Of a stretch of DNA of 64,000 nucleotides, positions 1-64,000 are shown one piece after another. The notes beneath the pieces were generated by a model. It ran no database searches. It was not told the DNA's origin and was given only the letters and a program-made list of their open reading frames with translations. The stretch is from Haloarchaeobius sp. HME9146 (GTDB lineage: Archaea > Halobacteriota > Halobacteria > Halobacteriales > Natrialbaceae). Position numbers and translations under genes: made by a program. Positions within the stretch are counted from its first letter, which is position 1. Each line of letters starts with the position of its first letter. The DNA lies in contig NZ_JAODVR010000001.1 of the NCBI RefSeq assembly GCF_025399835.1, positions 1,612,001-1,676,000 on the forward strand. The letters run 5' to 3'.

Positions 1-23
1 TGCGGGCCGCGCCCGGACGTTGA
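1..23 (+). CDS. possible C-terminal tail of an upstream gene (partial)
   Basis: One frame entering from the left edge ends in a TGA at 21-23, three bases before the next start codon; the last residues would be RAAPGR. The following gene is a Bax1-type nuclease, whose usual upstream neighbour is the XPB/Rad25 helicase, so this may be that gene's end. Only six codons are visible, so the identity is inferred from context alone. Confidence 0.35.
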
Positions 24-26
24 GCC

Positions 27-1553
27 ATGCTGACCAAGGACCTGCTTCGGGTCTCGCGCGCCGGTGGTGGCTACCAGCCCCGCTTCGTCGGCGACGACGC
101 CGAAGCGGTCGCTGCCCGCGTCCTCGGCGTGTTCCAGGGCCACGTCGGTGAGACCTACGGCGACCTGCAGGACGCGCTGACCGACCTCGAAGGGGAGGAG
201 GCTGATTTCAAGCTCGTCCGGGGGTTCGCGAAGCTGGTCGAGCGCGAGGCCACCGTCGAGACCAGCGCGCCGATTCCGCCGGAGCGCGCGCGTCGAGCCG
301 CCTTCACTGCGGCCGAGGAGGTGGGCGTGGTCACCGACTCGGAGCGGGAGACGGCCATGGCCCAGGCCGCCTCCTCGCTCGGGACGAGCCCCGATGCGGT
401 CGCCGGGTCGCTGTACGCTGACCTCCCGGACGAGCAACTCGTCACGGCGGTCGACGCGCGCTGGACTCCCACAGAGCTGGTGGCCCAGTACAACCTCTCG
501 CTGGCGCAGACGGCGCTGTTCGACGCGACAACGGTCCGGGTTCGGTCGTCCGACCCCAAGGCGCTCATCTCGGCGGTCAAACGGTTGCGCCTGATGTACG
601 AGATCGAGCAGACGCCCGACGGCCGGGAGGTCGTCGTGACCGGCCCGGACAGTCTGTTCCGGAACTCGCGGCGCTACGGGACGCGGTTCGCTCGGCTGTT
701 GCGGACCGTCGCGAAGACCGACGACTGGCGGCTCTCCGCGACCATCGACGACCGCGGCACCGAGCGCCAGCTGGTGCTCTCGGACGACGACCCGGTTCGC
801 GTGCCGGGGAGCGACCCCGTCGCCGAAGTGAGCTACGACAGCGATGTAGAGGCCGATTTCGCTGCCCGGTTCGCGTCGCTCGACCTCGACTGGGACCTCG
901 TCCGGGAGCCGGAACCGCTCGCGACCGGAACGAGGGTGATGATCCCGGACTTCGCGTTCGACTGGGCACCCACTGGCGGGGACACCGGCGACGAGTTCCG
1001 CGTCTACTTCGAGGTGATGGGCTTCTGGACGCCGGAGTACGTCGGGAAGAAGCTCTCCCAGCTGAGCGACCTCGAGGAGGTCGAGATGCTCGTCGCGGTC
1101 GACGAGTCGCTGGGCGTCGGCGAGGCTATCGAGTCCCTCGACCATCGAGCGATTCCCTACTCCGGCGGCCGAATCCGGGTGAAGGACGTCCGCGACGCGC
1201 TCCGGCGGTACGAGGACGAGCTGGTCGCTGCCAGCGCGGCCGCGCTGCCCGACGAGCTCGAACCCGACGAGGACGTGGTGACGCTGGCGTCGCTCGCGGC
1301 GGAACTGGGCGTTAGCGAAGACGTGGTCGAAGACAAGGCGTTCCCGGCACACGAGCGCGTCGGACGGACCCTCATCCGACCCCCGGTGCTGGAGACGGTC
1401 CGCGCGAATCTCACGGCCGGACTGTCCCTGGACGAGGCCGAAGCAGTGCTGGCAGACCACGGCATCGGCGAGACGAGCGCGGTGCTCTCGCGACTCGGGT
1501 ATCGCGTCGAGTGGGAGGGTTTGAGTGGTGGGACCCTCCACAGGACGGACTGA
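27..1553 (+). CDS. bax1: Bax1-type nuclease (DUF790), partner of XPB helicase
   Basis: A 508-residue protein of the DUF790 family, whose archaeal members (Bax1) are structure-specific endonucleases that bind the XPB helicase in nucleotide excision repair. The N-terminal opening (MLTKDLLRVSRAGGGYQPRF) is typical. The likely nuclease core lies near residues 308-342, with PDFAF, then YFEVMGFWTPEYV and a following KK, which fits a PD-(D/E)xK-like acidic/Lys pattern. The C-terminal 100 residues look like a small helix-turn-helix or coiled region. The start lies three bases after a stop in the preceding frame, so it is probably translationally coupled to an upstream gene, expected to be xpb. The family call is firm; the catalytic residues are inferred. 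Confidence 0.88.
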   Translation: MLTKDLLRVSRAGGGYQPRFVGDDAEAVAARVLGVFQGHVGETYGDLQDALTDLEGEEADFKLVRGFAKLVEREATVETSAPIPPERARRAAFTAAEEVGVVTDSERETAMAQAASSLGTSPDAVAGSLYADLPDEQLVTAVDARWTPTELVAQYNLSLAQTALFDATTVRVRSSDPKALISAVKRLRLMYEIEQTPDGREVVVTGPDSLFRNSRRYGTRFARLLRTVAKTDDWRLSATIDDRGTERQLVLSDDDPVRVPGSDPVAEVSYDSDVEADFAARFASLDLDWDLVREPEPLATGTRVMIPDFAFDWAPTGGDTGDEFRVYFEVMGFWTPEYVGKKLSQLSDLEEVEMLVAVDESLGVGEAIESLDHRAIPYSGGRIRVKDVRDALRRYEDELVAASAAALPDELEPDEDVVTLASLAAELGVSEDVVEDKAFPAHERVGRTLIRPPVLETVRANLTAGLSLDEAEAVLADHGIGETSAVLSRLGYRVEWEGLSGGTLHRTD

Positions 1554-1555
1554 AA

Positions 1556-1696
1556 TGTCGGTCCGGTCCGACAGAACGGCAGGTGGGTGGATAGAGCGAA
1601 CAGACGGCACTGCTGTGGTGGTCCCGTGGCGGTGTGCCGTGCAACCGCTGGCCGCCACGGGGCGATGATCAGGTCACGGCGGGCATTGCTGCCCGC
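1556..1696. terminator. convergent intergenic region with two hairpins
   Basis: Two perfect short inverted repeats lie between the convergent bax1 and CBS genes. TGTCGG at 1556-1561 pairs with CCGACA at 1568-1573, directly after the bax1 stop. GCGGGCA at 1679-1685 pairs with TGCCCGC at 1690-1696 around a 4-base loop. A bidirectional terminator role is inferred from position; there is no long T-run. Confidence 0.4.
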
Positions 1697-1709
1697 TCGC
1701 GTTTGAACC

Positions 1710-2135
1710 CTAGTACGGCGGTGACTCCGTCTTGATGACCTCGGAGAGGTCGGTCATCTCCTGGTCGATGAGCACGACGAGGTCGTCGAGCGTGACGAAC
1801 CCGGCGAGTTTCCCGTTCTCGGTGACGGGCATCCGGCGGACGCTGTGCTCTTTCATCTTCGCACAGAGTTCACGGACGCCGGTGTTGGCATCGACGCTGA
1901 CGATGTTCTTCTCCATCACGTCGTTGGCCGTCGTCGTCTTCGGGTCCTTGCCCTCGGCGACGACTTTCACGGCGATGTCCCGGTCCGTGACGATGCCGAT
2001 GGGTTCCTCGTTCTGGTGGATGACGACGGACCCGACCGACTTGTTCGCCATCGTCTTGGCGATGTCGCCGACCGGTGTGTCGGCGGTGGCTGTTACGACG
2101 GCGTCCTTCTGTCGAGCGATGTCTAACGTTGGCAT
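1710..2135 (-). CDS. CBS-domain pair protein
   Basis: A 141-residue protein made almost entirely of two CBS motifs (about residues 8-62 and 72-130), which together form one Bateman module. GIVTDRDIAVKVV in the first repeat and AGFVTLDDLVVLI in the second are the usual strand-helix signatures. Such stand-alone proteins generally bind adenosyl nucleotides (AMP, ATP, SAM) and act as energy or redox sensors; the ligand and target here cannot be read from sequence. It has no fused catalytic or transport domain. It is monocistronic and convergent with bax1. Confidence 0.9.
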   Translation of the reverse strand: MPTLDIARQKDAVVTATADTPVGDIAKTMANKSVGSVVIHQNEEPIGIVTDRDIAVKVVAEGKDPKTTTANDVMEKNIVSVDANTGVRELCAKMKEHSVRRMPVTENGKLAGFVTLDDLVVLIDQEMTDLSEVIKTESPPY

Positions 2136-2148
2136 TGGTGTACTCCCC

Positions 2149-2181
2149 GACGCCGGTCGTCCGGCGTCTGCTCTCTATAGG
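2149..2181 (-). promoter_or_regulatory. inverted repeat and TATA-like element upstream of the CBS gene
   Basis: GACGCCGG at 2149-2156 and CCGGCGTC at 2161-2168 form a perfect 8-bp inverted repeat with a 4-base spacer, 14-33 bases before the CBS start codon. A TATA-like CTATAG lies just upstream at 2175-2180. Position suggests an operator over the transcription start or a hairpin in a short 5' leader; function is inferred. Confidence 0.45.
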
Positions 2182-2273
2182 TCGGAAACGACGATATGTG
2201 TTAGCAAGTAGCAACGTAGCGATGTCTCACGGTGCTGGTGGTGCGATTTCGAATACCTCAGAAAACGAGGGGA

Positions 2274-2783
2274 TTACACGTCGCGCTGTCGGCCCTTGGG
2301 GACCACGGACCGCAGTTCTCCGTAGAGGAAGAGCCCGACGCCGAGCGGTTCGCGCTCCCCCGCGAGTTCGTGGGCAGCGATGACGTAGCCCCAGTCGCCG
2401 TCGTAGTCGAGCTCCTGGTCCTCGCCGTCGGCGAACCGGCGGGCTTCGTCCTCGGTGAGGTCGATGACGTTCTTGGTCGCGAGTTTCCCGAAACGCTGGA
2501 CGGCGTCCGTGGTCGGCTTCCAGTGCTCCTGGCGGGTGCGCAGGAACGTCATGCCGACGCCCTCGACCTCGATGTGGTCGGGCACCTCCCCGGCGAAGGC
2601 CCATATCTTGCCCTTGCCCTTCTCGTAGAACGTGTGGTCCGCGAAGGTCTCCGGTGGGATGCCGAACCGCTCTTCCCACCAGTCGACGACCTCCTCCCGG
2701 GTGGCGCGCCCCTCGACCGCACGCTCGTCTTCGGTTTCCGGGAGGCGGTCGAACCGGTACCCCTTGTTCGTCTCGTCGCTCAT
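2274..2783 (-). CDS. RsmF-type PUA-like RNA-binding protein (stand-alone)
   Basis: A 169-residue protein starting MSDETNKGYRFDRLPE. The C-terminal 90 residues match the layout of the PUA-like domain at the end of RsmF/NSUN methyltransferases: GMTFLRTRQEHWKP, a central VIDLTEDEARRFADGEDQ, GDWGYVIAAHE, PLGVGLFLYGELRSVVPKGR. Its start codon overlaps the stop of the m5C methyltransferase gene (ATGA at 2780-2783), so the two are co-translated. In bacterial RsmF the catalytic and PUA-like domains sit on one chain; here they are two genes. The likely role is substrate binding for the neighbouring enzyme. The domain call rests on motif spacing. Confidence 0.72.
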   Translation of the reverse strand: MSDETNKGYRFDRLPETEDERAVEGRATREEVVDWWEERFGIPPETFADHTFYEKGKGKIWAFAGEVPDHIEVEGVGMTFLRTRQEHWKPTTDAVQRFGKLATKNVIDLTEDEARRFADGEDQELDYDGDWGYVIAAHELAGEREPLGVGLFLYGELRSVVPKGRQRDV

Positions 2784-3688
2784 GCCGTCACCTCCAGTTT
2801 CGCGGTGAAGAACCCGCCCGTGTCGTTGTGATGCGGGTAGACGCGCTTGGCCTTCGCGACCTGTGGGTCGTACTCCTCGCCCTCCCATTCGGTGATGCCG
2901 GGAACGTGGTCGAGCGCGAGGTCGTAGTCCACGACGCGGCAGTCCTCCTCGGCGAGCACGTGGTCGAGCACGGCCTCGTTCTCTTCGGGCGCGAAGGTAC
3001 ACGTCGAGTAGACGACGGTGCCGCCCTCGCGGGTCACCTGCAGGGCGCGCTTCAGGATGCCCTTCTGGATGCCCGCGACCGAGGTGACGTGGCCCATGTT
3101 CCAGTTGTCGAGCGCGTCGGGATTCTTGCGGATGGTCCCCTCACACGAGCAGGGCGCGTCGACGAGCACGCGGTCGAACTCCGTGCCGTCGAACGGTTTC
3201 AGCGAGAAGTTCCTCGCGTCCTGGTTCGTCACGACGACGTTCGTCACGCCCAGGCGCTCGCAGTTGAACCGCAGTGCGGAGAGGCGGCCGAGGTTGTTGT
3301 CGTTCGCGACGAGGGTTCCCTCGTCCTCCATCTCGGCGGCGAGTTGCGTGGTCTTCGACCCCGGGGCGGCGCAGGTGTCGAACACCCGGTCGCCCGGCTG
3401 CGGGTCGAGGACGGTCGGCGGGATGGCCGACACCTCCTCCTGTCCGGTGGTCCAGCCGTGGAACCCCGGCCACGTCGACCCCGGTTTCTCCGTGTCGAGG
3501 GTCAGCACGTGAGGGTGCCAGTCGGCCTGTTCGTATCCGATGCCCGCCTCGTCGAAGGCTCTCGTGACGCGCTCTGTGGTGGTCTTCAGGGTGTTCACCC
3601 GGACCGCCATCGGTAACGGCCGTTCGCACGCGGCCAGGAACGCCTCGAAATCGTCGACGATGTCTCGATACCGTTCGAACGGCTCCAT
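2780..3688 (-). CDS. RNA cytosine-C5 methyltransferase (NOL1/NOP2/Sun family)
   Basis: A 302-residue SAM-dependent RNA m5C methyltransferase. The SAM-binding segment is VFDTCAAPGSKTTQLA. The family's two conserved cysteines are in VDAPCSCEGT (motif IV) and YSTCTFAPEENE (motif VI). The start MEPFERYRD at 3688 is chosen because the long upstream extension of the open frame (to 3946) shows no homology and would run across the divergent promoter. The substrate (rRNA or tRNA) cannot be assigned. It is followed, with a 4-base overlap, by the PUA-like gene that would supply RNA binding. Confidence 0.93.
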   Translation of the reverse strand: MEPFERYRDIVDDFEAFLAACERPLPMAVRVNTLKTTTERVTRAFDEAGIGYEQADWHPHVLTLDTEKPGSTWPGFHGWTTGQEEVSAIPPTVLDPQPGDRVFDTCAAPGSKTTQLAAEMEDEGTLVANDNNLGRLSALRFNCERLGVTNVVVTNQDARNFSLKPFDGTEFDRVLVDAPCSCEGTIRKNPDALDNWNMGHVTSVAGIQKGILKRALQVTREGGTVVYSTCTFAPEENEAVLDHVLAEEDCRVVDYDLALDHVPGITEWEGEEYDPQVAKAKRVYPHHNDTGGFFTAKLEVTA

Positions 3689-3738
3689 GCCGCCGGGTTC
3701 GTGCGAGGGGGGTTTGTCGCTTTCGAAGCGGGGGGTGC

Positions 3739-3747
3739 TTTTTAATC
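3739..3747 (+). promoter_or_regulatory. TATA box of the PAC2 gene
   Basis: The T/A-rich element TTTTTAATC ends 23 bases before the ATG at 3770, the normal spacing for a leaderless haloarchaeal transcript. It sits between the divergent methyltransferase and PAC2 genes. Confidence 0.5.
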
Positions 3748-3769
3748 GCGTCGGCGTCTCCTGTGAACT

Positions 3770-4507
3770 ATGGCACACGTCAAGCGACGGTCGGACATGG
3801 ACCTCGAGGGTGCGTTCCTCATCGAAGGGCTCCCGGGTGTCGGGCTGGTCGGGAAGATCGCCACCGACCACCTCATCGAGACCTTCGACATGGAACTGTA
3901 TGGGACGTGTCACTGCGAAGGGCTCGCCCGAATCGGCATCTACCACGAGGACCAGCGCGAGCTGGAACCACCGGTCCGCATCTACGCGGACGAGGAGACC
4001 GGGCTCGCCGCCCTCCAGAGCGACGTCCCGGTCGACGCGGAGGCCATCAGTGAGTTCTCCGCCTGCATGACGGGCTGGGTCGAGAGCGCAGGCCTGACGC
4101 CCATCTACCTCAGCGGGTTACCCGCGAAGACCGATGGCAAGCCGGCCATCTACGGGGTCGGCACCGCGGGCGGTGTGGCGATGCTGGACGAGACGGACAT
4201 CCCACTCCCGTCAGAGAACGGGGTCGTCAGTGGCCCGACCGGGGCGTTGCTCAACCGGGCGGTCGAGACCGGGCTCGACAGCGTCGGCCTGGTCGTCGAG
4301 TCCGACCCGAAGTTCCCCGACCCGGAAGCCGCACGCGTCCTCATCGAGGACGGCATCTGCAAGCTCACGGGCGTCGACGTCGACATCTCGGAACTGGTCG
4401 AACGGGCCGAGGAGATCCGCGAGCAGAAGGAACGGCTGGCCAGGCGGATGGAGGAAGCGAAAGAGGAGGAGAGTTCGCAGGCACAGCCGCTCCGGATGTA
4501 CCAGTAA
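3770..4507 (+). CDS. PAC2-family protein (proteasome assembly chaperone-like)
   Basis: A 245-residue member of the archaeal PAC2 family. The N-terminal GAFLIEGLPGVGLVGKIA is the family signature; the central part contains PIYLSGLPAKTDGKP and a GPTGALLNRA segment. The C-terminal 45 residues form a charged helix (EEIREQKERLARRMEE) that should be a coiled coil. Eukaryotic PAC2 chaperones 20S proteasome assembly; archaeal relatives are assumed to be similar ATP-independent assembly factors, but direct evidence is limited. It is monocistronic with its own TATA box. Confidence 0.9.
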   Translation: MAHVKRRSDMDLEGAFLIEGLPGVGLVGKIATDHLIETFDMELYGTCHCEGLARIGIYHEDQRELEPPVRIYADEETGLAALQSDVPVDAEAISEFSACMTGWVESAGLTPIYLSGLPAKTDGKPAIYGVGTAGGVAMLDETDIPLPSENGVVSGPTGALLNRAVETGLDSVGLVVESDPKFPDPEAARVLIEDGICKLTGVDVDISELVERAEEIREQKERLARRMEEAKEEESSQAQPLRMYQ

Positions 4508-4534
4508 GCGAGGACGGGCGGGCGGCGCGAGCCG

Positions 4535-5317
4535 TCAGTGCAGCAGGTCGAGCACGTGTTCGGCGTGCTCGACGAACGCCTCGTCGGTCCGGCTGCGGGG
4601 CCGTGCGAGGTCGACGTCGACTATCTCTCGGACGCTGCCGGGTCCCTCGCTGAGGACCACGATGCGGTCTGCGAGTTTCACCGCTTCTTCCACGTCGTGC
4701 GTGACGAACAGGACCGTCTTCTCGGTCTCCGCCCACACCTCCAGCAGTTCGTCGTGGAGCATGTTCCGCGTCTGGGCGTCGACGCTGCCGAACGGTTCGT
4801 CCATCAGCAGTATCTCGGGGTCGACCGCGAGCGCGCGGGCGATGCCGACGCGCTGTTTCATCCCACCCGAGAGCTCTTTGGGGTAGGCGTCCGCGAACTC
4901 CGAGAGGCCGACGAGGTCGAGCATCTCGGCGACGCGCGCCTCGCGCTCGGCCTCGGAGACCGCTTGCTGTTCCAACCCGAACGCGACGTTCTCGGCGACG
5001 GAGCGCCACGGGAACAGCCCGTACTCCTGGAACACCATCCCGCGGTCGGTGCCGGGGCCCTCGACGCGGTCGCCGCCGAGGAACACGCCGCCCGAGGTCG
5101 GGGCTTCCAGCCCCGCGATGATGCGGAAGAGCGTGGTCTTGCCACAGCCGGATGGGCCGACGATGCAGACGAATTCGCCGTCTTCGACCTCGAAGGACAC
5201 GTCGGCGATGGCCTGGACGTCCTGTCGCCCCGTCTCGTAGCGCTTCCCGATGTCGTCGACCGAGACGGTCGCGGTGGTGTCCGATTCGTCGTCCACTGCC
5301 TCGTTCACGCTCGCCAT
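4535..5317 (-). CDS. ABC transporter ATP-binding protein (NitT/TauT family)
   Basis: A 260-residue ATPase of the nitrate/sulfonate/taurine importer class. Walker A is GPSGCGKTT, the signature motif is LSGGMKQR, Walker B is [16 protein letters not shown] and the switch His is in [10 protein letters not shown]. The start at 5317 ([10 protein letters not shown]) is chosen because the ATPase fold begins soon after and it overlaps the permease gene by 13 bases. It is the last gene of a three-gene importer operon. The substrate is not determinable from the ATPase. Confidence 0.95.
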
Positions 5318-6180
5318 GCTAACACCTCCTGCTGGACCTTGCGGAAGGCGGCGTCGCTCACCAGGAACACCGCGCTGATGACCAGCATGTACGCCACGCT
5401 CACGTCGAGCGCGAGGTTCTGGGCGGCGATGAGAATCTGCTCGCCGACGCCCGGCGGGCCGACCAACTCGGCGGCCACGACGATCATCCAGCACTGGCCG
5501 ATGCTCGTCCGGATACCCGTGAATATCTCGGGCATGGCGCTCGGCACGACCACCTTCCGAATCATGGTGAGGTCGTCGTTGACGCCGAGGCTCGCAGCGA
5601 CCTCCTTGAGGTCCTGCGGGACCGCCTCGACGCCGCTGTAGGCGTTGTAGAACGTAATCCAGAACGCGCCGATGGCGACGATGAACGTCGCGCCCGTGTG
5701 GCCCGTCCCGAACCAGATGATGGCGAAGGCGATCCACGCCAGCGGCGGGATGGGCCGGAGGATGCGGGTCACGGGCGTCAGCGCGTCGTCGACCAGCGTG
5801 AACCAGCCCATCGCGATGCCGGTCGTGGTCCCCAGCGTCGACCCGATGACCAGCCCTGGCAGGTAGTGCTGGAGGCTCTGGAACAGCCGGACGAACAGCT
5901 TCGGCAGCGACACGTCGCTGCTCGTGAACGGCAACGTGTAGGTCGCGTCCGTGGTGAGCTGCCCGTAGAGCGCACCGCCGACCTCGACCGGCGTCGGGAG
6001 GATGAACGGCTTGAGTGGCATCGCGACGACCTGCCAGAGGACGAGGAACGCGAGCGTCCCGGCGGCACCCGCTCCGAGGCGTCGCGTGTCGATGCGGTCC
6101 CGGAGATCAGCCACCTCACTGGCTGTGCCGTCACGCTCCTCGGTGGTCGTCGTCGATGCGTCGGCGGTTTCGGTGCTCAT
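5305..6180 (-). CDS. ABC transporter permease (NitT/TauT family)
   Basis: A 291-residue inner-membrane permease with about six hydrophobic segments after a 40-residue acidic cytoplasmic N-terminus. The BPD/EAA loop that docks on the ATPase is [31 protein letters not shown]. It overlaps the binding-protein gene upstream by 4 bases (ATGA) and the ATPase gene downstream by 13, so the three are coupled. As usual for this family, a single permease gene implies a homodimer. Confidence 0.94.
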
Positions 6181-7235
6181 TCGTTGGCGACCTCGTCGTA
6201 GAGGGAGTAATCGAAGATGTCCGAGACGCCCAGCTTCTGTTCGGTCTTGCCGAGGCGGCTGGCGTAGTCCGCGAATATCTTCGCGCCACCCTCGATGCGG
6301 TGCGGGTCCGAGATGAAGTTCGCACCCTTGGACTCCATGGCCTGCTGGGCGATGTCGACCGGCAGCACGTCCTTCCCGATGACGCTGGCCGCGTCCTCGG
6401 CCGCCTTGTCGGGGTTCGCGTTGATGAACTCGGTCGCCTTCCGGTGCTGGCGGAGGAAGTCCTTCGCGAGTTCCGGGCGCTCGTTCCGGAGCCGGTCGTG
6501 CATCATCGTGACGGCGGCGGGTTGCCCGGACATGAAGTCGCCCGCCCACGCGATGTTCTGGTAGCCGGCGTCTTTGGACTGGACGATGGTCGGCACCGGT
6601 TCCATGATGCTCGTCCCGTCTACCTTGCCCGCGACGAGCGCCTGGCGGACCGGCCCGGCCCCGCCGAGGGACTTGATGTTCACGTCGCTCTCTGGGTCGA
6701 GCCCGAGTTCGCTGTCGAGCCAGTAGCGCAGCAGGATGTCCGGAACCGACCCCGGCGGGAAGGTGCCGAAGGTGAACTTCCGGCCCTTCTGTACCTCGAA
6801 CTTCGCGAACGCGTCCGCCCCGTGCTCGTCGTAGAGCGCCGCGAACTCGTCGCTGGCCATGATGAGCATCGCTTCCTCGATGTTCGCGCCGGTCACCTTC
6901 GCGAAGCCGGTCTTGTCGACGATGATCATCGCCGGGACGACGCCGAACAGTGCCACGTCGTAGTCGCCCTTCGCGAACGCCTGCACGATGCTGGGGCCGT
7001 CGCTGAACATTTCTGCCTCGACCGGTGCCGACAGGTCGTCGTAGTACCCCTCCTGGTCCATCACGAAGTGCTGCATGTCGGGGTAGATGGGCATGTACGC
7101 GACGTTGAGAGGGTCGTCACCGCCGCTGCCGCCGGTGAGCCCACCGACACAGCCGGCGAGCCCTGCGATGCCGGTGCCTGCTGCCGCCTGTACGAACCGT
7201 CGCCGCGAGAGCTGCGAACCGTCGAAACTACTCAT
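6177..7235 (-). CDS. ABC transporter substrate-binding lipoprotein (SsuA/NMT1-like)
   Basis: A 352-residue exported solute-binding protein. The N-terminus has a Tat motif (SRRRFVQ) and a lipobox (GLAGC, cysteine near residue 28), so it is a Tat-exported lipid-anchored protein on the outer face of the membrane. The mature part resembles NMT1/SsuA-type type-2 periplasmic proteins (NVAYMPIYPD, FAKGDYDVALFGVVPAMI, GPVRQALVAGKVDG). Ligands of this class include nitrate, sulfonates, taurine and pyrimidine precursors; none can be singled out. First gene of the operon. Confidence 0.93.
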   Translation of the reverse strand: MSSFDGSQLSRRRFVQAAAGTGIAGLAGCVGGLTGGSGGDDPLNVAYMPIYPDMQHFVMDQEGYYDDLSAPVEAEMFSDGPSIVQAFAKGDYDVALFGVVPAMIIVDKTGFAKVTGANIEEAMLIMASDEFAALYDEHGADAFAKFEVQKGRKFTFGTFPPGSVPDILLRYWLDSELGLDPESDVNIKSLGGAGPVRQALVAGKVDGTSIMEPVPTIVQSKDAGYQNIAWAGDFMSGQPAAVTMMHDRLRNERPELAKDFLRQHRKATEFINANPDKAAEDAASVIGKDVLPVDIAQQAMESKGANFISDPHRIEGGAKIFADYASRLGKTEQKLGVSDIFDYSLYDEVANE

Positions 7236-7256
7236 TTCCCAGGCGTTGACGGTCCA

Positions 7257-7329
7257 GGCTTAATTCGGCAGAGGCCACGGTAACTACCTCCGAGAGCCAG
7301 TTCGCACGAGTAACCCCGACGTTAGTCGG
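7257..7329 (-). promoter_or_regulatory. promoter region of the ABC importer operon
   Basis: A TTAATT element at 7260-7265 lies about 25-30 bases before the binding-protein start codon and is the likely TATA box. Further upstream CCGAC (7316-7320) and GTCGG (7325-7329) form a small inverted repeat. The rest of the 248-base gap to the aminotransferase gene (7236-7483) shows no convincing gene; a GTTATCC at about 7454 fits the aminotransferase TATA box. Confidence 0.4.
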
Positions 7330-7483
7330 TGCTGTCGGGCGATTTCGGCCCAGCTCGGCCGTCGCGCTCCCAGAGTATGCCTCATAGATAGCAGCGAGTC
7401 TTGCCATCGCCGCCCCATGCGTGAACCATGTGGGAACACGCCTCACATCAAGAGTTATCCGGTCGCCCTGCGCGGTCTATGGT

Positions 7484-8605
7484 ATGACGGAGTTCTCAGA
7501 CCGCATCGAGCAGGTCAGCATCAGTGGTATCCGGAAGGTCTTCGAAGCCGCAGGCGAGGACGCCATCAACCTCGGCCTGGGCCAGCCGGACTTCCCGACG
7601 CCCGAACACGCCAAGGAGGGGGCCATCGCGGCCATCGAGGACGGCAGCGCCGACGCCTACACGTCGAACAAGGGGACGGAGTCGCTCCGCGAGGCCATCA
7701 GTGGCCGCTACGCCGAGGACCGCGGGATGGAGGTCGACCCGGAGGACATCATCGCGACCGCCGGCGGCTCCGAGGCGCTCCACCTCGCCATGGAGGCCCA
7801 CGTCGACCCCGGCCAGGAGGTCATCTTCCCCGACCCCGGCTTCGTCGCCTACGACGCCCTCACCCGCATCGCGTCGGGTGAACCGAAGCCGGTCCCGCTC
7901 CGCGAGGACCTCACCCTCGACCCCGCGACCGTCGAGGAGAACATCACCGACGACACCGCGGCGTTCATCGTGAACAGTCCCGGCAACCCAACCGGCGCGG
8001 TCCAGTCCGAGGAGGACATGCGCGAGTTCGCCCGCATCGCGGACGAGCACGACGTGCTCTGCATCTCCGACGAGGTGTACGAACACATCGTCTTCGAGGG
8101 TGAACACCGCTCGCCCATCGAGTTCGCCGAGTCCGACAACGTCGTCGTCGTCTCCGCGTGTTCCAAGACGTACTCGATGACCGGCTGGCGGCTCGGGTGG
8201 GTCACGGGCTCGACGCGCCGCATCGAGCGCATGCTCCGCGTCCACCAGTACGTGCAGGCGTGCGCCTCGGCTCCGGCGCAGTACGCCGCCGAAGCCGCGC
8301 TCTCGGGCGACCAGACCGTCGTCGAGGAGATGGTCGAGACGTTCGAGGAGCGGCGTGACCTCGTCGTCTCCGGACTCGAGGACATGGGCCTCGAGGTGCC
8401 GACGCCGACCGGCGCGTTCTACGTGATGCCGAAGGTCCCCGAGGGCTGGGTGGACGAGGTCATCGAGCGCGGCGTCGTCGTCGTCCCCGGTGATGCGTTC
8501 GGCGAGCACGGCGCGGGTTACGCTCGTCTCTCGTACGCGACGAGCACCGAGGAACTGGAGGAGGCACTCGACATCATGCGCGAGGCCACGGAAGCGGTTC
8601 GGTAA
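7484..8605 (+). CDS. PLP-dependent class I/II aminotransferase
   Basis: A 373-residue fold-type I aminotransferase of the aspartate-aminotransferase superfamily. Recognisable parts are INLGLGQPDFPTPEH at the N-terminus, NSPGNPTG (substrate and cofactor contact), SDEVYEHIVF, and SACSKTYSMTGWRLGW, whose lysine binds pyridoxal phosphate. A C-terminal ARLSYATS contains the conserved carboxylate-binding arginine. The start at 7484 gives the canonical family N-terminus; the open frame upstream adds 21 unlikely residues. The amino-acid specificity (Asp, aromatic or branched) cannot be assigned. Confidence 0.93.
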   Translation: MTEFSDRIEQVSISGIRKVFEAAGEDAINLGLGQPDFPTPEHAKEGAIAAIEDGSADAYTSNKGTESLREAISGRYAEDRGMEVDPEDIIATAGGSEALHLAMEAHVDPGQEVIFPDPGFVAYDALTRIASGEPKPVPLREDLTLDPATVEENITDDTAAFIVNSPGNPTGAVQSEEDMREFARIADEHDVLCISDEVYEHIVFEGEHRSPIEFAESDNVVVVSACSKTYSMTGWRLGWVTGSTRRIERMLRVHQYVQACASAPAQYAAEAALSGDQTVVEEMVETFEERRDLVVSGLEDMGLEVPTPTGAFYVMPKVPEGWVDEVIERGVVVVPGDAFGEHGAGYARLSYATSTEELEEALDIMREATEAVR

Positions 8606-8675
8606 CGCGAGACACCCCGACCCTACACAGTTAGGGCGCATCGCCTTTGCCGTTCTATCTCCTATAAGGGTACCA

Positions 8676-10412
8676 ATGGCTACAGAGTTGTCCGCGGAGT
8701 CGGACACACAGCGGTCGACCCCCACCGTCCTCGTCGTCGACGACGACCAGGACCTCGCAGACACCTGTCGATACTGGCTCGAAGGTGAGGGCTACCGCGT
8801 TCGAACCGCATACGGTGGCGAGGACGCACTGGACGTGGTCGACGAGGAGCAGGTGGACCTGGTCCTGCTCGACCGGCGGATGCCTCGACTCTCCGGGGAC
8901 GAAGTCCTGGACGAACTCCGCGAACGCGGCCACGACTGTCCGGTGGCGATGATGACCGCGGTCGCCCCCGACACCGACATCGTGGACATGCCCTTCGACG
9001 AGTACCTCGTCAAGCCCGTGGCCGAGGAAGACGTCCTCGACGCCGCCGAGGAACTCCTCGCCCGGGACTCCTTCTCGGAGGACGTCCGCGAGTACTTCGC
9101 GCTGGAGGCGACCGAGTCCGCCCTCTCCTCGCGTGACGAGGAGAACCTCCGCGACGCGGGCGTCCTCGGGGACCTCCGCGACGAGCTCTCGGAGGCCTAC
9201 GAGGACCACGAGGCGGAGATCGAGCGTCGCGAACAACAGCTCGACCGTCTCGTCCACGTGAACCGGGTCATCCGGAGCATCGACCGGACGCTGGTCGAAG
9301 CCTCGACGCGCGAGACCATCGAGTCTGAGGTGTGCGAGGCGCTCGTCCGGACCGAGAGCTACTGCGCGGCGTGGATCGCCGAGTACAACGACCACAGCCG
9401 TGGCATCCAGACACGGAGTACGGCCGGCGGCCTGACCGACAACGTGGACGCCGACCCCGACGGGCAGCTGCAGGAGTGTGTCGCCGAGGCCGTCGAGTCC
9501 GGCAAGCCACAGGTGGTCTCCTCCATCGCCGAGTCCCACGGCGAGGCCGTCTTCGAGGACACCGTCGAGGCCAGCGAGACCGCGGCCGTCGTCGTCCCGC
9601 TCGCCTACCGGGAGAAGTCCTACGGCGCGCTGCTCGTCTACACGGTCGAGTCCCACGTGTTCACCGACCACGAGCTGTCGGTGTTCGTCGACCTGGGCGA
9701 CCACATCGGGAACGGCATCAACGCCGTCGAGCAGCGTAAGCTCCTCCTGGCGGACACAATCGCCGAACTGGAGTTCCGCCACGCCGACACCGCAGACCCC
9801 TTCGTGGCGCTCTCTCGCGATACCGGTGGGACGTTCACGCTCCGCGGGGTGGCCTCGACCGACGAGGTCGGGCTGACCTGTTTCGTCGAGGTGGAAGACG
9901 CCGACGCCGACGAGGTCCTCGAACGCGCGGCGGACCACGATGCGGTCGACCACGTTCGACTCGTCACCGAGGGCGGGGAGTCGCTGTTCGAACTCTCGGT
10001 GACGAGCGCGGCCATCGAGACGCTCTCGGACGTCGGCGCGACCGTGAACACGTTCCGGGTCGAGGACGGCGAGGGTCGCATCGTCGCCGAGGTCGCTCCC
10101 GACGCCGACCTGAAGGCCATCGTCGCGGCCGTCCAGTCGGCCTTCCAGGAGATCTCCGTGCTCTCGAAGCGCGAGGTCGAACGCTCCGTGCAGTCCACCG
10201 AGGCGTTCAAGCAGGGTCTCTCGGACAAGCTCACCGACCGCCAGCAGACCGCGCTCGAAACGGCGTACGCGGCCGGCTACTACGAGTGGCCCCGTGACAG
10301 CACGGCCGAGGAGGTCGCCGAGGCGATGGACATCGCCGCGCCGACCCTCCACGAGCACCTCCGGGCGGGCGAGCGCAAGCTGCTCGACGCGTTCGTCGAC
10401 GAGACGAACTGA
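8676..10412 (+). CDS. receiver-HalX-GAF-bacterio-opsin-activator transcription regulator
   Basis: A 578-residue haloarchaeal regulator. A CheY-like receiver spans about residues 15-125 (VLVVDDDQD acidic pocket, LVLLDRRMPRLSGDEV phosphoacceptor Asp, MMTAV, KPV Lys). A HalX-like helical segment follows (VREYFALEATESAL, to about 195). Next come a GAF domain (about 215-360), a bacterio-opsin-activator sensory domain (about 365-510) and a C-terminal HTH_10 domain (LTDRQQTALETAYAAGYYEWPRDSTAEEVAEAM). It should convert phosphorylation and a small-molecule or redox signal into transcription control. No partner kinase lies next to it, so phosphorylation would be in trans. Confidence 0.92.
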   Translation: MATELSAESDTQRSTPTVLVVDDDQDLADTCRYWLEGEGYRVRTAYGGEDALDVVDEEQVDLVLLDRRMPRLSGDEVLDELRERGHDCPVAMMTAVAPDTDIVDMPFDEYLVKPVAEEDVLDAAEELLARDSFSEDVREYFALEATESALSSRDEENLRDAGVLGDLRDELSEAYEDHEAEIERREQQLDRLVHVNRVIRSIDRTLVEASTRETIESEVCEALVRTESYCAAWIAEYNDHSRGIQTRSTAGGLTDNVDADPDGQLQECVAEAVESGKPQVVSSIAESHGEAVFEDTVEASETAAVVVPLAYREKSYGALLVYTVESHVFTDHELSVFVDLGDHIGNGINAVEQRKLLLADTIAELEFRHADTADPFVALSRDTGGTFTLRGVASTDEVGLTCFVEVEDADADEVLERAADHDAVDHVRLVTEGGESLFELSVTSAAIETLSDVGATVNTFRVEDGEGRIVAEVAPDADLKAIVAAVQSAFQEISVLSKREVERSVQSTEAFKQGLSDKLTDRQQTALETAYAAGYYEWPRDSTAEEVAEAMDIAAPTLHEHLRAGERKLLDAFVDETN

Positions 10413-10514
10413 CCACGAACCGGGGACGTGGCCCGATATCCACCGGTCGGGTCGGCTCTCTCCGGGGGTTCTCACCCACCGAAGTTATGTCATCTTCGCG
10501 CGAATCGGTACCAT

Positions 10515-11366
10515 ATGACGTTCTCCCGTCACGGGTCTGGTCTCCGAGCAGATGCGCAGGCACTCGCCTCGCAGGTGCACCCCGTGTTCATGCTCCCGCC
10601 CATCGCGGCGTCCTGGTTCGGGAGCATCCTCGCCGGTGAGTTCGACCCACTGCTGGGCGCGCTCCACATGACCGCCATCTTCCTCGCTGTCTACACCGCC
10701 CACGTCAAGGACGGCTACGTCGACTTCTACGTCCGTGGCGAGGACGACGACCATCCGCTGACGGCCCGCGGGTGCCGGCTCGCCCTCCTCGGGTCGAGCC
10801 TGGGCTTCGCCGGCATGCTGGGCGCGCTCTGGCTCGTGGTCGGCCCCTGGGCTGCGGCCCTGACCCTCCCGGGGTGGCTCATCGGCTACCACCACGCGCC
10901 CCAGCTCGACACCAACCCGGTCACGACCACGACGGGGTACCCACTGGGTATCGCACTCGCCATCCTCGGGGGATTCTACGTCCAGACCGGGACGCTCACC
11001 ACCGTCGCACTCGCCTTCGCCGCCGTCTTTCTGGTCTTGCTCTCGGGCGTCAAGGTCGTCGACGACGCTCAGGACTACGACTACGACCGGTCCATCGAGA
11101 AGCGGACCGTCGCGGTCATCCTGGGGCGCGAGGGTGCCCGGCGGGCCGCCTTCAGCATCATGGGCTTCGGCCTGCTCGGCGTCCTCGCGTTCGCCGCCTT
11201 CGGCATCTTCCCACCCTCGGCCGCCCTCGCCGTCGTCGTCTTCGTCCCCGTCGCGTACTTCGCCTACCGCGGGACCGAGGAACTCGCGACGATGCTGCTG
11301 GTCAGGGGCTGTTACGTCTTCCTGGCCGCGTTGCTCGTGGCGGTGTACTTCGAACCACTCGGGTGA
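10515..11366 (+). CDS. UbiA-family prenyltransferase
   Basis: A 283-residue polytopic membrane protein with about eight hydrophobic segments. Two Asp-rich loops fit the UbiA family: the first is KDGYVDFYVRGEDD (a relaxed form of the NDxxD motif, about residue 66) and the second VVDDAQDYDYDRSIEKRT. UbiA enzymes transfer prenyl groups to aromatic or glycerol acceptors in quinone, heme O or archaeal lipid synthesis. The divergent first motif means the acceptor cannot be predicted and activity should not be assumed. The start at 10515 has a TATA-like GTTATG about 30 bases upstream. Confidence 0.8.
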   Translation: MTFSRHGSGLRADAQALASQVHPVFMLPPIAASWFGSILAGEFDPLLGALHMTAIFLAVYTAHVKDGYVDFYVRGEDDDHPLTARGCRLALLGSSLGFAGMLGALWLVVGPWAAALTLPGWLIGYHHAPQLDTNPVTTTTGYPLGIALAILGGFYVQTGTLTTVALAFAAVFLVLLSGVKVVDDAQDYDYDRSIEKRTVAVILGREGARRAAFSIMGFGLLGVLAFAAFGIFPPSAALAVVVFVPVAYFAYRGTEELATMLLVRGCYVFLAALLVAVYFEPLG

Positions 11367-11387
11367 GGTCGGCGCGCGAGTTCTCGC

Positions 11388-12056
11388 CTACGTCCGGTGT
11401 TTCTGCTGGCGGTCCTTCCCGCGCCGTCGCCACGGTGCTCGCCGGCCGATGGTCGCGCCCAGCATGCCGAAGAACGCCGGGTACGCGATGGCGGCGAACG
11501 CGATGGCGAACCAGGGGTTCGGCCCGACCTCCTGGGTCCCGAGGGATTCCAGTCCGGGGACCCCGGTTGGAGCCTGCAGGGTCGACACCAGCATGAACAC
11601 CACGGCGACGAAGAAGTAGCCGACGAACACGGCCAGGCCGGCCCGTACCCACGAGGTGTTCTTCGGGCGGCGCTTCGCCGTGACGTATCCTGCGACGACG
11701 AGCAGTGCCGGCGGAAGCAGGTAGAGGCCAAGGAGCCGGCTGTTCGCCGCCGCCAGCAGTCCCAGCGTGTTGCCTCCCTCCGCGAAGGCTTCCGCTGGGC
11801 CGAACGTGACGCCATCCGTCGGGACCAGATGAGCGTTGTAGTACACCCACGAGGAGACCCGCCAGCGGCCGAACTCGGTGACCGCCAGGGCGGCCTCGCC
11901 GTAGTAGCGCATCTTCACGAGAAAGTGGACGAGGCTGAGGCCGACGATGAACGCGAACGCGCCGATGGCCGCGCCCTTCACCCAGAGGAACAGGGTCGCG
12001 ACGCTATCGGGCTCGGTATCGCGCTTGAGTTGTCTGTAGTCGTGGCCCCCGGCCAT
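11388..12056 (-). CDS. haloarchaeal membrane protein of unknown function
   Basis: A 222-residue protein with about five transmembrane segments (near residues 22-44, 98-118, 135-158 and 185-205, plus a weaker one) and a very basic C-terminal tail (RRRGKDRQQKHRT). No catalytic motif is visible. The start at 12056 (MAGGHDYRQLK) has a reversed TATA-like element (GTTGAATAC) about 31-39 bases upstream. Its neighbours, a UbiA prenyltransferase (convergent) and a glutamine amidotransferase (divergent), do not suggest a role. Confidence 0.78.
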   Translation of the reverse strand: MAGGHDYRQLKRDTEPDSVATLFLWVKGAAIGAFAFIVGLSLVHFLVKMRYYGEAALAVTEFGRWRVSSWVYYNAHLVPTDGVTFGPAEAFAEGGNTLGLLAAANSRLLGLYLLPPALLVVAGYVTAKRRPKNTSWVRAGLAVFVGYFFVAVVFMLVSTLQAPTGVPGLESLGTQEVGPNPWFAIAFAAIAYPAFFGMLGATIGRRAPWRRRGKDRQQKHRT

Positions 12057-12165
12057 CGTGTCTCGTTGCTTCCCTAGCCGGACCTGAGTATTCAACTTGA
12101 CGGAGTTAGTGGGTATCTTCCGTCCGAACCGAACGATTAGGCTGTCCGAGTCCGATGTGTCACTG

Positions 12166-12819
12166 ATGCTCCTCTCCCTGGAGAACGAGGTCGACCCCGA
12201 CGCCAGGTATCTGGGCGACGCGCTGCGGTCGCTCCTCACCGAGTACGAGACGTACGACTACGTCCGAGAGGGCGGTCGACCCGACCTCACGGCGTACGAC
12301 GACATCGACGGCGTCGTCGTCGGTGGGAGCACCGCCGGCGTGTACGAGGCGGACGACCACCCCTGGATGCGCGAGGAGGCCGCCTTCGTCCGGGAACTGG
12401 TCGACCGGGGTGTTCCCGTCCTCGGCGTCTGCTTCGGCCACCAGCTCGTGAACGAGGCGCTGGGCGGACGGGTCGAACACCACGGGCTCGACCACCGGCT
12501 CGTCGATGCCGACCTCGAACCAGACCCCCTGTTCGACGGCGTGAACTCGACGATTCCCGCGGTCCACGGCGACCGCGTGGTCGCGCTGGGCGATGGGATG
12601 GAACCCATCGCCGCGACCGGGGACTACCCGTACTTCGCGGCGCGACACCGCGACGCGCCGGTGTGGACCGTGCAGTACCACCCCGAATTCCAAGAATCAC
12701 TCCTCCCGCGGATTACCGCGGACTTCGGCTGGACCGATTCGGGGCGCTCGTGGGACGACGTGACGACCGACCGGACCCTCCGGAACTTCGAGCGACTGGC
12801 GAGTGAGTACTCGGGCTGA
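12166..12819 (+). CDS. class I glutamine amidotransferase
   Basis: A 217-residue stand-alone GATase1 domain. The nucleophile elbow is VLGVCFGHQLVNEALGG (Cys near residue 88) and the His-Glu pair is in VQYHPEFQ near the C-terminus, so the triad is complete. The N-terminal MLLSLENEVDP starts at the only ATG; an open frame back to a TTG at 12097 overlaps the divergent promoter and is rejected. It resembles GuaA-type amidotransferases, but a separate and better GMP synthase subunit exists at 55981-56532, so this one probably serves another amidation or gamma-glutamyl hydrolysis. Confidence 0.86.
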   Translation: MLLSLENEVDPDARYLGDALRSLLTEYETYDYVREGGRPDLTAYDDIDGVVVGGSTAGVYEADDHPWMREEAAFVRELVDRGVPVLGVCFGHQLVNEALGGRVEHHGLDHRLVDADLEPDPLFDGVNSTIPAVHGDRVVALGDGMEPIAATGDYPYFAARHRDAPVWTVQYHPEFQESLLPRITADFGWTDSGRSWDDVTTDRTLRNFERLASEYSG

Positions 12820-12828
12820 GCGGGGGGT

Positions 12829-13212
12829 TCAGTCCGCTTTCGCGGCCGCCTGACACCGGTCTATCCACTCCGTCTGGTAGGTCTCGGCACTGACCAGCTG
12901 CCCGTGGAGGTCGTCGATTCGCGTGATTCCGGCCTCCCGGCACCAGTCCACACAGCGCCGGTACAGGTCTCGTGGGTGGTCGTCGCGGTCGTGGACCACC
13001 CTGAGTTCGGGGTGGCCCGCCAGCGAGGCGACGAACGCCCGGGTGTGGCCGTCGATGAGTGTCCACTCCCCGTCGAGTTCGATGACCGGGAGCGGGTCGT
13101 ACTGCGGGTCGTCGGGGTCACACCACGAGAGCACGCCGTCGAGCTTCGCCTGGCTCAGGTAGAGCTGGCTCGGCTGTGGCTCGTCGATAGGGAGGGTGAA
13201 CGAGTCCGGCAT
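12829..13212 (-). CDS. ParB/sulfiredoxin-fold domain protein
   Basis: A 127-residue protein. PLPVIELDGEWTLIDGHTRAFVA matches the core of ParB N-terminal-like domains, in which a strand is followed by DGHtR and a helix. It has no DNA-binding C-terminal half, so it is not a chromosome-partitioning ParB. Relatives of this small fold bind nucleotides or DNA, or act as sulfiredoxin-like enzymes; the activity here is unknown. It sits 7 bases downstream of the YchF-type GTPase gene on the same strand and is probably co-transcribed with it. Confidence 0.75.
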   Translation of the reverse strand: MPDSFTLPIDEPQPSQLYLSQAKLDGVLSWCDPDDPQYDPLPVIELDGEWTLIDGHTRAFVASLAGHPELRVVHDRDDHPRDLYRRCVDWCREAGITRIDDLHGQLVSAETYQTEWIDRCQAAAKAD

Positions 13213-13219
13213 CCGTGGC

Positions 13220-14401
13220 TCACTTCGCGGTCGAGACGATCTTCACCACGTCGCCCTCTTCGAGTTCGTAGCTGTCCGAGATGTCCCGGTTGGACTTCGC
13301 GTCGACCGCGTGGAGGTAGCCGTCGCCGATGTCGGAGTGCACGGTGTACGCGAGGTCGACCGGGGTCGAGCCACGAGGGAGCAGGAAGGCGTCGGGGAGG
13401 ACGTTCCCCTTCGCGTCGGTCCACTTGTTCGCGTCCTGCACCGGGAACGCGGTGAGGTGGTCCAGCAGGTCGTACACCGCGTAGTTCAGGGCTTCCTGGA
13501 CGCCAGTGCCACCCCACTGGTCGAGCGTGCCCTGGAGGCCGGAGAGGGCGTCTCGCTGCCCCTGCGAGATGTCGCCGACGATCTCGAACGTCTCGTCGCC
13601 GGGGTCGTAGTCGATGACGCCCGCCTCGGCCCCTTTGCGGAGCGCGAGCTCGCCCTCGGCGGTCGTCGGGATGACCGGCTTGTCGCAGTCGAGCAGGCGC
13701 TGGACGTTCTCCTCGGACGCCACGTCGGCCTTGTTCGCGGCGACGATGATGGGCTTCGTCCGGGCGCGAATCTCGCGGGCCAGGGCCTCCCTGTCCACGT
13801 CCTCCCACTGGATGGGGTCCGCCGGGTAGTCGAGGTCGCGAAGGACGGCCTGCACGTCGGCCGGGCCCGCGCCGAAGCCGGTGAGCATGTCCGCGAGGGC
13901 GTCGTCGAGGTCGAAGTCCGGAGACCGTGACTTGCGCTCGACGGACTCCCAGTTCCGGGTCACGATACCCGTGAGCCACATGTCCATCTCCTCCTCGATG
14001 AAGTCGATATCTTCGAGGGGGTCGTGACTCCCCGGCTCGACCGGCTCACCCTCGGCGTTCGTGGCACCGGAGGCGTCGACGACGTTGATGATGACGTCGG
14101 CGTTCGTCAGCGCGTCGAGGAACTGGTTGCCCAGGCCCTTCCCCTCGTGTGCGCCGGGCACGAGCCCAGCCACGTCAAGCAGTTCGACGGGGACGTACCG
14201 TTTCCCGCCGTGGCAGTTGTCGTCGCCACAGCGTTCCTCCCGCTCCAGACAGGGGCACTCGGTCCGGACGTGTGTCACCCCGCGGTTCGGGTCGATGGTG
14301 GTGAAGGGGTAGTTCGCGATGTCCACGTCCGCGAGCGTGGCCGCCTTGTAGAAGGTAGACTTGCCCGCGTTCGGTTTGCCAGCGAGCGCGATGGAAAGCA
14401 T
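13220..14401 (-). CDS. YchF/Obg-family GTP-binding protein (archaeal type)
   Basis: A 393-residue P-loop GTPase. G1 is LAGKPNAGKST, G3 is LDVAGLVPGAHEGKG, and ANKADV is the base-recognition motif; the C-terminal 70 residues form a TGS domain (VDLAYTVHSDIGDGYLHAVDA). An insertion between switch I and G3 holds four cysteines and two histidines (CPCLEREERCGDDNCHGG), which may bind a metal. The family binds ribosomes and affects translation or stress responses. It starts at ATG 14401 and is followed by the ParB-fold gene. Confidence 0.92.
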   Translation of the reverse strand: MLSIALAGKPNAGKSTFYKAATLADVDIANYPFTTIDPNRGVTHVRTECPCLEREERCGDDNCHGGKRYVPVELLDVAGLVPGAHEGKGLGNQFLDALTNADVIINVVDASGATNAEGEPVEPGSHDPLEDIDFIEEEMDMWLTGIVTRNWESVERKSRSPDFDLDDALADMLTGFGAGPADVQAVLRDLDYPADPIQWEDVDREALAREIRARTKPIIVAANKADVASEENVQRLLDCDKPVIPTTAEGELALRKGAEAGVIDYDPGDETFEIVGDISQGQRDALSGLQGTLDQWGGTGVQEALNYAVYDLLDHLTAFPVQDANKWTDAKGNVLPDAFLLPRGSTPVDLAYTVHSDIGDGYLHAVDAKSNRDISDSYELEEGDVVKIVSTAK

Positions 14402-14546
14402 GCTATCCTGTAGCGTCGCTGGGGGAAACTGCCTTTCGGTCGCGTGGTGCTACCATGGGCCTGCGTGACAGAAACCACGGCACTGCGACGCGATGAGCCT
14501 TCGATTCGAAACTAATTAACCCGGTTCCGTTAGAGAATCAACAGAA

Positions 14547-15050
14547 ATGCGACGACGAGCCCTCCTCGCCAACGTTTCGACAGGAATCGCCCTTCTCTCC
14601 GCGGGTTGCGCCACGACCGTCAGCGTCGACGACCAGCCCGGTGGTAGCCCCGGCTCCGGTGACACCGAGGCGACCGACGGCGCAACCACCACCTCGCCAC
14701 AAACCACGCAGTACGCCCCGAACATGGACTTCCGCATCGTCCGCGTCGACGATGAGACGGTCAAACTCGTCCACATGGAAGGGAAGCAGGTAGAGGACGA
14801 CGTGACCGAGAAGGTCACCGTCTCGGTCGACGGCCAGCAGGTCCCGGTCGTCGACGAAGCCGGCACGGGACACGAGTACATGGTCGCTGACGACACCGCC
14901 CTCGGTGCGGACGAATCCGCAGCCACGACCTATCCCGTCTCGACCGGGAACCGGTTCTTCGTCGAAGCGTCCGGAGCCGCCACTATCGCCGTGGTCTGGT
15001 ACGGTGAAGATGGCCGGACGGCGGTCCTCGAAGCGAAAACTGTCGAGTAG
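14547..15050 (+). CDS. exported lipoprotein with pilin-like beta domain, copy 1
   Basis: A 167-residue protein with an Arg-rich N-terminus and lipobox (LSAGC, Cys at residue 21), then a Gly/Ser/Thr/Asp-rich linker to about residue 50 and one beta-rich domain. The domain contains ETVKLVHMEGKQV and YPVSTGNRFFVEASG, which align with VKVAHMGGAPV and FPVSVGNRVYVTADT in the next gene, so the two are paralogs. The H-x-G-G-type strand resembles the C-terminal domain of haloarchaeal pilins; that link is an inference. A TATA-like CTAATTAAC sits 28-36 bases before the start. Confidence 0.8.
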   Translation: MRRRALLANVSTGIALLSAGCATTVSVDDQPGGSPGSGDTEATDGATTTSPQTTQYAPNMDFRIVRVDDETVKLVHMEGKQVEDDVTEKVTVSVDGQQVPVVDEAGTGHEYMVADDTALGADESAATTYPVSTGNRFFVEASGAATIAVVWYGEDGRTAVLEAKTVE

Positions 15051-15228
15051 TCCCGACAGCGACCCCGGTCACCGGTTCGCGCGCTCTCAGCGTCTCCTTT
15101 CAACCAGGCGAACAGTGACGAAATCGCAGTAATGTCATGTGTAGAGATAACACAAACCGAGAGACAGCAACCGGCCGAATCATCGAGGCATAAGGTGTTA
15201 AACTATTCTGCCGGTAGGGCCGAGTACG

Positions 15229-15891
15229 ATGCAACGCCGCCGCTTCATCGCCGCCACGGCGACTGGTATCGCAACGATTGCTGCTGGCTGTCTCGGCAGC
15301 GACGGAACAGGCACGAAGGAGACGACGACCACGACGGGTTCGATGGACTCGACCGACACGGCCGACGGAACCGACACGACGAACTCGACCGCGACAGGCA
15401 CGGAATCGGTCGATACCGAGACCACCACGTCGCGTGACGCCAAGGCCACGTTCGAGATCGCGAGCGGCTCGGACGGGCAGGTGAAGGTCGCCCACATGGG
15501 CGGCGCTCCGGTCACCGCAGACGGGACGAAGAAGGTCGCCGTCAGGGTCGACGGAGAGCGCGCCACCGTGACGAGCGATGACGGGAAGGAACACGCCTAC
15601 TTCGCCGCGAAGGAGTCGGTCCTCGAGGAGGAACAGACGGCCGCGACCTCGTTCCCCGTCTCCGTCGGGAATCGCGTCTACGTGACCGCCGACACCGGCG
15701 CGACGGTCACGGTCGTCGAGACGACGGCCGACGGCGAGACGAAGACACTCGCGGAGCAGACGCTCGATGGCGGTTCCGGTGGGACCTCGACCGGCACGAC
15801 GACCACCGATGGAACCACGACCGGTACCGGGACGGGTACCTCGACCACGACTGGGACCCAGACAGGGATGACGACCACGACGACGAACTGA
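15229..15891 (+). CDS. exported lipoprotein with pilin-like beta domain, copy 2
   Basis: A 220-residue paralog of the preceding lipoprotein. The signal is MQRRRFIAATATG with lipobox IAAGC. A Thr/Ser/Asp-rich linker (about residues 24-68), the shared beta domain (VKVAHMGGAPV onward, about 75-180) and a 40-residue Thr/Gly-rich C-terminal tail follow. The low-complexity tail is the main difference from copy 1 and is a likely site for O-glycosylation. It has its own TATA-like element (GTTAAACTATT) about 23-33 bases before the ATG, so the tandem copies are transcribed separately. Confidence 0.8.
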   Translation: MQRRRFIAATATGIATIAAGCLGSDGTGTKETTTTTGSMDSTDTADGTDTTNSTATGTESVDTETTTSRDAKATFEIASGSDGQVKVAHMGGAPVTADGTKKVAVRVDGERATVTSDDGKEHAYFAAKESVLEEEQTAATSFPVSVGNRVYVTADTGATVTVVETTADGETKTLAEQTLDGGSGGTSTGTTTTDGTTTGTGTGTSTTTGTQTGMTTTTTN

Positions 15892-15996
15892 CGGACCGAC
15901 CCGCCGCTCTGTCGGTCGCTGGTGAACACCCTGGAGTCGACGAAGCAGTCCTTCTCGCGGTATCGACTCGAAGAAGGCCGAGAACGGGGACCGCCG

Positions 15997-16851
15997 TCAC
16001 TCGATGTCGCGGTTCGCGATACCGGCCATCGTGATGTTACCGCGGGCGCGCATCGTCCCGTCCACCTCGGCACCCTTCGAGAGTTCGAGGTCGGAGCAGG
16101 AGACGTCGCCGAGGACGAGCGCGCCGGGGGCGATTCGCACCTCGCCCTTCCGGGTCGTCACGTCGCCGTGGACGCGGGTGCCTTCGCCGATGAAGATGTC
16201 GTTCTTGGCGCGGAGGCTCCCGAAGATGTTGCAGTCCTCGCCGACCGTGATGGATTCGGCGCGGAAGTTACCGTGCAGGCGGCACTCGTCGCCGATCTCC
16301 GCGGGCGTCGAGACGCGCCAGGCGTCGTCGCTCACGGTGGCGTTCCGTGGCACGACGAGCGGGTCCTCGTCCGGGTCTTCCTCGTCGGTCATCTCGTTGA
16401 CCAGCTGTTTGGCGGCCTCCTCCTCGCCCATGAGCATGAGCTGTTTGAGGTAGACGAACAGGAAGACGATGGTCGGCATCGGATTGCGGATGACGATCCA
16501 GCCGTTGGCCTCGAAGCCCTCGGCGATGTCGACCTCGTCGCCGATGTCGAGGTCGCCGGAGACCAGCAGCCGCCCGCCGATGTGGGTTCGCTCGCCGATG
16601 AACGCGTCCCGGCCGACCAGGACGTTCCCCGCCACGTCGGACCACATGTCGAGCCGGCAGTCGGCCTCGGCCTCCACACCGCCTTCGATGCGGATGCCTT
16701 CGCCACCGAGGACGTTGCGCCCTCTGACGCCGAACTCGACCGTCGAACGCCCACCGATGAGGACGTCCCCGTCGGTCACGAGGTCGTGTTCTTCGACCGT
16801 CGTGCCATCGGGAATCGAGAGTTCGTCGAGTGGGTCCGTATGCAGCGACAC
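15997..16851 (-). CDS. bactofilin-like polymer-forming protein
   Basis: A 284-residue protein built from short repeated beta turns (VLIGGRSTVEFG, IRIEGGVEAEADC, IFIGEGTRVHGDV, VRIAPGALVLGDV), the pattern of a bactofilin-type right-handed beta helix. Two beta-helical halves (about residues 20-120 and 175-270) are separated by a hydrophobic stretch (PTIVFLFVYLKQLMLM) and a charged segment, which could be a membrane-contact insertion. Related haloarchaeal proteins act as polymeric scaffolds in cell shape (halofilins). A reversed TATA box (GTATTAAAC on the plus strand, 16875-16883) lies 24-32 bases upstream. Confidence 0.78.
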   Translation of the reverse strand: MSLHTDPLDELSIPDGTTVEEHDLVTDGDVLIGGRSTVEFGVRGRNVLGGEGIRIEGGVEAEADCRLDMWSDVAGNVLVGRDAFIGERTHIGGRLLVSGDLDIGDEVDIAEGFEANGWIVIRNPMPTIVFLFVYLKQLMLMGEEEAAKQLVNEMTDEEDPDEDPLVVPRNATVSDDAWRVSTPAEIGDECRLHGNFRAESITVGEDCNIFGSLRAKNDIFIGEGTRVHGDVTTRKGEVRIAPGALVLGDVSCSDLELSKGAEVDGTMRARGNITMAGIANRDIE

Positions 16852-16973
16852 ACGAGCACATCGTCTCTAGGGCGTATTAAACCCCTCGTCGGCGTCTGAC
16901 GGGCGTCAGACGCTGGTCTGCCGGTGTGCCCGCTCGGCGGGGGTTGGTCGCCAGTTAGTCCGTCTCATCAGGG

Positions 16974-16982
16974 TTTTATTCG
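16974..16982 (+). promoter_or_regulatory. TATA box of the small gene at 17003
   Basis: GTTTTATTC lies 21-29 bases before the ATG at 17003. It supports that ATG as the start rather than a GTG at 16982, which would fall at the edge of the promoter element. Confidence 0.5.
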
Positions 16983-17002
16983 TGAGTCCCATCAGCCAAG
17001 CT

Positions 17003-17200
17003 ATGACCACGCTTTCGTTCGACGATGACGGCTGTGACGTCGTGTACGAGGGGACCGAGTTCCGACTCGAGAAGGAGCTCATCGAGGAGGCGACCGGGAA
17101 GAACTACTTCGACGTGACCGACCACGAGGTCCTCCAGATCGTCGAGAAGAACCCGGCACTGTCCGGCGAGCCGCGACGTATCGGTGACATTCTCGGCTGA
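17003..17200 (+). CDS. small conserved haloarchaeal protein (DUF5800-like)
   Basis: A 65-residue acidic protein, MTTLSFDDDGCDVVYEG then a helical VLQIVEKNPALSGEPRRIGDILG tail. I believe it belongs to DUF5800, a haloarchaea-specific family, but this is from memory of its look and length. It has a strand-rich N-terminal half and no metal or nucleotide motif. It is monocistronic with a well-placed TATA box. Confidence 0.75.
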   Translation: MTTLSFDDDGCDVVYEGTEFRLEKELIEEATGKNYFDVTDHEVLQIVEKNPALSGEPRRIGDILG

Positions 17201-17331
17201 ACCGCTGGCAGCGACGGTTCTGAAACCTGTATCTTCTGGGCCGTTTCGAAAACCCATAGACACGTTCATCGGGGGTTCTACCTTCCGCAGGCGACGGCTT
17301 TAGGCTCACCGAATCCCTAGCAACGAAACGA

Positions 17332-17580
17332 ATGCGAAAACAGGAGCTCCTCCACCTCCACCAGTTGCTCAGCAAGATACGCTCGGTCATCGAGACAGAG
17401 GGTCCCGTACCCCCGGGTGCGTTCGCACCCTACGACAACTACGGGGTCGGCCCGTACTCGTTCAACCGACAGAAAGCAGACCACGAGGAAGCCATCTACC
17501 GGCTCCTCGACGGCATCGTCGCGACCATCGAGGCGCGCACGCCCGAGACGGCCGAGCCCGTCGACGAGATGATTCTGTAG
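17332..17580 (+). CDS. UPF0058 family protein
   Basis: An 82-residue protein with the UPF0058 pattern: MRKQELLHLHQLLSKI helix, a conserved PPGAFAPYDNYGVGPYSFNRQKADHEEAI loop, and a final helix. The family is restricted to archaea, is predicted to be all-helical and has no known function. It stands alone between the small gene at 17003 and the convergent glycosyltransferase. Confidence 0.85.
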   Translation: MRKQELLHLHQLLSKIRSVIETEGPVPPGAFAPYDNYGVGPYSFNRQKADHEEAIYRLLDGIVATIEARTPETAEPVDEMIL

Positions 17581-17614
17581 GCCGCGAAGTGCCGCTCGAC
17601 GATGCCGATGCCGT

Positions 17615-18868
17615 TTACTGGCCAGACTCGACCCGCGAGTGCAGCCAGACGCACGCCAGCATGGCCAGTACCAGCCCGCAGGTGGTCGGGGACGCGAGCG
17701 TGAACATCGGTCGGAGCACGGTCGCCAGCCCGCTACCGACCGCCGGGACCGTCACGAGCCACGCGAGCAGCGTGCCGGCCGATGCTGCCGCCGTCGAGAG
17801 CGCTGCACCTGCGAGGAAGAGCTGTCGTGGCCGTCGGAACGGCTCCGTCGCCGGAAACAGGTACAGCAGCGGGAGCAGCGGGAACAGGGCGTACACCACG
17901 TACACCTGGTACGACGGGAAGAACAGCAAGAGCCCGACGACCGTGACGAACGCCGCGGTCAGCCGTCGCCCGTGGGTCGACACGTCCCGGTAGCAGAACG
18001 CGACCGGCGGGGCGAGCAGGGCGAACGCCGCCGCCGCGTGGACCGCGCTCCCGGCTGTCGGGAACAGGTGCGAGGTGGCCCGCCGAAGCGTCATGTAGGT
18101 CGCGTCGATGGGGAGGCCGCCCCGGAACGCCTCGATTCCGGTCCGTTCGTGCAGTACCACGTCCAGGTAGGTCGCGACGAGGTCGGGGCCGAAGACGAGG
18201 AGGCCGAGCAGGTGCAGGCCGATACCCGTCACGACCGCGGCCGCGACCCCTCGCCAGGCCCGTCGGCGCAGGAGCCAGACGCCGACCACGGCCGGGAACA
18301 CCTTCACGAACGCGGGGATGGCGAACGCGGTTCCGGAGAGCCACTCACGGTCGCGTTCCAGCGCGACGAACCCCACCGCGAGCGTGAGCGCGAGATAGAC
18401 GTTCACCTGCCCGTAGAACACTGAGCCGATGCGGTAGCTCGAGCCGAGACAGACCGCCGCGAGCAGGAGCCGGTCGACCCACGTCAGGGCGACGCCGTGC
18501 GCCTCGACGTATCGCCACACCAGCACCGCCAGCGCCAGGCCAGCGGCCAGGTTCAGTCCGGTGAAGACGGCGAACCCGACGGGCTGGGAGAGCAGGGCGA
18601 AGGGGAGGAAGGGGAGTACCGCGATGGGCGGATAGAGGAACGTGAACTCGGGGGCGATCGTGGGCGCGACCGCGTAGACCGGCCCGCCGTCGAGGACTGC
18701 CTGCGCCGCCAGCCGGTACACCGCGAAGTCGACGCCGAGGAACGAGGGGGCACGCGACCACACCGAGAAGAGGTGGCCACCCCCGGCGAGCACCGCGAGC
18801 ACGAGGACGAATCGCGCCCCGGTATGGGGCGTCGGTGCGCTCGTGTCGCTGGGCGCTGCCTCACCCAT
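17615..18868 (-). CDS. GT87 (DUF2029) membrane glycosyltransferase
   Basis: A 417-residue GT-C-type membrane protein with about ten hydrophobic helices. Near the N-terminus the family hallmarks are visible: FLGVDFAVYRLAAQAVLDGGPVY (catalytic Asp-containing loop) and FTFLYPPIAVLPFLPFALL. GT87 enzymes are polyprenyl-phosphate-mannose-dependent mannosyltransferases; in archaea the acceptor is unknown. Its start overlaps the end of the HNH gene by 8 bases, so the two are co-transcribed, although no functional link is obvious. Confidence 0.85.
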   Translation of the reverse strand: MGEAAPSDTSAPTPHTGARFVLVLAVLAGGGHLFSVWSRAPSFLGVDFAVYRLAAQAVLDGGPVYAVAPTIAPEFTFLYPPIAVLPFLPFALLSQPVGFAVFTGLNLAAGLALAVLVWRYVEAHGVALTWVDRLLLAAVCLGSSYRIGSVFYGQVNVYLALTLAVGFVALERDREWLSGTAFAIPAFVKVFPAVVGVWLLRRRAWRGVAAAVVTGIGLHLLGLLVFGPDLVATYLDVVLHERTGIEAFRGGLPIDATYMTLRRATSHLFPTAGSAVHAAAAFALLAPPVAFCYRDVSTHGRRLTAAFVTVVGLLLFFPSYQVYVVYALFPLLPLLYLFPATEPFRRPRQLFLAGAALSTAAASAGTLLAWLVTVPAVGSGLATVLRPMFTLASPTTCGLVLAMLACVWLHSRVESGQ

Positions 18869-19412
18869 CCTGCCTCCTGTCCCCGTCCTCGAACCGCTCG
18901 CTCGCCGTCTGGAACCCGAACTCGTCCATCTCGCGGCCGCGACGCTCCTCCAGCGCGGCGATGGCTTCCGGGTCGGGGCTCGCGTCGTCCGTGACCCGCG
19001 CCCACGAGTTGTGGACCTTCGCGTGGCACCAGCGACAGAGGTACACCGTTATCTCGTGACTCGTCTCGCGGTCCTCACTCGCGTAGGAGAGGTGGTGCTC
19101 TTCGAGGAGCGGCCGGTCGGTCGAGTCGTGGGCCATGCGCTTCTCTTCGAGCCCACAGCGGGCGCACTCGCGGTCGGTCGCGGTCGCCCGGAAGTGCGGA
19201 CAGTCTGCCCAGGTCCAGTCGTCGTCCGATTCGTCGCTGACGACCGGGCAGGCGAACTCCTCCTCACGGCGGGCCATCGCGAACTCGCGGTCGTGCTGTG
19301 GGTGCTCGAACGCGTACCGACAGGTCCCCTCGCCGGTCAGGTGGTCGCACAGCTCGGCGTGGTCGTAGGGGTCGTCCACCCCGACCGGGGTGCCCGTCGG
19401 CGTCTTCTTCAT
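18861..19412 (-). CDS. HNH-type zinc-binding protein, possible nuclease
   Basis: A 183-residue acidic protein with an HNH-like core at about residues 100-150: CARCGLEEKRMAH, then LLEEHHLSY and VYLCRWCHAKVHN. The paired CxxC motifs would hold zinc and EEHH would be the active His pair. An N-terminal part has further scattered Cys/His (ELCDHLTGEGTC, CPHF) that may form a second zinc site. HNH folds serve as nucleases in restriction, repair and mobile elements; no such partner is nearby, so the role is open. Confidence 0.78.
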   Translation of the reverse strand: MKKTPTGTPVGVDDPYDHAELCDHLTGEGTCRYAFEHPQHDREFAMARREEEFACPVVSDESDDDWTWADCPHFRATATDRECARCGLEEKRMAHDSTDRPLLEEHHLSYASEDRETSHEITVYLCRWCHAKVHNSWARVTDDASPDPEAIAALEERRGREMDEFGFQTASERFEDGDRRQDG

Positions 19413-19519
19413 CTGCTGGTACGGGGGTTGGCAGGAGTGGGATTTGGGTCTGTTGGAAGAGCGAGCGGGCGCACTGTCGGCGCGAGCCGCGGCGACAGCA
19501 TCGTCGCTTCGAGGCCCGC

Positions 19520-19825
19520 TTACACCTCGAGTTCGGTCGCCGAGTCGACGTCGAAGCGCGTCACCGAGGGCTCCCCTGCGAGGAGATCGGGCAACGCCGC
19601 TTCGAGTTTCTTGAAGTGGTCCGATTCGGCGTGGGCACCGAAGGCGGCCTCGTCTTCGTACTGTTCGAAGACGCGGATCTCGTTCGGCCGTTCGATGTTC
19701 GTCGTCACTCGATAGTCGATGGCACCCTCCTCGGCTCGTGACTGTTCCGCCAGTGTCTGGAACTGCTCGAGTGCCTCGTCACGTCTGTCGGGGTCTATCG
19801 GGAACACCGCGTGAATGACCAACAT
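19520..19825 (-). CDS. antibiotic-biosynthesis-monooxygenase-fold (ABM) protein
   Basis: A 101-residue dimeric alpha/beta-barrel (ferredoxin-like) protein. MLVIHAVFPIDPDRRDEALEQF, a central YRVTTNIERPNEIRVFEQYEDEAAF and SDHFKKLEAALPDLL follow the ABM pattern. Members are small cofactor-free monooxygenases or quinone/heme-handling proteins; the substrate is unknown. The start at 19825 gives the family's normal N-terminus, so 17 extra upstream in-frame residues are left out. Confidence 0.86.
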   Translation of the reverse strand: MLVIHAVFPIDPDRRDEALEQFQTLAEQSRAEEGAIDYRVTTNIERPNEIRVFEQYEDEAAFGAHAESDHFKKLEAALPDLLAGEPSVTRFDVDSATELEV

Positions 19826-19908
19826 TACACACGCACCGACGGCCGGTACCGTGAAAAAACCGTGCCGGTATTGCACCCCTGCTACCGCAGGGACCGGTCG
19901 CGGTCACG

Positions 19909-21579
19909 TCACTCCGAGAAGAACCGCCCGAGCAGCGGCGACGTTCGCACCCCACGATACGCCGTCCAGAACTGGTCGCTCCCGGCCGCGGGGTGCGGGA
20001 GCCCGAGTCGCATGTTCAGCGCGTCGTGCTGGCGACCTGGCTCGAACACGGCAGGCCACTCGAACTCCCAGAGTGCACACCGGTCCGCGGTGCTGCCGAC
20101 CCTGTCCAGTATCGCGTTGACCGCCCGGCGGGCGGCCTCGTTCGCACACTCCATGCTGGCGAGGTCGGTCTCGGTCCGGACGTAGTCGGCAGCGAGCACG
20201 AGGTTCGGGCACTCGGTTCCGGCCTCGGGGCGGTACTGGTGGCTCCCCACCGTGTTGACGAGCAATGGCGCGTCGTTGCGGAGTTCACCCGCCTCGTCGT
20301 CCCACCGGATGGCCGGGTCCAGAGAGGAACCGAGGAGTACGTCGTCGGGGAGCACCGCCTCGCCGCGGTTCAGATGTGCCTGCAACTGCGCCCACACCTC
20401 GTCGGCGACCTCCGCCCGGGTGCACTCGCGGGCCGGCTTCCCGTACAGGATGCCGGGTTCGTCCCACTCGGAGACGATGACGGAGAGAACGCCCTCGCAC
20501 TCGTCGTAGGCATCGAAGTCGTGGTCGTCCCAGAACTGTCGCTGGCTGATGGACGTGAGCGCCCACGGCGAGTCGTAGTAGACGCTGTGCCCTCGAACCG
20601 TGGGCACGTCCCGCCGGAGGTAGAACTGGATACCGTTCATCCAGCCGCGGTCGAGTTCCCGGACACCGGCAAGCGACGGGGCGGCCGCTTCGAGGTCGGG
20701 CGTCAACAGCACGAGGACCACGTCGGATGGAAGCGCGAGGACGTACTGGTCGGCCGTGACGACGCGCTCACCATCGTCCATCTCGACTCGCGCGCCCGTC
20801 ACGCGCTCGCCGTCGGCTTCGAGGTCGGTCACCGTTGCCCCGGTGTGCAGCGTCACGCCGAGGTCTCGCAGGTGGGCGACCCACGGGTCGATGAAGACGT
20901 CGTTGGTCGGGCCATCGAGCAGCCGGTCGGCGTGGAGGTCCGAGTCGAACAGCCCCCTGACCAGCTGCAGGTAGATCCGTCCGATGGTCCGCGCGCTCGA
21001 CACCTCGGGACGCATCGCGACCAGGGACTGTGTGACCCCGTAGCCGAGGAACGTCTGGTACGCATCGGACATCTCCTCGGCGCGGATGAACTCCCACCAG
21101 GAGACGTGTTCGTACTCCTCGTCCCATCGCCGTTCGCAACTCGACAGCAGCGTCAGCAACTTGTTCGCGAAGAATACCGACTCGTCGCGCGGGACCTTCG
21201 AGCCGAACATGTTCTCGAGGCGGTCACGCCAGCCGGCCAGCGAATCCGGCACCGACACCGCCATCTCGCGGGAATCACCGGTCGTGAACGCCTGGAAGAC
21301 GGTCTCGCTGCTGACGAGGTGGTCGTGGACGCTGCCGTCACCCGTCGGAATCCGCTGCATGGTGTCCGGGAGGTGCGTGTAGAAGCCGGGTAAGAACCGG
21401 AACCCGTGTTCTGCGGGGAGCGCGGTATCGCCGTCGGCCGGGCCCGGAAAACTCCGGGCCTTGCCGCCGAAGCGGTCGTGGTGCTCGTACACCGTCACGT
21501 CGAAGCCGCGTGTCGCCAGTTCGTGTGCGGCGCTCAGGCCGCCGATACCGCCGCCGAGGATAGCGATCTCGTGTGTCAT
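19909..21579 (-). CDS. FAD-dependent oxidoreductase (phytoene desaturase/HpnE superfamily)
   Basis: A 556-residue flavoprotein. The dinucleotide-binding fold is at the very N-terminus (ILGGGIGGLSAAHELATRGF, then VYEHHDRFGGKARS), and the C-terminal FAD segment includes NLVLAADYVRTETDLASMECANEAARRAV. The pattern places it with phytoene/zeta-carotene desaturases and hydroxysqualene dehydroxylase HpnE. It is longer than the usual 420-490 residues. The substrate is probably an isoprenoid, but no carotenoid or squalene genes flank it, so the reaction is not assigned. Confidence 0.83.
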   Translation of the reverse strand: MTHEIAILGGGIGGLSAAHELATRGFDVTVYEHHDRFGGKARSFPGPADGDTALPAEHGFRFLPGFYTHLPDTMQRIPTGDGSVHDHLVSSETVFQAFTTGDSREMAVSVPDSLAGWRDRLENMFGSKVPRDESVFFANKLLTLLSSCERRWDEEYEHVSWWEFIRAEEMSDAYQTFLGYGVTQSLVAMRPEVSSARTIGRIYLQLVRGLFDSDLHADRLLDGPTNDVFIDPWVAHLRDLGVTLHTGATVTDLEADGERVTGARVEMDDGERVVTADQYVLALPSDVVLVLLTPDLEAAAPSLAGVRELDRGWMNGIQFYLRRDVPTVRGHSVYYDSPWALTSISQRQFWDDHDFDAYDECEGVLSVIVSEWDEPGILYGKPARECTRAEVADEVWAQLQAHLNRGEAVLPDDVLLGSSLDPAIRWDDEAGELRNDAPLLVNTVGSHQYRPEAGTECPNLVLAADYVRTETDLASMECANEAARRAVNAILDRVGSTADRCALWEFEWPAVFEPGRQHDALNMRLGLPHPAAGSDQFWTAYRGVRTSPLLGRFFSE

Positions 21580-21725
21580 CTGGATGTCGCGAGGGCGCGC
21601 CCCGTCGTTTGCCGGGGGTTAGGAACGGGCCGACAAGTAGCTTGCCCGGGATATCTCCGGGGCCGAACCACGCGGTGCCGACCGGAGTGAGAAGGCCTTT
21701 GCCGGTCGGGGTCCTCGAATATCCT

Positions 21726-22022
21726 ATGACAGACGAGGCCGACCTCAGGGACCGTATCGGCCAGTTCCTCGCGCGGAACTTCCCGCAGATAGAACTGCAC
21801 GGCGGGAGCTACGACATCGCCCACCTCGACGCCGAGGAGGGGACCGTCACCGTGTTGCTCACCGGCGCGTGTGACGGCTGTGGCATCTCCGAACTGACCA
21901 TCGGTGCGGTCCGGGGCCGACTGCTCAGTCAGTTCCCCGAACTGACCGACGTGAGCGTCGAGACCGGCATCGGTGCGGACGCTGGCCCGGTACAGGACGA
22001 CTTCTCCGACGTCCCGTTCTGA
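21726..22022 (+). CDS. NifU C-terminal domain iron-sulfur scaffold-like protein
   Basis: A 98-residue protein with the NifU/Nfu core. VTVLLTGACDGCGISELTIGAVRGRL carries the CxxC that binds a shared [4Fe-4S] cluster in a dimer. A 25-residue acidic tail follows. It should act as a cluster carrier in iron-sulfur protein maturation. The start is at 21726, 38 bases before the DUF192 gene on the same strand. Confidence 0.9.
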   Translation: MTDEADLRDRIGQFLARNFPQIELHGGSYDIAHLDAEEGTVTVLLTGACDGCGISELTIGAVRGRLLSQFPELTDVSVETGIGADAGPVQDDFSDVPF

Positions 22023-22059
22023 TACGAACCACTATACTCCGGGGTGACGAACTGTAGTT

Positions 22060-22407
22060 GTGCGACTGTTTCACAGCACAGGTGAGCGGGCGCGGATACT
22101 CGCCAGCGACGTCGAGATCGCGGACACGATACTCTCCCGGGCGAAGGGCCTGATGTTCCGGCGCTCCATCCCGGACGACTACGCGCTCGTCTTCCAGTTC
22201 GACGAGCCCAGGCCCCGCGACGTCCACATGCTGTTCGTCCCGTTCCCCATCGACGTGCTCTGGCTGGTCGGCGACGAGGTCGTCCACAAGAAGCGGCTCC
22301 GGCCCTGGGTCGGGCTGGGACGAGGGACGGCAGACACGCTGGTCGAACTCCCGGCTGGCGAGGCGGAGGACATCTCAGAGGGCGATATCGTCCGGCTGGA
22401 GTCGTGA
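22060..22407 (+). CDS. DUF192 family protein
   Basis: A 115-residue protein beginning at a GTG (22060). The DUF192 hallmarks are AKGLMFRRSIPDDYALVFQF, VHMLFVPFPIDVLWL, RLRPWVGLG and DTLVELPAG. The family forms a compact beta-barrel and is common in bacteria and haloarchaea, often exported or cytosolic, with no known function. It follows the NifU-like gene at 38 bases and may be co-transcribed. Confidence 0.88.
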   Translation: MRLFHSTGERARILASDVEIADTILSRAKGLMFRRSIPDDYALVFQFDEPRPRDVHMLFVPFPIDVLWLVGDEVVHKKRLRPWVGLGRGTADTLVELPAGEAEDISEGDIVRLES

Positions 22408-22697
22408 CCGGGCCGCGGGCTGGCGGTCCTGGCCACTCGTGGACGCTTGGAATGTCAGGCTCACATATGATGGCTAGTGGCAGCCACCTTCCAGATGGCG
22501 ACTCCCCTATGTCGCCAGGCGGAGGATCCCCCTCTCAACCCCTTCGTCTTTCGGGATGCAGCCGCCGTGGGGCCGTTTTCGGAGAGACCACTGGCACCAA
22601 GCGACAATATTTGCAAGAGCGACAGGTCCACCTGTCGAACTGACTCGCTTAACCCCCTCGACGGTCTTCTCCCAGTTGGACTAATGACCGGTGAACG
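22408..22697. other. gene-free region with several predicted stem-loops
   Basis: No convincing coding frame lies between DUF192 and the citramalate synthase promoter. The stretch holds compact complementary segments: GTGGC/GCCAC about 22480-22490, TGGCGAC (about 22495) with GTCGCCA around an 8-base loop, GGCGG...CCGCC spanning roughly 22521-22570, and a perfect palindrome at 22620-22637. AT-rich patches (ACATATGATGG, GACAATATTTGC) interrupt it. It could encode a small structured RNA or upstream control sites. It does not look like SRP RNA, RNase P RNA or a tRNA. Confidence 0.4.
22620..22637. repeat. perfect 8-bp palindrome upstream of citramalate synthase
   Basis: CGACAGGT at 22620-22627 pairs exactly with ACCTGTCG at 22630-22637 around two bases. 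It lies about 60 bases upstream of the promoter TATA box, a position suited to an activator or repressor site. Confidence 0.5.
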
Positions 22698-22720
22698 TTT
22701 TATTCGGGGGCTCCCCCGAA
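22698..22720 (+). promoter_or_regulatory. TATA box with overlapping palindrome, citramalate synthase promoter
   Basis: TTTTATT at 22698-22704 is a good TATA box for a start near 22728. TTCGGGGG (22703-22710) and CCCCCGAA (22713-22720) form a perfect 8-bp inverted repeat with a 2-base spacer directly between the TATA box and the expected transcription start. A protein bound here would block polymerase, so a repressor operator is the natural reading; a leader hairpin is less likely because the repeat precedes the start. Confidence 0.6.
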
Positions 22721-22744
22721 CACACACAGCTGTCCCAATCTAAC

Positions 22745-24229
<1,485 letters not shown>

Positions 24230-24250
24230 CGGCCGACACGACTTGCACGG

Positions 24251-24256
24251 TTTTTT
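24251..24256 (+). terminator. T-run after citramalate synthase
   Basis: Six T residues, 21 bases after the stop codon, fit the U-run type of archaeal terminator. The same TTTTTTAA lies 30-36 bases before the next ATG and may double as its TATA element. Confidence 0.4.
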
Positions 24257-24286
24257 AACCACCAATTCGCGTATACACTAGTGGGG

Positions 24287-24751
24287 ATGCCTTACGACAG
24301 TCCGACTCAATCGCCGGCGCGGGCGCAGTTCGCCGACGAGACGCGTTCGGAGAAGCGGATCGTCGAACGGACGGATGGGGTGGTCGAGCAGTTGCGAGAG
24401 GAACTCGGAGACGACCTGAGCCTGATCGCGTTCTACAACGAGGACGTACTGGAGATACACTTCGTCCACGAGACCGTTCGGGAACAGTACCAACAACAGG
24501 GCCTCGACGCACTCGCGAGCGACCTCTGTCTGGACGCACGCATGGGGGACGCCTACCAGGAGTCACTCGTCCAGCTCGGCCAGCTCAACTTCGTCGTCAC
24601 GGGCTTCGACGACGGGCTGCTGGCGCGGGTACCGCTCGGGCAACAGGTCGGGGTCGCAGTCACGACGAACCTGAACGCGGGCGACCGCATCACGACACTG
24701 GTCCCACGGGTCGTCGAGGAGCACGACATCGTGGTCGCGTCCCGGGGCTGA
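24287..24751 (+). CDS. haloarchaeal protein of unknown function
   Basis: A 154-residue acidic soluble protein starting at ATG 24287 (a GTG six bases upstream is in frame). The core DDLSLIAFYNEDVLEIHFV, then DARMGDAYQESLVQLGQLNFVV and LLARVPLGQQVGVAVTTN has the strand-helix-strand look of a small sensory or roadblock-like fold found in haloarchaeal families such as DUF7522, but I cannot confirm membership. It faces the broken histidine kinase gene. Confidence 0.65.
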   Translation: MPYDSPTQSPARAQFADETRSEKRIVERTDGVVEQLREELGDDLSLIAFYNEDVLEIHFVHETVREQYQQQGLDALASDLCLDARMGDAYQESLVQLGQLNFVVTGFDDGLLARVPLGQQVGVAVTTNLNAGDRITTLVPRVVEEHDIVVASRG

Positions 24752-24757
24752 CCGAAG

Positions 24758-24786
24758 ACCGTTCAGGCGAAAAACCGTTCAGGCGA
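24758..24786. repeat. tandem 13-bp direct repeat
   Basis: ACCGTTCAGGCGA occurs at 24758-24770 and again at 24774-24786. The second copy includes the stop codon of the kinase gene on the minus strand. It is probably a local slippage duplication between convergent genes. Confidence 0.6.
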
Positions 24787-25887
24787 CGATGTCCACACCA
24801 GTTATCTCGAAGCGAGCACCGGTAGCGGCCGCGCTGCCGTCGGTGCTCCCGTCGACGGGGTCACCGCCCTCTCTTCTGGGTAACCCACCGTCGGTGCTCG
24901 TTTCGGGACTGCGGTTGGTCGCCTCGATGTCCCAGCCGTGGGCGCCGATGATGGTCCGAACGACAGAGAGCCCGAAGCCGTGGCCGTCCTCTCTGGTGGT
25001 GAACCCGTGGTCGAACACTTTGTCACAGTACTCCTCGGGGATGCCCGGGCCGTCGTCCTCGACGTGGAACCCGTCGTCGAGCGGGCCGATGCTGATGGTC
25101 ACCGTCTCGCCACCGTGGTCGACCGCGTTCCGGAACAGGTTCTCGAACACTTGACAGAGCCGGTCCGGACTCGCCAGGATTGGCGGCACCTCGTCGTACA
25201 GCAGCGTCGCGGAATCGGGCAGGGTGCCCACCCTCGCGGTTTCGATGACCTCTTCGAGGTCCGTCCGGACGGGGTCTTTCACCATACCACCCTGCCTGGC
25301 CACGCTGAGCAGGTCCTCGATGAGACGCTCCATCCGGTCGGTCACCGCCTCGATATCGTCGAGGTGGGATGCGTCGTCCGTATCTCGGTAGAGGTCGAGG
25401 CGCAGGTTCACGACGCTGAGTGGCGTCCGCAGGTCGTGCGAGAGGATGTCGGTGAACTCCTTCAGGCGGTCGTTCTGGCGCTCCAGCATCCGCTGGTACT
25501 GCTTGCGTGCGGTCTCGTCGTGGCTGACGATGGTGAATCCGTGGGGCCCACCGTTCAGTATCGGTGCCACCGTACAGATGGCCCAGAACACCGACCCGTC
25601 GGCCCGTTCGTGCCAGTGTTCGACCTCGATGGGTTCTTCTCGTGCGCCCGCCAACAGCTCAGCCAGTCTAGCCGGGGCCTCCTTCTCGCCGGCCCACAGT
25701 CTATCCAGTGGCGAACCGAGGATGTCACTGGTCTCGTACTGGTACAGTTTCGCTGCCGTCTGTGGCCAGGTTTCTATTCTACCCTCCTGACTGGTCGTGA
25801 AGATGGCGTAGCCGTTCGTGGACTCGATGACCTTTCGGTACCCTGCTTCCTCGGCCCCAGTCCGGAGTCGGTGGTACTCCGGTCCAT
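24779..25887 (-). pseudogene. PAS-domain sensor histidine kinase, frameshifted near the 5' end
   Basis: The intact part has a PAS domain (GYAIFTTSQEG... ADGSVFWAICTVAPILNGGPHGFTIV), a HisKA dimerisation helix with phosphoacceptor His (EFTDILSHDLRTPLSVVN) and an ATPase domain (FRNAVDHGG, DDGPGIP, GHGFGLSVVRTIIGAHGW). In its frame no usable start codon precedes the PAS domain; the frame closes upstream at TAG 25892-25894. An ATG at 25887 lies in another frame and would join the PAS frame if one G were added to the GGGG run (plus-strand CCCC, 25855-25858), giving MDRSTTDSGLGAEEAGYRKV. This implies a single-base deletion or a sequencing error. A TTG start at 25654 would truncate the PAS domain. 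Confidence 0.75.
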
Positions 25888-25947
25888 GTGTCTAATACTC
25901 GTCTGATGGGGATAGGGTGGGACACGGTACGCACCGTGTCTTAAATA

Positions 25948-26630
25948 CTACGTCAGGATCTCGTCCTCCTCGAACAGGTCGAGGTCCGACCCGGTGATGA
26001 GGGTGTACTTGACGAGCGACCACTGGGCACGTCGGAGTCGGTCCGAGAGCGCCTGCTGGGAGATGCCGAGGTCGGTCGCGACCTCCGCGAGCGTAGCCTT
26101 GCGGGGTGTGTCGAAGTAGCCGAACTCCCACAGCCGCATCATGGCCATGGTCTGCTTCGGCGTCAGACCGAAACTCGCACCGGAGTGGACCTGGTCCCGG
26201 CGACTGAGCTGTAACGTCGAGAAGTTGACTCCGGCCTCGACGAGTTGGTCCCGGAAGGCGACGAGTCCGCTCTGGTCGGCGAAGTCGACGCGGAGCAACC
26301 AGCCATCGCTGTTCCCGGCGGTGTTGAGGAAGGTGCCGTCGATGTCGGCGTAGATGGAGGCGATGGTGCCGCTTTCTTCGTTCCACTCGACCCGGAACAG
26401 CGCCGAGCCCTCGAACGTGTCTACCCGTGTCAACGACGCAACCGACGGGTCCGCCACGGCAGCCGCCTCGAAAGCGTCGAAGTCGTCCGTCGTGACCCAG
26501 AAGAACCGAGAGAGGACGTTCGGGGAGATGTCACCCGGACGAACTTCACCTGCGTCCAGGGGACCGCCAGGATGGCCTCGCCGAGCGGGAATTTCTCGAC
26601 TGGTAGCTTGAACCGCCCGGTGATGATCAC
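25948..26630 (-). pseudogene. bacterio-opsin-activator-type HTH regulator, frameshifted
   Basis: Two frames together form one typical regulator. The 5' part from GTG 26630 reads MIITGRFKLPVEKFPLGEAI..., the usual N-terminus of this family. The 3' part reads ISPNVLSRFFWVTTDDFDAF, then SVASLTRVDTFEGSALFRVEW and a complete HTH_10 domain (LTPKQTMAMMRLWEFGYFD... LGISQQALSDRLRRAQ). Adding one G to the GGG run (plus-strand CCC, 26534-26536) fuses them as KFVRGDISPNVL. Without that base, the intact reading starts at GTG 26457 and gives a 169-residue protein with the DNA-binding domain but a truncated sensor domain. It lies 60 bases upstream of the equally frameshifted kinase gene. Confidence 0.75.
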
Positions 26631-26756
26631 TTTCTGTCTTGGAAGGGAAGGTCCTTGACGGTTATGACAATCGGTATCGCCACACGTGGGCTGCCGGTCG
26701 CGACGCTATCCGGCCTCGAAGGCAGCGGGCGTCGAAGGCAGCCGCGGTAGAAAGAA

Positions 26757-27728
26757 TCAGTACGCGCTGTCGCCGGCATCGGCGGCTTCGAGCAGCTCCT
26801 TGTAGCGGTTCCGGATGGTGACCTCGCTGACCTTGGCCACCTTACTCACGTCGTTCTGGGTGACACGCTCGTTGACCAGCAGCGAGCCGGCGTACACCGC
26901 GGCGGCCGCGAGGCCGACCGGGGACTTCCCGGACTGGAGGCCCTTCTCCTTCGCGGTGCGGAGGAGTTCGCGAGCCTGCATCTCGGCCTCGTCGGAGAGC
27001 CCGAGGTCGCTGGCGAAGCGGGCGACGTAGCTCTCGGGGTCGGCGGGGGCGACCTCCAGGCCGAGTTCGCGGACGATGTACCGGTAGGTCCGCTTGAACT
27101 CCATCGGGTCGACGCGGCTCACCGCGGCCACCTCGTCGAGCGACCGGGGCGTCCCGGCCTGTCGCGCCGAGGCGTACAGGGCCGCCGTGGCGACGCCTTC
27201 GATGGACCGGCCGGGAAGGAGGTTGTCCTCCAGGGCGCGGCGGTAGATGACGCTGGCCGTCTCACGGACGGTGTCCGGGAGGCCGAGCGAGGAGGCCATG
27301 CGGTCGATCTCGCCGAGCGCCTGCTTCAGGTTGCGCTCCTTGGAGTCGCGGGTGCGGAACCGCTCGTCCCAGGTGCGCAGCCGCTGCATCTTGCGGCGCT
27401 GGCGGCTGGAGAGGGCCCGCCCGTAGGCGTCCTTGTTCTGCCAGCCGATGCTGGTCGACAGCCCCTTGTCGTGCATCATCTGCGTCGTGGGGGCACCGAC
27501 GCGGGACTTCTCGTCCTTCTCGGCGGAGTCGAACGCGCGCCACTCCGGCCCGCGGTCGATGCTGTCCGTCTCGACGACGAGACCACACTGTGAGCAGACG
27601 GTCTCGCCGTGCTCCTGGTCGACGCTCAAGCGACCCTCACACTCGGGGCACGTGCGAGAGGCGACCTGCTCGGTCGTCTTGGGTGTCTCCGACTCGGCAC
27701 TGAACGTGCGAATTCGTGTATCTGACAT
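26757..27728 (-). CDS. tfb: transcription initiation factor TFB (TFIIB)
   Basis: A 323-residue TFB. An N-terminal zinc ribbon (CPECEGRLSVDQEHGETVCSQCG) recruits RNA polymerase, a B-finger/linker follows (RAFDSAEKDEKSRVGAPTT), and two cyclin-like repeats (about residues 125-215 and 220-310) bind TBP and DNA. The C-terminal EVTIRNRYKELLE is the BRE-recognising helix. The start is taken at MSDTRIRTF. Haloarchaea carry several TFBs with partly distinct promoters; which one this is cannot be told. Confidence 0.95.
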   Translation of the reverse strand: MSDTRIRTFSAESETPKTTEQVASRTCPECEGRLSVDQEHGETVCSQCGLVVETDSIDRGPEWRAFDSAEKDEKSRVGAPTTQMMHDKGLSTSIGWQNKDAYGRALSSRQRRKMQRLRTWDERFRTRDSKERNLKQALGEIDRMASSLGLPDTVRETASVIYRRALEDNLLPGRSIEGVATAALYASARQAGTPRSLDEVAAVSRVDPMEFKRTYRYIVRELGLEVAPADPESYVARFASDLGLSDEAEMQARELLRTAKEKGLQSGKSPVGLAAAAVYAGSLLVNERVTQNDVSKVAKVSEVTIRNRYKELLEAADAGDSAY

Positions 27729-27771
27729 CGTGGGGGAGGGCAAGCGGCCTGGGCGCTCCCCGGCCGCGCTT

Positions 27772-27805
27772 GCTAACCGAAAGTTAGCGGTGATAGAATA
27801 TAAAC
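27772..27805 (-). promoter_or_regulatory. tfb promoter with inverted repeat at the start site
   Basis: Reading on the minus strand, a TATA box (GTTTATATTC, plus-strand 27796-27805) is followed about 10 bases later by GCTAAC-CGAAA-GTTAGC (27772-27788). The repeat covers the expected transcription start, so it is either an operator or the first hairpin of a roughly 45-base leader. The spacing suggests that tfb is controlled separately from the upstream protease gene. Confidence 0.55.
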
Positions 27806-27818
27806 TTTTCGTGGGTAC

Positions 27819-28907
27819 TTATATGTCTGCAGGACTTTCCAGCCGGTCGATGCGTGTCGAAACTGCCGGGTGGACGTCGAGCAATCGACTGGTCGTTCCG
27901 GTCGGCTCGAAGATGAGTCGGTGCGCCAGCAGCGTCTCCAGCGCCCGGGCCATCGCGTCGGAGCCGACCTCCCGGGCGGCGTCGCGGTCCGCGACGAACT
28001 CGGTGCGCCGGATGACCTTGATCCACAGGACGGCGTAGGGGACGAGTCCGACACCGACGGCCCGGACCAGTTCGGGGTAGGCGAACTCGACGCCGACGAG
28101 GAGCGGGAGGATGACCGCCGCGGCGAGGCTGAACCTCGTGACGACGTGGCCGCGCTGGTGGTGGGCAACCTCGTGGGCGAGGACGGCCGACAGCTCGTCG
28201 TCCGCGAGCAGGTCGAACACCGTCTCGGTGACGAACACGTAGCGCAGTCCTGGAACGACGCCAGCCGCGAAGGCACAGCCGACCCGGGTCCGTGGGTCGA
28301 CGATGCGCAAGCGAACCGACCCCGGCAGGACGTCGGCGACGCGCTCGCGTTCGGCCGGTGTCGGCGCTCTCGTCCGCAGCCCGACCCGGAGGACGACCGG
28401 CGAGAGCGAGATGATGAGCAGCACGACGCCGAGCGAGCCGAGCACGCGCGGCCACCCCTGCGGGACGGTCCTGACGAAGGCGGCGATGACGGTGACGGCC
28501 AGCGTGACCGCGACCGCCCGGGTCACGAACCACCAGAGCACGAACCATGCCGACAGCGCGAGATGACGCACCCGTTCGCGGTACGGCGCGACGGCGACGG
28601 CGACGGCCGCGATGGAGGGCAGAATGCTGAAGACGAACACGCCCGCACCGACCACCACTGGCCTGAGGACCATGGGTAGCTCGTCGAACAGTAGCTGGAG
28701 CGAGACGGCGGTACCCACCGCTTGCGCGAGCAACAGGTTCGTCCCGATGGCCGTGGCGTAGCCGATGCGCCGGAGATGGCGCAGTCGCGCCGCAGTCAGG
28801 GGGTCTCGTGCCGGCCGTTCGGTGAGCCTCTCGGCCATCGACTGGAAGACGACGTACCAGCCGAGGGCGAACAGCAGGTGGACCAGGACGGCGACGACGA
28901 GGGACAC
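27819..28907 (-). CDS. M48-family membrane metalloprotease (HtpX-like)
   Basis: A 362-residue polytopic protease. The zinc site is LAHEVAHHQRGH (HExxH) about residue 243, with the third ligand in RRTEFVADRDAA. Four or more hydrophobic helices precede the catalytic domain and one or two follow it, so it is an integral membrane enzyme with a cytoplasmic active site, as in HtpX/Ste24. Such proteases remove damaged membrane proteins or process lipidated peptides. The C-terminal LDVHPAVSTRIDRL is also typical of M48. It lies upstream of tfb in the same direction. Confidence 0.9.
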   Translation of the reverse strand: MSLVVAVLVHLLFALGWYVVFQSMAERLTERPARDPLTAARLRHLRRIGYATAIGTNLLLAQAVGTAVSLQLLFDELPMVLRPVVVGAGVFVFSILPSIAAVAVAVAPYRERVRHLALSAWFVLWWFVTRAVAVTLAVTVIAAFVRTVPQGWPRVLGSLGVVLLIISLSPVVLRVGLRTRAPTPAERERVADVLPGSVRLRIVDPRTRVGCAFAAGVVPGLRYVFVTETVFDLLADDELSAVLAHEVAHHQRGHVVTRFSLAAAVILPLLVGVEFAYPELVRAVGVGLVPYAVLWIKVIRRTEFVADRDAAREVGSDAMARALETLLAHRLIFEPTGTTSRLLDVHPAVSTRIDRLESPADI

Positions 28908-29111
28908 TACGATTCCCTTGGCCGTGTGGGGAATTGAACTTTGGCCTCGGTTCGAGGGATGGCGCTACTCGTGGCTCCTCGTGAGATAACCGTGTAACCC
29001 GCCCGAGAATGGGTGTGCGAGTACTGCGTCAATCCTCATCCCGTGTTACCATTTCGCGTGTTAACTATACACAATATATAAATAGCCACCCGAACGACGT
29101 TACAGTAATCC
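28908..29111 (+). promoter_or_regulatory. cytochrome oxidase operon promoter
   Basis: The TATA box TATATAAATA at 29075-29084 lies 28-37 bases before the subunit II start codon, fitting a leaderless or nearly leaderless strong promoter. It is the clearest promoter in the window. The rest of this divergent 204-base gap shows no gene. Confidence 0.75.
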
Positions 29112-29903
29112 ATGTACGGGGGAATCGTGTTGCAGGCCGGCGGTTCCGACAGCTTCGTTCCGCGAGGGTCACGCGCTGAGATCTTCAGCCAGATCTTCGA
29201 CGTGTTCGTCGCCCTCGGGGCGCTCGTCGGCGTCGTGGTATTGTCGTACATGCTGTACAACGCGTACAAGTATCGAGACCATGAGGACCGGTCGGACGAG
29301 GACGAGTACGACCGGCCGGTTCTCGGTGAGATTCCGACCGGTGGCGGCCACGGCCGCAAACTCCTTCTCTCGTTCAGCCTCAGCGCGGTCATCGTCGTCT
29401 CGCTCGTCCTCTGGACCTACGGCGCGCTCCTCTACGTCGAACAGGGCGCAGCCGCGGCCCAGCCCACTCCGGACACTGCGGAGACGATGACCATCGAGGT
29501 GACGGGCTACCAGTACGGCTGGAAGTTCACCTACCCGAACGGTGAGCGCGTCGACGGGACGCTCCGGGTCCCGGAAGGGAAGGAGATACGGTTGAAGGTG
29601 ACATCAGAGGACGTCTTCCACAACTTCGGCATCCCGTCGTTACACGTCAAGACCGACGCCGTTCCGGGCCAGACCACCGTGACGTGGTTCGGGCCGGCCG
29701 ACGCGGGTGAGTATCAGGCACAGTGTTACGAACTCTGCGGTGCGGGACACTCCTTCATGGTGGCTGACGTCATCGTGATGGAGCAATCCGAATTCGACAC
29801 GTGGTACGAGAACATGGGCAACGAAAGCACCAGCGACAGTTCGAACAGTAGCAGCGTCACGCAGCCCGCGCTCGACGTGGCTGCCATGGAGGTCCACGCA
29901 TGA
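29112..29903 (+). CDS. coxB: cytochrome c oxidase subunit II
   Basis: A 263-residue CuA subunit. Two transmembrane helices (about 28-50 and 84-106) lead to an outward cupredoxin domain with WKFTYPNGE, a CuA His near residue 170 (FHNFGIPSLHVKTDAVPG) and the CuA cluster CYELCGAGHSFM (two Cys, His, Met, about 204-215). The Ser/Asn-rich C-terminal tail is unusual in length. It accepts electrons from a small copper protein or cytochrome and passes them to heme. Its stop overlaps the start of the next gene (ATGA). Confidence 0.96.
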   Translation: MYGGIVLQAGGSDSFVPRGSRAEIFSQIFDVFVALGALVGVVVLSYMLYNAYKYRDHEDRSDEDEYDRPVLGEIPTGGGHGRKLLLSFSLSAVIVVSLVLWTYGALLYVEQGAAAAQPTPDTAETMTIEVTGYQYGWKFTYPNGERVDGTLRVPEGKEIRLKVTSEDVFHNFGIPSLHVKTDAVPGQTTVTWFGPADAGEYQAQCYELCGAGHSFMVADVIVMEQSEFDTWYENMGNESTSDSSNSSSVTQPALDVAAMEVHA

Positions 29904-32545
29904 GCGCTGACGAGACACCCGACGACCACCGAGCCGAGGACGCGGTCGACGAGGCCCGCCCAGACGGCGGCCACGAGCCCGACGGCGGAACCCCGGTCGT
30001 CGGTGGCGAGTCGCTCCCGCTGGACGTGCCCTCGGGGCACGAATCCGAAGACCACGGTCTCCCACCCCTGTACTCCATCCGACGCTGGTTCGTCACGACG
30101 AACCACAAGGACATCGGCATCCTCTACACGGTCACGGCGCTGTTCTTCCTCATCTTCGGTGGCGTACTCGCCCTGTTGATGCGGGCCGAGCTGTGGGCCC
30201 CTGGCGCGGACGTGATGCAGGCCAACGCGTACAACCAGGCGGTCTCCGCCCACGGTCTCATCATGGTCTTCTGGTTCCTCTCACCGTTCGCACTCGGGTT
30301 CGCGAACTACATCGTCCCGCTGCAGATCGGGGCGGAGGACCTGGCGTTCCCGCGACTGAACGCGGTGTCGTACTGGATGTACCTCGCTTCGGGCGTCCTG
30401 ATGGGCATCTCGTTCTTCCAGGGCGGCACGTTCGCCGGCGGCTGGACGATGTACGCCCCGCTGAACATGCCGGTATACACACCCGAGGTCGGCGGCACGA
30501 CCGCCGTCCTCGCGCTGTTACTGTTCGTCGTCGGTGTCACCGTCGGTTCGGTGAACTTCCTGACGACCATCCATCGCATGCGGGCGGAGGGCATGACGCT
30601 CCGACGGATGCCGCTGTTCACCTGGAGCATCCTGCTCACCATCTGGATGATGCTCTTCGCGTTCGCGGCCCTGCTCGCTGCACTGATGCTGCTGAGTTCC
30701 GACCGCCTGCTCGGGACGACCTACTTCGCGACCAGCAGTCCGAACGGGTCGTTGCTGTGGGCGCACCTGTTCTGGTTCTTCGGCCACCCGGAGGTGTACA
30801 TCGTCTTCTTCCCGGCGCTGGGAGCGATGGCCGAGATCTTCCAGACGTTCTGTGGTCGGCGCATCGTCGGGCGCAAGTGGTTCATCGGCGCGATGTTGCT
30901 CGTGGCGCTCCAGAGCTTCATCGTCTGGATGCACCACATGTTCCTGACCGGCATCAACCTCGAGATCAAGACGCTGTTCATGGCGACCACCATCGGCATC
31001 TCACTGCCGTTCGACCTGATGGTGTTCGCGCTCATCTACACCATGTTGAAGGGGAAGATACGCTTCAAGACCCCCTTCCTGTTCGCCTTCGGCGGCCTCG
31101 TGCTGTTCATCCTCGGTGGCATCACCGGGGTGTTCCTCGGGGCGGTCGTGCTCGACTACTCGTTCCGTGGCACCTACTGGGTCGTCGCGCACTTCCACTA
31201 CGTCATGGTCGGCGGGGTGACCGGGCTCATCGGTGGGCTCTACTACTGGTTCCCCAAGATGACCGGCCGGATGTACGACGAGTTCCTCGGGAAGGTGAAC
31301 TTCGCGCTGTACTTCATCGGGTTCAACCTGCTCTACTTCCCGATGTTCATCGCCTGGGAGACCCCGCGGCGCGTGTTCAACTACGCGCCCGGCCTGACCG
31401 GCTGGCACCAGGTGGCGACCATCGGCGGGTTCATCCTCGGCGCGTCGTTCCTCGTGCTGTTCTACAACCTGTTCAAGAGCCTCTTCGACGGCGAGCCGGT
31501 CGACGGCAACCCGTGGCAGTACGCCTCGACGGCGGAGTGGACGGTCCCCTCCCCGCCGCCGCTTGAGAACTTCCCCGGCACGCCGACCTACGCCGACGGC
31601 TCGCTCAAGTTCAAGGGGGTGACCGCCGACGCGAGTAGCGGGGCAGCAACTGCGGACGGCGGGACCGCGAAGACCGACGGCGGCATGGTGGCCGCGAGTG
31701 CCGGCTCCGAGCTGATGGACACCCACGAGGAGCACGGCCACGAGGAGAGCCACGCGAGCCTCTGGCCGTTCATCCTCGGCCTCGGGTCGCTCATCACGCT
31801 GTTCGGCTTCTCCGGGATGATGGACGGAGCTTTCCCGCCGGGAATCGAGGGTGGCATCTACATCGGGAACGTCATCGTCGGCCTCATCATCGTGGTCGGC
31901 GCGTGTATCGGGATGGCCCGGGAGTCGTTCCACGGCCCCGTGGGCCCGTTCGGCGAGAGCTGGCCGTTCGCCGGCGTCAGCAACATGAAGCTGGGCGTCT
32001 GGCTCTACCTGGCCAGTGACATCGTGCTGTTCGGCGCGTTCATCGGCGCGTTCGTGTTCTCCCGGGTCGCCTACGGGTGGTCGGACTGGCACCACCTCAT
32101 CCCGGCGGAACACGTCGTCCTGCCCGGTCTCATCAACACGTACATCCTGCTGACGAGCAGTTTCGCGGTCGTGCTCGCGCTCGTCGCGGCCGAGAAGGGC
32201 AGCAGACTCGGTGTCGTCGCGGCGATGAGCACCACGTTCGTCCTCGGGGTGGCCTTCCTTGTGAACAAGGGCCTGGAGTGGCTGCACCTGTTCCACATCC
32301 ACTCGGGCGCGTTCCCGGAGGGATGGAACATCTCGACGAACATCGCCTCCACGACGTTCTACGTGACGACGGGCCTGCACGGCCTGCACGTCATCGTGGG
32401 GCTCATCATGGCGCTGTATATGATCGCCAGGGCCTGGCGGGGAGCCTACCTGGACGACGAAGCACCCATCGAGTACTTCGGCCTGTACTGGCACTTCGTC
32501 GACATCGTCTGGTTGTTCCTCTTCCCGCTGTTCTACATCCTCTGA
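29900..32545 (+). CDS. coxAC: fused cytochrome c oxidase subunit I-III
   Basis: An 881-residue fusion. Residues about 50-560 are subunit I: a heme ligand in VSAHGLIMVFW (near 118), HPEVY with the cross-linked His-Tyr (near 296), the CuB pair in WMHHMF (near 345) and HFHYVMVGG with two heme ligands (near 431). A Gly/Ala/Asp-rich, low-complexity linker (about 565-615) joins subunit III, which ends with the diagnostic GLYWHFVDIVWLFLFPLFYI. The enzyme reduces oxygen to water and pumps protons. The first 45 residues are an acidic extension. I-III fusions are known in haloarchaea and some other prokaryotes. Confidence 0.96.
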   Translation: MSADETPDDHRAEDAVDEARPDGGHEPDGGTPVVGGESLPLDVPSGHESEDHGLPPLYSIRRWFVTTNHKDIGILYTVTALFFLIFGGVLALLMRAELWAPGADVMQANAYNQAVSAHGLIMVFWFLSPFALGFANYIVPLQIGAEDLAFPRLNAVSYWMYLASGVLMGISFFQGGTFAGGWTMYAPLNMPVYTPEVGGTTAVLALLLFVVGVTVGSVNFLTTIHRMRAEGMTLRRMPLFTWSILLTIWMMLFAFAALLAALMLLSSDRLLGTTYFATSSPNGSLLWAHLFWFFGHPEVYIVFFPALGAMAEIFQTFCGRRIVGRKWFIGAMLLVALQSFIVWMHHMFLTGINLEIKTLFMATTIGISLPFDLMVFALIYTMLKGKIRFKTPFLFAFGGLVLFILGGITGVFLGAVVLDYSFRGTYWVVAHFHYVMVGGVTGLIGGLYYWFPKMTGRMYDEFLGKVNFALYFIGFNLLYFPMFIAWETPRRVFNYAPGLTGWHQVATIGGFILGASFLVLFYNLFKSLFDGEPVDGNPWQYASTAEWTVPSPPPLENFPGTPTYADGSLKFKGVTADASSGAATADGGTAKTDGGMVAASAGSELMDTHEEHGHEESHASLWPFILGLGSLITLFGFSGMMDGAFPPGIEGGIYIGNVIVGLIIVVGACIGMARESFHGPVGPFGESWPFAGVSNMKLGVWLYLASDIVLFGAFIGAFVFSRVAYGWSDWHHLIPAEHVVLPGLINTYILLTSSFAVVLALVAAEKGSRLGVVAAMSTTFVLGVAFLVNKGLEWLHLFHIHSGAFPEGWNISTNIASTTFYVTTGLHGLHVIVGLIMALYMIARAWRGAYLDDEAPIEYFGLYWHFVDIVWLFLFPLFYIL

Positions 32546-32556
32546 GGTGAACAAAA

Positions 32557-32826
32557 ATGTCACATACCAAACTTTACACGGTGATTTACGTGGTGTTGTT
32601 CGTGCTGGCGACCGTCCAGGCGCTCATCGAGATGATGGGCTTCCTGGAGTCGGCCTACTGGATGGCCTTCGGCATCATCATGGTGCTGTCGTTCGCCAAG
32701 GCGGTCGTCGTCGCGGGGTATTACCAGCACCTGCGCTGGGAGCCCCGGTCCGTGACGACGCTGGTACTCATCGGCCTCATCGCGGCCGTCGCGCTGACGA
32801 CTGCGGCGTCGTACTCCATCCTGTAG
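32557..32826 (+). CDS. cytochrome c oxidase subunit IV-like membrane protein
   Basis: An 89-residue protein with three hydrophobic helices (about 5-25, 32-53 and 66-86), separated by YQHLRWEPRSV. Small three-helix proteins with this layout are subunit IV (CtaF/CoxD-like) of prokaryotic heme-copper oxidases. It starts 11 bases after the subunit I-III gene and completes the operon. Confidence 0.86.
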   Translation: MSHTKLYTVIYVVLFVLATVQALIEMMGFLESAYWMAFGIIMVLSFAKAVVVAGYYQHLRWEPRSVTTLVLIGLIAAVALTTAASYSIL

Positions 32827-32907
32827 GCAGCCGTTTCTGTTCGACCGTTTTGCACCCGCACCTGCACGTCCATAACCAAGATGTGAGTGACGACCGTCGA
32901 GACGACC

Positions 32908-33426
32908 ATGCAGGTCCGCGAAGCGCCCGAGTCCGACGTCGAGGCAATCCGTCGCGTGCACGCTGCCTCCATCCGCGAGCTGGGCCGCCGGACCTACAGC
33001 GACGAGCAGGTCGAGGCGTGGGCCGCCGGGTGCGAGACGGCCGACTACGCCGACATCGTCGAGGACGACTGCTACTTCGTGGTCGCGGAGACCGAAGACG
33101 GCGATAGCGCCGACGTCGTCGCCTTCGGTTCGCTCTGGTTCACGCCCCCGGACGACTACGAGCGCCCGCTCGACGCCGAGGTGACCGCGGTGTACGTCCA
33201 CCCGTCGGCTGCCCGGACGGGTGTCGGTTCGGCGGTGCTCGCCGACCTGGAGGACCGGGCGCGCAATCGGGGGGCGACCACCCTCGGGCTCACGGCCTCA
33301 ACCAACGCGGTTCCGTTCTACCAGGCGCGCGGCTACGAGACGGTGAGAGAGCGCAGCCACGAGTTCTCCGGCCACGAGTCGACCGGCGTCGAAGGGACGG
33401 TCGTCGAGATGTACAAGGAACTGTGA
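32908..33426 (+). CDS. GNAT-family N-acetyltransferase
   Basis: A 172-residue acetyl-CoA-dependent acyltransferase. Motif A is AVYVHPSAARTGVGSAVLADLEDRA (pyrophosphate-binding loop RTGVGS), followed by LGLTASTNAVPFYQARGY. The start is taken at ATG 32908 (MQVREAPESDVEAI); a GTG at 32887 in the same frame is a possible alternative. The acceptor (protein, amine or antibiotic) cannot be read. It ends 21 bases before the convergent membrane operon. Confidence 0.87.
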   Translation: MQVREAPESDVEAIRRVHAASIRELGRRTYSDEQVEAWAAGCETADYADIVEDDCYFVVAETEDGDSADVVAFGSLWFTPPDDYERPLDAEVTAVYVHPSAARTGVGSAVLADLEDRARNRGATTLGLTASTNAVPFYQARGYETVRERSHEFSGHESTGVEGTVVEMYKEL

Positions 33427-33447
33427 GCAGCCGAGTCGGCAGGGACC

Positions 33448-34611
33448 TCAGCGGTCGCACGTCTCGTCCACACCGGCCGAAAGCGTCACCGCGTTCGCCG
33501 TCAGGAGCGCGATAGCCCCCACCAGGAACACGGTCGCGAGCGGTGACTCCGGGTCGGTGAACGCCCAGTACAGCGGGCTCGCCGAGGCACCGAAGGCCGC
33601 GCTGGCGACGCCGTAGATGGCCGGGCCACAGCAACAGCAGGCGGTCGCACCAGTGGTCGCGAGCGCGCCGGTGACGCCCTGGACGGTCCCACCGTCGGTC
33701 GCGGCGCGGTCGGCCGCGGGTCCATCGTCGGCGGTCCGGGTCCGCCACGTCGCCACGCCGAGGGTGGCGTTCATCGTCACCAGCCCAGCCAGCACCACGA
33801 CCACGAGCGCGGTCCCGACCGAGACGGCCGCGAACAGCGGAATCGAGGGGCGGTACAGTTCGATGGCGGGCCACATCACCAGCGGGCTGGCGAACTCGGT
33901 GACGACGGTGAACGCTTCGCCCCGGGCCGGCGGCACGTCCTCGGGGTTGAACGAGAGTAGCCCCGAGGAGACGACGAAGAAGGCGGTGAAGCCGAGTCCC
34001 GCGAGTGCACCCACAGTCCGGGCACGCCGGCCAACCCGGGCGAGCGCGGGGACGACCTCGGTCCAGACGATGTAGCCGAGGACCACGGGGACCGCGAGCA
34101 CCAGCACGTAGCCGAGGGGATGGAAGACGGTCTCGCCGGGCAGCAGCTGTGGGTACGCGACCCAGAGCCCGAGGAGGGTCCCCAGAACCGGATAGGCGTG
34201 GTGGTCGCCCCAGCGGGTGTGGTACAGGACGAGGCTGGCCAGGGCGATGCCCATCCCGCCGAAGAAGGTCAGCGCGGGGTAGTACACCCGGGTCAGGGGC
34301 GTCGTCCCGATGGGTTCGACCTGCAGTTCGACCAGCCCGACGACGCCGAGTGCGGTCATCGAGCCGCCGACGAGGAGTCCGACGGCGGCCAGTCTGGGGT
34401 CGAGCCGACTCCCGAAGCGCTTCCAGAACCGGTCGCGGAGCGCGGTTGCACCGAGGACGCCAACCCCGAGGACCAACAGCGTGAGCAGGACCACGTGGGG
34501 GACGCCCCCGTGGACGGTCCCGTCGTGGGCACTGGCGGTTGGGACGAGCGAGAGGCTCGCGATGGTCAGCAAGAGCGTCGTCAGGCGGCGGTCGTTTGGT
34601 GGTAGGTGCAT
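33448..34611 (-). CDS. polytopic membrane protein with signal peptide and CCCC motif, unknown function
   Basis: A 387-residue protein, last gene of a tight five-gene operon. A signal-like N-terminus (TLLLTIASLSLVPTASA) precedes HDGTVHGGVPH, a His-rich opening of the mature chain. About eight transmembrane helices follow. Near the C-terminus TTGATACCCCGPAIYG puts four consecutive cysteines inside a hydrophobic segment, reminiscent of membrane metal-transport proteins such as MerT. The start is ATG 34611, with a GTG at 34617 also in frame. Metal or redox handling is a hypothesis only. Its convergent neighbour is the cytochrome oxidase operon. Confidence 0.75.
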   Translation of the reverse strand: MHLPPNDRRLTTLLLTIASLSLVPTASAHDGTVHGGVPHVVLLTLLVLGVGVLGATALRDRFWKRFGSRLDPRLAAVGLLVGGSMTALGVVGLVELQVEPIGTTPLTRVYYPALTFFGGMGIALASLVLYHTRWGDHHAYPVLGTLLGLWVAYPQLLPGETVFHPLGYVLVLAVPVVLGYIVWTEVVPALARVGRRARTVGALAGLGFTAFFVVSSGLLSFNPEDVPPARGEAFTVVTEFASPLVMWPAIELYRPSIPLFAAVSVGTALVVVVLAGLVTMNATLGVATWRTRTADDGPAADRAATDGGTVQGVTGALATTGATACCCCGPAIYGVASAAFGASASPLYWAFTDPESPLATVFLVGAIALLTANAVTLSAGVDETCDR

Positions 34612-34613
34612 GG

Positions 34614-34949
34614 TCACAGTGAGAGGACGATCATGTAGACGAGGACGATGACGGCATAGAGCGACCCGAGGGTCGCGATGACCTTCAGGTGGTAGAGGAA
34701 CAGCTCGTCGTCCTCCTCGTCTTTGGCCTGCGCGTACGTCTCGTACTCCTCGGCGGTCAGGTCGTCCCGGTGTCGCTCTCCGAGGTGGAGTGCGTGGAGG
34801 TGCTCGGACGGGAACGGGCGGTCACAGACCCGACACCGGGCGGCGACCGTCTCCTCCTCGAGGATGGTCGTCGCCGTCTCGGCCTGCATCTCGGTGTCGC
34901 CGGGGGGCGAGTCGGTCGATCGTGTGTGGTCGATGTCGTGGGTAGCCAT
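34614..34949 (-). CDS. small zinc-finger membrane protein
   Basis: A 111-residue protein. A cytoplasmic C2H2-type finger (CRVCDRPFPSEHLHALHLGERH, about residues 37-58) is joined by an acidic stretch to one C-terminal transmembrane helix (VIATLGSLYAVIVLVYMIVLSL). Combining a zinc finger with a tail anchor suggests a membrane-tethered adaptor or regulator. It lies two bases from each neighbouring gene in the operon. Confidence 0.8.
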   Translation of the reverse strand: MATHDIDHTRSTDSPPGDTEMQAETATTILEEETVAARCRVCDRPFPSEHLHALHLGERHRDDLTAEEYETYAQAKDEEDDELFLYHLKVIATLGSLYAVIVLVYMIVLSL

Positions 34950-34951
34950 GG

Positions 34952-36349
34952 TCAGAGGAACGGGGGTTTCACGTACGGTTGGGCGACCAGCCACATGCTG
35001 GTCATCGTGTAGAACACCATCACGAGCGCGAACGGGTACTGGCTCCGGATGGGCTGGAGTCGCCCCGTGAACGTCTCGAACGCGATGGCGTGGGCGACCC
35101 AGATTGCGACGAGGTGCCCCAGGACGACGAACGCCAGCTGGAGGCTGCCGAACCAGCCCGGGAGCACCGCGACCTGGACCGTCGCCGGCGGGTCGAACGG
35201 CGACAGCGCGACCGCCGACAGCGCGGGCGAGAGCGTCAGGAAGTAGCCCAGGAAGTGCGCGAGGTGGTAGCCGGCGGCGATGGGAACCAGCGACCAGACG
35301 AACCGGCGCTGGATGACGGCGGGGTCGACGAACGAGCCGGCGGTTCGCCGGGAGAGCCGGGACGCGAGGCGGTACACGGCCAGGAACAGCGCGAACCCGG
35401 CGACCGCGGTCGTCAGGTACACCGCGAGCGCCGGCACGCCGAGGCCGACGGCTGCCCGGACGAACTCGGCGTGCGGGCCGGTCGACACCAGCCCGTCGTA
35501 GGAGGTCACCCACAGCAGGGCGACCACGAACACCACCTCGGCGTCGGTCCCCTCGTCGTAGTTGCGGGCGAGTGCCGCGCCCGGAAGCGAGAGCGAGAGG
35601 CCGTTCTCGGTCCGGCGAATCGGGGCCATCCGGCCGTAGGTGTGGAACACTCGCGAGACCGGGTCGGCCTCCCTGAACCAGCTTGCACCGAACACGAGCG
35701 CGCCGCCCAGCGTCCCGAGCGTGTACGCAAGGATGACGCCGGCGAGGAACCGTGGTTCCGAGGCGATGGGCGTGACGACCTCCAGCCAGACGAGCGCAAG
35801 GAGGCCGATCGCTGCCGGCCAGCCGCCGAGGTGACTCGGCCACGAGCGCGAGCCGACTCTCGGCAACAGGGACGCGATGGCGCGCCACGGGTTGAGCACC
35901 GGCCAGGAGTCGCCGAGCAGGTACACCGAGATGGTGTAACCGGCCCACCACCCGGCCCAGACGCCCAGGACCGCGAGGTTCCGGAGCGGGTCGGTGATGT
36001 CGAACTGGTCGGCGAACAGCCCGGTCACGACGAACAGACCGAGGACGGCGACACTGCCGACCCGGGCCAGCGCGACGACGGCCCGGCGAACCGTCGCCGG
36101 CGACGGGACCGTGAGCCCGAGCCGGTTTATCTCCCGGATGAAGTCGTGGTCGGTCGCGAAGCTCGTGAAGAGGAACGACGCCCCGATGACGCCGCCGCCG
36201 GTCAGCACGACCAGCCAGAACGGGATGGGGACCGAGGTGAGCGTCCCGCCCAGCGTCCCGACGTGGGCCAGCGCGGGGTCGACGAACAGCACGAGTGCGA
36301 CCCCCAGTGTCGCCGCCGAGGCCAGCCGCGAGAACTCACGCGCCGCCAC
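34952..36349 (-). CDS. large polytopic membrane protein, unknown function
   Basis: A 465-residue protein with about twelve hydrophobic helices, beginning at GTG 36349 within the end of the preceding gene (14-base overlap). The N-terminus is signal-like (LGVALVLFVDPALAHVG). His and aromatic residues lie near helix ends (YHLAHFLGYF, GHLVAIWVAHAI). No transporter or enzyme signature is visible. Its place in a coupled operon with small Cys/His membrane proteins suggests a shared complex. The start could also be one codon away, but no ATG is available nearby. Confidence 0.72.
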   Translation of the reverse strand: MAAREFSRLASAATLGVALVLFVDPALAHVGTLGGTLTSVPIPFWLVVLTGGGVIGASFLFTSFATDHDFIREINRLGLTVPSPATVRRAVVALARVGSVAVLGLFVVTGLFADQFDITDPLRNLAVLGVWAGWWAGYTISVYLLGDSWPVLNPWRAIASLLPRVGSRSWPSHLGGWPAAIGLLALVWLEVVTPIASEPRFLAGVILAYTLGTLGGALVFGASWFREADPVSRVFHTYGRMAPIRRTENGLSLSLPGAALARNYDEGTDAEVVFVVALLWVTSYDGLVSTGPHAEFVRAAVGLGVPALAVYLTTAVAGFALFLAVYRLASRLSRRTAGSFVDPAVIQRRFVWSLVPIAAGYHLAHFLGYFLTLSPALSAVALSPFDPPATVQVAVLPGWFGSLQLAFVVLGHLVAIWVAHAIAFETFTGRLQPIRSQYPFALVMVFYTMTSMWLVAQPYVKPPFL

Positions 36350-37019
36350 GACTGGGCACCCCCGGCCGCCAGTACAGCAAGGCGACGGCCACCACGAACA
36401 CCAGCGTCGAGAGGTCGACACCGAAAGCGTAGACGGTCGCCAGCGCGGCGGCCGACCCTGCCGTCCCCGACGCCAGCGACGAGAGCAGCGGGAACGCACA
36501 GCTCACGCAGGAGAACAGCCCGATGAGCCCGGTCGCACTCGCCGACAGCGATTCGAGGACGGTGGCGTAGACGAGGTACGCGAGCGAGAGGTAGCCGACG
36601 ACCCGGAACGGGACCAGCGCGAACTGGAACACCGCGCCGGTGTACGACAGCGTCGGGCCCCACCCCGGCGAGGGCATCGCAACCGAGACCCCGCTGGCGG
36701 CGTGGTCGTGGCCCGCCGGTGCCAGCGAGACCATCCCCGCGAACCACGCGAGCAGCAGGAAGTAGCCCACGGCGACCGCGACACCGAGGAGCCGATATCT
36801 CCGTGCGGTCGGAATCGGGTCCGTGGCGACCACCGCGAGCACGCCGACGTTTATCCAGACGAACGGGTACAGCGCATAGCGTACCGAGACGAGCTCGCTG
36901 CTCGTGAACCGGAAGTAGGCCACGACCGCGAGCAGCTCCAGCGCACAGAGCAACCCGAGCCACAGCACTCGCTCACTCGGGAGTGCATCGAGGGTCGAAC
37001 GCGCCGTGTTCGAGGACAT
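36336..37019 (-). CDS. membrane protein with CxxC motif, unknown function
   Basis: A 227-residue protein with six predicted helices. GLIGLFSCVSCAFPLLSS places a CxxC in a membrane segment, in a sequence environment much like the CCCC region of the last gene of the operon (Gly-rich, followed by Ala/Ser/Gly). A loop reads AGHDHAASG. These features suggest that the two proteins are distantly related or act on the same metal or thiol. It begins two bases after the preceding gene's stop. Confidence 0.76.
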   Translation of the reverse strand: MSSNTARSTLDALPSERVLWLGLLCALELLAVVAYFRFTSSELVSVRYALYPFVWINVGVLAVVATDPIPTARRYRLLGVAVAVGYFLLLAWFAGMVSLAPAGHDHAASGVSVAMPSPGWGPTLSYTGAVFQFALVPFRVVGYLSLAYLVYATVLESLSASATGLIGLFSCVSCAFPLLSSLASGTAGSAAALATVYAFGVDLSTLVFVVAVALLYWRPGVPSRGGA

Positions 37020-37021
37020 CC

Positions 37022-37438
37022 TCACCCGACGATGAGTTTCACGGCGATGACCAGGACGAACAGGACCCCGAAGGCCCACGCGCTCACCATCGCGGCGGTT
37101 GCGCTCGTGAGCCCGCGGTTCTTGCTGGAGCGATAGGTGCCGAAGACGATCCAGCCGGCGAACAGCCCGCCGGTGGCGACGACGAGCAACCACTGGAGCG
37201 TCGCCCTGCCGGCCGCGTCAGCGCCGACGTATGCGACCGCACCCGCCCCGATTCCCCCGAGGATGAAGAAGAACCCGAGGGTCCAGACCAGCTGGTTGTT
37301 CAAGAGCTCGTGCCACCCCGGGCCCTCCTTCGCCCCGAACTTCGGCGTGTAGCTGGCCTTCTCGCGCACACTGACCAATACGAAGATGGCGGCGAGGAAG
37401 CCACCCATGACCAGCGCCGCCCCGGTGAAGTGTGACAT
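37022..37438 (-). CDS. four-helix membrane protein, first gene of the operon
   Basis: A 138-residue protein with four transmembrane helices (about 5-25, 48-70, 80-100 and 112-135) and one cytoplasmic or outer loop (REKASYTPKFGAKEGPGWHELL). It heads a five-gene minus-strand operon ending at 33448. A TATA-like element and nested palindromes lie just upstream. It matches no family I recognise. Confidence 0.76.
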   Translation of the reverse strand: MSHFTGAALVMGGFLAAIFVLVSVREKASYTPKFGAKEGPGWHELLNNQLVWTLGFFFILGGIGAGAVAYVGADAAGRATLQWLLVVATGGLFAGWIVFGTYRSSKNRGLTSATAAMVSAWAFGVLFVLVIAVKLIVG

Positions 37439-37447
37439 GGTGTTAGG

Positions 37448-37478
37448 TGACAGTTGTCATCTGATGACTTTAAGTTTA
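37448..37478 (-). promoter_or_regulatory. promoter of the five-gene membrane operon with nested palindromes
   Basis: The reversed TATA-like CTTTAAGTTTA (plus strand 37468-37478) is 30-40 bases before the start codon. Between it and the gene lie TGACA-GT-TGTCA (37448-37459) and the overlapping GTCATC-T-GATGAC (37456-37468). Two overlapping inverted repeats at this spot suggest repressor binding. Confidence 0.5.
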
Positions 37479-37529
37479 TCTCCCCGAGAGCGACAGACGC
37501 GGGCGATGTGGGGTGTACCAACGGGCCAC

Positions 37530-38027
37530 CTACACGTAGAACCAGTCGAACGAGATGGTCGAGTCGTCCTCGACCGTGACGAACAGCGCCTTCTCGATGG
37601 TTCCAGACACTCGCTCGACCTCCCACTCGAACGTCGCTGTTCGACCCTCCGACACCGCCACGGAAACCGTGTACGTCCCCGGTTCCGTGAATGGAATACA
37701 CGTCTCGGTGTTCGTCTCCCCCGGGCCGAGCGTGTACTCCCGTTCGAGTATCGGGTCCGCCCCTCCACTGGCCCCGAGGTCGACCCGGAGCGTGACGGTG
37801 TGCGTGTCGCTGTCGTCGTTCATGAGACCGATGTCGTACCCCGCCGAGCTGGTCCCTTCCGGGGTGTACGACGCACATCTATCGCCTGCCGGGTCGGGAG
37901 TATCTGTCCGTGTTCCCGTCGAGGACTTAGTACCGGTGTCGATAGCCGAGAGACACCCGGCACCGCCCGTGATGAGGAGTCCACTAAAGTAGCGGAGGGC
38001 ACGACGACGAGAACAGGAGGGCTTCAT
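37530..38027 (-). CDS. exported lipoprotein, unknown function
   Basis: A 165-residue protein with an Arg-rich Tat-like N-terminus (SRRRALRYFSG), lipobox (GGAGC) and Thr/Ser/Asp linker, then a single beta-sandwich domain (HTVTLRVDLGASGG, LGPGETNTETCIPF, PGTYTVSVAVSEG) like those of surface-exposed haloarchaeal lipoproteins. Two Cys (in DRCASYT and TETCIPF) may form a disulfide. It is monocistronic. Confidence 0.78.
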   Translation of the reverse strand: MKPSCSRRRALRYFSGLLITGGAGCLSAIDTGTKSSTGTRTDTPDPAGDRCASYTPEGTSSAGYDIGLMNDDSDTHTVTLRVDLGASGGADPILEREYTLGPGETNTETCIPFTEPGTYTVSVAVSEGRTATFEWEVERVSGTIEKALFVTVEDDSTISFDWFYV

Positions 38028-38034
38028 CGGTACG

Positions 38035-38070
38035 AATTGACACACACACATAATAAGTATTCTGTCAATT
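38035..38070 (-). promoter_or_regulatory. 8-bp inverted repeat enclosing the lipoprotein TATA box
   Basis: AATTGACA (38035-38042) and TGTCAATT (38063-38070) are perfect complements. The 20-base spacer contains the minus-strand TATA element ACTTATTAT (about 38049-38058), itself 22-31 bases before the lipoprotein ATG. A dimeric protein bound to both arms would cover the promoter. Confidence 0.6.
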
Positions 38071-38145
38071 GCTGCCGGGGGTTACATTCCCTGCGCGGTG
38101 TCGGGCGTGGATGGAACTGTGGCGCTCGGGTAGTGATTGGAGAAG

Positions 38146-38166
38146 CGCCGAGAGGGAGATCTGAAC
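38146..38166 (-). repeat. partial duplicate of the tRNA-Ser 3' end (att-like)
   Basis: Twenty of 21 bases match the 3' end of tRNA-Ser, copying 38286-38306 (acceptor strand and T-arm half). Only one base differs, C for T at 38161. The copy is 140 bases downstream of the gene in the same orientation. Such 3'-end copies mark integrase attachment sites. No integrase gene is present nearby, so this would be a relic or a scar. Confidence 0.6.
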
Positions 38167-38235
38167 CTCGCCGAGACGGTCCTGCTCGCTTCGCTGCGCG
38201 GGCTGCGACTCGTCTGGTTCAAATCACCGCATGGG

Positions 38236-38284
38236 TTTTCCATCACAGACGACTCGCTCCGCTCGTCGTTTCTGTGATGGAAAA
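38236..38284. repeat. 14-bp perfect inverted repeat next to tRNA-Ser
   Basis: TTTTCCATCACAGA at 38236-38249 and TCTGTGATGGAAAA at 38271-38284 are perfect complements with a 21-base spacer rich in CGCTC and CGTCG steps. The right arm supplies the T-run that directly follows the tRNA on the minus strand, so it may act as the tRNA terminator, or be a small palindromic repeat element. Confidence 0.75.
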
Positions 38285-38285
38285 A

Positions 38286-38370
38286 CGCCGAGAGGGAGAT
38301 TTGAACTCCCGTGTCCGTGAGGACAGTAGATTTCGAATCTACCGCCTTGGCCGGGCTAGGCTATCTCGGC
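38286..38370 (-). tRNA. tRNA-Ser (anticodon CGA)
   Basis: An 85-base class II tRNA. Acceptor GCCGAGA pairs with TCTCGGC (discriminator G), the anticodon stem-loop is GTAGA-TTCGAAA-TCTAC with CGA at 38333-38335, there is a long variable arm (TGTCCTCACGGACA), and the T-arm is GGGAGTTCAAATCTCCC. No CCA is encoded. A minus-strand TATA element (CATAATAAAG, about 38392-38401) lies 22-31 bases upstream, and a T5 run follows the 3' end. It reads UCG codons. Confidence 0.96.
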
Positions 38371-38443
38371 TCATCTCCACGTTGCCGACTGCCTTTATTA
38401 TGAATTTCGATTTATCGCGTAGGGAGGTGACAACCGCCAAGAA

Positions 38444-38449
38444 TTTATT
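38444..38449 (+). promoter_or_regulatory. TATA box of the MoxR gene
   Basis: TTTATT 23-28 bases before ATG 38472 fits a leaderless start and supports that codon over the much longer open frame running back to 37386 through the tRNA gene. Confidence 0.5.
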
Positions 38450-38471
38450 CCAGCAGCACGGGGACGAGAAC

Positions 38472-39422
38472 ATGGACGTACACCAAGCGAGCGAGGACTG
38501 TAACCGTGTCCTCGACGCCATCGGGAACGCGGTCATCGCCGACCGAGAGTTCCTCGAAACCGTACTGCTCGGTGTCGTCGGTCGTGGCCACGTGCTCCTC
38601 GAGGACGTGCCCGGGACCGGCAAGACGCTGACGGCACGGTCGATGGCCTCCGCCCTCGGATTGGATTTCTCCCGCATCCAGTTCACCCCCGACCTCCTCC
38701 CCGCCGACGTCACCGGGACGCACGTGTTCAACGAAGAGACCCGCGAGTTCGAGTTCCAGGCGGGTCCCATCTTCGCGAACATCGTCCTCGCCGACGAGAT
38801 CAACCGCGCCCCGCCGAAGACCCAGGCCGCGCTGCTGGAAGCCATGGAGGAAGGGCAGGTGACCGTCGACGGCGAGACGCGGATGCTCCCCCAGCCGTTC
38901 TTCGTCATCGCGACGCAGAACCCGGTCGAGCAGGAGGGGACCTTCCCGCTCCCCGAGGCGCAGGTCGACCGCTTCATCGTGAAGTCCTCCATCGGCTACC
39001 CCGACGAGGCCGGCGAGGTCGAACTCCTCCAGCGCCGGGCCGGCCGCGTCGAGCAGTCCCCGAGCGTCGAGCGCGTCCTCACCGACGAGGAGGTCGCCGA
39101 CCTCCGGCAGGTCCCCGAGAACGTCCGGGTCGACGACGACCTGCTGACGTACATGGCGAAGCTCTGCCGCGAGACCCGGCAGGACGGCCGCGTCGAGATC
39201 GGTGTCTCCCCGCGCGGGACCCAGCGCCTGTTCGAGTCCTCGCGGGCCTACGCCACGATGGTGGGCCGCGAGTACGTCACACCCGACGACATCAAGCGCG
39301 TCGCCCAGCCCGTGCTCGCACACCGGCTCGTGCTGACGCCGGACGCGATGGTCAACAACGTGAGCAAGCGCGAGGTCGTCGCGAAGGTGCTGGATTCGGT
39401 GCCGGTGCCGACCGTGGACTGA
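38472..39422 (+). CDS. MoxR-family AAA ATPase
   Basis: A 316-residue AAA+ ATPase. Walker A is LLEDVPGTGKTL, Walker B is ANIVLADEINRAPPKTQAALLEAMEE, sensor 1 is FVIATQNPVEQEGTFPLPEAQVDRF, and a helical lid follows (ISPRGTQRLFESSRA-like GVSPRGTQRL). MoxR ATPases act as chaperones that activate partner proteins carrying von Willebrand-like or DUF58 domains. Here the DUF58/DUF4129 operon lies just beyond the aldehyde dehydrogenase on the opposite strand, so the link is by proximity rather than by operon. Confidence 0.94.
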   Translation: MDVHQASEDCNRVLDAIGNAVIADREFLETVLLGVVGRGHVLLEDVPGTGKTLTARSMASALGLDFSRIQFTPDLLPADVTGTHVFNEETREFEFQAGPIFANIVLADEINRAPPKTQAALLEAMEEGQVTVDGETRMLPQPFFVIATQNPVEQEGTFPLPEAQVDRFIVKSSIGYPDEAGEVELLQRRAGRVEQSPSVERVLTDEEVADLRQVPENVRVDDDLLTYMAKLCRETRQDGRVEIGVSPRGTQRLFESSRAYATMVGREYVTPDDIKRVAQPVLAHRLVLTPDAMVNNVSKREVVAKVLDSVPVPTVD

Positions 39423-39493
39423 CGCTTCGGTCTCGGACCCGGTCCACCATGGGAGGGGGGTGTTATTACTTACATGTCTCCCTGGGATGGGAC

Positions 39494-41029
39494 ATGGCTT
39501 CACGACAGACCGAGCAGACGTACGAGCATTATATCGATGGGGAGTGGACGGACGGAGCCGGAGACCAGACGTTCGAGAGCGAGAACCCGGCGACGGGCGA
39601 GGCGCTCGGCACGTTCGCCCGCGGCACCGAGACCGACCTCGATGCGGCATGCGCCGCGGCTGAAGCGGCGACGGAGGAGTGGCGCGAACTGTCGCACATC
39701 GACCGCGCGGAGTACCTCTGGGAGATCTACCACGAGCTCCGCGAGCGAACCGAGGAGCTGGCCGAGGTCGTCACCAAGGAGTGCGGGAAAGAGATCTCCG
39801 AGGGTCGCGCCGACGTCATCGAGGCCTACCACATGGTCGAGTGGGCGGCTGGCGACGCCCGCCACCCGAAGGGCGACGTGATTCCTTCCGAGATTCCGAG
39901 CAAGGACGCCTACATGCGCCGCAAGCCCCGGGGCGTCGTCGGCTGCATCACGCCATGGAACTTCCCGGTCGCCATCCCGTTCTGGCACATGGCGGTCGCG
40001 CTCGTCGAGGGTAACACCGTCGTCTGGAAGCCCGCCGAGCAGACACCCTGGTGTGGGCAGATCATCGCGGAGATGTTCGAGGACGCCGGCATCCCCGACG
40101 GCGTGTTCAACATGGTGCAGGGCTTCGGCGACGTCGGCGCAGCTATCGTCGACGACGAACGCGTCGATACCGTCCTGTTCACCGGCTCCGCCGAGGTTGG
40201 GCACGAGGTCGCCCAGAAGACCGCCTCGCAGCCGGGCAAGCTCGCCGCCTGTGAGATGGGCGGGAAGAACAACATCGTCATCACCGAGGAAGCGGACCTC
40301 GACGTCGCCGTCCACTCGGCCCTGATGAGTTCGTTCAAGACGACGGGCCAGCGCTGTGTCTCCTCCGAGCGCATCGTCGTCCACGAGGACGTCTACGACG
40401 AGTTCAAAGAGCGGTTCGTCGAACTCGCGGAACAAGTATCCGTGGGCGACCCGCTCGACGATGACACGTTCATGGGGCCGCTCATCGAGGCGGACCACAA
40501 GGAGAAGGTGACGAAGTACAACCAGCTGGCCGAGGACGAGGGCGTGAACGTGCTCGTCGACCGCACCGAGCTGGCCGACGAGGAGATACCCGACGGCCAC
40601 GAAGCGGGTCACTGGGTCGGGCCGTTCGTCTACGAGGCCGACGCCTGGGAGGACCTCCGGTGCACGCACGAGGAGGTGTTCGGTCCCCACGTCGCACTGC
40701 TGAAGTACTCCGGCGATGTCGAGGAGGCAGTCGCAATCCAGAACGACACCGACTACGGTCTCGCCGGTGCCATCATCTCCGAAGACTACCGCCAGATCAA
40801 CTACTTCCGCGACAACGCCGAGGTCGGCCTCGCCTACGGCAACCTTCCCTGCATCGGCGCCGAGGTTCACCTCCCGTTCGGCGGCGTAAAGAAGTCCGGC
40901 AACGGCTACCCGTCGGCCCGTGAGGTCATCGAGGCCGTGACCGAACGGACGGCGTGGACGCTGAACAACTCGAAGGACATCGAGATGGCGCAGGGACTCT
41001 CCGCAGACATCAAGACGGACTCCGACTGA
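39494..41029 (+). CDS. NAD(P)-dependent aldehyde dehydrogenase
   Basis: A 511-residue aldehyde dehydrogenase. NAD-binding and active-site parts are PWNFPVAIPFWHMAVALVEGNTVVWKPAEQTP, FTGSAEVGHEVAQKTA, the general base Glu in ACEMGGKNN, and the catalytic cysteine in SFKTTGQRCVSSERI. EVFGPHVALLKY completes the C-terminal signature. GQRC and the length place it among the ALDH classes acting on semialdehydes, but the substrate is unknown. It is placed between moxR and the DUF58 operon with its own upstream region. Confidence 0.92.
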   Translation: MASRQTEQTYEHYIDGEWTDGAGDQTFESENPATGEALGTFARGTETDLDAACAAAEAATEEWRELSHIDRAEYLWEIYHELRERTEELAEVVTKECGKEISEGRADVIEAYHMVEWAAGDARHPKGDVIPSEIPSKDAYMRRKPRGVVGCITPWNFPVAIPFWHMAVALVEGNTVVWKPAEQTPWCGQIIAEMFEDAGIPDGVFNMVQGFGDVGAAIVDDERVDTVLFTGSAEVGHEVAQKTASQPGKLAACEMGGKNNIVITEEADLDVAVHSALMSSFKTTGQRCVSSERIVVHEDVYDEFKERFVELAEQVSVGDPLDDDTFMGPLIEADHKEKVTKYNQLAEDEGVNVLVDRTELADEEIPDGHEAGHWVGPFVYEADAWEDLRCTHEEVFGPHVALLKYSGDVEEAVAIQNDTDYGLAGAIISEDYRQINYFRDNAEVGLAYGNLPCIGAEVHLPFGGVKKSGNGYPSAREVIEAVTERTAWTLNNSKDIEMAQGLSADIKTDSD

Positions 41030-41079
41030 GTCACCAGCGTCAGCCGAGTTTCGTCGAGGAGAAAACCTTCTTTCTGTCA

Positions 41080-41136
41080 GGGGCTGTTCGTCACCGGTCT
41101 CTCACGGGGCTCGACCGACCGGTGCAAACAAGCCCC
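41080..41136. terminator. nested hairpin in convergent gap, possible bidirectional terminator
   Basis: An outer GGGGCT (41080-41085)/AGCCCC (41131-41136) encloses an inner CACCGGTC (41092-41099)/GACCGGTG (41117-41124). It lies between the convergent aldehyde dehydrogenase and DUF7519-like genes; the remainder of the 41030-41242 gap has no gene. Confidence 0.5.
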
Positions 41137-41242
41137 ATATCGCTGTGTGACACCTACTCGCTTCCCGCTCTGGGAGGGATGATTGTTACGTCGAACAGGT
41201 CAGCATCCCGAGCCGACCGGCCACCCCGCGGATTCGGCGCTC

Positions 41243-41752
41243 TCACTGCCGCAGCGCCGTCGTCAGAATCACCACGGCCACCAGCAACAGCGCGAGCGCC
41301 GAAATCGGCTGCCCCTCGGTCGCGACCTGGTAGACCGCGAACGCCACACCACCGGTCGCGACGCCGACCACGACGGACCCACCGATGTGCGCCAGTTCGG
41401 CCCGGGTCGTGTCTGCCTCGCGCCCCAGTTGCTCCCCGAGCCCGATGGCGTTCTGGCCGACGTCCCAGGCCAGCACAGTCGCGGTCGTCCCGACGAGCAT
41501 GAGCAGTTCGGCGGATGGTGCGCCACCGGTCGCCCCGGCGAAGACGAGTCCGCCGAGCAGGCCGACCGCGCCGACGTGGACGAGTCGGCGAGAGCCGAGG
41601 ACCACGCCGGGGGCGAGCGCGAGCATACCGAGGGCCGCCCCGACGACGCCCACCGAGGCGGTCAGGATGGCCGCGAGGGCGGCGAACGCGCCAGCGCCCA
41701 GTGCGACCACGGCCGACAGGCGGACGGGTCGCCGGTCGATCTCGGTCGCCAT
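41243..41752 (-). CDS. membrane protein of the MoxR/DUF58 cluster (DUF7519-like)
   Basis: A 169-residue protein with about six short hydrophobic helices rich in Ala, Gly and Val and no charged catalytic residues. Its ATG shares a base with the DUF58 stop (TGATG), so the two are translated together. I recall haloarchaeal DUF7519 proteins at this position in MoxR clusters; the number is from memory. Role: probably a membrane component of the cluster's complex. Confidence 0.72.
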   Translation of the reverse strand: MATEIDRRPVRLSAVVALGAGAFAALAAILTASVGVVGAALGMLALAPGVVLGSRRLVHVGAVGLLGGLVFAGATGGAPSAELLMLVGTTATVLAWDVGQNAIGLGEQLGREADTTRAELAHIGGSVVVGVATGGVAFAVYQVATEGQPISALALLLVAVVILTTALRQ

Positions 41753-43161
41753 CAGGTCCACCTCCGTGAGCCACGGGCAAGGGCGTTCACGAGTCCTTCG
41801 TCTGGGTCCCAGTCGATGACGCGGATGCCACCCTGGCGCAGTTCGGTGATGCGGGCGCGGCGTTCCACCCGGGCGATGCGCTGGCCGATGGTCTCCGTCG
41901 CGGTGGCGTCCGGGCTGATGATGGTCACCTTGTGTCCGTGGGCGTGGAGCAGGCGGGCGGCCTGCACCGCATCGTCATCACACAGCGGGCTGAAGAACAC
42001 GAGCTGGGCGTCGCCCGGGAGCCGTTTCCTGAGGTTCCGGACACCGAGCGTGATGGAGCGGTAGCCCGCGGGCTGCTCCGAGGAGAGCGCGGGGTGGTGG
42101 GCGAACAGCTCCTCGACCTTCGCGCGGTGTTCGTTCCCGAGGCCGGGACGGAGCCAGACCGACTGTGGGGCGAGGGCGGTGAGACCGACCCGGTCGCCCG
42201 TGTCGAGCAGTGCGGTGAAGACGTGGCCGGCAGCCTCGATGCCGAGGTCCGCTGCATGGAGGCCCTCCTCGTCCCGGCGGACGTAGGCCTCCTTGCGCAG
42301 GTCGAGCAGGCACATCACGGTCGCGGCGCGCTCCTCGCGGAACAGCAGGGTCGCGAGGTCGCCGGTTCGCGCGTATCGCTTCCAGTCGACCCGCGAGAGC
42401 GGGTCGCCGCGGCGGTACTCCCGGGTCGAGTGGAACTCGACGCCGTCGCCGCCGATGTCGGTGTTCACGCGCCCGGCGTACTGCGAGGTCTGCTTGCGCA
42501 GCGGGACCGGAATCGTCGCCTCCAGCGAGGGGGTACACACCATGTCGCCGCCGGTCCGGAACCGGGTGTGAGTCTCCTCGGCGCCGGACCAGCCGCGGAC
42601 GATGGCCTCGCACGTCTTGAACTCGTGGGTGCCGCGCTTGGCGGTCACGGTGTAGGAGAACGAGTCCGACTCGCCGGGGCGCAAGGCGGTGCCGAGGCGG
42701 GCGGACCCGGACTTCACGGAGAGTTCCTCGGGCACGCCGTCGACGAGGCGCACGTCGGGCAGGGTTCGACTCCCGTCGTTCGTCACGCGGACCGTCACGG
42801 TCACCTCGTCGCCGAGGGACGGGTCCGGGTCGCTGAGCTCTCGGGTGATACTGAGCGTCACGGCCGGGGCCTCGGTGATCCGGGCGTACGCGAGGTAGCC
42901 CACGCCGACGACCGCCGAGAGCAACAGCGCGGGCTGTCGCGTGATGACGCCGACTGCGCCCGCGACCAGCGTCACCGCGGCGATGCCGCGCCAGTGGTTG
43001 GTCGCCTCCGTCGTGTCGGTGATGACGCGCTGGGTCTGGACCGCGTCGGTTGCCGACCCACCTGCTCCCGCGTCGGTTCCCGCGGCCGTCGCCCCCGCCG
43101 GCGTCGTGCTGTCGTCGCTCCCCGTCGCGTCGTCGGTCTCTCGCGTCACTGTCGAACTCAT
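41752..43161 (-). CDS. DUF58 domain protein
   Basis: A 469-residue protein. An N-terminal acidic region and two helices (about 50-92) are followed by an extracytoplasmic-type beta domain (about 95-210) and the DUF58 module. Its hallmark is FHSTREYRRGDPLSRVDWKRYARTGDLATLLFREE. The last 180 residues form a vWA-like fold with MCLLDLRKE. DUF58 proteins are partners of MoxR ATPases; the biochemical role is unsettled. It overlaps the preceding gene by 4 bases. Confidence 0.92.
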   Translation of the reverse strand: MSSTVTRETDDATGSDDSTTPAGATAAGTDAGAGGSATDAVQTQRVITDTTEATNHWRGIAAVTLVAGAVGVITRQPALLLSAVVGVGYLAYARITEAPAVTLSITRELSDPDPSLGDEVTVTVRVTNDGSRTLPDVRLVDGVPEELSVKSGSARLGTALRPGESDSFSYTVTAKRGTHEFKTCEAIVRGWSGAEETHTRFRTGGDMVCTPSLEATIPVPLRKQTSQYAGRVNTDIGGDGVEFHSTREYRRGDPLSRVDWKRYARTGDLATLLFREERAATVMCLLDLRKEAYVRRDEEGLHAADLGIEAAGHVFTALLDTGDRVGLTALAPQSVWLRPGLGNEHRAKVEELFAHHPALSSEQPAGYRSITLGVRNLRKRLPGDAQLVFFSPLCDDDAVQAARLLHAHGHKVTIISPDATATETIGQRIARVERRARITELRQGGIRVIDWDPDEGLVNALARGSRRWT

Positions 43162-43721
43162 CTGTCGTACTCCTCCGACATCCGTGCAATCTCGGTCGCC
43201 GCGTGGACGGCCCACCGGTGATACCGCGTCTGGCGGCCACTGAACAGGTCGACCCGCGAGAACAGCGAGCCGCCCTCGAGCGTGCCGGTGAAGAACGCGG
43301 CGGCGTACGGGTCGTCGGTCCACTCACCGGCCTCGATTCGTCGTTTCGCCTCCGACTGCGAACAACCCTGTGTGCGGGCGATGGTCGCGACCGCGGCGCG
43401 CTCCAGTCGTGTCGTCGTCTGCTCACGACTGTCGACCCGACGAAGGTCCGTACTCGCGACGTGGAGCAACTCGTCGAAGTCGTCTCCCGGCGTGGGAAGC
43501 TCCTGTGACTGCTCCGGGTCCGGCGTCTTGGCCTGCACGTACCGGTTCCGGGTGCGCGAGACGCCGATTCGGACGCCCTGCAGGAGTGCTGCGAGGCCGA
43601 GTACGACGAGTATCGCCTCGTTCATCGACATCCCGGCGGCGACCTCGGGGAACAGGACCAGGGCGAACGCCAGGGCGGCGACGGCGACCCCGAGCACCGA
43701 GAGGATGGTTCTGAGCTTCAT
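43158..43721 (-). CDS. two-helix membrane protein of the MoxR/DUF58 cluster
   Basis: A 187-residue protein. Two N-terminal transmembrane helices (about 7-25 and 35-52) precede a soluble domain with AAVATIARTQGCSQSEAKRRIEAGEW and ARYHRWAVHAATEIAR-like helices. I believe it corresponds to haloarchaeal DUF7269, found between DUF58 and DUF4129 genes. It overlaps both neighbours by 4 bases (ATGA). Confidence 0.75.
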   Translation of the reverse strand: MKLRTILSVLGVAVAALAFALVLFPEVAAGMSMNEAILVVLGLAALLQGVRIGVSRTRNRYVQAKTPDPEQSQELPTPGDDFDELLHVASTDLRRVDSREQTTTRLERAAVATIARTQGCSQSEAKRRIEAGEWTDDPYAAAFFTGTLEGGSLFSRVDLFSGRQTRYHRWAVHAATEIARMSEEYDR

Positions 43722-44695
43722 CGCGTCTCACCCTCGTTGTGGGCTTCGAGCCGCCTGAGTGCTTCGACTGCACGGTCCTCGCGCTCGGGCGTCGCGTCGG
43801 CGGCACCGTACCGGACCGACTCGAACAGGTCGGTCAGGGTCTGGACGTCTGCCGGGTCGAAGCCGGCGTCGACCGCGGCACGCTCGAACTCCCGCGGCGT
43901 GCTCGTTTCGGGATGGTCGACCGGCAGGTGTCTGGTCATCTCGACCCACGCGCGGTAGATCTCGTTGTCGACGTCCGAACTGGATTCGATGCGGTCTGCG
44001 GCCCGGCCCGCGGCGGTCGAGATTGCCTGCGTGTCGACCGGGTCAGCGTCCGCCTCCGCCGCGTCCTCGCTCACCTCGACGACCTCGTCCTCCTCGTCGT
44101 CGCCGCCGGAGACGCTCCATGCACCGACCAGCACCACGGCGAGGATGCCTGCCCCACCGAGCAGGAGCAAGAGCGGGACGTCGAACGGCTGTTGTTGCTG
44201 CTCGTCGTCGCCGCTCCCCGAGCCTTCACCAGCACCGTCACCGGTGCCGGAGTCGTCCGGCCTCTCCCCGGGTGCGCCCTGTTGCTGGGTCTGTGGGGTG
44301 TCCGAGGAGGGACAGAGGAAGAAGAACGGGGCCACCGACGCGACGATGACGGCCATCAGCAAGAGCATGGCCACGGCGACCACGCCGTCGTACCGCCGGT
44401 AGGACCCGATGGTGACCGACGCCGCGACCGCGACGAGACCGACACCGGCCCACCACGGGAGCGTCCGGGACGGACAGTCCTGCCGGAGCGGCGGCTGCTG
44501 CTGTGCTGTCGTCTGGTTGACCCGCTCCCCCGATTGGGTGGTGGTCTCCGTCGTCACCCCGTCGGCGTTCACGTTGGAGACGGAGCCCCCACTCCCCCCG
44601 GGCTGGGTCGTCTCACCGAGCGTCCCCGCCGCGATGGCGATGGCGAGGACACAGCAGATGGCGACGACCACGATGCCCACGTTCCTTTGTTTCAC
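43718..44695 (-). CDS. DUF4129 domain membrane protein, copy 1
   Basis: A 325-residue protein starting at GTG 44695. An N-terminal signal-anchor, a Thr/Gln-rich ectodomain, two or three further helices and an acidic linker lead to the C-terminal DUF4129 domain: ADRIESSSDVDNEIYRAWVEMTRHL, TPREFERAAVDAGF, and LFESVRYGAADATPEREDRAVEALRRL. In other prokaryotes DUF4129 accompanies transglutaminase and DUF58 proteins. It is clearly paralogous to the next gene. Confidence 0.88.
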   Translation of the reverse strand: MKQRNVGIVVVAICCVLAIAIAAGTLGETTQPGGSGGSVSNVNADGVTTETTTQSGERVNQTTAQQQPPLRQDCPSRTLPWWAGVGLVAVAASVTIGSYRRYDGVVAVAMLLLMAVIVASVAPFFFLCPSSDTPQTQQQGAPGERPDDSGTGDGAGEGSGSGDDEQQQQPFDVPLLLLLGGAGILAVVLVGAWSVSGGDDEEDEVVEVSEDAAEADADPVDTQAISTAAGRAADRIESSSDVDNEIYRAWVEMTRHLPVDHPETSTPREFERAAVDAGFDPADVQTLTDLFESVRYGAADATPEREDRAVEALRRLEAHNEGETR

Positions 44696-44788
44696 GTGAC
44701 CCTCTAGCTGGAAACGACACTTAGGGGTGCCGGATTGTCAAGCCATGACTTGACTCATCGGTTCGCGCCGGAGATGGCGAGTTCTCGG

Positions 44789-45769
44789 TCAGTCGTCGTC
44801 GTCGGCCGTCGGTTTCGCCCCTGACGCGTGCGCCGACTCGATGGCCCGAAGTGCCTCGATGGCCCGGCTCTCGCGGTCTGTCGTCGGGTCCTCCCCGCCG
44901 TAGCGGACCTCCTCGAACAGCGCAGTGAGTTCCGTGACCTGTTCGCGGGTCATCCCGGCCGCGATGGCAGCCTCCGCGAACTCCGCGGGGGTGCTCGATT
45001 CGGGCTCGGGCACGTCCAGATGTGTCGTCATCTCCCGCCAGGCCCGGTACACCTCGTTGTCGACCGCGGTACTGGTCTCCAGCCGGTCCGCGGCTCGCCC
45101 CGCGGCGGCACCGATGGCAGCCATGCGGTGCCGCGGGGAACGCGATGCCAGCCCCGCCTCGTACACCTCCTCGTCGTCCGCCGGGCCCTCGTCGCCGCCC
45201 CGGAGGGCGAACCAGGCGAACACGAGCACGATACCCACCACCAGCGCGGCGATGAGAAGGGCGACCTCCGGGCTCACGTTCCCGGGGTTCTGGCTCAGCC
45301 CGAGCGAGGAGGAGACGCCCTCGGTCTGTTCCGCGACCTCCGAGGGGATGATCGAGAGCTGGTCGGGCTCGTTCTGGGTGGCACAGTTCGTCAGGAGGAG
45401 CCACAGGAAGAAACCGGGGAACGCGATGGTCCCGACCAGCCCGGTGGCCGCCAGCCCGTCTTTCGAGTGCTGGACGTACAGCCAGATGGCCGCCGTGAGG
45501 ACCACGACGATGGCGAAGAACTCGCCGCTCAGCAGGAACGGGATGCAGAAGCTCAGCGAGAAGCCGAGGCGGCCCGGGTCGGTGATGGGCCGTGCGGGAC
45601 TCGTCCCGTCCTCCCCGTTCCGGTCGGTCGCGGTGTCGTCGTTCGGGTTGACGATGGAGGAGCCGCCACCCCCGGGTTCGTGGGGCTCGACCAGCGTCGC
45701 GGCCGCGAACGCGAGCGCGAACACGCAGATGAGGGCGAGGACCACCGGGATAGCTTTCTCCCGATTCAC
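44789..45769 (-). CDS. DUF4129 domain membrane protein, copy 2
   Basis: A 326-residue paralog of the adjacent gene with the same order of parts and a GTG start (45769). Its C-terminal domain (ADRLETSTAVDNEVYRAWREMTTHL, TPAEFAEAAIAAGM, LFEEVRYGGEDPTTDRESRAIEALR) is closely similar to copy 1, while the ectodomain and linkers diverge. It heads the five-gene minus-strand cluster, separated from copy 1 by 93 bases that could hold a promoter. No transglutaminase gene is in the window. Confidence 0.88.
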   Translation of the reverse strand: MNREKAIPVVLALICVFALAFAAATLVEPHEPGGGGSSIVNPNDDTATDRNGEDGTSPARPITDPGRLGFSLSFCIPFLLSGEFFAIVVVLTAAIWLYVQHSKDGLAATGLVGTIAFPGFFLWLLLTNCATQNEPDQLSIIPSEVAEQTEGVSSSLGLSQNPGNVSPEVALLIAALVVGIVLVFAWFALRGGDEGPADDEEVYEAGLASRSPRHRMAAIGAAAGRAADRLETSTAVDNEVYRAWREMTTHLDVPEPESSTPAEFAEAAIAAGMTREQVTELTALFEEVRYGGEDPTTDRESRAIEALRAIESAHASGAKPTADDDD

Positions 45770-45863
45770 GACGGAACGTAAGTGAGTCGTCCTTGAGAAC
45801 GTTTCGCTAGGGCAAGTAACTGTGTTCGCCTTCAGGGGCCGGAACGGCTGGCCGTCTCCGGAG

Positions 45864-46673
45864 CTACCGCCGCCCCGAGATGACCTCGACCTCGCCGTGC
45901 TGGACGAACGTGTCCGTCTCGAGCTCCCGGAGATGCTCGCGCAGGTCGGCCTCGAAGGCGTCTTTCCGGTCGCCGAAGCGGGCCGGCGAGCAGAACGAGA
46001 GCGAGAAGACGTAGCCGACGATGCTGTCTTCGTCCCACTCGCGCTCGTACGCGATGGTCTCGGTCTCGACGTCGGCGAAGCCGTGCTCGGCGAGCAGGTC
46101 GTCCCACGGGTCGTCGTACTCCTCGATGGGGCCGGTCCGCTCGGGGAGGTCGTTGAGGTACTCGGCGGCGAGCGCGTGCACGCCCGCCTGCCAGTCGTCG
46201 TCGAGCCCGTGGGTGAGCCACTCGCCGTCGGTGACGAGCGCGACGCCGCCGCCCGGTTCGGTCAGCTCGAACAGGTGGTCGAGGGTGCGAGGCTGGTCCA
46301 TCCAGTGGAAGGACCGACCCATCGTCGTGAGGCGAACCGTGCCGATGCCGGCGGGCAGGTCCGCATCGGACCCCTGCACCCACTCGACGTTCTCGCAGCC
46401 GGCCGCCACAGCCTGTTCGCGGGCCTCGCGGAGCATCGCCTCGTTCGGGTCCATCCCGACCACCTTGCCGGCGTGTTCGGCGAGCGGGATTGCTATCTGG
46501 CCCGCGCCACAGCCGAGGTCGAGGACGCGGCTCGTCTCGTCGACGCCGAACCGGTCGACGAGGTACTCGATGGCGTCGGTACCGTACCGAGGTCGATAGC
46601 GGGCGTAGTACCATTCGGTGCTGGCGAAGCGCTCGGCGCTGTCCGGGGTCGTGGAGTCGTCTGACGGGGACAT
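45864..46673 (-). CDS. class I SAM-dependent methyltransferase
   Basis: A 269-residue enzyme. SAM motif I is VLDLGCGAGQIAIPLAEH, the acidic ribose-binding segment is KVVGMDPNEAM, and WYYARYRPRYG at the N-terminus resembles the TMT/Ubie-like group. The substrate is unknown. The start at 46673 (MSPSDDSTT) is preferred to an in-frame upstream codon at 46721. Confidence 0.87.
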   Translation of the reverse strand: MSPSDDSTTPDSAERFASTEWYYARYRPRYGTDAIEYLVDRFGVDETSRVLDLGCGAGQIAIPLAEHAGKVVGMDPNEAMLREAREQAVAAGCENVEWVQGSDADLPAGIGTVRLTTMGRSFHWMDQPRTLDHLFELTEPGGGVALVTDGEWLTHGLDDDWQAGVHALAAEYLNDLPERTGPIEEYDDPWDDLLAEHGFADVETETIAYEREWDEDSIVGYVFSLSFCSPARFGDRKDAFEADLREHLRELETDTFVQHGEVEVISGRR

Positions 46674-46748
46674 GGTGAGAACGCTCGGAGCCGAGAGAAC
46701 CGGAGCGCGAAACTTAAGCATTCTGGAACGTTCGTCCCCCGACCCGGC

Positions 46749-47657
46749 TCAGCGCGCCGACGGTGACGGGTCGTACCCCGGCCCGACCCGCAGTTCGAGG
46801 GCGTCGGGGCGGACCGAGAGCGTGAGTTCGCTGTGCTCGCTCAGTTCGCCGTCGCGGCTGAACGTGATGGGTCCCTCGTGCCCGGCGACGGTGAGTTCGC
46901 TGGCCGAGATGTGCGTCACGCCGGGCGTATCCTGCCCGAGGAGCCGGTGCCCGATGGCTTCGGCGACCATCGACCGCGTCGGCATCTGCTCGACGACGGC
47001 AACGTCGAACAGCCCGTCCTCCATGTCGCCCTGGCCGCCCTCGCCGACGAACTGGCGGGCGTTCCCGACCAGCAGACAGAGCGCTTCGCCGTCCCAGGAC
47101 TGCTCGCCGTGGTCGGCGGTCGCGTCGACCCGGATGTCGAGCCCGTCGAACGCCATCGCCTCCTGTGCGCCGGTGACCAGGAACGCGAGCGTCCCGAACC
47201 GCCGCTTGAGGTCGCTGGAGGCAGCCACGCTGGCTTCGGCCGGCAGTCCAGCGATACAGGAGACGGCGAACGGTTCGTCGCCGGCCATTCCGAGGTCGAC
47301 CGTCCGCCGCTCCCCGGTGTCTGCGATCTCGACGCCCTGCTGGATGGTCTCGATGCCGACGTTTTGCGCGAGGATGTTCGCCGTCCCGGCGGGGACCGCG
47401 CTCAGCGTGACCGACCCGAGGTGGCCGGCGTCGTTGAGGCCGCGAAGCACCTCGTTGATGGTCCCGTCGCCGCCACACACCGCGAGTTCGGAGACACCGT
47501 CCTCGCCGGCTTGCTGGCCGAGCCGCCTGGCGTCGCCCGGCCCTCTCGTCTCGACAGTGTCGAAGCCGCGGGCCCGGAGGAGCCGTTTCACGTACTCGGC
47601 GTGGTCGCCACTTCCACTCACTGGATTGATGATACAGCGACGGGAACCGATCTGCAT
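46749..47657 (-). CDS. diacylglycerol/lipid kinase family protein
   Basis: A 302-residue member of the DAGK/LCB5/YegS family. IINPVSGSGD and the nucleotide-binding AVCGGDGTINEVLRGL are diagnostic, as is VPAGTANILAQNVG. The C-terminal beta-sandwich domain is complete. It would phosphorylate a lipid alcohol such as an archaeol-type or isoprenoid lipid; the substrate is unknown. It starts at MQIGSRR. Confidence 0.92.
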   Translation of the reverse strand: MQIGSRRCIINPVSGSGDHAEYVKRLLRARGFDTVETRGPGDARRLGQQAGEDGVSELAVCGGDGTINEVLRGLNDAGHLGSVTLSAVPAGTANILAQNVGIETIQQGVEIADTGERRTVDLGMAGDEPFAVSCIAGLPAEASVAASSDLKRRFGTLAFLVTGAQEAMAFDGLDIRVDATADHGEQSWDGEALCLLVGNARQFVGEGGQGDMEDGLFDVAVVEQMPTRSMVAEAIGHRLLGQDTPGVTHISASELTVAGHEGPITFSRDGELSEHSELTLSVRPDALELRVGPGYDPSPSAR

Positions 47658-47801
47658 TGCGCGGGTGTAGAACGCGATGGTTAACAAGCCCTGCGTTCGG
47701 GCAGTCACTCGCGCCGCGACGACCGGGCTGGTACTTCTGCTACCGACGCCGTTCGGTAGCCGCGGATAGTCGGCACCGTCGGCCTGCGAAGGCCGGGGAT
47801 T

Positions 47802-49010
47802 TCAGCCCCAGTTGTGACGACCGCGGTCACGACCGCGCCCGCGGCCCCGCCCGCCTGCACGCCTGCGCCCCTGACCGCCCGCACGCCCACGACCTCGACC
47901 GTCCTGGTCGCCCGGCCCGGTCTCGAACTCGTCGAGCCAGCCGGTCCCCGGTTGCGACCCGAGGACGCCGGCGGTCTCGGCGTCGACCGCCTGCCGACGC
48001 AGCAATCGGACGGTCGCCGCGGGCGAACACCGGCCCCGTATCGGTCCGCCAGCCGCCGTCTGGAAGACCGGTCCGGTCAGACGGTAGTCGTCGTCCCGGT
48101 TCCGGAACGCGGTGGTCCTGACCAGCTGTGCCGGGTTGCGCGTGTAGATGTCGAAGCCGTGGTCGTCGTTCCGAACTGCACTGGTTCGGACGACCGCGAG
48201 CGCCCCGATGCCGTCGATGTCGAAGCCCGACCCGCCGTTCGAGAGGGCGACGCTGCACCGGAGTTGCGTCTCGGTGAAGTCCTCGACGTCGAAGCCGTCG
48301 CCACGGTTCTCCATCGCGCCGCAGCGAACGACGGTCAGGGTGGCTTCGTCGTCGCCGTCGAGGACGAACCCGTGCCTGCCGCTGCCGCGTGAGAGACAGC
48401 GCCGGAACTGGATGTCGCGCTCCGTGTCCGCGACGATGCCCGAGGAGCGGCCACGGCGGCCACACTCCTGGACGGTCGTCGCGGTGACGACGGCGCGGGT
48501 GTCTTTCAGTCGGATACCACTGTTCCGGGTGCCGACGATGGTCAGGTTGTCGAGACGTCCGGCGGCGTCCTCCATGTCGACACCGACGCCCGAGCGTCGA
48601 ATCCAGGCGTCCCTGACCCTGACGCCTCGGGAGTCACGGAGACGGATGGCGGTTCCCCCGCCGACGATGCGGAGGTTCTCCAGTCTGACACCACGGGACC
48701 GGTCGACGTCGATGCCGACCCTGTTCTCCCGCGGGGTGATGGTGTACCCGTTCCCGTCGAGCGAGACGCCGCGCCCGGCGACCTCGATGGGGCCTTCGAT
48801 GTCGCCCTCGAGGACGTACCGCTGGCCGGTGCCGAAGAGCCGGATGCGGCCGGCCCCAGCGGGCACGACCGTCGGGTGCCCAGCAGCGACCGGGCGGGCC
48901 CACGCGCCGAAACTCGCGCCGGCACCTGCCAGCGCGAGCAGTCGTCGCCGGCTCACGGTTCGGACGGTCCGGTCGGTCGACTGTTCAGGCAGGGGAGGCG
49001 TCGATACCAT
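47802..49010 (-). CDS. Tat-exported right-handed beta-helix protein
   Basis: A 402-residue protein with a Tat signal (TVSRRRLLALAGAG, cleavage near residue 42) and about ten beta-helix turns in which short repeats end in G-x-G-I/V-x-V (GNGYTITPREN, NSGIRLKDTRA, GDGFDVEDFTE, GSGFDIDGIGA, DHGFDIYTRNP). This layout is like NosD/pectate-lyase-type parallel beta-helices. No catalytic residues of a lyase are evident. The C-terminal 40 residues are a Gly/Arg-rich basic tail, unusual for an exported haloarchaeal protein. Confidence 0.85.
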   Translation of the reverse strand: MVSTPPLPEQSTDRTVRTVSRRRLLALAGAGASFGAWARPVAAGHPTVVPAGAGRIRLFGTGQRYVLEGDIEGPIEVAGRGVSLDGNGYTITPRENRVGIDVDRSRGVRLENLRIVGGGTAIRLRDSRGVRVRDAWIRRSGVGVDMEDAAGRLDNLTIVGTRNSGIRLKDTRAVVTATTVQECGRRGRSSGIVADTERDIQFRRCLSRGSGRHGFVLDGDDEATLTVVRCGAMENRGDGFDVEDFTETQLRCSVALSNGGSGFDIDGIGALAVVRTSAVRNDDHGFDIYTRNPAQLVRTTAFRNRDDDYRLTGPVFQTAAGGPIRGRCSPAATVRLLRRQAVDAETAGVLGSQPGTGWLDEFETGPGDQDGRGRGRAGGQGRRRAGGRGRGRGRDRGRHNWG

Positions 49011-49121
49011 GCTAGAGTCAGACTAGCAAAGAAGATAGCGTAGCCGGTAGCTGTAAGGCCGAAATCACTCGAATTCGGGGTTTCAGGCCGTTTTCGAGTG
49101 GCGCTCCTGGTTCGGCTCTGG

Positions 49122-49161
49122 TGAGTACTCAGCACCCGCCGAGTATTTACTCACTCGGCGG
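49122..49161 (+). promoter_or_regulatory. operator-like palindromes over the TetR promoter
   Basis: TGAGTACTCA at 49122-49131 is a perfect 10-bp palindrome. CCGCCGAGT (49136-49144) and ACTCGGCGG (49153-49161) are perfect 9-bp arms with an 8-base spacer ATTTACTC. The TATA-like TATTTAC lies partly in that spacer and 12 bases separate the second arm from the ATG. Autoregulation by the TetR protein is inferred. Confidence 0.65.
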
Positions 49162-49173
49162 AAAGCACGCGAC

Positions 49174-49842
49174 ATGCCCACGGGCGAGGCCGATCCGGAC
49201 GACGAGCAGGCGGCCGCCGGCGCGGAGGAAGAGCTGAGCGAGACACAGGTCGACATCATGGAGGCGGTCCTGCGGGCGCTCGCCAAGCACGGGTACGCCG
49301 GGCTGACCACGAAGAAGGTGGCCGCCGAGGCGTCGGTCTCGGAGGCCGGCCTGTACTACCACTACGACTCCAAGGACGACCTCGTGGTGGCCTTCCTGGA
49401 GTGGAGCGTCAGGCGCGACTCGAAACGACTCTCCGCCGCGGCCGACGCCGACCCTGTCACCCGGCTGTTCGCGCTGTGTGATGCGCTACTGGGTGACCCG
49501 ACCGACGAGGTCGACCGCGGTATCAACGTCGCCGTGATGGAACTGCTCGCTCACGCCCCGTTCAACGACCGGTTCCACGACCTGCTCGAGTCCTACGAGC
49601 AACGGGTTCACGAGACGCTGGCGGGGGTCGTCCGCGAGGGGATGGAGGCCGGCGTCTTCCGTGCGGACCTCGACCCCGAGGCGACCGCTGCCTACCTGCT
49701 CGTGACCACTGACGGGAGCGCGGGAGCCGTGATGGCCCTCGGGATGGCCGACCTCGGCGAGCAGGTGCGCGACCGGCTGTTCGCCTACCTCCGTGAGAAC
49801 GTGCTCGCGGCGGGCGTCAGCGCCCCCGAGGAGTATCAGTAG
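49174..49842 (+). CDS. TetR/AcrR-family transcription regulator
   Basis: A 222-residue regulator. The helix-turn-helix is at about residues 25-72 (ALAKHGYAGLTTKKVAAEASVSEAGLYYHYDSKDDLV). The remainder is a helical ligand-binding and dimer domain. An acidic N-terminal extension (PTGEADPDDEQAAAGAEEE) is atypical for TetR but common in haloarchaeal proteins. Regulators of this class usually control an adjacent transporter or enzyme; the divergent gene is the beta-helix protein. Confidence 0.9.
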   Translation: MPTGEADPDDEQAAAGAEEELSETQVDIMEAVLRALAKHGYAGLTTKKVAAEASVSEAGLYYHYDSKDDLVVAFLEWSVRRDSKRLSAAADADPVTRLFALCDALLGDPTDEVDRGINVAVMELLAHAPFNDRFHDLLESYEQRVHETLAGVVREGMEAGVFRADLDPEATAAYLLVTTDGSAGAVMALGMADLGEQVRDRLFAYLRENVLAAGVSAPEEYQ

Positions 49843-49964
49843 CCCGACCGTTCTCGACTCCCCGGTCGGCTGGGTGGTTCGACCGAAGTCCACGCCGGAT
49901 GCGTCAAACGCCGCTTTCATACTTGACAAACAAGTTATGTGTAGCTGCCCTCTGTACGGTTGCA

Positions 49965-50618
49965 ATGAACCACCGATTCAGATTCGTATCGTTCCTCACA
50001 GTCGCGCTGGTCTGTGCACTCGCGCTGGGTGCCAGCCCGGTCGCGGCCGACGGGGACCAGACCGTCGGCATCTGCATGGTCGGCGTCGACAGTCCCTGTA
50101 ACGGCGACCACGACGAGAACAGCACCAAAGACGACGTGGCGGAGCCGGTGAACCCCGACGAGTTCCCGCCGGACCCCGACGGCACCGACCCGGTTCGGCC
50201 GACCGAGCCCGAGCCGAACTGGCGTGACGGCGTCGTCGACGAGCCCATCAACGACTTCACCGACGACGTGCCCCTGATGCAACAGTCCGGCGTGCGGGAC
50301 GAGCCGGTCGACTCGCAGAACGATTCTGCAGAGCGCGACCGGTCGGACGAACCCATCCCGACCGAGCCGTACATCGTCTGTGTGCGCGCCCCGTGTGAAC
50401 TCCCGACCGCCGAGCCGCTGCCGGAGCAACTGCCCCCTGCCGCGGATGGTGACGGCGGCATCGCCATCCTCGTCCCCGCGGACGAGCACGCGACCGCCGC
50501 GGTCTCGGCGTCGAACGCCCCTGGACTCGCGCCGTGGTACGACTTCGACCTGGCCCCGGTCCGGTTCGACTCCAACCCGTTCCACCTGTTCGCCCGCCTC
50601 TTCGGGTTCTTCTTCTAG
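49965..50618 (+). CDS. exported protein with two short Cys-pair motifs, unknown function
   Basis: A 217-residue protein with a Sec-type signal peptide (FVSFLTVALVCALALGASPVAA) and acidic, Pro/Asp-rich low-complexity middle. Two similar segments carry Cys pairs: VGICMVGVDSPCNG near the mature N-terminus and YIVCVRAPCELP about residue 138. They may form disulfides or bind copper. The C-terminal NPFHLFARLFGFFF is strongly hydrophobic. A TATA-like AAGTTATGT is at -33. Confidence 0.74.
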   Translation: MNHRFRFVSFLTVALVCALALGASPVAADGDQTVGICMVGVDSPCNGDHDENSTKDDVAEPVNPDEFPPDPDGTDPVRPTEPEPNWRDGVVDEPINDFTDDVPLMQQSGVRDEPVDSQNDSAERDRSDEPIPTEPYIVCVRAPCELPTAEPLPEQLPPAADGDGGIAILVPADEHATAAVSASNAPGLAPWYDFDLAPVRFDSNPFHLFARLFGFFF

Positions 50619-50727
50619 CACCCCTGAGGCCGGTCTGCCACCCGATCACACCCACGAACCACGCCGGTAAAGCGCCGGTTTGATGCAACGAAATCCGAAT
50701 ACATCCCGACACCGTATATTCCAGTCA

Positions 50728-51354
50728 ATGGGCCGTATCTTCCCGATAAAACGCGCCGTCGAACACGAGCCCGGCCAGTCCAAACTCGTCGGACTGACCG
50801 ACGAGACGGCCGACGAGGTGTTCGCCACGCTCTCCAGCGCCACCGCGCGGACCATCCTCGAAGCGCTCTACGAGGAGCCCCACACACCGGCGGACCTCCG
50901 CGAGGTCACCGGAACCACGCTCCAGAACGTCCACTACCACCTCACGAACATGGAGAACGCCGGCCTCATCGAGGTCGTCGACACCTGGTACTCCGAGAAG
51001 GGGTCTGCCATGAACGTCTACGCCCCCTGTGCCAGGGCGGTCCTCGTGATGGCCAGCTCACGCGACGACCGGTCCATCTTCCGTGACCTCCTCGCGCGCG
51101 TGCTCGCGGTCGTCGTGTTCATGGGCGTTGCCACCCTCACGTTGGCGCGGGTCCTCGACGAACTGGCCCGCCCGGAACCCATCACGGAGATGGCCAGTCT
51201 TGCCGGTGACGCGGCCTCCCAGCCCGCGAGTCAGCCCGCCACTCAGCCGCTCCTGTCGCCCGAACTGGCGTTCCTCGGCGGCGGTCTGCTCGCCGTCGCC
51301 GTCTTCGCCGTGCTCGTCGTGCTCTATCTCCGGCCGTGGTCGCGACCGAGATAG
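50728..51354 (+). CDS. membrane-anchored winged-helix (ArsR-like) regulator
   Basis: A 208-residue protein. The winged helix (DEVFATLSSATARTILEALYEEPHTPADLREVTGTTLQNVHYHLTNMENAGLIEVV) is ArsR-like. It is followed by two hydrophobic helices (RVLAVVVFMGVATLTLARVL and FLGGGLLAVAVFAVLVVLYL) separated by a Gln/Ala/Ser linker. A DNA-binding domain facing the cytoplasm with C-terminal membrane anchors implies signal reception at the membrane. It follows the exported protein gene by 109 bases. Start at ATG 50728 is preferred to an ATG at 50683 that would add 15 unlikely residues. Confidence 0.82.
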   Translation: MGRIFPIKRAVEHEPGQSKLVGLTDETADEVFATLSSATARTILEALYEEPHTPADLREVTGTTLQNVHYHLTNMENAGLIEVVDTWYSEKGSAMNVYAPCARAVLVMASSRDDRSIFRDLLARVLAVVVFMGVATLTLARVLDELARPEPITEMASLAGDAASQPASQPATQPLLSPELAFLGGGLLAVAVFAVLVVLYLRPWSRPR

Positions 51355-51416
51355 GTGCGATTCCCGACAGAACCCCAAGGCATTTGATTCTCGCTAATTA
51401 CATCTCATTACACACG

Positions 51417-51614
51417 ATGCGCCGAGCCGATGCGGTCCTCACGACCATCCCGTCCGTGGTCCTGACGGGACTGTTGCTGGAGCGTGGACTGCGAGCGATC
51501 ACCCTGCCAGACGTGGTCCCACCGGTCGAGTGGGTCCAGTTCACCGTGTTGGGCCTCTGTCTGGCGTTCGTCCTCATCGTCTACGAGGTCGTCGCCGCCC
51601 CGTCACTGGAGTGA
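51417..51614 (+). CDS. small two-helix membrane protein
   Basis: A 65-residue protein with two hydrophobic helices (about 7-25 and 40-62) and a Pro-rich turn. A TATA-like CTAATTAC lies about 24-30 bases before the ATG. Function unknown. Confidence 0.7.
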
Positions 51615-51634
51615 GCGGGCGGGCGAACTCAACA

Positions 51635-51642
51635 GGTTTATT
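51635..51642 (+). promoter_or_regulatory. TATA box of the eL43-rpoP-pcc1 operon
   Basis: GTTTATTT ends 28 bases before the ATG of the eL43 gene, the standard position. Confidence 0.6.
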
Positions 51643-51669
51643 TGCCCGCTGACGGTACGAACGGGTATC

Positions 51670-51936
51670 ATGGCCAAGAAGAAAGGAAAGACGGGGAGCG
51701 CCGGCCGATTCGGCGCTCGCTACGGGCGTGTCTCCCGACGCCGCGTCGCGGAGATCGAAGACGAGATGCGCAACTCCAAGGTCGACGGCGACAACGTCAA
51801 GCGCCTCGGCACGGGCATCTGGGTCAACGAGGAGACCGGTGAGAAGTTCACCGGCGGTACCTACCGCCCCGAGACCCCCGCAGGCCGCACCGTTCGCCGG
51901 TCGATTCGCGCCGCACTCTCCGAAGAAGACGAATGA
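51670..51936 (+). CDS. rpl43e: 50S ribosomal protein eL43 (L37Ae), lacking the zinc cysteines
   Basis: An 88-residue large-subunit protein. The N-terminus [22 protein letters not shown] and C-terminus [17 protein letters not shown] are standard eL43. In most archaea the middle carries a CxxC...CxxC zinc ribbon (CPNC and CxxC). Here that segment reads [27 protein letters not shown] and has no cysteine at all, so the fold must hold without zinc. It begins the operon; its stop overlaps the rpoP start (ATGA). Confidence 0.93.
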
Positions 51937-52067
51937 GCTACAAGTGCTCGCGGTGCAAGCGTGACGTGACGCTCGACTCCTACGGCGGCGTCCGCTGTCC
52001 CTACTGTGGACACCGCGTGCTGCTGAAAGAGCGCAGTACCGACATCAAGACCGTCGACGTCGAATAG
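51933..52067 (+). CDS. rpoP: DNA-directed RNA polymerase subunit P (Rpb12-like)
   Basis: A 44-residue zinc-ribbon protein: [13 protein letters not shown], then [16 protein letters not shown]. All four zinc cysteines are present, in contrast to the neighbouring eL43. It is the archaeal counterpart of eukaryotic Rpb12 and helps assemble the RpoD/RpoL platform. The start overlaps the eL43 stop by 4 bases. Confidence 0.95.
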
Positions 52068-52077
52068 CGTCGACTCG

Positions 52078-52338
52078 ATGTCCTCGTTCTCACACGCGAC
52101 CAGCCTCGAATTCGAGTACGACAGCGACGCCATCGCGAAGATCGTCGAGCGCAGCGTCGCCCAGGAGATCGGCGAGATAGCGGGCGACCGTTCTTCGACG
52201 ACGCTCTCGCGGACGGGCGACACCGTCACGGTCGAGGTCGAGGCCGCAGACCTCGTGGCGCTCCGTGCCGGTATCAACACGTGGATTCGACTGGTCGAGG
52301 TCGCCGAGAAGATACACGACCTCGGGTCTGGCTACTGA
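52078..52338 (+). CDS. pcc1: KEOPS complex subunit Pcc1
   Basis: An 86-residue protein with the Pcc1 ferredoxin-like fold: LEFEYDSDAIAKIVERSV, VTVEVEAADLVALRAGINTWIRLVEVAEKI. Pcc1 is the dimerising core of KEOPS, which makes the t6A modification on ANN-decoding tRNAs. It lies 10 bases downstream of rpoP in the same operon, a neighbourhood conserved in archaea. Its stop overlaps the convergent gene by 7 bases. Confidence 0.94.
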   Translation: MSSFSHATSLEFEYDSDAIAKIVERSVAQEIGEIAGDRSSTTLSRTGDTVTVEVEAADLVALRAGINTWIRLVEVAEKIHDLGSGY

Positions 52339-53234
52339 TTCTGCGGCGGGTCCACGGCGCGCTGGCTGGGTGTCGAGTCGAGTGCGAGATACAGGTCGTT
52401 GACCATCGCCCGGAGTCGCCGGTATCGGTACTCCAACCAGCGGACGCTCAACACCTGGAGGACGACCGCGACCACGAGCGCCCCACCGAGGAGGGCCCCG
52501 CTCACCAGGGCGGGATAGCTCGCGATGAGGTCGTAGTTCCCCAGGGAGACGACGAGGGACGTGCGAGCGACCGGCTGGACCAGAAGTTCCCTGACGAGTA
52601 TCGAGAGGACGAACCCGACCGACCCCAGGAGGACGGCGGTCCAGAGGTTCCGGTAGAAGGTGGCGAGGACGGTGTATCGGTGGTAGAGGGTCGATTCCCC
52701 GTGGAGGATACTGTGGCCGAGGTGTTCGAGGTACTCGTCGTCGCTTTCCCAGGCACCAGCCCGGGACCCGTCGTCGCTCGACTCACCGTCCTCGCGGACG
52801 AGCCGGTGGAGCTCCCGGGAGAGCTGCCGCAGGACCTCGTGCTCGATGGAGGCCGCCTCGGCCGAGCCATCGTCGCGCTCGACCGCGGCGAGCCGGTCGC
52901 GAAGGGTGAACGTCCTGCTGGAACCGTCCCCCTCGCGCGTCTCCTTCGAGACGGCGATCCTGGACAGCTGTGGAGAGCCACCGAGGGGCCACGAGGCCGT
53001 CCGCCAGCCGATGTGGGCCATGGTGGCCGCCGCCCACCCTCGGGAGGCAACCGCGTGGAGGACCCGGCCGACCGGGTAGCCGACGGCAACCAGAAGCAGC
53101 GTCGAATTCAACTCCGGGAAGAACCGGGTGGGGAAGGACGCGGCGGTGTAGACTGGTGAGAGGAACAACAGGAACACGACACCGGGGACGAGGTCCGCGA
53201 CGACGTCGAACACAGACAAACGCCGTGTTGGCAT
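52332..53234 (-). CDS. membrane protein of unknown function
   Basis: A 300-residue protein starting [12 protein letters not shown]. Two N-terminal hydrophobic helices (about 15-60), a long cytoplasmic acidic/helical region with Glu/Arg-rich stretches, and two further helices (about 195-215 and 240-262). No known motif. A minus-strand TATA-like element (TTTAATATG, plus-strand about 53259-53267) lies about 25-33 bases upstream of ATG 53234. Confidence 0.72.
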
Positions 53235-53405
53235 TCTGTAGATATCTATCGAACAACATATTAAACGTTGTGTGCGGGCCGTGGCCGCGAGGGGCGAACA
53301 GACGACTCCCCCTCGAATTCGCGTCGAAGCGACGGTCTCCCGGTCGTCTTCCCCCATCGAAGGGGATTCTGTGTCTCGGTCCGTTCTTAGCTGAAAAGCG
53401 GGGGT

Positions 53406-53414
53406 TTTTCAAGC
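53406..53414 (+). promoter_or_regulatory. TATA-like element of the prefoldin operon
   Basis: TTTTTCAAG lies about 21-29 bases before the prefoldin start codon, in the right place for a leaderless transcript. Confidence 0.4.
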
Positions 53415-53434
53415 CAGAAGCCATCGGTCGGGGT

Positions 53435-53812
53435 ATGCAAGGAAACCTTCCGCCGGAAGCACAGGAGAAGATCGAGGAGCTGCAGGACCTTCAGGAGACC
53501 GCACAGCAGGTCGCCCAGCAGAAGCAGTCCGCGGACTCCCAGCTGACAGAGGCCCAGACGGCGCTCGACGAGCTCGACAACATCGACGAGGACACGAAGA
53601 TGTTCCGTGAGGTCGGCGAGCTCTTCGTCGCGACGGACTACGACGAGGCCAAGGACGCACTCGACGAGAAGGTCTCCAGCCTGGAGATCCGCGTCGAGAC
53701 CCTCGAGAAGCAGGAAGAGCGCGTCCAGGAGCAGTTCGAGTCGCTCCAGCAGGAACTGCAGGAGATGCTCGGCGGTATGGGCGGCGGCATGGGCGGCGCA
53801 GGCGGCGCATAA
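53435..53812 (+). CDS. pfdB: prefoldin subunit beta
   Basis: A 125-residue prefoldin beta. Two long coiled-coil helices (about 8-45 and 70-115) flank the beta hairpin core ([23 protein letters not shown]). The Gly/Met-rich tail ([12 protein letters not shown]) is typical of haloarchaeal and archaeal homologs. Together with alpha subunits it forms the hexameric chaperone that passes unfolded proteins to the thermosome. It is followed by the DUF3194 gene at 6 bases. Confidence 0.95.
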
Positions 53813-53818
53813 GCGCGC

Positions 53819-54064
53819 ATGCCCACCGACGAAGAAGTCGTTCGTACGGCCGCGGAAGCGGCTGAGGGACTCATCCTCTCGCGGTTCAAACAGTCCGACG
53901 TCACCGACATGGACGTGACCGTCACGTTCGAGGAGGGCGTCCTCGACGTGGACGTGTACCTGAACGTCCCGGGTGAGGAAGCGAAATCGGAGCAGGTCGC
54001 CGAAGACGCCGCGCTCGCGGCGCGCAGTGCGGTCGACGACCTGTTCGCCGAGGACGAGTCCTAG
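53819..54064 (+). CDS. DUF3194 family protein
   Basis: An 81-residue acidic protein (TDEEVVRTAAEAAEGLILSRF, DVTVTFEEGVLDVDVYLNV). DUF3194 is an archaeal family that often follows the prefoldin beta gene, so a role with prefoldin is plausible but unproven. It overlaps the convergent DUF2070 gene by 4 bases. Confidence 0.88.
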   Translation: MPTDEEVVRTAAEAAEGLILSRFKQSDVTDMDVTVTFEEGVLDVDVYLNVPGEEAKSEQVAEDAALAARSAVDDLFAEDES

Positions 54065-55920
54065 GAGAGCAAGAAGACGACCATACTCAGGCCCATCGCG
54101 GCCATCGCCATCAACACCGCGAGCGCCCCGCCCATCGAAACCATCGCGTTCGCGTGACTGGCGAGCGTCTCTGTTCTATCGTTCCCGAAGACGGTGACTC
54201 GGGCGCGGTCCGACGACATCCCGACGGCGACCCGTTCGCGGTCCGCGAGCGCCTCCGTCGTCAGCCCGGCGACCAGCTCGACGAGTTCGCCCTGGTCGAG
54301 GGCCTCGCCCACCTGGTTCGAGGACTCCACCTTGTTCACGATGTGGGTGTCCGTCGTCATCACTTCTGCCGCGTCGATGTCGTCGGGAAGCGCGTCGATG
54401 AGTCGTTCGCGGAGTCCCGGCTCCATGTTGTTCCCGTCGACGAGCACGTAGGCGGTGGTCTGGTCGGCGACGGTGACACAGGCGACGCGGACGCCGAGCG
54501 GTCCGATGCCCTCCCGCGGCTCCCAGTCGGTCTCCGTCCAGGCGGTGCCGACCTCGACAGGGTGCTGGGGGGCGTCGTGAAGCTCCTCGGCGGCCTTCGC
54601 CGCGGCCTGCATCATGTCGAACGAGCGCTCGCTGCCGGGGGTGACGTGGCCGAGGTCGTCACCTTTGAGGCCGTTGTTGCAGTTGTGCGCGTCGACGAGC
54701 AGCACCTCGTCGAACCCGCCGGAGCGGGCCTCGGCGGCGGCCGAGAGGCCGACCGCGTAGTCCACGTCGTCGGCGAACCGGGGTGAGTGCGTGCTCACGA
54801 GCAGGATGTCGTCGTCGAACGCCTGCGCCAGCATCTTGGCGTCACCGACCTGGGTGCGGACGCTCTCGGTCGCGGTCGTCCCGAACTCGAGCCGGTCGTG
54901 TGCGTCCTGGGCGGTCTCGAGGATGGTGTCGACCTCGCGCTCGGTGACGAGGTTGAAGTCGTGGCCCGCGGTCGCGTGGGGCGGGAACGCGAGGCCGTCG
55001 GCGGATTCGGCGACCCGCTTCGGGAGGTTCCCGCCGCCGATCTCGCCCATCGGGCCGGGGTGGATCATCGGAAGGACGAAGCGTGCCTTCTCCGTGCCGT
55101 CCTCGCGCTCGAAGGCGAGGACGGTGACCGGGACGAGCGCTTCCTCGCCCAGCTTCTCGAAGAAGTCCTCCAGTTCGCGGGTTCCGTCGGCGATGTGGCC
55201 GATGAAGCCGCCGAGGAAGTCGAGCACAGAGACACCGAGGCTCTGTTTCCACGGCCGGTCGATGATGACGAGGAAGAGCCAGACCGCGGTCCCGTACAGG
55301 AGACAGAGCAGTGCGAGGATGACGAAGTCGCCGGGGAGGACCGGCCCGAGCGAGGTCGGGGCCTGTTCCGGACGGGAGAGGTAGGCGTCGAGGATGGGAC
55401 CGCCGGCGTCCATGTACCGGAGGGTCCCGCTGTAGACGAACAGCAAGATGGCCGCGGCCGCGGTCTGGATGCTCGCGGGAATCGCCGCCTTCGGGATGGA
55501 GTGCTGTGAGATGGCGGCGACGATGAGCAACCGGAACGCGAAGATGGAGGCGAGACCGACGTACAGCACGTCGAAGACGAAGTTCTGGCTGAGGTCGGTC
55601 AGGAGTGCGACGAGGCCACCGACCGCCAGGATGGCAACGACCAGAACCTCACACAGCAGGGCGAGCAGCGAGGCGCGGTTCGGGGTGAGCTGGCCCCCGA
55701 GGTGCTGGTCGACGACGCTCGTCAGCACCGATGCCGCGAACGTCGGGATGCCGATGAAGAAGACGCCCTGCCACAGGTCCTCCAGCCAGAACGTGTTCTC
55801 GAAGACCCCGATTCCCGTCACGGCGGCGACCACCATCGCGAAGGCGAGGCTCTTGTACCAGCGCGGGGCCCGGAAGATGTACCGGGACATGCTGGCCAGG
55901 TCGCCCTGGGTTGCCGTCAT
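54061..55920 (-). CDS. DUF2070 family membrane protein
   Basis: A 619-residue protein of archaeal family DUF2070. An N-terminal block of about seven helices (residues 25-225) is joined to a large soluble C-terminal region carrying ARFVLPMIHPGPMGEIGGGNLP, LLVSTHSPRFADDVDYAVG, LVDAHNCNNGLKGD and VTTDTHIVNKVE-type motifs rich in conserved His, Asp and Asn, suggesting a metal-dependent hydrolase-like site. Its activity is unknown. A last single helix (SMGGALAVLMAMAAMGLSMVVF) closes the chain. Confidence 0.9.
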   Translation of the reverse strand: MTATQGDLASMSRYIFRAPRWYKSLAFAMVVAAVTGIGVFENTFWLEDLWQGVFFIGIPTFAASVLTSVVDQHLGGQLTPNRASLLALLCEVLVVAILAVGGLVALLTDLSQNFVFDVLYVGLASIFAFRLLIVAAISQHSIPKAAIPASIQTAAAAILLFVYSGTLRYMDAGGPILDAYLSRPEQAPTSLGPVLPGDFVILALLCLLYGTAVWLFLVIIDRPWKQSLGVSVLDFLGGFIGHIADGTRELEDFFEKLGEEALVPVTVLAFEREDGTEKARFVLPMIHPGPMGEIGGGNLPKRVAESADGLAFPPHATAGHDFNLVTEREVDTILETAQDAHDRLEFGTTATESVRTQVGDAKMLAQAFDDDILLVSTHSPRFADDVDYAVGLSAAAEARSGGFDEVLLVDAHNCNNGLKGDDLGHVTPGSERSFDMMQAAAKAAEELHDAPQHPVEVGTAWTETDWEPREGIGPLGVRVACVTVADQTTAYVLVDGNNMEPGLRERLIDALPDDIDAAEVMTTDTHIVNKVESSNQVGEALDQGELVELVAGLTTEALADRERVAVGMSSDRARVTVFGNDRTETLASHANAMVSMGGALAVLMAMAAMGLSMVVFLLS

Positions 55921-55980
55921 TATGCTCTATCGGTTTCCGTGGTCGAATAAAACTACTCCGACTGCGGACGAGCGGGAGAA

Positions 55981-56532
55981 CTACTGCTCGCAGAGGGAGA
56001 CGAAATTCTCGAAGACCTCCTCGCCCTCGGCGGTGTGGGACACCTCGGGGTGCCACTGCACGCCGTAGAGGCCGCGGTCGGGGTCGGACATGGCTTCGAC
56101 GCCACAGACGTCGCTCTTGGCGGTGATGGTGAACCCCTCGGGGACCTCCTTCACCTCGTCGGCGTGGCTCGCCCACACACGGGTCTCGGGGTAGAGCGAC
56201 CCGATGAGGGGGTCGTCCTCGTCGAGGACGTCGACGTTCACGTCGGCGTAGCCACCGTAGTCGCCGGAGCCGACCTCGCCGCCGAGTTCCTTCGCGATTA
56301 TCTGCATGCCGAGACAGATGCCGAGGACCGGCACGTCCGCGTCGAGGTACTCGCCGGACTTCCCGCGGCGATCCATCTCGGGGCCACCGGAGAGGACGAT
56401 ACCGTCTGCCTCGACCTCGCTCGGCGGTGTCTCGTTGTCTACGACCTCGCTCTCGACACCCATGTCCCGGAGCGCGCGGTGCTCCAGGTGGGTGAACTGC
56501 CCGTGATTGTCGACGACGACGATTCGCGTCAT
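55981..56532 (-). CDS. guaAA: GMP synthase glutamine amidotransferase subunit
   Basis: A 183-residue GATase. The nucleophile is in VLGICLGMQIIAKELGGEVG, the His-Glu pair in VQWHPEVSHT, and GGPEMDRRGKSGEY matches the oxyanion segment. In archaea GMP synthase is split into this GuaAA and a separate ATP-pyrophosphatase GuaAB, which is not in the window. It delivers ammonia for XMP to GMP conversion. Confidence 0.95.
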   Translation of the reverse strand: MTRIVVVDNHGQFTHLEHRALRDMGVESEVVDNETPPSEVEADGIVLSGGPEMDRRGKSGEYLDADVPVLGICLGMQIIAKELGGEVGSGDYGGYADVNVDVLDEDDPLIGSLYPETRVWASHADEVKEVPEGFTITAKSDVCGVEAMSDPDRGLYGVQWHPEVSHTAEGEEVFENFVSLCEQ

Positions 56533-56684
56533 TACCGGCGGGTTACGTGGCCGTGCTCAAAAACGGTCCGGAACAGGTCGCGGTTGTGCACGAACGGGCA
56601 GGTTCCGGGGATTGGGTTGGCCGCCTGTGACGTTCTCGCCGGCCGCGATAGCTTCAACACCCCGGGGGAGTAACCAACTGCCCA

Positions 56685-58493
56685 ATGACCGACGAGGACG
56701 CCGGGCGAAGGGGCACTGGTGACCCGGGTACCAGAAGCCGCTTCCCTCGGCAGGCCCCGAACTCGACCGACCACGACGAGTTGCTCTCTCTGCTGTCCCG
56801 ACACGACCTCGCGTTCGCCCGTGACCCGAAGGAGCCAGACGACCCGAGCGTCTTCGAGTTCGACCCGGACGAGGACGCAGACGAGACGTTCCCGCAGTCC
56901 ATCGCCAGCGGTGGCCCGACCAGCGAGGGCGTCATCCTCTGGACGCGAATCGACCCGGACGTGTTCGACCACGACATGCCGCTGGCCGTCGAGGTCGCGG
57001 CGGACGAGGCGTTCACCGAGGTCGTCCACCGCGGCGTCATCGAGGACAGCGCGGCCATCGAGGCCCACGACTACACGGTGAAGGTCGACCTCGACGGGGT
57101 GCTTGACTCCTTCAGCGAGTACTACTACCGGTTCGTCTACGGGACCACCGCGAGCCGAATCGGGCGCTGTCGCACCCTTCCGGCACCGGACGAGTCTCCC
57201 GAGGAGCTCTCGCTGGCGGTGCTGACCTGCCAGAACTACCTCAACGGCTACTACCCGGCGTACCACTACATCGCTCAGGAGGACATCGACTTCATCGTCC
57301 ACGTCGGCGACTTCATCTACGAATCGGCGGATGGCCACTTCAAGAGCCGGTTCGCCCCGGAGTATCCGGGGAGAGAGAAGGACTTCCCGAGCGGCTACAG
57401 CCTCGTCGAATCGCTGGAGGACTACCGCTACCTCTACCGCGTCTACAAGTCCGACGGGTACCTCCAGGAGGCGCTGGAACAGCACACAATCATCCCGGCG
57501 TGGGACGACCACGAGATCGCCAACGACGTGCACTGGGACTACGAGGCGGACGCCCCGGCAGCCGACCATCCCCGCGGCGACGACCCGGAGTTCATGACCC
57601 GGCTCGCCGCCGACGCGATGCACGCCTGGTGGGAGTACATGCCCGCCCGCATCGAGTACGACCACGATGCCGACAGGCTGCAAGAACGCTTCCGGCTCTG
57701 GCGACGGTTCGACTTCGGTGACCTCGTCTCGCTGGTGATGACCGACGAACGCCTGTTCCGGACCGAAGAGCGCGACCTGCTGTTGCCGACCGAACGCGCG
57801 ACCGCCCCCGAGCGCGAACCGCCGGACCGGACAATGCTCGGCCCGTCCCAGATGGAGTGGTTCCTCGAGCAGGTCGAGGAGACCCAGGAGCACTCGACCT
57901 GGACGGTCTGGTCCGACGAGGTGCTGACACTCCCGTTCAAGGTCGGTGCTGGCCCAGCCACGCTGTACCCGGTCCAGGGTGGGTGGGACGGCTACCGTCG
58001 CGAGCGCCAGTACCTGATGAACGCGCTCGCCGCCCGCGACGTGGAGAACTTCGTCACCATCACCGGCGACATGCACTGCTACATCGCGGGCTACCAGCAG
58101 ACCGAGTACCGCGACGCGCTCGACCACAAACTGGTCGGTCCCGTCGACGAGGAGAAACGGGTCGGCGTCGAGTTCATGACGCCCGCGCTGACGAGCCTGA
58201 ACGTCGCGGAGGCGGTCGGCCTGACCGAGGGGCCCCTCGCCAAGCCCACGGAGCGAATCCTCCGGAAGGCGGTGACACTCCAGAACCCGCACATCGAGTT
58301 CTTCGACAGCCACCACTGGGGCTACTCCGTCGTCACGTTCACCGAGGACGACTGCACCTACGTCGGCTACAGCGTCGACAAGTCCGTGGATTCGCCGGAC
58401 GCCCCGCGCGAGCTCATCACCGCCCAGCGGGTCCCAGAAGGGAAGACCCAGCTCGAGGACGTCACCGACGAGTACCGGTACGGCAAGCGCTGA
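56685..58493 (+). CDS. PhoD-like alkaline phosphatase/phosphodiesterase without a signal peptide
   Basis: A 602-residue PhoD-family metallophosphatase. After an N-terminal fibronectin-like domain (about 60-165) the catalytic core shows SLAVLTCQNYLNGYYPAYHYIAQ, FIVHVGDFIYE, WDDHEIANDV and VTITGDMHCYIAGY, the metal-binding residues of this family. PhoD enzymes are normally Tat-exported. Here the N-terminus (MTDEDAGRRGTGDPGTRSRF) has no hydrophobic stretch, so the protein appears cytoplasmic unless a start further upstream is used. Confidence 0.92.
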   Translation: MTDEDAGRRGTGDPGTRSRFPRQAPNSTDHDELLSLLSRHDLAFARDPKEPDDPSVFEFDPDEDADETFPQSIASGGPTSEGVILWTRIDPDVFDHDMPLAVEVAADEAFTEVVHRGVIEDSAAIEAHDYTVKVDLDGVLDSFSEYYYRFVYGTTASRIGRCRTLPAPDESPEELSLAVLTCQNYLNGYYPAYHYIAQEDIDFIVHVGDFIYESADGHFKSRFAPEYPGREKDFPSGYSLVESLEDYRYLYRVYKSDGYLQEALEQHTIIPAWDDHEIANDVHWDYEADAPAADHPRGDDPEFMTRLAADAMHAWWEYMPARIEYDHDADRLQERFRLWRRFDFGDLVSLVMTDERLFRTEERDLLLPTERATAPEREPPDRTMLGPSQMEWFLEQVEETQEHSTWTVWSDEVLTLPFKVGAGPATLYPVQGGWDGYRRERQYLMNALAARDVENFVTITGDMHCYIAGYQQTEYRDALDHKLVGPVDEEKRVGVEFMTPALTSLNVAEAVGLTEGPLAKPTERILRKAVTLQNPHIEFFDSHHWGYSVVTFTEDDCTYVGYSVDKSVDSPDAPRELITAQRVPEGKTQLEDVTDEYRYGKR

Positions 58494-58548
58494 TCTCGGA
58501 TGGCGAACGACCGGTGAAACTAAGCACCCCGCGAAAGTTCATGACGGT

Positions 58549-58686
58549 ATGGAACTCCCTATCGACCTCGACCACCCGTCGTGGAAGTCGGCGGCGGGCG
58601 TGCTCGGTGGCTACGGTGCCATCCTCGCGCTCATGACGGTGCTTCTGTTCGGTCTCCCGCTGGCGCTGTTCATCGCGCTCGGGTAA
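58549..58686 (+). CDS. small single-helix membrane protein
   Basis: A 45-residue protein (MELPIDLDHPSWKSAAGV, then one hydrophobic helix to the end). An amphipathic N-terminus with DHPSWK and a helix is a recurrent pattern of tiny haloarchaeal membrane proteins. It begins 55 bases after phoD and has an AACTAAGC about 30 bases upstream. Function unknown; an overlapping frame starting at 58541 is a shadow. Confidence 0.75.
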   Translation: MELPIDLDHPSWKSAAGVLGGYGAILALMTVLLFGLPLALFIALG

Positions 58687-58698
58687 GTCGGCGCGGCC

Positions 58699-59589
58699 TC
58701 AGTCCGCCAGCCACGAACACACCGTTTCTCGCGTCTCGACCAGTACCGACAGGTGGTCCTCGTCGGGCACTCGCTCGACCGTCGCTTCTGGAACCACGTC
58801 CGACAGCCAGCCTGCCGCCTCGACCGGAACGTTGTCATCGGCGGTACCGTACCAGCCGCGGACCGGCACGTCGATGTCGTCGAAGGCGACACCCCACGGA
58901 CGATTCACGGCTCGGCTGTCGCCGACCGCACCCGACGGGCCGTGTTCGAACGCGTTCTGGAAGTCGGCCGCGAGCACCGCCTCGACTGTCCGCTGGCCGT
59001 CGACAGGAACGTCCCCAATTGGCCTGTCGGTGAGGAACGAGAGCATCTCCGCGTCGTCCTGTCGCTCCGCCAGCCACGCCTGCATCCGGAACAGGGCGCC
59101 GAGAATCCACGGCGCGTGCCGGCCGAGTGGCACCATGAGCTTCAGGAACCATGGGCCGCCGGAAACGACGGCGCGTGGGGCCATCCCCGCGACCACGGCG
59201 ACACGGGTCACCCGGTCGCAGCTGGCCGCGACGGCGAGCGCGTGCGGACCGCCTGCGGAGTAGCCGACGACGCTGAACTCGTCGAATCCGAGGTGGTCCG
59301 CGAGTTCTCTCACGTCGGCCGCCCAGTCGCTGACCGTGCGGTCGCGCTTCGGACTCGATTCGCCGTAGCCCGGGCGCGCTGGCGCGACGATTCGAACGCC
59401 TGCGTCCATGGCGGCGTCAGCGTAGAACCGGCCGAACAGGCGCGACCCCGGGAGGCCGTGGAACGCGATGACCGGCGTCCCGTCGGGGTCGCCGTACTCC
59501 GCGAACGCGAGCGAACGACCGTCCGCAAGGGTCACTTTCCGGGCGGAATCGGAAGGGCTGGAGGAACCAGGAGCGGCAGTGTCCTGCAT
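58699..59589 (-). CDS. alpha/beta-fold hydrolase
   Basis: A 296-residue alpha/beta hydrolase. VIAFHGLPGSRLFG carries the oxyanion HG, the nucleophile elbow is VVGYSAGGPHALAVA (Ser), and GTADDNVPVEAAG with DEDHLSVL near the end supplies the acid and His. It resembles haloalkane/epoxide-hydrolase-type enzymes; the substrate is unknown. A reversed TATA-like CTGATAAAACT is 23-33 bases upstream. Confidence 0.9.
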   Translation of the reverse strand: MQDTAAPGSSSPSDSARKVTLADGRSLAFAEYGDPDGTPVIAFHGLPGSRLFGRFYADAAMDAGVRIVAPARPGYGESSPKRDRTVSDWAADVRELADHLGFDEFSVVGYSAGGPHALAVAASCDRVTRVAVVAGMAPRAVVSGGPWFLKLMVPLGRHAPWILGALFRMQAWLAERQDDAEMLSFLTDRPIGDVPVDGQRTVEAVLAADFQNAFEHGPSGAVGDSRAVNRPWGVAFDDIDVPVRGWYGTADDNVPVEAAGWLSDVVPEATVERVPDEDHLSVLVETRETVCSWLAD

Positions 59590-59649
59590 ACGCGAGGGTC
59601 ATTCCGGACAACTGATAAAACTGTGTGGGTCGTGCGAGCAGGGGACCGC

Positions 59650-61272
59650 CTAGGACCGCCAGTACGCTCGCGTCAGCAACACGAGCACCGGGAATATCTC
59701 CAGGCGACCGATCCACATCAGCGCAACCATGAACAGCTTCGCCTCAGGCGTGAACGAGAGGTAGCTGCCCATCGGGCCGACCATCTGTAGCCCCGGGCCG
59801 ATGTTCCCGAGCGTCGCGGCTACCGCGGTCATCGCCTCGATGACCGAGAGGGTCTCTGGGCCGCGTATCGAGGCGTCGGCGACCAGCACCAGCGTCGAGA
59901 GGAAGAACAACGCGAGGTACAGTAGCGTGAACGCGTAGATGCCGCGAAGGGCGCGCTCGTCCAGCGAACGGCCGCGGAGGCGGACCGGGCGGACCGCGTT
60001 CGGGTGCACCGTCGAGAACAGCTCGCGGCGGATGGACTTGAGGATGATGAGCCACCGGATTATCTTGATGGCACCACCGGTCGAGCCGGCCGAGCCGCCG
60101 ATGAACATCGCGATGACGAGGACGTACTGCGCCGGCCCGCCCCAGGCGTTGAAGTCCATCGTCGCGTACCCGGTGGTCGTGACGATGGAGACGATCTGGA
60201 ACGTCGCATGGCGCAGGGCGGCCTCGATGTCACCCGTGACGGGGAACGTGTAGCCGAGGAAGGTCTGGTTCACGCCCTCGTACAGGCCCGTCTCGGCGGC
60301 AGTCGTCAGTCCGGGGTCCAGGAAGAGGAACGCCCCGAGGACGGCCGAGAGGACGGCGATGACGCCAGCGTAGAACCGGAACTCGGCGTCTTCGAGCATC
60401 GGCTTGATATCCCCGGTCGAGAGGTGCCAGAACAGCGCGAAGTTCGTCCCGGCGGCCATCATGAACGGGATGATCACCCACTGGACGATTTCGGCGAACG
60501 CCTCGATGGAGCGCGCCTCGGGTGAGAACCCGCCGGTCGCCATCGTGGTGAAGCCGTGGGCGATGGCGTTGTAGACGGTCATGTTCGGGGCCATGCCGAG
60601 CAGGTGCAGCCCGTAGAGGAGCGCCATCTCCAGCAGCGTGATGCCGGCGTAGATGACCCACAGGGCGCGGGCCGTCTCGGCGATGCGCGGCGTCAGTTTC
60701 TCGATGCCGGGGCCGGGTGCCTCGGCGTCCATCAGCTGTGCACCACCGACCGAGAGCTCGGGGAGGATGGCGACCGCGAGGACGACGATACCCATGCCCC
60801 CGAGCCACTGGGACTGCTGTCGCCACATCATCAGCCCCCGCGAGTGCGTGTCGAAGGAGATGTCGCCCATGACGGTCGCCCCGGTCGTCGTGAACCCGCT
60901 CATGGTCTCGAAGAACGCGTTCGAGGGGTGGTGCAGGGTGGAATCGATGAGGTAGAAGAACTGTCCGTCCTGGTAGGTCAGCCCCTCCAGCATGTAGGGG
61001 ATGGACCCGACCAGCGACACCGCGAACCACGTCATCGCGACCATCAGGAACCCCTCGCGGGCCCCGAGGTCGGGGTCGGGGTCGAGCCGCTCCATGGCCG
61101 ACCCGGCGACCACGGCGACGGTGGCGGTGACGAAGAAGGGCAGGATATACGGGACGAACTGGTCGCCGTACAGGAATCCCGTGACGATTGGGACGATGAG
61201 TGCGACGGCGAGGTACTTCACGACCCGTCCGACCAGGCTCGTACTCGCACGCCAGTCGACCTTCAGTCTCAT
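59650..61272 (-). CDS. trkH: TrkH-family potassium uptake protein
   Basis: A 540-residue potassium channel/transporter subunit. The four selectivity filters of the TrkH/KtrB superfamily are visible: MSGFTTTGATVM, TMATGGFSPEA, TTTGYATMDF and GGSAGSTGGAIK. About ten helices. In a salt-in halophile it would take up potassium driven by membrane potential. The start overlaps the end of trkA by 4 bases, so the channel and its RCK regulator are translated together. Confidence 0.94.
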   Translation of the reverse strand: MRLKVDWRASTSLVGRVVKYLAVALIVPIVTGFLYGDQFVPYILPFFVTATVAVVAGSAMERLDPDPDLGAREGFLMVAMTWFAVSLVGSIPYMLEGLTYQDGQFFYLIDSTLHHPSNAFFETMSGFTTTGATVMGDISFDTHSRGLMMWRQQSQWLGGMGIVVLAVAILPELSVGGAQLMDAEAPGPGIEKLTPRIAETARALWVIYAGITLLEMALLYGLHLLGMAPNMTVYNAIAHGFTTMATGGFSPEARSIEAFAEIVQWVIIPFMMAAGTNFALFWHLSTGDIKPMLEDAEFRFYAGVIAVLSAVLGAFLFLDPGLTTAAETGLYEGVNQTFLGYTFPVTGDIEAALRHATFQIVSIVTTTGYATMDFNAWGGPAQYVLVIAMFIGGSAGSTGGAIKIIRWLIILKSIRRELFSTVHPNAVRPVRLRGRSLDERALRGIYAFTLLYLALFFLSTLVLVADASIRGPETLSVIEAMTAVAATLGNIGPGLQMVGPMGSYLSFTPEAKLFMVALMWIGRLEIFPVLVLLTRAYWRS

Positions 61273-62606
61273 AGTTTCGGGGCCACGTCGTCGAGGACGG
61301 TCGCGTCGAGGAAGACCACGATGTGGTCACCGGGTTCGACGACGGTGTTCCCACGTGGCGTGATGAGCTTGTCGCCGCGGGTGATGGCCCCGATGACGAC
61401 GCCGCGGGGCAACTCACCCGCAACGTCGCGGATGGAGCGACCCGACAGCAGGCTCTCGCCGTCGATCTCTATCTCGAGGACCTCCGCCCGGTCGGATTCG
61501 ATGATAGCGACGTTCTCGGTGTGTTCCTCGCGGGTGAACCGCGTTATCTCCTCGGCAGTCACCTCGCGGGGGTTCACGGCCACGTCGACTCCGACCGCCT
61601 CGAACAGCTCGACGTAGTTGCCGTTCTCGACGATGGCGACGGTCCGTCGCGCACCGAGGCGCTTCGTGAGCAGGGAGACGAGGAGGTTCTTCTCGTCGGA
61701 CTCCAGCGCCGAGACGACGAGGTCGGCGTCGTGGATGTTCTCCTCGGCGAGGAAGTCCATGTTCGTCGCGTCGTTCTCGAGGACGATGGTGCCGGGCAGT
61801 TCGTCCGCGAGGACGCGGGCGCGCTCGGGGTCGTGCTCGATGAGCCGGGGCGTCACGCCGCGGGCCTCGAACAGCCGGGCGACCTGGTAGCCGATCTCGC
61901 CGCCGCCGATGATGAACACCTCGTCGGCGGAGTCGAGCGTGCTCGCGGGGGTGAGCGAGGTCGCGAACTTGCGGACGCTTTCGGGACTCCCGATGACGAT
62001 GACCTGGTCCCCGGGTTCGATGACCGTCTCACCGCGTGGGATGGTCACGTCGCCGTTGCGGATGATGGCCGCGAACGTCAGCGACTCGAACCGGTCGGCG
62101 TTCTGGACGGTCTGGTTGGCGACCGTCGAACCCTCCTCTATCTCGAACTGCGCCATGCGGACGCGCCCGCTCGCGAAGGAGTCGACGTCCTGCGCGCCGG
62201 GGAGGCCCGCGATGCGGACGACGGACTGGGCGGTCAGCAGGTCGGTACAGACCATGAAGTCGACGCCGAAGGCACCCTTCGACCCCTGCCAGGTGTTGAG
62301 GAAGTCGGTCTTCTTCACCCGGGCGATGGTGAACGGGTCACCGCAGGTCTTGGCGGTCGAACACGCGACGATGTTCGCCTCGTCGCGGTCCGTACTGGCG
62401 ATGAGCATGTCGGTCTCCTCGATGCCCGCCTCCTCGAGGGTCGAGAGGGAGGTCCCGTCGCCTTCGATGGGCAACACGTCGAGTTCGTAGGTGAGCGATT
62501 CGACGCGGTCGCCGTCCGTGTCGATGACGACGACTTCGTGACTTTCGGACAGGCTCGCGGCGATGTTCGAACCCACCTCTCCGGCTCCGATGACGATTAC
62601 ACGCAT
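61269..62606 (-). CDS. trkA: Trk system potassium uptake regulator TrkA
   Basis: A 445-residue peripheral regulator with two tandem RCK modules: the first nucleotide-binding repeat VIVIGAGEVGSNIAASLSE at the N-terminus and the second VFIIGGGEIGYQVARLFEARG (about residue 230), each followed by a TrkA-C domain (SVRKFATSLTP region; VNPREVTAEEITRF region). It binds NAD(H)/ATP and gates TrkH. A small inverted repeat (GAGAC-TG-GTCTC) lies directly before the start. Confidence 0.95.
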   Translation of the reverse strand: MRVIVIGAGEVGSNIAASLSESHEVVVIDTDGDRVESLTYELDVLPIEGDGTSLSTLEEAGIEETDMLIASTDRDEANIVACSTAKTCGDPFTIARVKKTDFLNTWQGSKGAFGVDFMVCTDLLTAQSVVRIAGLPGAQDVDSFASGRVRMAQFEIEEGSTVANQTVQNADRFESLTFAAIIRNGDVTIPRGETVIEPGDQVIVIGSPESVRKFATSLTPASTLDSADEVFIIGGGEIGYQVARLFEARGVTPRLIEHDPERARVLADELPGTIVLENDATNMDFLAEENIHDADLVVSALESDEKNLLVSLLTKRLGARRTVAIVENGNYVELFEAVGVDVAVNPREVTAEEITRFTREEHTENVAIIESDRAEVLEIEIDGESLLSGRSIRDVAGELPRGVVIGAITRGDKLITPRGNTVVEPGDHIVVFLDATVLDDVAPKL

Positions 62607-62669
62607 AGAGACTGGTCTCGTTGGATAGACGGCGGTTGACAGGGGGAGAACAAGAGGATTGTTATTCGG

Positions 62670-63215
62670 TTACTCCGCCGCGGTCGATATCTCGAGGTCG
62701 ACGGCGCGGCGCTGCCCTTCGAGGTCGGCGACGATGCGCTCGACGATGCGCCGGGCCTCCTTCTTAATCTTGGGCTTGACCTTCTCGATGACCCACGCCA
62801 GGGAGACGAACCGCGGGATGTCGATGTTCCCGGCGTGCGCCGAGTCGGGGTCGTAGGTGACGAGGAAGGTGACCTCCGAGGCGGGCGTGTCCTCGTCGGG
62901 TGCCTTCTCGGGGACGGACTCGACCGACCACTGTCCGGTCGCGTCGATGTCCTTGATGATCTTCCAGTCGATCACGTTCGGCGGCTCCACCGCGGTCACC
63001 TCCGACCGCGCCGTGTAGGTGAGCTTCCACCACGCGAAGTGGAGGTCGTACCGCGTGCCGGGCTCCCCGTCGCCGTCCTGGGTGACCTCTTTGAGGTACT
63101 TCGAGTAGCGGGCATACCGGGGGAAATCGAGGAGGAACTCGTAGACTTCCTCGGGCGGCAGGTAGACGACCGTCGTGACCTCGACTCGTTCCACAGCCGT
63201 GTTACTCTCACTCAC
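62670..63215 (-). CDS. SRPBCC (START-like) family protein
   Basis: A 181-residue protein of the polyketide-cyclase/dehydrase fold. VEVTTVVYLPPEEVYEFLLDFPRYARYSKYLKEV is the characteristic N-terminal helix-grip start. SRPBCC proteins bind small hydrophobic ligands or quinones. The start is taken at GTG 63215 (another GTG directly precedes it). It lies 63 bases upstream of trkA in the same direction. Confidence 0.88.
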   Translation of the reverse strand: MSESNTAVERVEVTTVVYLPPEEVYEFLLDFPRYARYSKYLKEVTQDGDGEPGTRYDLHFAWWKLTYTARSEVTAVEPPNVIDWKIIKDIDATGQWSVESVPEKAPDEDTPASEVTFLVTYDPDSAHAGNIDIPRFVSLAWVIEKVKPKIKKEARRIVERIVADLEGQRRAVDLEISTAAE

Positions 63216-63346
63216 CACGTAAGCCTTTCCGTCATCGCAGTCCTCCGGCCAGTGCCCTTTATTTCTCAAGCAACAAGTCTCATTCCATCTGTTTGTCTGT
63301 GAAAAGATTAATTATATTTCGGTCTGAAAATGTTTGGAAGGAGACT

Positions 63347-64000
63347 ATGGGAACCAACCGAAGGGGGACGAGGCTGCTGTTGGGGTGTCTCGTCTGTGCG
63401 CTCTTGCTGACACCGGTCGCAGGAGCCACGGACGGGGGAGGACGAACGACCGAGAACACGCGTGCAGTGAGCTACTCGATAGCCGTCACGGCCGGCAACG
63501 CGAGTCCGGGCGAGACGGTGACCGTCGAGTTGACCGTCGCGAACGAGGGGAGTACCGTGGCAGAGTCGGTCCGCGCCGAGGCCCACCTCAGGCGACCCGG
63601 CGCGAGCGAGCCGGTCGGCTGGTCCGTCGTGAACCACACCGACGGCGGCAGCCAGTTCGGCGACCGCGGTCTCGTCTGGCAGTGGGAGTCGCTCGACCCC
63701 GGCCAGAACGCCACCACGTCCGTGACGCTTCGGGTGCCGGCCAACGCCAGTGCTGGGGAGGTGACGGTCTCGGGACGGGTCAGCGACCGAAGCCGGAACC
63801 AGGCGATAGCGGAGACGACACTCTTGGTGGGAGAATCCGACGATTCCGACGAGACCGACGACGGCGATAGCTCGGACGATTCCGACGATTCCGACGACGG
63901 CGACAGCTCGGACGATGGCGGCGACGGCTCCGATGGAACAGACGGTGACAACGCAGACGACGATAACGCGGACGACGATTCCGGCGGGCTCCAGCCCGGT
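63347..64000 (+). CDS. exported surface protein with Asp/Ser-rich tail (partial)
   Basis: At least 218 residues, open at the window end. A signal peptide (RRGTRLLLGCLVCALLLTPVAGA) is followed by a beta-sandwich domain of the CARDB/COG1361 type (YSIAVTAGNASPGETVTVELTVANEGST, WESLDPGQNATTSVTLRV) with several N-glycosylation sequons (NHT, NAT, NAS). A low-complexity tail of DDS, DGD and NADDD units begins near residue 165. A GATTAATTATATTTC promoter element and T-rich leader sit upstream of the ATG. It is not an intact gene in this window. Confidence 0.82.
   Translation, partial: MGTNRRGTRLLLGCLVCALLLTPVAGATDGGGRTTENTRAVSYSIAVTAGNASPGETVTVELTVANEGSTVAESVRAEAHLRRPGASEPVGWSVVNHTDGGSQFGDRGLVWQWESLDPGQNATTSVTLRVPANASAGEVTVSGRVSDRSRNQAIAETTLLVGESDDSDETDDGDSSDDSDDSDDGDSSDDGGDGSDGTDGDNADDDNADDDSGGLQPG

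Follow-up and report, generated by a model that had tools for sequence, protein, structure and literature searches.

A conserved haloarchaeal cassette of membrane proteins linked to the heme-copper oxidase operon, with one recruited gene

Gene content of the locus

The window analysed here is a stretch of 64,000 nucleotides from Haloarchaeobius sp. HME9146, and it contains a compact minus-strand operon (33448 to 37438) of five genes that we call A, B, C, D, and E in 5′ to 3′ order. Gene A (37022..37438) encodes a protein of 138 residues with 4 transmembrane (TM) helices and no conserved Cys or His; B (36336..37019) encodes 227 residues with 6 TM helices and belongs to DUF7546 (PF24412); C (34952..36349), which begins with GTG, encodes 465 residues with a signal-like N-terminus and 10 TM helices; D (34614..34949) encodes 111 residues with a DUF7410 C2H2 zinc finger and a C-terminal TM anchor; and E (33448..34611) encodes 387 residues with a signal-like N-terminus, about 9 TM helices, and a CCCC motif. 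Codon usage is coding-like in all five, and each product is predicted to have TM helices, as an earlier note on this DNA had claimed. That note had also described five minus-strand genes separated by two bases or overlapping by up to 14, and the measured intergenic distances are indeed 2 (A-B), −14 (B-C), 2 (C-D), and 2 (D-E) bases; the stop and start codons set two bases apart (TGA-CC-ATG, TGA-GG-ATG) suggest that translation may be coupled within the operon.

The region immediately 5′ of A (37439..37475, minus strand) may contain a promoter and operator: a TATA-like TTAAA lies at 37469-37473, 31 to 35 bases before A, and an 18-base imperfect palindrome, AGATGACAACTGTCACCT, lies at 37445-37462, just 5′ of the A start codon. 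The palindrome is a possible operator; it was looked for in relatives and is not kept there. On the same strand, 91 bases upstream of A, a gene at 37530-38051 encodes a signal-bearing, lipobox-like protein of 173 residues for which we found only a weak PKD-like match.

The A-E operon converges on a plus-strand heme-copper oxidase operon, as had been noted before, and the oxidase genes could be identified as CoxB (29112..29903), encoding oxidase subunit II (COX2) with its CuA ligands CYELCGAGHSFM; CoxAC (29900..32545), in which oxidase subunits I and III (COX1 and COX3) are joined in a single protein of 881 residues; and CoxIV (32557..32826), encoding oxidase subunit IV (COX4_pro) of 89 residues. 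A plus-strand GNAT gene (32887-33426) intervenes between the two operons.

Families and conserved residues

Two of the five proteins are members by score of families without an assigned function: B matches DUF7546 over residues 2-221 with 248.7 bits (cut-off 27, E 6.4e-74), and D matches DUF7410 (PF24166) with 30 bits (cut-off 27.5, E 5e-7). The model descriptions of both families mention neither an oxidase linkage nor a His-rich loop. Neither Pfam nor NCBIfam has a family that is matched by A, C, or E, whether singly or consistently across their homologue alignments, and a literature search on the A-E genes found no paper; nor are these genes mentioned, under selected terms, in a survey of copper genes in H. 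mediterranei. Conserved residues in A are F56, G100, R108, G109, G124, and L135.

The structure model of B (pLDDT 77, moderate) has 6 TM helices and an outer loop carrying H104-x-H106, and its TM5 contains the motif C171-x-x-C174-x-x-P177, so that the protein earlier described as having CxxC in a helix is B. C171 and C174 are invariant, in copies on the oxidase side and in copies beside a CtaA/CtaB fusion alike. The outer loop distinguishes these two kinds of B: it has at least two His in 27 of 30 distinct oxidase-side sequences (those adjoining A), often as HxHxH, but in none of 11 paralogues adjoining the CtaA/CtaB fusion (Fisher p 1e-7, for sequences that are not independent). Gain of an outer His-rich loop by the oxidase-side paralogue is the outcome that a metal-collecting role predicts.

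C had been taken for a 12-helix protein, but its structure model (pLDDT 93) fits better with a signal helix followed by 10 TM helices. In an alignment of 34 sequences, four of them bacterial, H365, H412, and H420 are invariant and H362 is near-invariant, all four falling in TM8 or TM9, and the mature start AxA-H29 is mostly conserved. Positive-inside charge counts over 69 homologues place the mature N-terminus outside. The nearest homologues, also from Haloarchaeobius, are 63% identical. The C model has no Foldseek match in the PDB at E ≤ 0.001 (the best VIA Z was 4.5 over 92 residues), B likewise has no solved-fold match at that threshold, and a sequence search for solved relatives of B, C, and E gave no meaningful match; as modelled, C and B thus appear to lack a solved counterpart, which would not in itself prove a new fold.

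D is, as the earlier note had it, a tail-anchored C2H2 protein, with a classical finger (C-x2-C-x12-H-x4-H; C39, C42, H55, and H60 invariant in 49 sequences) followed by a C-terminal TM helix. E is the signal-bearing protein with CCCC in a helix: hydropathy and charge give about 9 TM helices, TM8 carrying C325-C328 and then P330 at its inner end, and three of the four Cys are present in 95-100% of 20 sequences. Its signal-like N-terminus ends, as in C, with AxA-H29; the mature N-terminal His is found in 90%, and positive-inside counts again place the mature N-terminus outside. Similar surroundings had been claimed for the cysteines of B and those of E; profile alignment does not support homology of the two regions (probability 2.3%, E 0.02), which have in common only a short C-x-C/CC-x-x-P motif.

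Linkage to oxidase genes across haloarchaea

Homologues of A, B, C, and E were sought in 194 haloarchaeal genomes, 190 of which have heme-copper oxidase genes; A is present in 61, B in 126, C in 136, and E in 34. In many genera, A-B-C-D, A-C-D, A-D, or A-B is convergent to CoxB-CoxAC-CoxIV. Because some of the A-type loci were picked for the presence of A, an unbiased scan with the C alignment against 84,980 species genomes, which yielded 79 loci with C, is the fairer test. Specifically, i) 19 of the 21 scanned loci with A lie convergent at a CoxB-CoxAC-CoxIV operon, nine of the 21 being Haloferax, and in relatives of Haloferax volcanii A-(B)-C-D adjoins the CoxAC operon; ii) an oxidase subunit gene lies within seven genes of C in 53 of the 79 loci, 25 of them with subunit I and 28 with other subunits alone, where the chance expectation for subunit I is about 2%, estimated from several heme-copper oxidase genes in 3-4 Mb; iii) D adjoins C in 72 of the 79 loci, and is thus a near-obligate partner; and iv) about one C-D copy in three lacks an oxidase gene in its vicinity, and in 21 of the 79 loci C has no oxidase gene and no metal gene near it. 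The order and convergent placement of A-B-C-D exceed chance and recur in many genera. The earlier note had held that its hypothesis would fall if the cluster occurred mostly away from terminal oxidases in other genomes; for A-B-C-D the outcome is in favour of the hypothesis.

Other C-D copies adjoin CoxC or sit inside a CtaAB-CoxB-CoxC cluster. One such cluster is found in the present genome, about 120 kb away (about 1762000-1768000), in the order B-CtaA/CtaB fusion-CoxB-CoxC-C-D, and its B has no His-rich loop. In related oxidase loci, a gene for a DUF6789 membrane protein repeatedly adjoins CoxB; it is absent from the present window.

Gene E as a recruit from heavy-metal loci

The five genes had been regarded as almost certainly one translation unit. 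As a cassette conserved in many genera, A-B-C-D stands by itself, and E lies outside the conserved unit. No oxidase genes were seen around 17 copies of E elsewhere, 11 of which are near P-type heavy-metal ATPases, CDF transporters, or P19-like proteins (PF10634 plus DUF7350); in the closest relatives, also Haloarchaeobius, CoxIV comes directly after D, without E. We infer from these two observations that E was recruited into the operon from metal loci. The ATPase neighbours of C or E do not point to copper in particular, since inspection of their motifs finds a mixture, several being of the zinc-type CPC kind (CPCAFVISTP, GDAGMT) and others of the CPH type; the idea that all of them are copper-type had to be given up on the same grounds.

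The grouping of E with the P19-like protein (PF10634 plus DUF7350), a Tat-signal protein, and heavy-metal ATPases is seen repeatedly on haloarchaeal plasmids and in chromosomal islands, and such an island is possibly a metal-uptake island in its own right.

Comparison with known copper and assembly factors

The earlier note had found no known assembly factor among the five genes, and our searches bear this out: A-E have no match to Cox11/CtaG (PF04442) at E up to 1, to Caa3_CtaG (PF09678), to SCO1/SenC (PF02630), or in Pfam to CopD (PF05425). Comparison of A, B, C, and E with 7 haloarchaeal CopD proteins by hhalign gave P 0.012-0.33 in shallow alignments, and identification of C, E, or B as CopD was rejected for want of profile similarity. 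CtaM/DUF420 is a protein of 4-5 TM helices needed for heme-copper oxidase assembly, and A resembles it in being a 4-TM protein of an oxidase locus; A was nonetheless rejected as CtaM/DUF420 (PF04238), having neither a Pfam match nor profile similarity.

Known factors were surveyed in 97 sampled haloarchaeal genomes, with positive controls that worked for Cox11, Caa3_CtaG, and PCuAC. None of these three was found in any of the 97. DUF420/CtaM is present in 94, this genome included, as a gene separate from A; CopD is weakly present in 79 and above cut-off in 43, this genome having it only below cut-off; and Sco1 is present in 75, but was not found in this genome. Among oxidase-bearing genomes, C is present in 18 of 19 without Sco1, and Sco1 in 27 of 28 without C, a moderate pattern (p 0.01, without correction for phylogeny); Sco1 also occurs in most of the genomes that have C. 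The pattern is suggestive, no more, of a C module that substitutes for Sco1.

Several known systems nevertheless offer parallels. Sco1, Cox11, and PCuAC deliver copper to CuA or CuB, the role we propose for A-D, but do so with thioredoxin-like or cupredoxin-like periplasmic domains that are absent from A-E. Caa3_CtaG (Bacillus CtaG, C. glutamicum CtiP) is, like members of the cassette, polytopic, encoded at an oxidase locus, and endowed with conserved His; it differs in having 7 TM helices rather than the 10 of C, and A-E have no sequence match to it. Its conserved TM-protein His have been proposed as metal ligands, and it is tentatively a CuB factor (PMC9145763). In Bacillus YcnJ, an extracellular copper site requires H24 and a TM site requires H295, both supporting the aa3 oxidase (PMC13344008); C and E follow the same logic of an outer His and TM His as CopC-CopD/YcnJ, but the A-E cassette has no CopC domain and no profile similarity to CopD.

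A possible role in oxidase maturation

A-B-C-D is a real, conserved, uncharacterised oxidase-linked cassette, joined here by one recruited gene. As to its function, a role in metal supply is plausible given the conserved metal ligands and the lack of Cox11, Caa3-CtaG, and PCuAC (and, in this genome, of Sco1). We would put at slightly better than even the chance that A-B-C-D is a haloarchaeal module that uses a metal, most likely copper, to mature the heme-copper oxidase of the CoxAC type (fused I/III). The earlier note had thought copper delivery or oxidase assembly a reasonable hypothesis. It stands in part: A-B-C-D is oxidase-linked and its ligands are conserved, but the copper reading is only partly supported because E elsewhere lies in heavy-metal loci, about one third of C-D copies lack an oxidase, and zinc-type ATPases are among the neighbours.

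Such a pathway might be pictured as follows: the outer His sites (the N-terminal His of C and E, and the loop of B) would capture Cu(II) outside the cell; in C the TM histidines (H362, H365, H412, and H420) and in B the intramembrane CxxC would relay or reduce the copper; the intramembrane Cys of B and E would carry the metal, perhaps as Cu(I); the metal would pass through the membrane to the apo-oxidase and reach CuA or CuB of CoxB/CoxAC; the cytosolic zinc finger of D would partner, attach, or regulate C; A, as a scaffold or an accessory subunit, would make contact with the oxidase; and E, with its mature N-terminal His and inner CCCC, would have joined the operon in this lineage to feed the same pathway. 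Alternatively, DUF420/CtaM, which is present in nearly all the surveyed genomes, could perform the export step instead. A stronger version, in which A-B-C-D is a copper-insertion machine unrelated to Cox11, CtaG, Sco1, PCuAC, or CopD that replaces Sco1 where Sco1 is absent, and which includes both a fold of 10 TM helices that has no solved relative and a copper relay from His to His/Cys, is one that we put forward tentatively and think somewhat doubtful.

Three other explanations must be weighed. A-D could be accessory subunits, structural or stabilising, that belong to the CoxAC oxidase or to a supercomplex, with His and Cys that are structural or bind zinc; the tight linkage of A-D to the oxidase operon is what one would expect, and the best PDB match of the A profile (E 0.003, about 20 bits across a hydrophobic stretch of roughly 70 residues) is 7qhm chain J, which belongs to the C. 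glutamicum bcc-aa3 supercomplex as a small accessory subunit (PMC8795186). The A-profile score of this chain exceeds that of every one of the 389 small membrane proteins used as background; at about 20 bits the match is nonetheless hydrophobic in character, and block-shuffled versions equalled the score in 2 of 2000 trials. The distribution of A is patchy, too, when set against that of heme-copper oxidase genes (61 and 190 of 194 genomes), and C-D copies also occur without an oxidase; on balance we think this explanation rather unlikely.

We consider it improbable that the module instead handles heme, whether in heme O/A trafficking or in insertion into subunit I, with the TM His of C as heme ligands. 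The B and C-D paralogues that cluster with the CtaA/CtaB fusion, CoxB, and CoxC, and the conserved His on two adjacent helices of C, fit such a role, but those His are spaced by 3 (TM8) and 8 (TM9), whereas the usual spacing in bis-heme four-helix cytochromes is 13-14, and the gained outer His-rich loop of the oxidase-side B, with its intramembrane CxxC, is more typical of metal ions. There is, finally, little likelihood that A-E is a general heavy-metal (Zn/Cu/Fe) homeostasis cassette merely co-regulated with, or hitch-hiking on, the oxidase locus, as might be read from E and some C-D copies beside zinc-type or CPH-type P-type ATPases, CDF transporters, and P19-like proteins, since the linkage of A-B-C-D to the oxidase (19 of 21 A loci) is far stronger than that to metal genes.

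To return to metal-dependent maturation of the oxidase, we found no description in the literature of how archaeal heme-copper oxidases are loaded with copper, and a cassette that is conserved, linked to the oxidase, and equipped with conserved metal ligands is a concrete candidate for that step. If the proposal is correct, it would provide the first role for DUF7546 and DUF7410, and for three families absent from Pfam and NCBIfam.

Homologues of C in bacteria

Bacterial homologues of C are 25-33% identical. The alphaproteobacterial ones lie near genes for nicotinate degradation and for TRAP and Liv transport, so the C family is not oxidase-specific, and we take these neighbourhoods as a warning that its role may be wider. 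As a lead only, the C motifs may resemble YHLAH, GHxxAxWxAH, and SQYP in bacterial multi-pass proteins annotated 'fenitrothion hydrolase'; the C homologues found in this analysis, by comparison, are annotated 'hypothetical protein'. Homologues on Sulfitobacter and Neorhizobium plasmids (25-28% identity), which have only that annotation, lie beside genes for nicotinate dehydrogenase or 6-hydroxynicotinate reductase, and also beside Liv ABC transporters.
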